Of a stretch of DNA of 22,030 nucleotides, positions 1-22,030 are shown piece after piece. The notes beneath the pieces are model-generated. The model had not been told where the DNA came from and did not search any database. It was given only the letters and a program-made list of their open reading frames with translations. The DNA is taken from assembly GCA_001799195.1 (NCBI GenBank), contig MGSU01000010.1:1-22030 (forward strand), read 5' to 3'. Position numbers and translations under genes: made by a program. Source of the stretch: Deltaproteobacteria bacterium RIFOXYA12_FULL_61_11 (GTDB taxonomy: Bacteria; Bdellovibrionota_F; JAHFAK01; YA12-FULL-61-11). Within the stretch, counting starts at the first letter, position 1, and each line of letters starts with the position of its first letter.

Positions 1-158
1 TTCGTTCCCGCCAGGAGGTTTAGGTAGAGTCCCTTGAACGCGGGGTTGCTGAGCAGGTACTGGCGGGCGTGGTCGGTGCACTGCCAATAGGCATGGACCA
101 GATCGCCGTCGTGGAGCTGCAGGTCGCGAGGTACACGGGTGTTGGTGATCATGCTCAT
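1..158 (-). CDS. Partial CDS, unrecognised protein (N-terminus only)
   Basis: Reading leftwards from an ATG at 158 (or a second ATG at 152), 52 codons stay open to the window edge, so the rest of the gene lies outside. The peptide begins MSMITNTRVPRDLQLHDGD and continues with HAYWQCTDHARQYL. It is hydrophilic, with no signal peptide or membrane segment. I do not recognise the family. A mobile-element protein is conceivable because the adjoining 159-412 stretch looks richer in A and T than the rest of the window, but nothing in the peptide proves it. The frame is believable because codon third positions are GC-rich, as in neighbouring genes. Confidence 0.5.
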   Translation of the reverse strand, partial: MSMITNTRVPRDLQLHDGDLVHAYWQCTDHARQYLLSNPAFKGLYLNLLAGT

Positions 159-412
159 GGTTAGAATACTTCAGCACATTGCGTGCCCGGGGTTGGGTCG
201 AGAAAATGACTGTAAAGACAAATTGTTACTCACAACACCTCGCAGACATTCAGAAAGGCGATTCGTTGAGCCGAAGTCCAACATGTGGTTAATGAACAAT
301 CCTGTCCCCACAGCACCCCACACGTCTCCCCATTGCCAATCCCAATAGTGGGGTGTGCGACTGCTGAGGAGAAACCACCTGGACGGGGTTTTTGTGAAAA
401 TTCTCCGACGAG
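159..412. other. Intergenic gap with one inverted repeat, no gene seen
   Basis: This 254-base stretch between two minus-strand genes looks poorer in G+C than the rest of the window, and I find no convincing reading frame. It holds an inverted repeat, CACCCCAC at 314-321 and GTGGGGTG at 348-355, with a 26-base loop. The repeat lies about 58 bases past the stop of the AraC-type gene in its direction of transcription. It could act as a weak transcript end, but no T-run follows on that strand. Confidence 0.35.
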
Positions 413-1318
413 TTACACGGCTCGCACGGGGCGACCTTCGATGTAGCCGCGATAGCCTTCGGGTTTGAGCTGGAAGCGCGGTCCAGCGTCATCGGCCCAG
501 GTGAAGCCGTAGGTCTCCGGCTTGTACGACGCCATGACGTCCCAGAGCGACGAGATCGCTTGCTCGAAGTCCTTGTCCTCGAACGGTGGCCCCTGAAACA
601 CCATCATTTTACAGGCGGGTAGTGTAGTGACCTCGAAACCTTCTGGAACTTCGCCATCGAAATCCAGGGTGACCTCGACGCCCTGGACGTACTCGGAAGT
701 CCCCGGCGAACGCAGGCTGTCGGGGAGCCACATACCGAGTGGTTCCTGGATTGCGTTCGGGATGGCGGTGAGCTGGTCCCAGACGTCGCATCCCACCTCC
801 TCGCAGTACTCGAAGTAGTGGGTGGCCTTTTTGGCGCGCTTGATGATCATCTTGCGGGCAGGTCGGTCGAGGATTTGGACAAAGACGGTGTCGGGTTTCT
901 TGTTCTCGGACATGGTCAGTTCTCCTCGTTGCCTCCTTGTGTACTGGTCCCGGAGCTGTGGGGGCATGAACAGCTGCACGGTCGACCCGATCTTGCGGAA
1001 GCGGAGGGGGGACACGCCGAACTGCCGAGCGAAGGCTCGGGTGAAACCCTCGTGCGAGTCGAAGACGAAGTCGAAGGCAACGTCCACAACCTTACGTGAG
1101 GTATTCTGCAGTTCCTCTGCCGCGACAGAAAGACGACGCAGCCGGACATACTCGAAGGGCGACTTTCCGGTGACCTCCCTGAACACCCGGGCAGCGTGCC
1201 ACTGTGAGTAACTAGCCACGCGAGCCAGGGTGGCCATGGTGATCCTGTCGCCGAGATGTGCCTCGATGTACTTTTGCATCCGCTCGGCGGCCTTGAGTTT
1301 GTCCCAATGCGTCAGCAC
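413..1318 (-). CDS. AraC-family transcriptional regulator with GyrI-like effector domain
   Basis: This is a 301-residue one-component regulator. Residues about 8-108 form the AraC/XylS DNA-binding domain with two helix-turn-helix units (about 26-47 and 75-98), ending in the family signature FTRAFARQFGVSPLRFRK. Residues about 144-299 form a GyrI-like (SOUL/BmrR-type) small-molecule-binding domain. The order, HTH first and ligand domain second, is that of the Rob/SoxS-like and BmrR-like 'AraC-GyrI' proteins, which respond to lipophilic compounds or drugs. The start is a GTG at 1318 because GGAGG sits six bases before it and the HTH fold begins directly after it. The open frame continues to an ATG at 1417, but those extra 33 residues are Arg/Ser-rich and unlike the family. 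It is divergent from the GH3 gene. Ligand and targets are unknown. Confidence 0.88.
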   Translation of the reverse strand: MLTHWDKLKAAERMQKYIEAHLGDRITMATLARVASYSQWHAARVFREVTGKSPFEYVRLRRLSVAAEELQNTSRKVVDVAFDFVFDSHEGFTRAFARQFGVSPLRFRKIGSTVQLFMPPQLRDQYTRRQRGELTMSENKKPDTVFVQILDRPARKMIIKRAKKATHYFEYCEEVGCDVWDQLTAIPNAIQEPLGMWLPDSLRSPGTSEYVQGVEVTLDFDGEVPEGFEVTTLPACKMMVFQGPPFEDKDFEQAISSLWDVMASYKPETYGFTWADDAGPRFQLKPEGYRGYIEGRPVRAV

Positions 1319-1502
1319 CGTTCCTCCACGTTCCGTACCCGATGGTAATCGCAGTGGTCTGGTTCCGCTTGACCGTGCGTGCGAATCTACACAATGCCGC
1401 GAAATGTGCGAGGCCATGGGTCGGACGTTACTCTAGCAACGCTTTTCCTCTCCTGTCCCTGTCATCTTATCCGCGTGGTGGTTTCCATGGTTTTTCTGAG
1501 CC

Positions 1503-1531
1503 TTGCTATTCCCCGCCCCCCGACGTATGCA
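1503..1531 (+). promoter_or_regulatory. Possible sigma-70-type promoter for the GH3 cluster
   Basis: TTGCTA at 1503-1508 and TATGCA at 1526-1531 are 17 bases apart, with four and three matches to the -35 and -10 consensus. Transcription would start near 1538, which fits a protein start at the GTG at 1563 and not at the upstream ATG at 1527. The match is weak and could be chance. Confidence 0.28.
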
Positions 1532-1562
1532 GGTCCCGGGTAAGGTATCGTGGTTGGGGAAT

Positions 1563-3311
1563 GTGAACGACTGTCGCCTCTCCTTCCTGGGATCAGGTCG
1601 CCGCACGAGTTGGTTCCTTGTCGCTCTGGTAGCGATCCCGGGGTTGGCCGGCTCGCTCCCGGCAAGAGGCGCGGATCCGACCCCGCCCGCACGGCGCGAA
1701 CTCGTGGAGAAGGCCGAACAGCTCTATAAGGTTTTGAAACCCGAGGAACGCATCGGCCAACTCCTGATGTACGGGTTCCGCGGGACCGGGGTCAATCCGG
1801 AACTCACCCGTTACCTCCGGGAGTTGCAGGTCGGCGGGATCATCCTCTTTTCTTCCAACCTGATTGATGCCCCCCAGACCGCGCGCTTGTGCCGGGAAAT
1901 TCGGTCACTTACCGCGGCGGGAGTACCTCCGCTCCTCGCCGTGGATCAGGAAGGCGGCAAGGTCACCCGGATCAGCAAGGGTGTGACCGTGCTGCCCGGC
2001 AATATGGCTCTCGGCGCGACCCGGTCCCAGGTCCTGGCCTATTACGGCGGCAGGATCACGGGCAGGGAATTGCGGCTCCTGGGCGTGAACATGAACCTCG
2101 CCCCCGTGGTCGACGTGGTTTCCGACCCGGACGACCAGGTTATCGGCACACGCTCCTACGGGAGCAGTTTTGAACTTGTTTCAGAACAGAGTTCTTGGTA
2201 TATCAAAGGATTGCAGGAAGAGGGCATTATTGCAACGGCCAAGCACTTCCCCGGGCACGGAGCCACGGGCAAGGATACCCATCATACGCTCCCCAGCGTC
2301 GCTAGGTCTTTGTCCGAATTGGAAGGGGCAGATCTGCAACCCTTCATCCGAGCGGTGGGCGCCGGAGTAGACACAATCATGACCGCCCATGTCCACTACA
2401 CCGCCTTCGATCGTCAGCGTATCTCCGCGAGTCTTTCCTTGAATGTCTTGCGCTATCTCCGGGAACGGTTGGGTTTCGAGGGCGTGGTCATTGCCGATGC
2501 CCTCGAGATGGGGGCGATCACCCGCCAGTTGTCCCCAGGTGAAGCCGCGGTAGAAGCCATTCTCGCCGGCAACGACATGGTCATCGCGGTGTGGAATGGG
2601 AATAACAAAGATGCGGTCTACGAAGCCCTCGCCGGAGCCGTGCGCAGCGGCAGGATTCCCCAAAGCCGGCTACACGAGGCCGTGGTCAGAATCCTCGCTC
2701 TGAAACTGAAGCGGGGGTTGTTCCTGCGTCAGAACATCGATCCCGAGAAGCTCGGACTACTGACCACGGCCAGGCCCTATGCGGAAGTAGCGCAACGCAT
2801 TGCCAGTCGCTCGATCACCCTTGTCGAAGAGCAGGTCCGGATGCTCCCCTTGCGGGGGGAGGAGGGGAAGAACCTCGTTGTGCTCAGTGACCACGCTTCT
2901 TTCCTGGAACAGATGCGCTCGAGCTACCCTGGAGCGGTTTTCATCGGGCTGGAAGAGCGACGGTGCGCCGAGCAGGGAGCCGACCTGTGGGCGAGCGTGA
3001 GTTCGGCCCTGGGCAAGAAGCGTACCTTGGTTTGCGGGTTGGAAACCCTCTGGGCGGTCGAATTCCTGCGCTCGAGGCTTCAACCCTTCGTGCGCAGGAC
3101 TATTTTTTGTTCCCTCGGCTCGCCATACCTGCTCATGGATTTCCCCGGAGTAGCTGCCGCACTGTGCTCGTACAGCACGACCGAAGTCGCCTTGGCCGCG
3201 CTGGTCGATGTCCTGACCGGACGGAAGCAGCCCGAAGGTCGCTTGCCGGTCGAATTGCCCGACCCTGCCCCCCGCGGGGGAGCGAAAAGTAGAGGTACAT
3301 CCAATGAATAA
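1563..3311 (+). CDS. Exported glycoside hydrolase family 3 protein, NagZ-like beta-N-acetylhexosaminidase
   Basis: This is a 582-residue GH3 enzyme. An N-terminal signal peptide (Arg-Arg, a hydrophobic stretch, then LPARGA) suggests it acts outside the cytoplasm. The TIM-barrel domain (about 50-390) shows the NagZ-type motif KHFPGHG at 227-233 followed by DTH (Asp238, His240), the Asp-His acid/base dyad that separates bacterial beta-N-acetylglucosaminidases from beta-glucosidases. The nucleophile is Asp312 in IADALEMGAI. A C-terminal Rossmann-like domain (about 400-582) makes it longer than the roughly 340-residue E. coli NagZ and similar to Gram-positive two-domain NagZ. The likely substrate is a GlcNAc-containing muropeptide or chitin-type oligosaccharide. 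The start is uncertain: GTG 1563 gives the best signal peptide, while ATG 1527 and the frame start at 1503 are alternatives. The stop overlaps the next start by eight bases, so the genes are translationally coupled. Confidence 0.88.
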   Translation: MNDCRLSFLGSGRRTSWFLVALVAIPGLAGSLPARGADPTPPARRELVEKAEQLYKVLKPEERIGQLLMYGFRGTGVNPELTRYLRELQVGGIILFSSNLIDAPQTARLCREIRSLTAAGVPPLLAVDQEGGKVTRISKGVTVLPGNMALGATRSQVLAYYGGRITGRELRLLGVNMNLAPVVDVVSDPDDQVIGTRSYGSSFELVSEQSSWYIKGLQEEGIIATAKHFPGHGATGKDTHHTLPSVARSLSELEGADLQPFIRAVGAGVDTIMTAHVHYTAFDRQRISASLSLNVLRYLRERLGFEGVVIADALEMGAITRQLSPGEAAVEAILAGNDMVIAVWNGNNKDAVYEALAGAVRSGRIPQSRLHEAVVRILALKLKRGLFLRQNIDPEKLGLLTTARPYAEVAQRIASRSITLVEEQVRMLPLRGEEGKNLVVLSDHASFLEQMRSSYPGAVFIGLEERRCAEQGADLWASVSSALGKKRTLVCGLETLWAVEFLRSRLQPFVRRTIFCSLGSPYLLMDFPGVAAALCSYSTTEVALAALVDVLTGRKQPEGRLPVELPDPAPRGGAKSRGTSNE

Positions 3312-4473
3312 CAGCGTAGGGAGTTCTTGGCCCGAGGGCTTGTTCTCGGCGGACCGGCCGATCCGGACCTGGCTCTCCCCAGGCCGGATCAATGTTCTGG
3401 GCGAACATACCGATTACCACGGGGGCTTGGTGCTGCCCGCAGCCGTGGATCGCTTCACCAGGTTCGCGGTGCAGACCCGAGAGGATGGTATCATACAAGC
3501 CTTTTCCAAGCATTTCGGTGAGTTGGTGGAATTGCGCACCCGGGAGGGACTCGCGCCCCTCCGACCAGGGCACTGGTCGACCTATTTGACCGGCAGTCTG
3601 GCCGTCCTGGGGGATATCCTTCCGGACCGCGGGTTGAACCTCGGCCTGGACGGTGATCTACCGGTCGGCGGGGGCATGAGCAGCTCGGCCTCCCTGACCG
3701 TCGGTTTTCTCTCCGCGTTGCGGGAGTTCTTGGGTCTTCCCCTCGAGGATCTCGAGTTGGTCGTGAGAGCCAGGCGGGTGGAGGTCGAAAAGGTGGGGGT
3801 CAATTGCGGCATCATGGATCAGTATGCGGTCCATTTTTCCCGGGCTCGCAGCTTCGTGGCCCTCGATTGCAGCGCTTTGCGCCACGAGAACGTCCCCCTT
3901 TCGGATCCCGAGGTAATTCTCGCCGTGGTGGACAGCGGTAAGCATCGCCAGCTCACGGCCGGTCGCTACAACGAGATTGTCGCCGAATGCGATGCTGCGC
4001 TCGCGGCCATCAACCGTCTTCTCGGCACTACCTACTCAACGCTCAGCCAGGTTCCACCGCGAGAGTACGATCTGCCGGAACCGCAGCGGCGTCGGGTGCG
4101 GCATGTGCTCGGCGAGAACGAACGGGTCCGCGCCGGTATCGAGGCCCTCCGGGAAGGCCGGTTCGATCGCTTCGGAGCCCTGATGCTCGCTTCCCAATAC
4201 AGTCTTGCCGGCGACTACGGGGTGAGCTGCGAAGAACTCGATGTGCTGGTCGAGGAGGCCATGCAGGTCGAGGGAGTGCTCGGATCAAAACTCTCGGGGG
4301 CTGGCTTGGGCGGAGTGACGGTGACACTGTTGCGCCGGGAAGCGCTGCAACGCTTTACCGAACGGATGCAGACGCGGTATATACAGAGATTGGGTAGAAC
4401 GGCCCGGGTATTTCCCTGCGACCTGGTCGATGGTTGCGCCCACCGTCGTTCTGTGGAAGGTGGAGGTTCCTGA
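3304..4473 (+). CDS. galK: Galactokinase-family GHMP sugar kinase
   Basis: This 389-residue protein has the GHMP kinase layout. The galactokinase signature is GRINVLGEHTDYHGG at 27-41, the ATP-binding loop is PVGGGMSSSAS at 120-130, the catalytic Asp is in MDQ (Asp172), and the third GHMP motif is KLSGAGLGG near residue 328. It should phosphorylate C1 of galactose or a related sugar with ATP in the cytoplasm. The length is close to E. coli GalK (about 380). Two things are atypical: motif III reads GAGLGG where GalK usually has GGGFGG, and no galT or galE lies nearby. The start overlaps the end of the NagZ-like gene, so the true substrate could be an amino sugar such as GalNAc released by that enzyme. 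The galactokinase name rests on family membership only. Confidence 0.85.
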   Translation: MNNSVGSSWPEGLFSADRPIRTWLSPGRINVLGEHTDYHGGLVLPAAVDRFTRFAVQTREDGIIQAFSKHFGELVELRTREGLAPLRPGHWSTYLTGSLAVLGDILPDRGLNLGLDGDLPVGGGMSSSASLTVGFLSALREFLGLPLEDLELVVRARRVEVEKVGVNCGIMDQYAVHFSRARSFVALDCSALRHENVPLSDPEVILAVVDSGKHRQLTAGRYNEIVAECDAALAAINRLLGTTYSTLSQVPPREYDLPEPQRRRVRHVLGENERVRAGIEALREGRFDRFGALMLASQYSLAGDYGVSCEELDVLVEEAMQVEGVLGSKLSGAGLGGVTVTLLRREALQRFTERMQTRYIQRLGRTARVFPCDLVDGCAHRRSVEGGGS

Positions 4474-4474
4474 G

Positions 4475-5362
4475 GTGAGATCAACGCTCCTCGTCGCCTC
4501 GTTCTTCGTCGTCCCTGCGGTCCTGGCCCTGTGTCCCGACGTGGCCAAGCTCGAGCAACGCCTGCAGAAGCTCGACCATCACCTGCGCAACCTCGACGAG
4601 GCCGGCATCTGGCCTCCGGAGTTGCTCCAGTATCCCGAAGCGCTCGATCTCGCCCGCACCGAGACCAACCTCCTCTTCAACCAGGCCCGTACTCTGTTGC
4701 GGCTCGCGAGCATTTATCGCCGCAGTTACGACGGCACCAAAGACTACCTCGATCGGGAATACTTCAGCCGGAAGATGGACTTCTATTTCGAGCAGCACAA
4801 ACTTCACCTGCAACGCCAGAAGACCTCTCTCGACGCTCTGGTGCGCAAGCTGACCAAGCGTACCGCCATCACCCGCAAGAGACCCGACCAAGTCAGTGAG
4901 GGCGAAGAGAACGCCGGTGGAGCGCAGCCGGGCACGGAGCGCGCCGTTGCCTCCGCCGAGCTCGACGAAGAGGTTCCGGTCGAACCGCTCGATCTCAAAG
5001 CGCTCAACGATCTTCTCAGCAAGTTGCAGCTCCAATCGGGCGACATCCTCGTCGATGACCGGGAGCAAGCTCTGAGAACCTTCCAGATGGAGGAGGTGCA
5101 GAAGATTGGTCAACTCACCAGGAACGGTCAACACGCTCAGGCCGCGCTGCTCTACGGAGAATTGCGGAACGCTCTGAGCAGAACGGTGATCGGTAAGGCC
5201 TTCTGCCAACTCAAAATGGAGCGTTTAATGGCGCGCTTGAGCCAGCAGAAGCGAGAAGAGGAATTCGTCGATGCCTTGCTGAAGATCTCCGAGACCTTCA
5301 ATAGCGGAGATTTCACCCGGGCGAACACCCTGCTCAACAGCATTTTCCAGTCCTTGCGGTGA
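4475..5362 (+). CDS. Exported alpha-helical protein of unknown function
   Basis: The 295-residue product starts with a signal peptide (about 1-18, ending VLALC). The remainder is almost entirely charged amphipathic helix: Leu/Gln/Glu/Arg-rich heptads at about 20-45, 100-130 and 165-290, with a Pro/Gly/Glu-rich low-complexity break near 140-165. This suggests a coiled-coil or TPR-like fold, but I do not recognise a family. The GTG start at 4475 is chosen because GGAGG (4462-4466) lies eight bases upstream and the stop of the GHMP kinase is one base before it. A longer frame from 4430 would add residues with no ribosome site. The LALC sequence resembles a lipobox but has Leu at -1, so lipidation is doubtful. 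Operon position suggests an envelope or cell-wall-related role. Confidence 0.72.
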   Translation: MRSTLLVASFFVVPAVLALCPDVAKLEQRLQKLDHHLRNLDEAGIWPPELLQYPEALDLARTETNLLFNQARTLLRLASIYRRSYDGTKDYLDREYFSRKMDFYFEQHKLHLQRQKTSLDALVRKLTKRTAITRKRPDQVSEGEENAGGAQPGTERAVASAELDEEVPVEPLDLKALNDLLSKLQLQSGDILVDDREQALRTFQMEEVQKIGQLTRNGQHAQAALLYGELRNALSRTVIGKAFCQLKMERLMARLSQQKREEEFVDALLKISETFNSGDFTRANTLLNSIFQSLR

Positions 5363-5398
5363 GCGGCGAGCCAAGGGGAAAAACCGCGGAATACCGGC

Positions 5399-5427
5399 TT
5401 GACAGGAAACCCCTCATCGAGTAGAGA
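5399..5427 (+). promoter_or_regulatory. Putative sigma-70 promoter upstream of the Fis-like gene
   Basis: A perfect -35 hexamer TTGACA (5399-5404) is followed after exactly 17 bases by TAGAGA (5422-5427), a three-of-six -10. It lies 37 bases beyond the previous stop, which suggests that the Fis-like gene is transcribed separately from the NagZ cluster. Confidence 0.42.
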
Positions 5428-5531
5428 GGGCGAACTTTCCAACGTTCTCGACATCACACAAGTTGGGCCATGGCGTGGCGAGGATCGATCATCGGAGCCT
5501 CGGGTCTCGCCGTTTTCATACGGGGGTGAGT

Positions 5532-5867
5532 GTGACTGGTGCCGTCGATGCAATGCTGTTGCCAATCTTGCAAGACGAACGCATGAACGATCAGGAAGCC
5601 TTGATCGAAGACTTGTCTTTCGAGGCGCTCGTTACCTTGAAGCTCCACTCCTTCATCGAGCGATTACCCTTCGAAGGAGAGGATGATCTCCACGAGATGA
5701 TCGTTTCCAAAGTAGAGCGCGCCCTCATCCGCCTGGTATTGGACAAGCTGGGCGGCAATCGCACCAGGACCGCCCAGGTACTGGGTCTCAGCAGGGGGAC
5801 CCTGGCGAAAAGAATTAAAGACCTCAAGGTGTTGGACAATACTAGACGACCCGGTCGGAAGACCTGA
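5532..5867 (+). CDS. Small Fis-family DNA-binding protein
   Basis: The C-terminal half has the Fis helix-turn-helix: ALIRLVLDKLGGNRTRTAQV followed by LGLSRGTLAKRIKDL. This matches Fis and the last domain of NtrC-type activators, and the GGNRTRTA turn is nearly identical to that in the AAA+ regulator at the right end of this window. The N-terminal part is acidic and helical, as expected for a Fis-like dimerisation region. From the GTG at 5532, which has GGGGG five bases upstream, the protein is 111 residues. The ATG at 5583 would give 94, closer to E. coli Fis (98), but lacks a clear ribosome site. A TTG at 5463 is also open. It is probably a nucleoid-type or local transcription factor. No AAA+ or receiver domain is present. 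Confidence 0.78.
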   Translation: MTGAVDAMLLPILQDERMNDQEALIEDLSFEALVTLKLHSFIERLPFEGEDDLHEMIVSKVERALIRLVLDKLGGNRTRTAQVLGLSRGTLAKRIKDLKVLDNTRRPGRKT

Positions 5868-5905
5868 TGCAAACAAGGATAGACCCCTCGAGTGGGGGAA
5901 AGTGC

Positions 5906-5934
5906 TTGTCTCTCTCCCCGGGGTCGGCTACACT
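5906..5934 (+). promoter_or_regulatory. Putative sigma-70 promoter for the HAMP-like membrane protein
   Basis: TTGTCT (5906-5911) and TACACT (5929-5934) are separated by 17 bases, each with four of six consensus matches. The predicted transcript would have a leader of about 95 bases before the start at 6037. Confidence 0.4.
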
Positions 5935-6036
5935 TGGTCGGATCGAGGACCGGACAGACAAGCTCGAACGAGGTGCAGAGACTCGGTTTCGCATTCGAAG
6001 AGGGGTCGATCCCGGTCGGTCCAGGCAGGAGTGACC

Positions 6037-6639
6037 ATGGCCATGGTACGCAATCGTCCCAAGTTCTGGCAGCGGAAGTACATCATCAATCAAGGTTTCC
6101 AGGTCAAGTACATTGCCTATGTAGTTCTTGCCAGCACCTTGATCTCCAGCATCCTGAGCTTCTATATCTACAAGACTTCTCTGGCGAACAGCGAGCTCCT
6201 CGAGATCATGAGCATTCAGAACGATCTTTTGGAGGGAGTGAAGCACGAGGATTTCAAAGTACTGGTTTCCTTGCTGTCTTTCATCGTGCTCCAGGCCCTG
6301 TGCCTGCTCGTCTTCGCCGTGCTGCTGACCCACCGCATCGCCGGTCCCTTGTTCCGCGTCGAGCTGTTCCTGAAGGCCGTGGTCATGGGTGAAGCCATGC
6401 ACGTGCGTTCCTTCCGCAAGGGGGACGAGTTCAAATACCTGGCCGAATTGATGAACAGCGTGTCGGATTTCCTGCACAACACCTCCACCTCTGAATTGGC
6501 CAAACTCACCCAGATGCGGACCATGCTGACGGGGCAGGAGGGTCACCAACCTTCGGCCGACCAGCTCCAGTCCACGCGAGCGCTGATAGAAGAATTGATC
6601 GTCTCGAAGAGCGCCGTGTTCCAGACCAAGAAAAACTGA
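6037..6639 (+). CDS. Two-helix membrane protein with HAMP-like segment, no output domain
   Basis: This 200-residue protein has a short basic N-terminus (RNRPKFWQRKY), TM1 at about 25-45, a short external loop of about 30 residues, TM2 at about 75-97, then a HAMP-like linker beginning LTHRIAGPLFRVE and RKGDEFKYL. The HRIAGPxxRxE sequence is seen in HAMP-linked sensors and stand-alone membrane proteins of Desulfobacterota. No kinase, cyclase or chemoreceptor domain follows, only about 50 polar residues ending in TKKN. It may be an adaptor or signal modulator paired with another protein. ATG 6037 is preferred because AGGAG lies five bases before it. The frame is open from 5902, but that part covers the promoter region. 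Confidence 0.75.
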   Translation: MAMVRNRPKFWQRKYIINQGFQVKYIAYVVLASTLISSILSFYIYKTSLANSELLEIMSIQNDLLEGVKHEDFKVLVSLLSFIVLQALCLLVFAVLLTHRIAGPLFRVELFLKAVVMGEAMHVRSFRKGDEFKYLAELMNSVSDFLHNTSTSELAKLTQMRTMLTGQEGHQPSADQLQSTRALIEELIVSKSAVFQTKKN

Positions 6640-6668
6640 TCCGGGGCAGGTGGGCAGAACGTCCTCGC

Positions 6669-7940
6669 CTAGATGCGATGTTTTCGGGGCAGCTCCGCCG
6701 GATCGAAGACCCTGACCGTTCCGAAGACCCCGTCATAGCCTGCCTTCAACGACACCTGCCCGCGGCGTAGCCGGGCAATACCTTCGGCGAGGAGGGTGCC
6801 TCCGTGGCGGCCTAGCTCCTCGGGTGAGACCTCGAGCAAGAGCTGGAGTTCCGAGCCGAAGAGGGCAAGCAGCCGGTGATATTCGGTGTGCACGGTGAGG
6901 CTGGAGGAGCCTTTGCCGAGCATTTCGGCCAAGAGTTCGGGGAGGGCGCAGAGAGAGCGGTGTGGCCGGGCCGTAGGGGGCAGATGCTCGGCTCGGCGAT
7001 CGGCCAGGGTCTCCACCCTCGAGGCGACCCCTAACGTTACGCAGCGACCGCAGATGGGACAGAGACCGTTCGCCGCCGTGGTTTCCTCCGGCGATAGCCG
7101 TATTCCACAGGATCGATGGCCATCATGGTGATACTTCCCTTCCTCGGGAAAGAATTCCAGGGTTTCGAGCAACCCCAGGCCGGTGCGAAGTGCGAGTCTG
7201 AGAGCGTCGAAGGACAGCTCGGTATCGAACAGCGTGGCCTCTCGCCCCAGCTTCGAAGGTGAGTGGGCATCGGAGTTGGAGACGAGGAGGTAGCGGTCGA
7301 GGAAGCTGCAGCGGCGGTTCATCGGAGGATCGCTGGAGAGGCCCGTTTCCACTGCCGTGACCTCACCGACGAGTTCGCCGTAACAATCCTCGAGGCGGTC
7401 GAAACCGGACTTGGAACCGAGAGCTGAGAACCAGGGAGTCCAAAGGTGCGCGGGGATGAGCATGGCCCTGGGCTCGACCGTCAGGAGCAGGTCGAGCAGG
7501 TCCCGGGACGAGAGGGAGACGATCGGTCTTCCGTCGCTGCGGAGGTTGCCGTAGGCCTCGAGGGCGAGAGAAAAACGTCTTGCCGAGGTAAGATCGGGTA
7601 GGAGGCAGAGATGATGGACCTTGTGCACGGTGCCGTCCTGTCGGTAGATCGTGCTGACCTCGGCTGTCGGCAGGAAGCGTAGCTCTCTCTCCGCCAGGAT
7701 CGGCGGCAGGTCCCGGACCGAGGGATCCCATCCGGGCGCGAGACGCAAGAGACCCCGTCCGTCCGGGAGCAGGCAGGTCTCGAGCTCGTCGAGCCAACCG
7801 GGATGCGTGCAATCCCCGGTGCCCAGCAGGGTGAGCCCCTTCTTACGCCCCCAGCGGGCGAGCTCGGGTGGCGTGAGGTCGCGGCTGGTAGCCCGGGAAA
7901 AATGCGAGTGCAGGTGCAGATCTGCCAAGTAGCGAGCCAT
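6669..7940 (-). CDS. PHP-domain endonuclease Q-like DNA repair protein
   Basis: This 423-residue protein starts with a PHP metal-binding site: ADLHLHSHFS (His9, His11), TGDCTHPGW (Asp43, His46), later HHLCLLPD, LIPAHLWTPWF (His165) and SNSDAHSP (Asp224, His226). A Cys/His cluster follows at about 275-300 (His275, Cys278, Cys294, Cys297, Cys300), then VTLGVASRVETLADR and a C-terminal GYDGVFGTV. This is the layout of endonuclease Q (EndoQ), which nicks DNA 5' of uracil, hypoxanthine or AP sites, first described in Thermococcales and present in some bacteria. Older annotations call the family 'phosphoesterase' or 'UvrD-associated'. The start has no strong ribosome site, only AGGA about 11 bases upstream, but the PHP motif begins at once, so it is probably right. 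It lies 74 bases after the Cys-rich regulator on the same strand and may be co-transcribed. Confidence 0.83.
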   Translation of the reverse strand: MARYLADLHLHSHFSRATSRDLTPPELARWGRKKGLTLLGTGDCTHPGWLDELETCLLPDGRGLLRLAPGWDPSVRDLPPILAERELRFLPTAEVSTIYRQDGTVHKVHHLCLLPDLTSARRFSLALEAYGNLRSDGRPIVSLSSRDLLDLLLTVEPRAMLIPAHLWTPWFSALGSKSGFDRLEDCYGELVGEVTAVETGLSSDPPMNRRCSFLDRYLLVSNSDAHSPSKLGREATLFDTELSFDALRLALRTGLGLLETLEFFPEEGKYHHDGHRSCGIRLSPEETTAANGLCPICGRCVTLGVASRVETLADRRAEHLPPTARPHRSLCALPELLAEMLGKGSSSLTVHTEYHRLLALFGSELQLLLEVSPEELGRHGGTLLAEGIARLRRGQVSLKAGYDGVFGTVRVFDPAELPRKHRI

Positions 7941-8014
7941 AGGTTAGGCATCCTGAAGGAGTTGCTGATCCCTCGTAGCAGGAAGCCACCCGTCGAGTAA
8001 ACCTCGGTCTTTGG

Positions 8015-8815
8015 TCAATCCTTCACCCGGGGGGCGAGTGCTTTTTGGTAAAAGAGACAGTCGTTGCAGTTCGAGCTGCAACCGATGCTTCCGGGATTGA
8101 CCCGAGCCCGCAGGGTACGGCAATCATGTACCCGGGCTCTGTAGACGAGACAAGCACTGCAGGAGTGACGATCGAGACTGCAACGTTCGTTGAGTTCCCA
8201 GCAATGCTGGAAGGTGGAACGAAGGTGTTGGTAATACGCGCATTCGGCGCACTCCATGGTGCACCCGGTGGGCAGGGGGCCCAGGTGGCGGCGGAGTTGA
8301 TGACAATGGTCGGCTGAAGAGATGAGGACCAGGCACTCGCGGCAGCGGTGTTGTCGGCGCTCGTTCTTGCCCAGGAGCTCGTGGTAGAGCCAACAGCTCG
8401 AGGTCCGTTCGAGCAGGTCCTGGAAATAGGCACAAGCTTGGCAGTCGAGTCGGCAGAATACTTTCTTGTGCCGGGTGTTGCGCCTCAGGAGGAAGCAGAG
8501 TTTCGACCCCGAAGAGCGGACTAGGCAGGAAGAGCAGTCGTGCAGGTCCGAGGTGTTCTCACGGTGATAGTCCCAACACGGAGACAGTGTCGCGAGGGGC
8601 TCAACGTGGCGGAGGCTGGCATGGGCTTGCAGCACCGAGGCCAGCTCCGGGCGTTTGTGGTGGGCGAGCAGGATGACTTCTGGCAGGGCGATCCGGTGAT
8701 GTTGGTGGTGGTTGAGGGTGTTGGACACGAGCTCGCTCTTGATCCAGCGAGACACGGTTGTTCTGGTGACCTCGAAGAGGGCAGCCAGTTCGACGGTCGA
8801 GAAGAAATAGCGCAT
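8015..8815 (-). CDS. HTH protein with three tandem seven-cysteine repeats, unknown family
   Basis: This 266-residue protein opens with an excisionase/MerR-like helix-turn-helix (FSTVELAALFEVTRTTVSRW, about 5-45). Residues 80-259 are three copies of one unit: C-W-x(12-15)-C-x2-C-L-V-x7-C-x2-L-R-x9-C-x3-C-x2-C-x2-[FY]-Q. The cysteines are 80/94/97/107/121/125/128, 141/158/161/171/185/189/192 and 205/219/222/232/246/250/253, plus Cys212, 22 in all. Spacing inside units is invariant apart from the first gap. There is no signal peptide, so these Cys are cytoplasmic and could bind Fe-S clusters, zinc or heme. It is the last gene after the redox complex, starting 10 bases past the hmcD-like stop. 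No ribosome site is visible, suggesting translational coupling. I do not recognise the repeat as a named domain. A redox or metal-responsive regulator of the operon is my inference. Confidence 0.8.
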   Translation of the reverse strand: MRYFFSTVELAALFEVTRTTVSRWIKSELVSNTLNHHQHHRIALPEVILLAHHKRPELASVLQAHASLRHVEPLATLSPCWDYHRENTSDLHDCSSCLVRSSGSKLCFLLRRNTRHKKVFCRLDCQACAYFQDLLERTSSCWLYHELLGKNERRQHRCRECLVLISSADHCHQLRRHLGPLPTGCTMECAECAYYQHLRSTFQHCWELNERCSLDRHSCSACLVYRARVHDCRTLRARVNPGSIGCSSNCNDCLFYQKALAPRVKD

Positions 8816-8825
8816 CGAGGAGAAA

Positions 8826-8981
8826 TCAGTGCTTGGGTGCAGGTTTTGGGGGGATGGGTGGGTCCTCCTCGTCGCCCTCGAGCAGGTAACGCCAGAAGGC
8901 GACCGAGGCCAGCAGGAAGAGCAGGGAGAAGAGGTATCCGGCAGCCTTGATGCTGGTCATGTACTCGTGGATCGTCTCCAT
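8826..8981 (-). CDS. hmcD: Small single-span membrane subunit, HmcD-like
   Basis: This is a 51-residue peptide starting METIHEYMTSIKAAGYLF. One membrane helix (about 15-34, LFSLLFLLASVAFW) is followed by an acidic, Pro-rich tail ending PPKPAPKH. GGAGGT lies three bases before its ATG, the upstream hmcC-like stop is 12 bases away, and the next gene starts 10 bases after its stop, so it is a real operon member despite its size. In the D. vulgaris hmc operon the gene after hmcC is hmcD, an equally short hydrophobic protein of unknown function. CcoQ/FixQ-like subunits look similar. The assignment rests on size, topology and position, because such short peptides give little sequence evidence. Confidence 0.72.
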   Translation of the reverse strand: METIHEYMTSIKAAGYLFSLLFLLASVAFWRYLLEGDEEDPPIPPKPAPKH

Positions 8982-8993
8982 GGGACCTCCGGC

Positions 8994-10208
8994 TCAGGGG
9001 TGTTCGGGATAGGTTGGATCCGGCCGCAGGATCGGCATGCGCAGGGCGGCGGAGCGGAAGACCAGGACGATCAGGAGGATGATCGAGAGTGTGACGGCCA
9101 GCTCCATCCAACTGGGGAAGTAGCGTTGCTCGCAGGGGAGTTGCCAGTTGAAGGCCACCAGCGAGACGTTGAGTCGGTTGAGCACCACGCCGAGCACGGA
9201 GAGCAGGGCGGCGAGCTTGACCTGCCGCGGACGTCGATTGCGGGCCGCCGAGGCGAAGAGCAGGCAGGGTACGAGGACGAAACCGAGCACTTCGACGAGG
9301 AACCAGGAACCATACGCGGTGGGCAGATAGGTCCAGTTCCCGTCCGAGATCACACCGAGGATCTTGAGGGCGAAATAGCTGAACATGACGATCGCCCCGG
9401 CCCTGGCCAAGCCTATGGTCAAGGCGTCGAAGTCGGTGCCGGGATCTGCGCGGTGGTGGAGGGCTCGGTGGGAGAGGGAGCCTTCGACTACGATCATGGA
9501 GAGGCCGGCAATGATGCTGGAGATGAAGAAAAACACCGGCAGGTAGGGGGAGTACCATAAGGGGTGCAGCTTACCCGGGGCGATAAGGAACAGTCCGCCG
9601 AGCGACGACTGGTGCATGGTGGACAGGATGACCCCGAGGATGGTCAAGGGAATGGTCAGGTGTAGGATCACGGCCCGCAGTTTCCTCCAACCCAGCCACT
9701 CGAAGGCGGGAGGGGTTGCTTCGACGAAGAGGACGGTGCAATAGGTCGCCACGCAGACGGCGACCTCGAACATGACCGAGGAGAAACCGGCCTGGACCAC
9801 GAAGGGGTAGGGTAGGCGCCAGGGACGGCCGAGGTCGAAGAGTAGCGCCAGGACGACGAAGGCATAGCCCAGGAAGGCGGTCAGGATGGCCGGTCGTACG
9901 ATCGGTTGGTAGGCCTTGAGCCCAAACAAGTACACGGTGGAGGAAATGACGTATCCTCCCGCGGCCAGCGCGACCCCGCAGAGCAGGTCGAAGCCGATCC
10001 ATAGGCCCCAGGGGTTGTCGTGGGAGAGATTGGTCGCGGTGCCGAGGCCTTGGCCGAAGCGCACGACGGCAGCCACTCCGCCTGCCAACAAGATCATCGC
10101 GGCCACGGCGTTGAAGGGGGTCAGCAGCGAGCGTAGGTACTCCCGAGCGCCGAGGCCGAAGAAGAGTTTGTCCTTGATCCAGCAGGTCGTCGGTGCGGTC
10201 TGGCTCAT
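8994..10208 (-). CDS. hmcC: NrfD/PsrC-family integral membrane quinone-interacting subunit, HmcC-like
   Basis: This 404-residue polytopic protein has about ten hydrophobic helices and NrfD-family marks: FDLGRPWRLPYP after helix 4 and STMHQSSLGGLFLIAP after helix 6. NrfD proteins sit in the inner membrane, exchange electrons between quinones and a periplasmic ferredoxin-like partner, and are proposed to move protons. That partner here is the HmcB-like protein encoded just upstream. The two genes overlap by four bases (ATGA), with GGAGG before the ATG, showing coupled translation. Length and position correspond to HmcC or DsrP. It contains no cysteine-rich cluster site, as usual for the family. 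Direction of electron flow (quinone reduction or oxidation) cannot be read from sequence. Confidence 0.88.
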   Translation of the reverse strand: MSQTAPTTCWIKDKLFFGLGAREYLRSLLTPFNAVAAMILLAGGVAAVVRFGQGLGTATNLSHDNPWGLWIGFDLLCGVALAAGGYVISSTVYLFGLKAYQPIVRPAILTAFLGYAFVVLALLFDLGRPWRLPYPFVVQAGFSSVMFEVAVCVATYCTVLFVEATPPAFEWLGWRKLRAVILHLTIPLTILGVILSTMHQSSLGGLFLIAPGKLHPLWYSPYLPVFFFISSIIAGLSMIVVEGSLSHRALHHRADPGTDFDALTIGLARAGAIVMFSYFALKILGVISDGNWTYLPTAYGSWFLVEVLGFVLVPCLLFASAARNRRPRQVKLAALLSVLGVVLNRLNVSLVAFNWQLPCEQRYFPSWMELAVTLSIILLIVLVFRSAALRMPILRPDPTYPEHP

Positions 10209-11101
10209 GCTCCCTCCTTGGGCTGTTGGCCTTGACGCTCGTTGTGCCGCTTGAACAGCCAGGTGCCTCCGAGGAAGGCCGGCCAGAGGGCGATCACCAC
10301 CGGGATGAAGGATAGGAAGCCTCCGGTCTTGGCGCAGAGCGGCTCTTCGCCCAGGTTCGTCGGAAGGCCGACCTGGTCGAAAGGCACCGGAGAGAGATAG
10401 AGCCAGTTGGTGCCGCCTACCTCATGTTCGCCATAGACGTGGTGAAGGTAATTCTCTGGTTTTGCTGCAATGCGGTTGCGAGCCCGTTCCAAGAGTTCGG
10501 TGCGTTTCCCGAAGACCAGAGCCTCCATGGGACAGGCCTCGACACAGGCCGGACGTTTGCCGGCCAGGATGCGCTCGTGGCACAGGGTGCACTTGCGCAC
10601 GCGAGGGGTGAGCGGATCATGGTACTCGTAGGCCGGGATACCGAAGGGGCAGGCGACCATGCAGTACCTGCAACCGATGCACAGGTCGGGGTTGTAGATC
10701 ACCGCGCCTTCGCGGGTCTTGGTGAAGGCCCCGACCGGGCAGGCCGAGGCACAGGCCGGCTCTTGGCAGTGGTTGCACTGGAGCTTCCTGTGGACCGCCG
10801 GCGCGTTCGCTTGCGGGTAAGTGTTGACCACGGTGTAGGCAGACTCGGTCGTCCGGCGGAGGTGCTGCAAGACGGTCGGATCATCGAAGGCCTGATCAGG
10901 TGCCGGCAAGTCGTTGGCTTCGTTGCAAGCCTGCTCGCAGCGGCGGCAGCCGACGCAGAGGCTGAGGTCGCAGAGGACGCCGAAACTCTCGGGGTAACCG
11001 AGGGTCCCTTTCTGGGCGGCTCTCGTCGTGCGAGGCAGGGCAAGACCGGCGGTGGCGCCCCCGAGGGCGCCCAGGAACTGTCTGCGGGTGAGCCCCATCA
11101 T
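10205..11101 (-). CDS. hmcB: Tat-exported four-cluster ferredoxin subunit, HmcB/DsrO-like
   Basis: The 298-residue product starts with a twin-arginine signal, LTRRQFLGALGG at 4-15, and a hydrophobic stretch ending near ALPRTTRAA, so it is exported folded. Four Cys groups could hold four [4Fe-4S] clusters: CDLSLCVGCRRCEQAC (44-59), CNHCQEPACASACP (109-122), CIGCRYCMVACP (141-152) and CTLC...CVEACP (171-191). Residues about 261-283 form a C-terminal membrane anchor, as in HmcB. It should wire the 16-heme cytochrome to the NrfD-type subunit. Two adjacent ATGs (11101 and 11098) are possible starts. The hmcA stop overlaps them, and GAGG lies four or seven bases upstream. Cluster number is inferred from the cysteine pattern. 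Confidence 0.9.
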   Translation of the reverse strand: MMGLTRRQFLGALGGATAGLALPRTTRAAQKGTLGYPESFGVLCDLSLCVGCRRCEQACNEANDLPAPDQAFDDPTVLQHLRRTTESAYTVVNTYPQANAPAVHRKLQCNHCQEPACASACPVGAFTKTREGAVIYNPDLCIGCRYCMVACPFGIPAYEYHDPLTPRVRKCTLCHERILAGKRPACVEACPMEALVFGKRTELLERARNRIAAKPENYLHHVYGEHEVGGTNWLYLSPVPFDQVGLPTNLGEEPLCAKTGGFLSFIPVVIALWPAFLGGTWLFKRHNERQGQQPKEGA

Positions 11102-12642
11102 CGCACCTCGTCCTGTTGGGGGCGGCGGCGGTGACAGTCCTCACAGCCGGTATGCCCGAGGTTCATCCGTTGGTGGCAACCAAGGCATTGCTGGTGCAGC
11201 GCGCCGAGCAACCCCGGACGGCGATCCTCGTCGTCCTGACCGTGGCAGGCCGCGCAGCGAGCATAGTGCAAGGCCTGGCTGGGTTGTTGGTGGTGGTGAC
11301 AACCGCTGCACAGGGTGGCCAGCTCGGGGTGGAAGTGCTGGGCCAGACTGCTGGCCTCGAGCTTCTGGAGAAGGGTCTGGATGATCTTGCGGTGCGGGAA
11401 GATCGATGGCTCGTACTCGGCAGCGAGCAGGTCGAGCCGGAGCGTTTCGGGCAGGGCGTCGGACGAGAGGTCCTGGAACGCCGCGAGCAGGGCCCCGGTC
11501 CTGGAAGAGGAGGTGGTAGGAGCAGACTCATCTGAAGAGACCTCGGTCACGCCGGGGCCACCGTCATGGCAGAGCCCGCAGGAGGTGGTCGGGAGTTCCT
11601 GGAGCGGGCGATCGTGACAGCCCCGGCAGGCGGGTTCCTGCTTCTCCAACTCATGGCACCCAACACAGGACCGGGGATCTCTCGGAGTGTGGTGAGCCGT
11701 GGCGAGTTTGACCGTTTGGAGATCCCGCCCCTTGCCGAGTGCATGACAGACGACGCAGCGTTCGAGAGTGTCGTGATGACAAACCCGACACGTCCCTTCT
11801 CTGCTCTCATGGGCGGCGTGGTTGAAACCGACCGCGGCCATGGCGCTGCTCATGGTGTGGATGGTGGCGACCTCGGGTTGCCCACGTAGGAGGCGCGGGA
11901 CCGTGGTCCAGTCCCGAGGAGTGGTAGAGGAATGACAACCCGCACAGTCTACCGGGCCGGATTTCTTCTGCAGGCCGAGGCGCTGGAGGTGGCAGGTCAC
12001 ACAGTTCTGGTGTACAGCCTGCCGCAGGCCGCGGACAGTCGGGGTGGAGGCTTCCTCGTGGCATTCGCGGCAGGAGCTTTCCTTGCCGGGGGCCTCGTAG
12101 AGAGCCTTGCGCTGGTCATCATAGCGGTGGTGGCAGGAGGCGCAGCTCGATCGGCCGAGCTCGGGTTGCAAGACCGCCTCGTGTTGCGCATGGCGGTGGC
12201 GATCGAAGAAGAGGTCGCGAGCGTCCTTCCCGAGGGCGTTGTTGGCGAGCGAATGGCAGTCGCCGCAGGCCGTGGTCGGACCGGCGGAGAGGTTCTCGGA
12301 AAGGCGGTCCTCGTGACACGTCATGCACTTGCCATGGGTTTCCGCGAGCGACGGGGCGACGGACTCCTCGGCCAAGGGCTGTTCGACAACCTGAGGAACA
12401 CCGGCAGCGTCTCGGTGGTGGCAGGAGTCACAGGGAGCGTTGCCGAGGGCCTTGGTATGGGCGTCGTGGTCGAAGAGCACGGCCGGGCGTTCTCCCTCGT
12501 GGCTGCTGCCCAGAATGAGTTTGCCGGCTTCGATCGCGGGCACGGTCGGGGGGAGGAGGCTCCCTACGGCGGCGATCAGGAAAGCGGCGACGAGCAGGGC
12601 GGCCAACAGGGTTCCGATCAGGGAGAGTTGTATGGTCCTCAT
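11098..12642 (-). CDS. hmcA: 16-heme high-molecular-weight cytochrome c, HmcA-like
   Basis: The 514-residue protein contains exactly sixteen CxxCH heme-binding motifs, with first cysteines at 71, 106, 126, 167, 191, 214, 233, 285, 296, 326, 339, 355, 445, 463, 486 and 500. HmcA of Desulfovibrio has the same number. A hydrophobic segment at 6-30 directs it to the periplasm. No clear AxA cleavage site is visible, so it may stay anchored. Many extra His residues (for example HDAH at 59-62, HRHAQH at 149-154) can serve as distal heme ligands. Twelve hemes lie before residue 360 and four after 444, separated by a heme-free, Ser/Thr-rich then helical stretch. It should receive or donate electrons with periplasmic cytochromes and pass them to the HmcB/HmcC pair. 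The gene starts four bases after the hmcF-like stop, with GGTGAGG upstream. Confidence 0.93.
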   Translation of the reverse strand: MRTIQLSLIGTLLAALLVAAFLIAAVGSLLPPTVPAIEAGKLILGSSHEGERPAVLFDHDAHTKALGNAPCDSCHHRDAAGVPQVVEQPLAEESVAPSLAETHGKCMTCHEDRLSENLSAGPTTACGDCHSLANNALGKDARDLFFDRHRHAQHEAVLQPELGRSSCASCHHRYDDQRKALYEAPGKESSCRECHEEASTPTVRGLRQAVHQNCVTCHLQRLGLQKKSGPVDCAGCHSSTTPRDWTTVPRLLRGQPEVATIHTMSSAMAAVGFNHAAHESREGTCRVCHHDTLERCVVCHALGKGRDLQTVKLATAHHTPRDPRSCVGCHELEKQEPACRGCHDRPLQELPTTSCGLCHDGGPGVTEVSSDESAPTTSSSRTGALLAAFQDLSSDALPETLRLDLLAAEYEPSIFPHRKIIQTLLQKLEASSLAQHFHPELATLCSGCHHHQQPSQALHYARCAACHGQDDEDRRPGLLGALHQQCLGCHQRMNLGHTGCEDCHRRRPQQDEVR

Positions 12643-12646
12643 CGCC

Positions 12647-13972
12647 TCACCCCCTCAACTCGTCGGGTATCTCCATCGCCTCGAGCAGGAGGTCGCTGAA
12701 GAACTTGACGTGCATGCCGAGCTTGTAATGCCCCACGATGTCCTCGATGCCGCTGTGGCAGTTATGGCAGGGGGTGATCACCGTGGTCGCGCCGGTGGCG
12801 GCCAACTGTTTGGCCTTTTCTTTATTACCGCGCACCCGCTCGGCCTTCCAGATCGGGCCGCAGTTGATCACGCCGCCGCCCGCGGCGCAGCAGTAATTAT
12901 GCTCGCGGTTGGGTTCGACGTCGCGGAAGTCTTCGCAGACGGCGTTCATGAGGAAGCGCAGCTTCTCGCCGAGTCCCAGGCCGCGCACGATGTTGCAGGG
13001 TTCCTGGAGGGTGATCGGTCCTTTGATTTTTTTGGCGATGCGGATACGCCCCGAGGTGATCAACTCATGATAGAAGTCTACGGCGTGGACCATGGGAATG
13101 GGTGGATGTAGCCAGCCCAGCCACTTAGGTCCGTCGTAGGCCGAACCGCGGAAGGCGTGGCCGCACTCGCCCATGACCACGCGCTTGACCTTGAGGCGCA
13201 GGGCCGTGTCCCAGTGCAGCCGTTCGACTCGCCCCATGATCTCGAAATCGCCGGAGAACATGGCCATATTACTGTTGTCCCAACCGTCGGTGGCCGGCAT
13301 GGTCCAGCTCATTCCTGCCACTGCCATGATCTGCGCCATGTTGCCTATGAGCTGAGCCAAGATCTTGGGCTCGGGGGCGATCACGGAATACATGATGTCC
13401 GCCCCTTCCCGCTCGAGAGGGATGGCGGCGCTGGGGACCTCGGACTGGGCTTCTTCTTCTTGCCACAACAAGGTGTCGATCCAGTCGTTCTGGCCGACCC
13501 ACATCTGATTATAGGCGGCCGAGTGCGAGTTGACGGTGTCTTGCAGGTAGAGGGGTACGATACCGAGCAGGTGGCAGAAACGCCGGATGGTCAGGAGCAG
13601 ATAGGCGATATCGATGCCGAACGGGCAGTACATGCTGCAGCGGCGGCAGACATTGCATTCGGTGAAGGCGATCCTGGCCATGGCGCGGAGGTCGTCGTGG
13701 GTGACTGTGTCGCGCAGCTCGACCAGCTTGGCCATGGTCTCCTTGACCTTGCCGACCGGGGAGTATTCGGGGTCCTTGCGATTCGAGAGATACCAGTGGC
13801 ACGCCTCGGAGCAGAGGCCGCAATGCACGCAGGTCGCGAGATAGATCTTCAGCCTGGCTGCGGCCTCGGTGTCGAGGACCTGGTGGACTACGGCGGACAG
13901 CCGCTCGGGGGTGAGTTTCTGCAGCCCGCGTTCGAAGCCGGGATCGTCCACGGGGTTGCGGTGAATGGTCAT
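12647..13972 (-). CDS. hmcF: CCG-domain iron-sulfur protein, HmcF/TmcB/DsrK-like (HdrD family)
   Basis: This 441-residue cytoplasmic protein resembles the catalytic subunit of heterodisulfide reductase. Two ferredoxin motifs come first: CVHCGLCSEAC (Cys48/51/54/58) and CNVCRRCSMYC (106/109/112/116). The C-terminal cysteine domain has Cys326, Cys346, the pair Cys361-Cys362 in NYCCAAGGG, and CHNC (402/405), the non-cubane cluster pattern of HdrB/HdrD/DsrK. The motif reads CC-A and not CC-G. The first CCG-type region has only ECGHAFR (Cys270), as in single-site DsrK/HmcF/TmcB. It probably exchanges electrons with a thiol/disulfide or another cytoplasmic partner. The ATG at 13972 has GAGGAGG upstream. 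Reading further back to 14374 would overlap the cytochrome b gene and add unrelated sequence. hmcF and tmcB names are equally defensible. Confidence 0.9.
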   Translation of the reverse strand: MTIHRNPVDDPGFERGLQKLTPERLSAVVHQVLDTEAAARLKIYLATCVHCGLCSEACHWYLSNRKDPEYSPVGKVKETMAKLVELRDTVTHDDLRAMARIAFTECNVCRRCSMYCPFGIDIAYLLLTIRRFCHLLGIVPLYLQDTVNSHSAAYNQMWVGQNDWIDTLLWQEEEAQSEVPSAAIPLEREGADIMYSVIAPEPKILAQLIGNMAQIMAVAGMSWTMPATDGWDNSNMAMFSGDFEIMGRVERLHWDTALRLKVKRVVMGECGHAFRGSAYDGPKWLGWLHPPIPMVHAVDFYHELITSGRIRIAKKIKGPITLQEPCNIVRGLGLGEKLRFLMNAVCEDFRDVEPNREHNYCCAAGGGVINCGPIWKAERVRGNKEKAKQLAATGATTVITPCHNCHSGIEDIVGHYKLGMHVKFFSDLLLEAMEIPDELRG

Positions 13973-14004
13973 GGAACCTCCTCGGTGATGCCCTTCGAGC
14001 CCGA

Positions 14005-14652
14005 TCACCAGTCCTTGGAGTGGCGCACGGCGCCGAATTCGGCACCCATGTACATCCGGGTCAAGGGGAAGAAGAGCATGTGGCTGATCCTGGTGAAGGG
14101 CAGGAGCACCAGCAGCAATTCGGCCAACAGCACATGGAACAGGAGCGCCGGACGGTACTCGGTCCACTGGTGGGTGGCCAGGAACCCAGTGATGAAGGGC
14201 GCGGCCACGAGCAAGAGCAAGAGGTAGTCCCCGGCAGTGGTGACGTAGCGTACCTCCGGGCTGACGATGCGCCGCAACAAGAAGAAGAAACAGACCAACA
14301 GCACGATGACGGTCAGGGTGTCGGCCAGGGCCTCGGGGAGGGCTGGAGCGGTCAAGCCCGTGGCGCGTTCCCACATGACGAGGTGGGCGCGCAGGAAGAG
14401 CGGGAGGGCGAGGACTCCAATATGGAAGAGGAAGGAAAAGACGGTGAAGAAGGGGTGCATGCGCATGTTCCTGGCGCCGAAGGGCAGGACCCAGTGGAAC
14501 AGGGAACGCAAACCGTAATGGAGATTGAGATAGGGATAGACCACCTTGTCCTTCTTGGCCAGGAGGAGCATGGCGGCGATCCGACCTGCGGAACCGAAGA
14601 AGAAAATGAGTATCGCAGCGAGAGCCAGCGGTCCGGTCACGAACTCGTACAT
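14005..14652 (-). CDS. hmcE: Membrane cytochrome b subunit, NarI/DsrM-like (HmcE/TmcC)
   Basis: This 215-residue protein has five or six hydrophobic helices. Histidines suited to b-type heme ligation occur in LHYGLRSLFHWVL, FSFLFHIGVL and LLFHVLLAELLL, followed by FTRISHMLFFPLTRMYMG. The last of these is the C-terminal signature of the NarI/DsrM/HmcE/TmcC group. It should anchor the CCG subunit encoded next to it and connect it with the menaquinone pool. Its start begins MYEFVTGPLA, and AAGGAGG lies nine bases before the ATG. The stop is 32 bases before the hmcF-like start. It is second in the operon after tmcD. Heme number cannot be fixed from sequence alone. Whether it is nearer HmcE or TmcC needs a tree. 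Confidence 0.87.
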   Translation of the reverse strand: MYEFVTGPLALAAILIFFFGSAGRIAAMLLLAKKDKVVYPYLNLHYGLRSLFHWVLPFGARNMRMHPFFTVFSFLFHIGVLALPLFLRAHLVMWERATGLTAPALPEALADTLTVIVLLVCFFFLLRRIVSPEVRYVTTAGDYLLLLLVAAPFITGFLATHQWTEYRPALLFHVLLAELLLVLLPFTRISHMLFFPLTRMYMGAEFGAVRHSKDW

Positions 14653-14680
14653 GCTACCGAGCCTCCTTGGAGGATTGGAT

Positions 14681-15955
14681 TCAGCCTCGCAGGGTCTTCA
14701 GGTCCACGACCTGCCGAATACAGTGTCCGCGCCGCATGCCCCGGACCAGAACCCGTTCTCCCGCGGGGTCGAAGCAGGGTGGGGCCAGGGTGTCGAAGCG
14801 GGCCGACCAGAGCGTTCCGTCGAGGGCCAGGGTCACGCCGTCCTCGACCTCGACCCTTGCCAGGACCTCGCGGCCGCCGGGACTGAAGAGGGGGTCCCAG
14901 GCCATCGCGAAGCGGTGGTCCCAGGGCTTGCCGTCCACGACGATGCCCCAGGTGCCGGCATCCCGGAACACCGCGGCCACGCGTTCCCCGGATGGAGAGA
15001 AGCAGGGAGTCAGCACCAGGTCGCTGAAACCGATCGGCCAGGGAGCGTCGTCGACGGCCACGGTCCAGCGGCCGAAGTCATGGGCCACCACGGCGGCGAA
15101 GCGGTTATTCCCGGCAGGAGCCGCCACTCTCCACAATTGATGGTAGCGGCCCTTCCAGAGGGGTTGGCCGTTCTCGGCGAGAGTCCACATACCCCCCAGG
15201 CGGACAGGAGCCAACACCCGGTCATAGGCGGGATGGAAGAGTGGTTCCCACACACAGCCGAAGCGCTGTTCCCAGGCCTTGGCGTTCTCGGCGATGCCAT
15301 AGGTCTGGTCGAGGTGCCGGACCTCGGCGGCGACCGAACCGTTGGCGGGGTGGACACAGACCCCCCAGGTGTTGATGAAGCGCGCTTCCCAGGGGGTCCC
15401 GTTGACCGCGATGGTCCAGGTGCCGGCGAAGAAACCGGGAACGTCGGCTTCTTTGAGGGCCGTGGTCTGGACCGTGGCGGCCACGGTTTTGCCGTCGGCG
15501 CTGATGGCCAACTCGCGGAGAGCCGTGAAGCTCTCTTCCCATGGGGTGCCATTGACGGCCACGCTGCATTGGTTGTCGCGGGTGATCTGCACGGCCACGG
15601 TTGAACCATCGGCGCTCAGAACGGGGTTCCAGGCGAAGTCGAAACGTTCCTCCCAGGGCTCTTGGTCGAAGACCACGGTCCAGGCGTCGTCCAGCTTTGC
15701 TAACCCGAAAACGCGATTGTCCGGGGTGAAACGCACCTGGCGGAGTTTCTCGAAGACCGTATCCAGAGCGCCGGTTTCTCGGCCGAGGCGGTATTCGTCG
15801 TCCTGTCTGCCGACCACGGCCACATGTTCGCCGTCCTCGCTCCAAGCCGTCTCGACGATGGTCCCCAGGGTTTCGGCCAGCGACGTGAGGTCTGCGATCG
15901 TCCGCTCTGCCGGGTGCCAATCCCAAGATGTCAGGACCGCTGTATCGATCGCCAC
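14681..15955 (-). CDS. tmcD: Tryptophan-rich beta-propeller protein, TmcD-like
   Basis: The 424-residue product consists of repeats of about 46 residues with a core like (P)WExxFxxxWxPxFSPDG. I count eight: PWEERF, PWEESF, PWEARF, AWEQRF, LWKGRY, PWPIGF, PWDHRF and LWSARF, each followed by a strand such as PLFSPGG or PVLSADG. About 20 tryptophans result. This matches TmcD, the tryptophan-rich fourth subunit of the Desulfovibrio Tmc complex, whose role is unknown. A seven- or eight-bladed propeller is likely. No signal peptide is present, so it should be cytoplasmic, next to the CCG subunit. It is the first gene of the operon, with GTG start and GGAGG four bases before it, and ends 28 bases before the cytochrome b gene. 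The presence of tmcD in front of a full Hmc set is unusual. Confidence 0.85.
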   Translation of the reverse strand: MAIDTAVLTSWDWHPAERTIADLTSLAETLGTIVETAWSEDGEHVAVVGRQDDEYRLGRETGALDTVFEKLRQVRFTPDNRVFGLAKLDDAWTVVFDQEPWEERFDFAWNPVLSADGSTVAVQITRDNQCSVAVNGTPWEESFTALRELAISADGKTVAATVQTTALKEADVPGFFAGTWTIAVNGTPWEARFINTWGVCVHPANGSVAAEVRHLDQTYGIAENAKAWEQRFGCVWEPLFHPAYDRVLAPVRLGGMWTLAENGQPLWKGRYHQLWRVAAPAGNNRFAAVVAHDFGRWTVAVDDAPWPIGFSDLVLTPCFSPSGERVAAVFRDAGTWGIVVDGKPWDHRFAMAWDPLFSPGGREVLARVEVEDGVTLALDGTLWSARFDTLAPPCFDPAGERVLVRGMRRGHCIRQVVDLKTLRG

Positions 15956-15970
15956 GTTGCCTCCTGTATC

Positions 15971-15986
15971 CCCGTAGCCTTACGGG
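15971..15986. repeat. Perfect inverted repeat next to the tmcD ribosome site
   Basis: CCCGTA (15971-15976), a four-base spacer and TACGGG (15981-15986) form a perfect hairpin or a 16-base two-fold site. It lies in the operon leader, six bases before the GGAGG of tmcD. It could be an RNA hairpin near the ribosome site or an operator. Confidence 0.45.
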
Positions 15987-16026
15987 AAAATGGGAACGTT
16001 ATTATTGCAAAAAACCAAGAACTTGA

Positions 16027-16046
16027 GAAAAACCGATAGATTTTTC
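16027..16046. repeat. Inverted repeat at the operon transcription start
   Basis: GAAAAA (16027-16032) and TTTTTC (16041-16046) with an eight-base centre form a two-fold symmetric site just downstream of the predicted start of the redox operon transcript (about 16050). That is where a repressor would bind. It is AT-only and may also be chance. Confidence 0.35.
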
Positions 16047-16056
16047 CCGTCGCTGA

Positions 16057-16085
16057 GGTATCCACGAGTGCGAAAGGGTTGTCAA
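16057..16085 (-). promoter_or_regulatory. Putative sigma-70 promoter of the tmcD-hmc operon
   Basis: On the minus strand, a perfect TTGACA (16085-16080) is followed after 17 bases by GATACC (16062-16057), three of six to the -10 consensus. Transcription would start near 16050, giving a leader of about 95 bases with two inverted repeats before tmcD. No sigma-54 type GG-N10-GC element was seen in the same region. Confidence 0.5.
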
Positions 16086-16114
16086 GACTCATTCGAACTC
16101 TCCTCGGAACTCGA

Positions 16115-16143
16115 TCGACGTTTTTCCCCGAGGTGAGTATGCT
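16115..16143 (+). promoter_or_regulatory. Putative sigma-70 promoter of the PAS kinase gene
   Basis: TCGACG (16115-16120) and TATGCT (16138-16143) are spaced by 17 bases, with four of six matches each. It is divergent from, and only 30 bases from, the operon promoter, so a regulator bound between them could control both directions. Confidence 0.38.
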
Positions 16144-16180
16144 ACCCGGACGAGGTCAGGATAAGGCCGGGTCGAGGAGG

Positions 16181-16199
16181 GCATCCTCTCCGAGGATGC
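16181..16199. repeat. Perfect 8-bp hairpin just upstream of the PAS kinase start
   Basis: GCATCCTC (16181-16188), TCC, and GAGGATGC (16192-16199) pair perfectly. The hairpin ends seven bases before the ATG at 16207. Its 3' arm contains GAGGATG, repeated at 16203-16209 across the real start. It may modulate translation, or serve as an operator. Confidence 0.45.
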
Positions 16200-16206
16200 T
16201 TCGAGG

Positions 16207-17439
16207 ATGGTGAGGAAGCGGAGCGGTGACAGAGAGCTACCCCCGGCCGAGGATCGAGGTGCGGCGGAGTTGCAAAGCGCCCGGGAGCCGGGCGAGGTCG
16301 AGCACGAGTTGCGCGTCCTCTTCGATCATGTGCCGTGCAGTCTTGCAGTGATTGATCGTGATTACAACGTAGTGCGTTCAAATGCTCATTTCCGGCAGAC
16401 CTTTTACCGCAAGGGAGCCACGCGCTGTTTCGAGTTCTACAAAGGCCGGGGCAGGTCGTGCAAGAGTTGCCCCGCTCGTGAGGTTTTTCTCGATGGGGCG
16501 GTGCATCGCGAGGTGCAGAACGGAAGAGGAAGCCGAGGCCAGACCTTGCAGTACCTGGTCACCGCGGCCCCCTTCGATTACACCGGAGCCCAGGTGCGGA
16601 CCGTGATCGAGATGGCCCAAGACGTGACCGAGGTCGTGGAGTTGCGCCGCAGGCTCGAACAGGTCGAGAAGGAGAAGCTTGAGGCAGAGAGGCTTGCCGT
16701 AGTCGGGGAGACCGTAGCCGGGCTCGCCCACGGGATGAAGAATATCCTCATGGGGCTCGAGGGGGGGCTGTTCGTGTTCAAAGACGGTTTGGCCAAGAAC
16801 AACCCGGAGGTCCTGCAACGGGGCTGGGGTATGATCGAGGGCAACGTGGCCCGGATCTCGTCCTTCGCCAAGGAATTCCTCGGTTTCGCCCGCGGAGCGA
16901 AAGCTAGGGCGCGGTTGGTCGATCCGAACGCGATCCTCGAGGAGGTCGCAGCCCTGTATCGGCCGATGCTGGACCAGGCCGGCATTGCCCTGCAGTTGGA
17001 GGCCGGGCAGGTGCTCGAACCCATGGCCGTGGATCCCGAGGGCTTGCACACCTGCCTGACCAACCTGCTCTCCAACGCCGCGGACGCTTGCCTTGCCGGG
17101 GAACGGAAACACCGCAGGATCACGCTCCGCTGCGAGGAGGAAGACAAGATCGTGCGCTTCTTCGTCAAGGATAATGGAGTAGGCATGGATGCCGAGGTCC
17201 GGCGCAAAGCCTTCACCAGTTTTTTCTCCACGAAACCCGTGGGCAAGGGCACGGGTCTGGGCTTGCTCACGACCCGCAGAATCGTGGCCGAACACGGCGG
17301 TCGGGTGGAGGTCAGCTCCGCTCGAGGGCGGGGCAGTACCTTCGTGCTGGTGTTCCCACGAGCACGGTTGCCCGTACCAACGAGCGAGACGACCACAGAA
17401 GAAAGAAAGGTAGGATTGCACGAACAGCATGACCAATGA
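16207..17439 (+). CDS. PAS-domain histidine kinase with Cys triad
   Basis: This is a 410-residue soluble kinase. One PAS domain (about 33-143, VPCSLAVIDRDYNVVRSNA) carries Cys74, Cys85 and Cys88 in the pattern C-x10-C-x2-CP. A short coiled linker leads to the phosphorylation helix AVVGETVAGLAHGMKN (His175), then the ATPase domain with N box NLLSNAADA (286-294), G1 DNGVGMD (322-328) and G2 GKGTGLGL (346-353). The H box reads HGMKN where most kinases have HE[LI]RN. No membrane segment is seen, so it senses a cytoplasmic redox or ligand signal. The start ATG has GAGG directly in front, and the next codon GTG would do equally well. The stop overlaps the frame of the response regulator, whose own ATG is 11 bases later. 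The gene is divergent from the redox operon. Confidence 0.9.
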   Translation: MVRKRSGDRELPPAEDRGAAELQSAREPGEVEHELRVLFDHVPCSLAVIDRDYNVVRSNAHFRQTFYRKGATRCFEFYKGRGRSCKSCPAREVFLDGAVHREVQNGRGSRGQTLQYLVTAAPFDYTGAQVRTVIEMAQDVTEVVELRRRLEQVEKEKLEAERLAVVGETVAGLAHGMKNILMGLEGGLFVFKDGLAKNNPEVLQRGWGMIEGNVARISSFAKEFLGFARGAKARARLVDPNAILEEVAALYRPMLDQAGIALQLEAGQVLEPMAVDPEGLHTCLTNLLSNAADACLAGERKHRRITLRCEEEDKIVRFFVKDNGVGMDAEVRRKAFTSFFSTKPVGKGTGLGLLTTRRIVAEHGGRVEVSSARGRGSTFVLVFPRARLPVPTSETTTEERKVGLHEQHDQ

Positions 17440-17450
17440 GGAGGAACGAA

Positions 17451-17981
17451 ATGAAGGCTAACCCCAAACCCCTGATCCTGGTTGTGGACGATGAGCCCGA
17501 TGTGAGAACCTATTTGGCCGCGGTGCTCGAACGGGGCGGTTTTGAGGTTGTCCTGGCCGAGAACGGGAACCAGGCCCTCACGGCCATGACCGAGCGGTTG
17601 CCCAGGGCTATTTCGCTCGATCTCGTCATGCCCAAGATGTCCGGTTTGAAATTCTACCAGTACATCCTCAAGAACAAGGAGCGAGCCGGAATTCCGGTGT
17701 TGTGTCTGACCGCTCATGCCGGAGACGAATTCGGCAGCAAGGACCTTGCGCAGCTCGAGGCCTTGCGAGGGAAAGGCGGCAAGCTCGAGGTGATGAGCAA
17801 GCCGATCGATCCCTTGCGCTACGTGAATACGCTTCGGGCCATGCTCGACAGACCCTCGCTCGATCGGTTGGAGGAAGGGACCCCGGCGAAGGCCGACGAA
17901 CTTCGCGGCGAGATTGTCGCCACCCTGGGTCGGGCCGATGTTGCGAGCCTCGCGGCGGCCCTCTCTTTGTTGAAGAAGTAG
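17451..17981 (+). CDS. Response regulator, receiver domain with short helical tail
   Basis: The 176-residue product has a receiver domain at about 6-134: acidic pair Asp13-Asp14, phosphoacceptor Asp57 in SLDLVMPKMSG, Thr87 in LTAH and Lys117 in SKPID. A tail of about 40 residues (135-176, ending SLAAALSLLKK) is helical and does not look like a DNA-binding domain. It probably receives phosphate from the PAS kinase encoded 11 bases upstream and works by protein contact. The start at 17451 is chosen because GGAGG lies six bases before it. An ATG at 17436 in the same frame overlaps the kinase stop and would put the ribosome site inside the gene. It is convergent with the second kinase. Confidence 0.88.
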   Translation: MKANPKPLILVVDDEPDVRTYLAAVLERGGFEVVLAENGNQALTAMTERLPRAISLDLVMPKMSGLKFYQYILKNKERAGIPVLCLTAHAGDEFGSKDLAQLEALRGKGGKLEVMSKPIDPLRYVNTLRAMLDRPSLDRLEEGTPAKADELRGEIVATLGRADVASLAAALSLLKK

Positions 17982-18045
17982 ACCGTCGTACCCCTGGGTC
18001 CTGGATCTGTCGGGGCTCTTCCGGGTTTCGCGGCGGTTTGGAGCA

Positions 18046-19827
18046 TTACCCCGGCCGGTGTTTGGGCAGGACCAGCTTGAAGATACTGCCCTGACCCGGG
18101 GTCGAATCGAATTCCACCGTGCCGCCGTGCTCGAAGAGGACCTTGCGGGTGGTCAGCAAGCCCAGCCCCGTGCCGTGTTTGCCTTTGGTGGTGAAGAACG
18201 AGGTGAAGACCCGCTGCTTCACGTCGCAGTCCATGCCAATGCCGTCGTCTTGCACGCTGAGGATCACGGAGTCCCGGCGATCCTCGAGTCCAAGCGTGAT
18301 CTCGTTGCGGTCCCGGGAACTCATCCGGCAAGCATCGAGAGCGTTGGAAACCAGGTTGACGAGGCTCTCGTGGAGCGCTTCGTAACAGAAGGGGAAGGGC
18401 TCGACTTTCACGGGCGAGGCTACGGTCAGGGTGATGTTCTCGGTGGCTGCCGCGGAGCGGAACAGAGAGGCAACGTCTTCGAGCAAGGCTGCCGGGGCGT
18501 GGGGCGCGAAGGAGAGTTGCTCGCCCTTGGAAAAGGCCAAGAGGTTCTTGGTTAGGGTAGAGATCCGCTCGACATTGCGTTCGATCATGGCCCAACCCTC
18601 GTTGGCCTTCTGTTCGTTCCCGCGTTTCCGGCCGGAGGCGCAGACGTAGAGGCCACCTTCCAACCCGGTGATGATGTTCTTGATACCGTGGGCGAGGCCG
18701 GCCACGGTCTGACCGACCACGGCCAGGCGTTCGGCTTCCAGCTTCTCGGCTTCCATGCGTTTGAGCGCGCTGAGGTCCTGGACCAGGAAGGCCCGGCCGA
18801 GCATGCCCTCGCGCTCGTCGAGGAGCGGGGTCACGACCAGCCGGACGGGAATCGGGGTCGAACCACGGGGTTTCAACTTGGTCTCCAGTTCCAGGGAGGC
18901 GGTGGGGTTTGCCGCCAACCGGCGTTGCACCGTCCGCTCGAAGAGGGTCAGGGGTAAGCGATGGCCGCGCAGGGGGCGCTGCCGCGGGCCGAGGAGCTCG
19001 GCAAGGGCGGGATTGAGATCGATCACCGTACCGGCGGCATCGGTGAGCAGGATCCCGTCCATACTGCTCTCGACCAGTTTGCGATGGAGCAGGGAGGCGT
19101 GGGCGAGTTCCCGTTCCAGGGCAATGGTCTCGGTCAGGTCAAGGGCCATCTCGAGGACGTGGTTCGGCTGCTCTTCCCCGCGGTCCAACGGCATCGAGGT
19201 GACGAGGTAGTGCACCGGCGAGCCGTCGCTGGAGGTGCCGACGTGCGTTTGGGTGTGCGGTTGGCCGTCCTCGAAGGTCAGGGCGACCGGGCATTCGGAG
19301 CAACGCTCGCTGCACTGCTTGAAGGTGCTGTAGCAGGTCGCGCCGTCCTGGAAGGGGAAGGTCGAGCGGAGCCGCTCGTTGGCCCGAACGATGCGGTAGT
19401 CCCGATTGATCACGGACAGGAAACAGGGAGCTTGCTCGAAGAGGAGTTGGTATTCGCGCTGCAGGCGTTTGATCTCGGTAACGTCGGTGGCCATCTCGAG
19501 GACGTGCCGGACCTTGCCGGCGGCGTCGAGGACCGGGGCGAAATACACGATGTAATAGGTAGGATGGCCATGTCGGTCGATGCCTTGCTGCTCGGTGACA
19601 TGGACGTGGCCGTCCTGGAAGGCGCTCAGGGCGAGGCAGTCGGGGCAGGGGGAGTTGCGCCCCTTCTGGAGTTGGTAACATTTCGCGGAACGGGCCGGAC
19701 CGAAGATCGCGGTGAAGCGGTCATTGGTCTCGATGATGTCGAGCTCCGGATCGATGACGGCAAGGCTGCAGGGGACCTGTTCGAAGAGCAGGCGATAGAG
19801 TCGATCGGCGGAACGGCCGGGGGTCAT
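18046..19827 (-). CDS. Triple-PAS histidine kinase, paralogue of the first kinase
   Basis: This is a 593-residue soluble kinase. PAS1 (about 8-118) has Cys50, Cys61 and Cys64; PAS2 (about 124-233) has Cys165, Cys176 and Cys179, both with the spacing C-x10-C-x2-C found in the first kinase. PAS3 (about 247-355) lacks the triad. The helix AVVGQTVAGLAHGIKN (His380), N box NLVSNALDA (491-499), G1 DDGIGMD (527-533) and G2 KHGTGLGL (550-557) follow. The kinase core from EKLEAERLAVVG onwards is nearly the same as in the kinase at 16207-17439, so the two arose by duplication, with the extra PAS domains gained or lost. Its ATG overlaps the stop of the response regulator upstream by four bases (ATGA). 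The open frame runs further back to 20286, but that part lies over the regulator gene and is not coding. Confidence 0.92.
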   Translation of the reverse strand: MTPGRSADRLYRLLFEQVPCSLAVIDPELDIIETNDRFTAIFGPARSAKCYQLQKGRNSPCPDCLALSAFQDGHVHVTEQQGIDRHGHPTYYIVYFAPVLDAAGKVRHVLEMATDVTEIKRLQREYQLLFEQAPCFLSVINRDYRIVRANERLRSTFPFQDGATCYSTFKQCSERCSECPVALTFEDGQPHTQTHVGTSSDGSPVHYLVTSMPLDRGEEQPNHVLEMALDLTETIALERELAHASLLHRKLVESSMDGILLTDAAGTVIDLNPALAELLGPRQRPLRGHRLPLTLFERTVQRRLAANPTASLELETKLKPRGSTPIPVRLVVTPLLDEREGMLGRAFLVQDLSALKRMEAEKLEAERLAVVGQTVAGLAHGIKNIITGLEGGLYVCASGRKRGNEQKANEGWAMIERNVERISTLTKNLLAFSKGEQLSFAPHAPAALLEDVASLFRSAAATENITLTVASPVKVEPFPFCYEALHESLVNLVSNALDACRMSSRDRNEITLGLEDRRDSVILSVQDDGIGMDCDVKQRVFTSFFTTKGKHGTGLGLLTTRKVLFEHGGTVEFDSTPGQGSIFKLVLPKHRPG

Positions 19828-20219
19828 GGTTTCGCCTCGCTGAGCAGGGTACCGACCAGGTCGATCAATTCCGGGAGGTTGACCGGTTTTTCCAGGTAGT
19901 GAGTCAGTTCCACCCCGGAGATGTTGGCCGGCGTGTTTCCGGACTTTCCTCGCAAACCCATGCCGCTGATGACGATGACCGGTGGTTGCTGCCCCGGAGG
20001 GAGGGAATGGAGCTTCCGGTACAGCGACAATCCGGTTTTCTCGGGCATCAGGATATCGAGGCAGACCAGATCCGGTGAAAAGTCTTTGAGGGCGCGGAGT
20101 CCCTCGACGTGGCTCGTGGCACAGGCGACCTCGTAGCCCTGGTCCTCCAAGGCTGTGGAAAGATAGAGCAAGATGTCCTGTTCGTCGTCGATGAGGAGAA
20201 TGCGCTGAGGTTTCTTCAT
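19824..20219 (-). CDS. Single-domain response regulator (CheY-like)
   Basis: This 131-residue stand-alone receiver domain has Asp11-Asp12 in LLIDDEQD, phosphoacceptor Asp55 in CLDILMPEKTG, Ser85 in VIVISGMG and Lys111 in YLEKPVN. No output domain is present, so it signals by protein contact or relays phosphate. It precedes the triple-PAS kinase, with a four-base overlap, which makes the pair a two-component system read in the order regulator-kinase. GGAG lies seven bases before the ATG. The gene is divergent from the AAA+ regulator at 20395. Confidence 0.9.
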   Translation of the reverse strand: MKKPQRILLIDDEQDILLYLSTALEDQGYEVACATSHVEGLRALKDFSPDLVCLDILMPEKTGLSLYRKLHSLPPGQQPPVIVISGMGLRGKSGNTPANISGVELTHYLEKPVNLPELIDLVGTLLSEAKP

Positions 20220-20273
20220 AGTTGCTCCGGCTCGGTTGGGTGAGACCTTCCATCTCGATCTCCTGCGTACTTC

Positions 20274-20286
20274 TTGCGCATCGCAA
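20274..20286. repeat. Short inverted repeat between divergent regulator genes
   Basis: TTGCG-CAT-CGCAA is a perfect two-fold site in the 175-base gap between the response regulator (minus, start 20219) and the AAA+ regulator (plus, start 20395). It is a candidate operator. I see no convincing promoter hexamers in the gap. Confidence 0.28.
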
Positions 20287-20394
20287 TGGGAAGAATCAAG
20301 TTGAGAACCGACTCTCCAGAATTGCCCGCCGGGAGGCCCGCGTGCTACAGGTCGAGCCGCGAGGCTGGGAATGCCCTTGCCGGAGAGTGCATCG

Positions 20395-21726
20395 ATGGGT
20401 CACGACAAACGCTTGTTCCCTCTCATCTATCAGACTATCCCGTACGCTATCTTCACCATCGATCGAAGGGGCAGTATCACCTCTTTTAATCGCAAGGCCG
20501 AGGAGTTGACCGGTTTTTGCACCGAAGAGGTGCTCGGTTGCCCGTGCAGCGAAGTCCTTCGCTCCAACTGCTGCATGGTGGGGTGTCCCTTGAAGTCGAG
20601 CATGGTTTCCGGTGAGGGCGTCGAGGACCGCGAGGTGGTCATCCTGCGGAGGGATGGACAGGTCCTCCCCGTGTCCATCACCACCGCCGTTCTGCAGGAC
20701 GAACGCGGAAAGCTCCTCGGCGGGGTGGAGATGTTCCGAGATCTCAGTATCCGCAAGGAGTTGCAAAAACGTTTGGACCTTCACTACGACCTCGAGGACC
20801 TGGTCGGTGGGACCCCCGTGATGACCCACCTGTCCGAGATCCTTCCCCAGGTGGCTTCCAGTACGAGCCCAGTGCTGCTCCAGGGTGAGAGCGGGACTGG
20901 TAAAGAGTTGGTGGCTAGGCTGTTGCACAACCTCGGGCCTCGGCGGAGGCAACCCTTCGTCATCGTGCATTGCGGGCGGGGCTTCGAGGGGGGCTTAGAG
21001 AGAGAGCTTTTCGGTCGTGCTCGGAGCGTGAGCCCTGGGGAAGAGGTGGAGCGGCCGGGACGTTTCTGGCTCGCCGGGGAGGGAACGCTGCTGCTCGATG
21101 AGCTCGAACAGCTTTCTCCGGCCCAGCAACTCGTGTTGTTGGAGGTCTTAGAAGAACGGAGTACCTCTCCGGGGGCGAGACCGAACCCCGTGCGGGTCAG
21201 GCTCTTGAGCTCGAGCAAGGTCGATCTGGCCGCCGAGGTGGCAGCGGGGCGCTTCCACCGGGAACTCTACGCTAGGCTCAACGTGGTCGGGTTGGAGCTG
21301 CCTCCGCTCCGGGAGAGGAAAGCCGATATCCCCCTGCTGGTCGAACGGTTCTCGAAGCGCTGCAACGTGCTCCAGGGACGGGTGGTGCGGGCCTGCTCGG
21401 AGCGTGCGCTGGCTGTCTTGGGTTCCTACGCTTGGCCGGGAAATGTGCGCGAACTGGAGAACGCGGTGGAACACGCCTTTCTCATCTCCACCGGAGAGGT
21501 GCTCCAAGTTGAGGATTTCCCGAAGACTATTTGGGAGTTGCTTTCCGATAGACCACTCCCACTCGCGACTCCCGGGCTCAAAGCCCCGCTGCGCCTGACC
21601 GAGCAGCGTCTCATACGCGACACCTTGCAGCGTTTCGGCGGCAATCGGACCAGGGCGGCCGAAGCCCTGGGCATCTCGCGCATCACCTTGTGGAGGAAGC
21701 TGAGAGGGGGGGAGTCTAAGGCCTGA
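20395..21726 (+). CDS. PAS-AAA+-Fis regulator, NtrC-like, lacking the GAFTGA motif
   Basis: This 443-residue protein has the sigma-54 activator layout. The PAS domain (about 8-118) contains a Cys group, GCPCSEVLRSNCCMVGCPL (48-66). The AAA+ domain (about 135-375) has Walker A GESGTGKE (164-171), Walker B TLLLDELEQ (Asp235, Glu236) and FHRELYARLN with likely arginine-finger residues. A Fis-type HTH (about 400-436, GGNRTRAAEALGISRITLWR) ends it. Where activators have GAFTGA, after ELFG, this protein has SVSPGE (211-216), so the loop that contacts sigma-54 lacks its Phe and Thr. It may therefore regulate by repression or through sigma-70, as TyrR does, or be inactive. ATG 20395 has GGAGAG seven bases upstream; ATG 20371 is a possible earlier start. 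In D. vulgaris a sigma-54 activator of this type (TmcR) controls tmc, so the position is suggestive. Confidence 0.88.
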   Translation: MGHDKRLFPLIYQTIPYAIFTIDRRGSITSFNRKAEELTGFCTEEVLGCPCSEVLRSNCCMVGCPLKSSMVSGEGVEDREVVILRRDGQVLPVSITTAVLQDERGKLLGGVEMFRDLSIRKELQKRLDLHYDLEDLVGGTPVMTHLSEILPQVASSTSPVLLQGESGTGKELVARLLHNLGPRRRQPFVIVHCGRGFEGGLERELFGRARSVSPGEEVERPGRFWLAGEGTLLLDELEQLSPAQQLVLLEVLEERSTSPGARPNPVRVRLLSSSKVDLAAEVAAGRFHRELYARLNVVGLELPPLRERKADIPLLVERFSKRCNVLQGRVVRACSERALAVLGSYAWPGNVRELENAVEHAFLISTGEVLQVEDFPKTIWELLSDRPLPLATPGLKAPLRLTEQRLIRDTLQRFGGNRTRAAEALGISRITLWRKLRGGESKA

Positions 21727-21755
21727 GGACTCCCCGGGGACGGTGCTCGTAGGCT

Positions 21756-22030
21756 TCAATGGTTGCCGCAACCACCGCCGTGCCCGTGACCGGCGCAGGT
21801 GTGCTGCGGGGTCGCCCTGGGCAAGTTGCCGGCTTCGAAGGCCCCCAGGGCTTCGGCCACGGTCGCTGGACCGGAGATGAACACCTCGATGCCATCGGCG
21901 AGCAGTCTATTGAGCGCGCCCATCCCAAGTCCGCCGACGACCACGCCGTCGACCGTCCGCCCGGTAAGAGCGGCCAAGGGTTGGCAATTGCCGTGGCCGT
22001 GGTGAGCATTGCTGTTGATCACCACTTCCC
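21756..22030 (-). CDS. NifX/NifB-type dinitrogenase cofactor-binding domain protein, N-terminus outside the window
   Basis: The reading frame is open to the window edge and shows the second half of a dinitrogenase iron-molybdenum cofactor domain (NifX-NifB family): NSNAHHGHGNCQPLAAL, then VVVGGLGMGALNRLLADGIEV, then ATVAEALGAFEAGNLP. The family has about 100-120 residues, so some 25-35 are missing. A GTG at 22025 is in frame, but starting there would delete the first beta-strands. The tail CAGHGHGGGCGNH is rich in Cys and His and may bind metal. Stand-alone members are common in anaerobes without nitrogenase and often accompany Fe-S cluster carriers such as MRP/NBP35. It is convergent with the AAA+ regulator, 29 bases away. 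Confidence 0.85.
   Translation of the reverse strand, partial: EVVINSNAHHGHGNCQPLAALTGRTVDGVVVGGLGMGALNRLLADGIEVFISGPATVAEALGAFEAGNLPRATPQHTCAGHGHGGGCGNH

Follow-up and report, generated by a model that had tools for sequence, protein, structure and literature searches.

The window analysed here, a stretch of DNA of 22,030 nucleotides, carries an electron-transfer operon on its minus strand, with the gene order TmcD-TmcC-TmcB-HmcA-HmcB-HmcC-HmcD-regulator. The first gene, TmcD (14681..15955; NF045725, E 4.1e-134), and the membrane anchor TmcC (14005..14652; NF045723, E 8.9e-84) scored above their model cut-offs, as did the ferredoxin-like subunit HmcB (10205..11101; NF045715, E 1.2e-127) and the NrfD-type membrane subunit HmcC (8994..10208; NF045714, E 6.4e-168). 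The remaining subunits scored under theirs. A TmcB-like Fe-S/CCG subunit (12647..13975, start codon approximate) reached 681 bits against a cut-off of 735 (NF045724, E 3.9e-205, scan of 12650-13900), an HmcA-like multihaem cytochrome (11098..12642) was just under its cut-off of 400 with 389.6 bits (NF045713, E 2.3e-116), and an HmcD-like small membrane protein (8826..8981) had 32.7 bits for a cut-off of 34 (NF045712, E 5.3e-8). The operon (8994-15955) mixes Tmc-type genes (TmcB, TmcC, TmcD) with Hmc-type genes (HmcA to HmcD), and so do the loci of genomes G021 and G337.

The gene behind HmcD, an open reading frame at 8015..8815 on the minus strand with an ATG start, encodes the 266-aa regulator that is our subject; only 10 bp separate HmcD from its start codon. 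An earlier reading had made it the last gene of an electron-transfer operon. Its membership in the operon stands. That it comes last is likely, yet a PHP-type gene on the same strand (6669-7940) begins 74 bp past it with no predicted terminator between, which leaves some doubt. Upstream of TmcD we noted a speculative operon promoter (16029-16001), overlapped by the direct repeats TTGCAAAAAACC and TTGAGAAAAACC, 18 bp apart (16001..16034, minus strand). One promoter-like site was found upstream of the operon against 0.8 expected by chance; promoter and repeats are within chance expectation, and the repeats are a candidate operator only. Adjoining the operon are PAS histidine kinase genes (16207-17439 and 18046-20034) whose PAS domains carry a short three-cysteine stretch, such as CFEFYKGRGRSCKSCPA; these domains are possibly redox-active.

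Domain make-up of the regulator

The N-terminus of the regulator (residues 1-58; 8642..8815, minus strand) scores 15.1 bits against HTH_17 (PF12728) in a Pfam scan, under the cut-off of 27. The genome also encodes a paralogue, 33% identical over residues 2-132 (E 1.9e-14), that matches HTH_17 at E 1.2e-13. Most relatives tested are above the HTH_17 cut-off; that of PF00376 (MerR family) is reached by two relatives and not by the regulator. In the structural model the HTH region has a pLDDT of about 77-95. Residues 3-53 are predicted to fold like BldC (6amk), with Z 8.3 and an rmsd of 1.1 over 51 residues at 28% identity; Xis and MerR-type domains come next among the matches. Because of the paralogue's HTH_17 score and the fold match to BldC, the N-terminus is a BldC/excisionase/MerR-like winged HTH, in agreement with the N-terminal HTH proposed from the sequence. 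The likeness to this class lies in the N-terminal DNA-binding fold; BldC and Xis themselves have no cysteine unit.

Behind the HTH lie three tandem seven-cysteine units. The rule for the unit, written as the regular expression C-W-x(12-15)-C-x2-C-L-V-x7-C-x2-L-R-x9-C-x3-C-x2-C, matches the regulator exactly three times, at residues 80-132 (unit 1; 8420..8578), 141-196 (unit 2; 8228..8395) and 205-257 (unit 3; 8045..8203), all on the minus strand, and profile searches support the same units, which are spaced 61 and 64 residues apart. The rule accounts for 21 of the protein's 22 cysteines; the additional one is C212. The cysteines stand out because non-cysteine identity between the units is just 18-27% (aligned last 39 residues of each). 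Cysteine spacing alone also finds three matches in the regulator; among 200,000 shuffles of its residues, two gave one match and none gave more. The repeats described in the sequence-only reading thus withstand a shuffle control, and they recur in 16 genomes.

Conservation of the seven-cysteine unit

We ran unit profiles against whole genomes. In a wide sample of 386 genomes, full-length matches occurred in five (G000, G055, G288, G326 and G390). Searching the small phyla of those five added G466, G469 and G470, and a search of the phylum of G024 (395 genomes) yielded eight more genomes with full units. Altogether the unit is present in 25 copies in 19 proteins from 16 genomes and at least six phyla.

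In every family protein with an intact N-terminus, an HTH precedes the unit or units; the family protein of G055 is interrupted by a contig end. The regulator likewise carries the pattern CW, CxxC, C, CxxC behind its HTH. Proteins with an HTH and one unit are about 140-165 aa long, two units are found in G288, G466 and G469, and three in the regulator. A further architecture, with an HTH, one unit and a receiver-like domain, is that of the own-genome paralogue, three proteins of G390 and one of G470. Response_reg matches the paralogue at E 0.0019, and its receiver domain is therefore degenerate.

Among 23 non-redundant units, there is no variation in the first cysteine, the tryptophan after it or cysteines C2, C3, C4, C6 and C7. 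C5 occurs in 21 of the 23 and is missing from the first unit of both G055 and G469, so the invariance of all seven cysteines, which had been claimed from the regulator's three units and holds there, narrows to six across the relatives. The next most conserved residues are a glutamate and a tyrosine (19/23 each). Because of this recurrence and these invariant residues across genomes, the unit is an old, separately conserved domain and no quirk of one genome. A tree of the units was largely unresolved, with the regulator's units on very long branches. We also considered an internal duplication within the unit (C-W..CxxC versus C..CxxC) and rejected it, as 38 of 150 shuffles did as well in the profile comparison.

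The unit is covered by no model in Pfam or NCBIfam, and a profile search of PDB sequences gave nothing significant; a strong match to a cysteine-repeat family of known, unrelated function, which would have spoken against a new sensing domain, was thus found in none of the three. Likewise, there was no match to the unit among plasmids, none to the unit pattern in viral contigs and none to the family in a protein scan of a genome-contig collection, and our literature search turned up no relevant account of the domain or of a matching regulator. We conclude that the seven-cysteine unit is a genuine conserved domain without a name, and that the regulators carrying it form an undescribed family. 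Its proteins are probably annotated merely as 'helix-turn-helix protein', since no Pfam or NCBIfam model exists for it.

The claim of a new domain needs one qualification, however: the front half of the unit resembles the two-CW domain NF045718 and short CW proteins. In NF045718 proteins there are two CW pairs and, at the close, a CxxC. Each seven-cysteine unit has one CW, and after its corresponding later cysteine comes F, Y, H or R. The likeness to NF045718 and the MerR-linked CW proteins consists of the CW start and the CxxC followed by hydrophobic or aromatic residues, while the two CW pairs per domain and the other spacing set NF045718 apart. Scanned with NF045718 (curated cut-off 35 bits), the regulator's three units gave no match at E values up to 10. 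A profile comparison of the two gave a probability of 83 and a score of 29.3, against a mean of 9.8 and a maximum of 17.3 when non-cysteine columns were shuffled, and a mean of 19.7 and a maximum of 29.0 when cysteine blocks were reordered. In a larger test, the best likeness was between the front half of the unit (CW..CxxC-L-V-Y..C) and the second half of MerR-linked or short CW proteins (score 39.7); non-cysteine shuffles never reached the two-CW score and block-order shuffles did so in 1-8 of 100. Because of the latter, we grade homology as probable only: the front half of the unit and the two-CW domain probably share a half-module. Two-CW domains are also carried by a histidine kinase and by MerR-type regulators, in keeping with a sensory function. 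Two loci, L083 4270-5908 and L084 5059-5358, encode short proteins that are two-CW-like and bear CKDCLVY-type motifs; those of L083 are in tandem with a transposase-like gene between them.

Structure prediction gave a pLDDT of 58 for the unit modelled alone with AlphaFold and about 75, a moderate confidence, for unit 1 within the full-length model. The fold search that matched BldC listed no match for the cysteine part and is barely a test of that part.

Genomic context and proposed function

The context of the family is most telling in a gene module found in several phyla, which comprises a macro-domain protein, an HmcE-like cytochrome b, a TmcB/HmcF-like Fe-S protein fused to a receiver, a PAS histidine kinase and a separate receiver. 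The own-genome paralogue, in divergent orientation, adjoins the macro-domain gene of such a module (L032), where further electron-transfer genes are also found. In G470, from another phylum, an HTH-unit-receiver gene lies directly upstream of the macro gene of the same module (L040). In G253 and G390 that place is taken by an Rrf2 gene (PF02082, E 2.4e-33 and 1.2e-30); the module of G337 has one at its opposite end (E 4.6e-34). Each of these three Rrf2 proteins has three clustered cysteines. The HTH-unit genes of G390 are elsewhere in its genome than the Rrf2-bearing module. In G007, G374 and G287 the module is present with neither an Rrf2 nor an HTH-unit gene in the stretch read. No other finding says as much about function as the alternation of Rrf2 and the seven-cysteine family in one module, which points to a similar task and not to common descent.

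Passages of PMC10924467 describe rrf1 and rrf2, carried by the hmc locus of Desulfovibrio vulgaris, as regulators of hmc expression, and Keon 1997 is cited for the D. vulgaris hmc regulators there and in PMC9338935. Rrf2-type regulators occupy a place equivalent to the regulator's both at the Desulfovibrio hmc locus and in the macro/HmcE/HdrD-like modules of G253, G390 and G337. Members of this class (Rrf2, IscR, NsrR, RirA; PF02082) are, as the regulator is predicted to be, small DNA-binding regulators with cysteine ligands. They differ in belonging to another HTH family with three cysteines in a loop, whereas the regulator has seven in repeated 52-56-residue units; PF02082 is absent among its Pfam matches.

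What our analysis yields directly is the domain make-up, its conservation, the operon position and the alternation with Rrf2 in one module. The best reading is that the regulator works like an Rrf2 Fe-S regulator while being unrelated to it by descent, and its family probably does the work of Rrf2-type regulators in their stead. We favour, with some reserve, a one-component redox- or metal-sensing regulator of its own operon, in which the seven-cysteine units would hold a metal centre. In such a scheme a cytoplasmic one-component transcription regulator would bind DNA through its BldC/excisionase-like HTH, as homology and fold suggest, with the promoter of its own TmcD-TmcC-TmcB-HmcA-HmcB-HmcC-HmcD operon as the likeliest site. 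The metal centre of each unit would be thiolate-bound and either an Fe-S cluster or zinc. Redox conditions, oxidants or the supply of metal could shift the state of this centre and so alter DNA binding or the oligomer state. The outcome would be tuned expression of a membrane electron-transfer complex, as by Rrf2-type regulators at equivalent loci. Unit conservation, the HTH, the operon position, the Rrf2 alternation and the redox neighbours of relatives speak for this scheme; the pLDDT of 58 for the unit, the loss of C5 in two units, members without a redox neighbour and a weak link to TmcC speak against it.

The many conserved cysteines of a cytoplasmic regulator of redox genes would also suit a metal-free thiol-disulphide switch, in which cysteine pairs oxidise to disulphides and DNA binding changes with them. 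Seven cysteines per unit pair unevenly, however, and a CxxC-C layout is more suggestive of metal ligation; we consider such a switch improbable. Structural zinc sites typically have CxxC pairs, and the units could be structural zinc domains for oligomerisation or partner binding, with control exerted through that partner, such as a kinase/receiver protein or an Fe-S subunit of the complex. A copy number of one to three suits an interaction module, a degenerate receiver domain follows the unit in relatives, and PAS kinases and receivers adjoin the genes. Yet the alternation with cysteine-cluster Rrf2 proteins and the mostly redox neighbours favour sensing, and we regard a purely structural role as rather unlikely, though the most credible of the alternatives.

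Outside the module, two family copies of G390 adjoin multihaem cytochromes, the family genes of G055 and G469 adjoin a c554-like cytochrome, and HmcB-like and, weakly, HmcC-like genes lie near that of G527. No redox neighbour was evident for the family genes of G326, G563 and contig 235 of G390, and at the genome level the co-occurrence with TmcC is weak (2/5 unit-bearing genomes versus 23/386 overall). Both facts would fit a regulator whose target is elsewhere, its place after HmcD being incidental and the family a general class of anaerobic regulators. The 10-bp spacing to HmcD and the recurrence with TmcB/HmcF-like modules in two phyla argue against this, and we give it little credence beside a sensing regulator of its own operon. 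In all, the first reading from the sequence is supported in so far as it describes a DNA-binding protein with an unnamed, conserved multi-cysteine domain tied to electron-transfer genes; its single cysteine site, Fe-S or zinc binding and redox or metal sensing are putative.

The HTH and two-unit gene of G288 and G466 lies inside a magnetosome-type cluster (L033, G288 C100, 7715-15776; L034, G466 C47). A scan of G288 found two MamB/MamM-like CDF transporters there (E down to 1.5e-87, under curated cut-offs), together with a MamE-like protease, a NapH-like ferredoxin protein and CXXC-rich small proteins. It is possible that the two-unit protein is a magnetosome regulator, and its recurrence in such a cluster suggests that the seven-cysteine sensor may serve iron biomineralisation. 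More broadly, and only tentatively, the unit may be an undescribed metal or Fe-S sensor domain of a one-component class in many anaerobic phyla, which replaces Rrf2 at Hmc/Tmc-type complexes and serves other iron-redox systems, including magnetosome clusters. To our knowledge, the control of Hmc, Tmc and related complexes in anaerobes is poorly known outside Desulfovibrio, and a second regulator family that stands where Rrf2 would, and is unrelated to it, offers directly testable targets. The novelty is moderate, since cysteine-based one-component regulators are already a known kind.

In the modules at L032 10303-17997, L040 4615-9145, L051, L052, L056 and L057, an ADP-ribose-type macro domain forms part of an electron-transfer operon. 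In two related genomes, a one-unit regulator is followed by a protein of ~365 aa (L075 2681-3775; L076 7260-8372) with a Tat-like signal and possibly, as judged by eye, a metallo-beta-lactamase fold.
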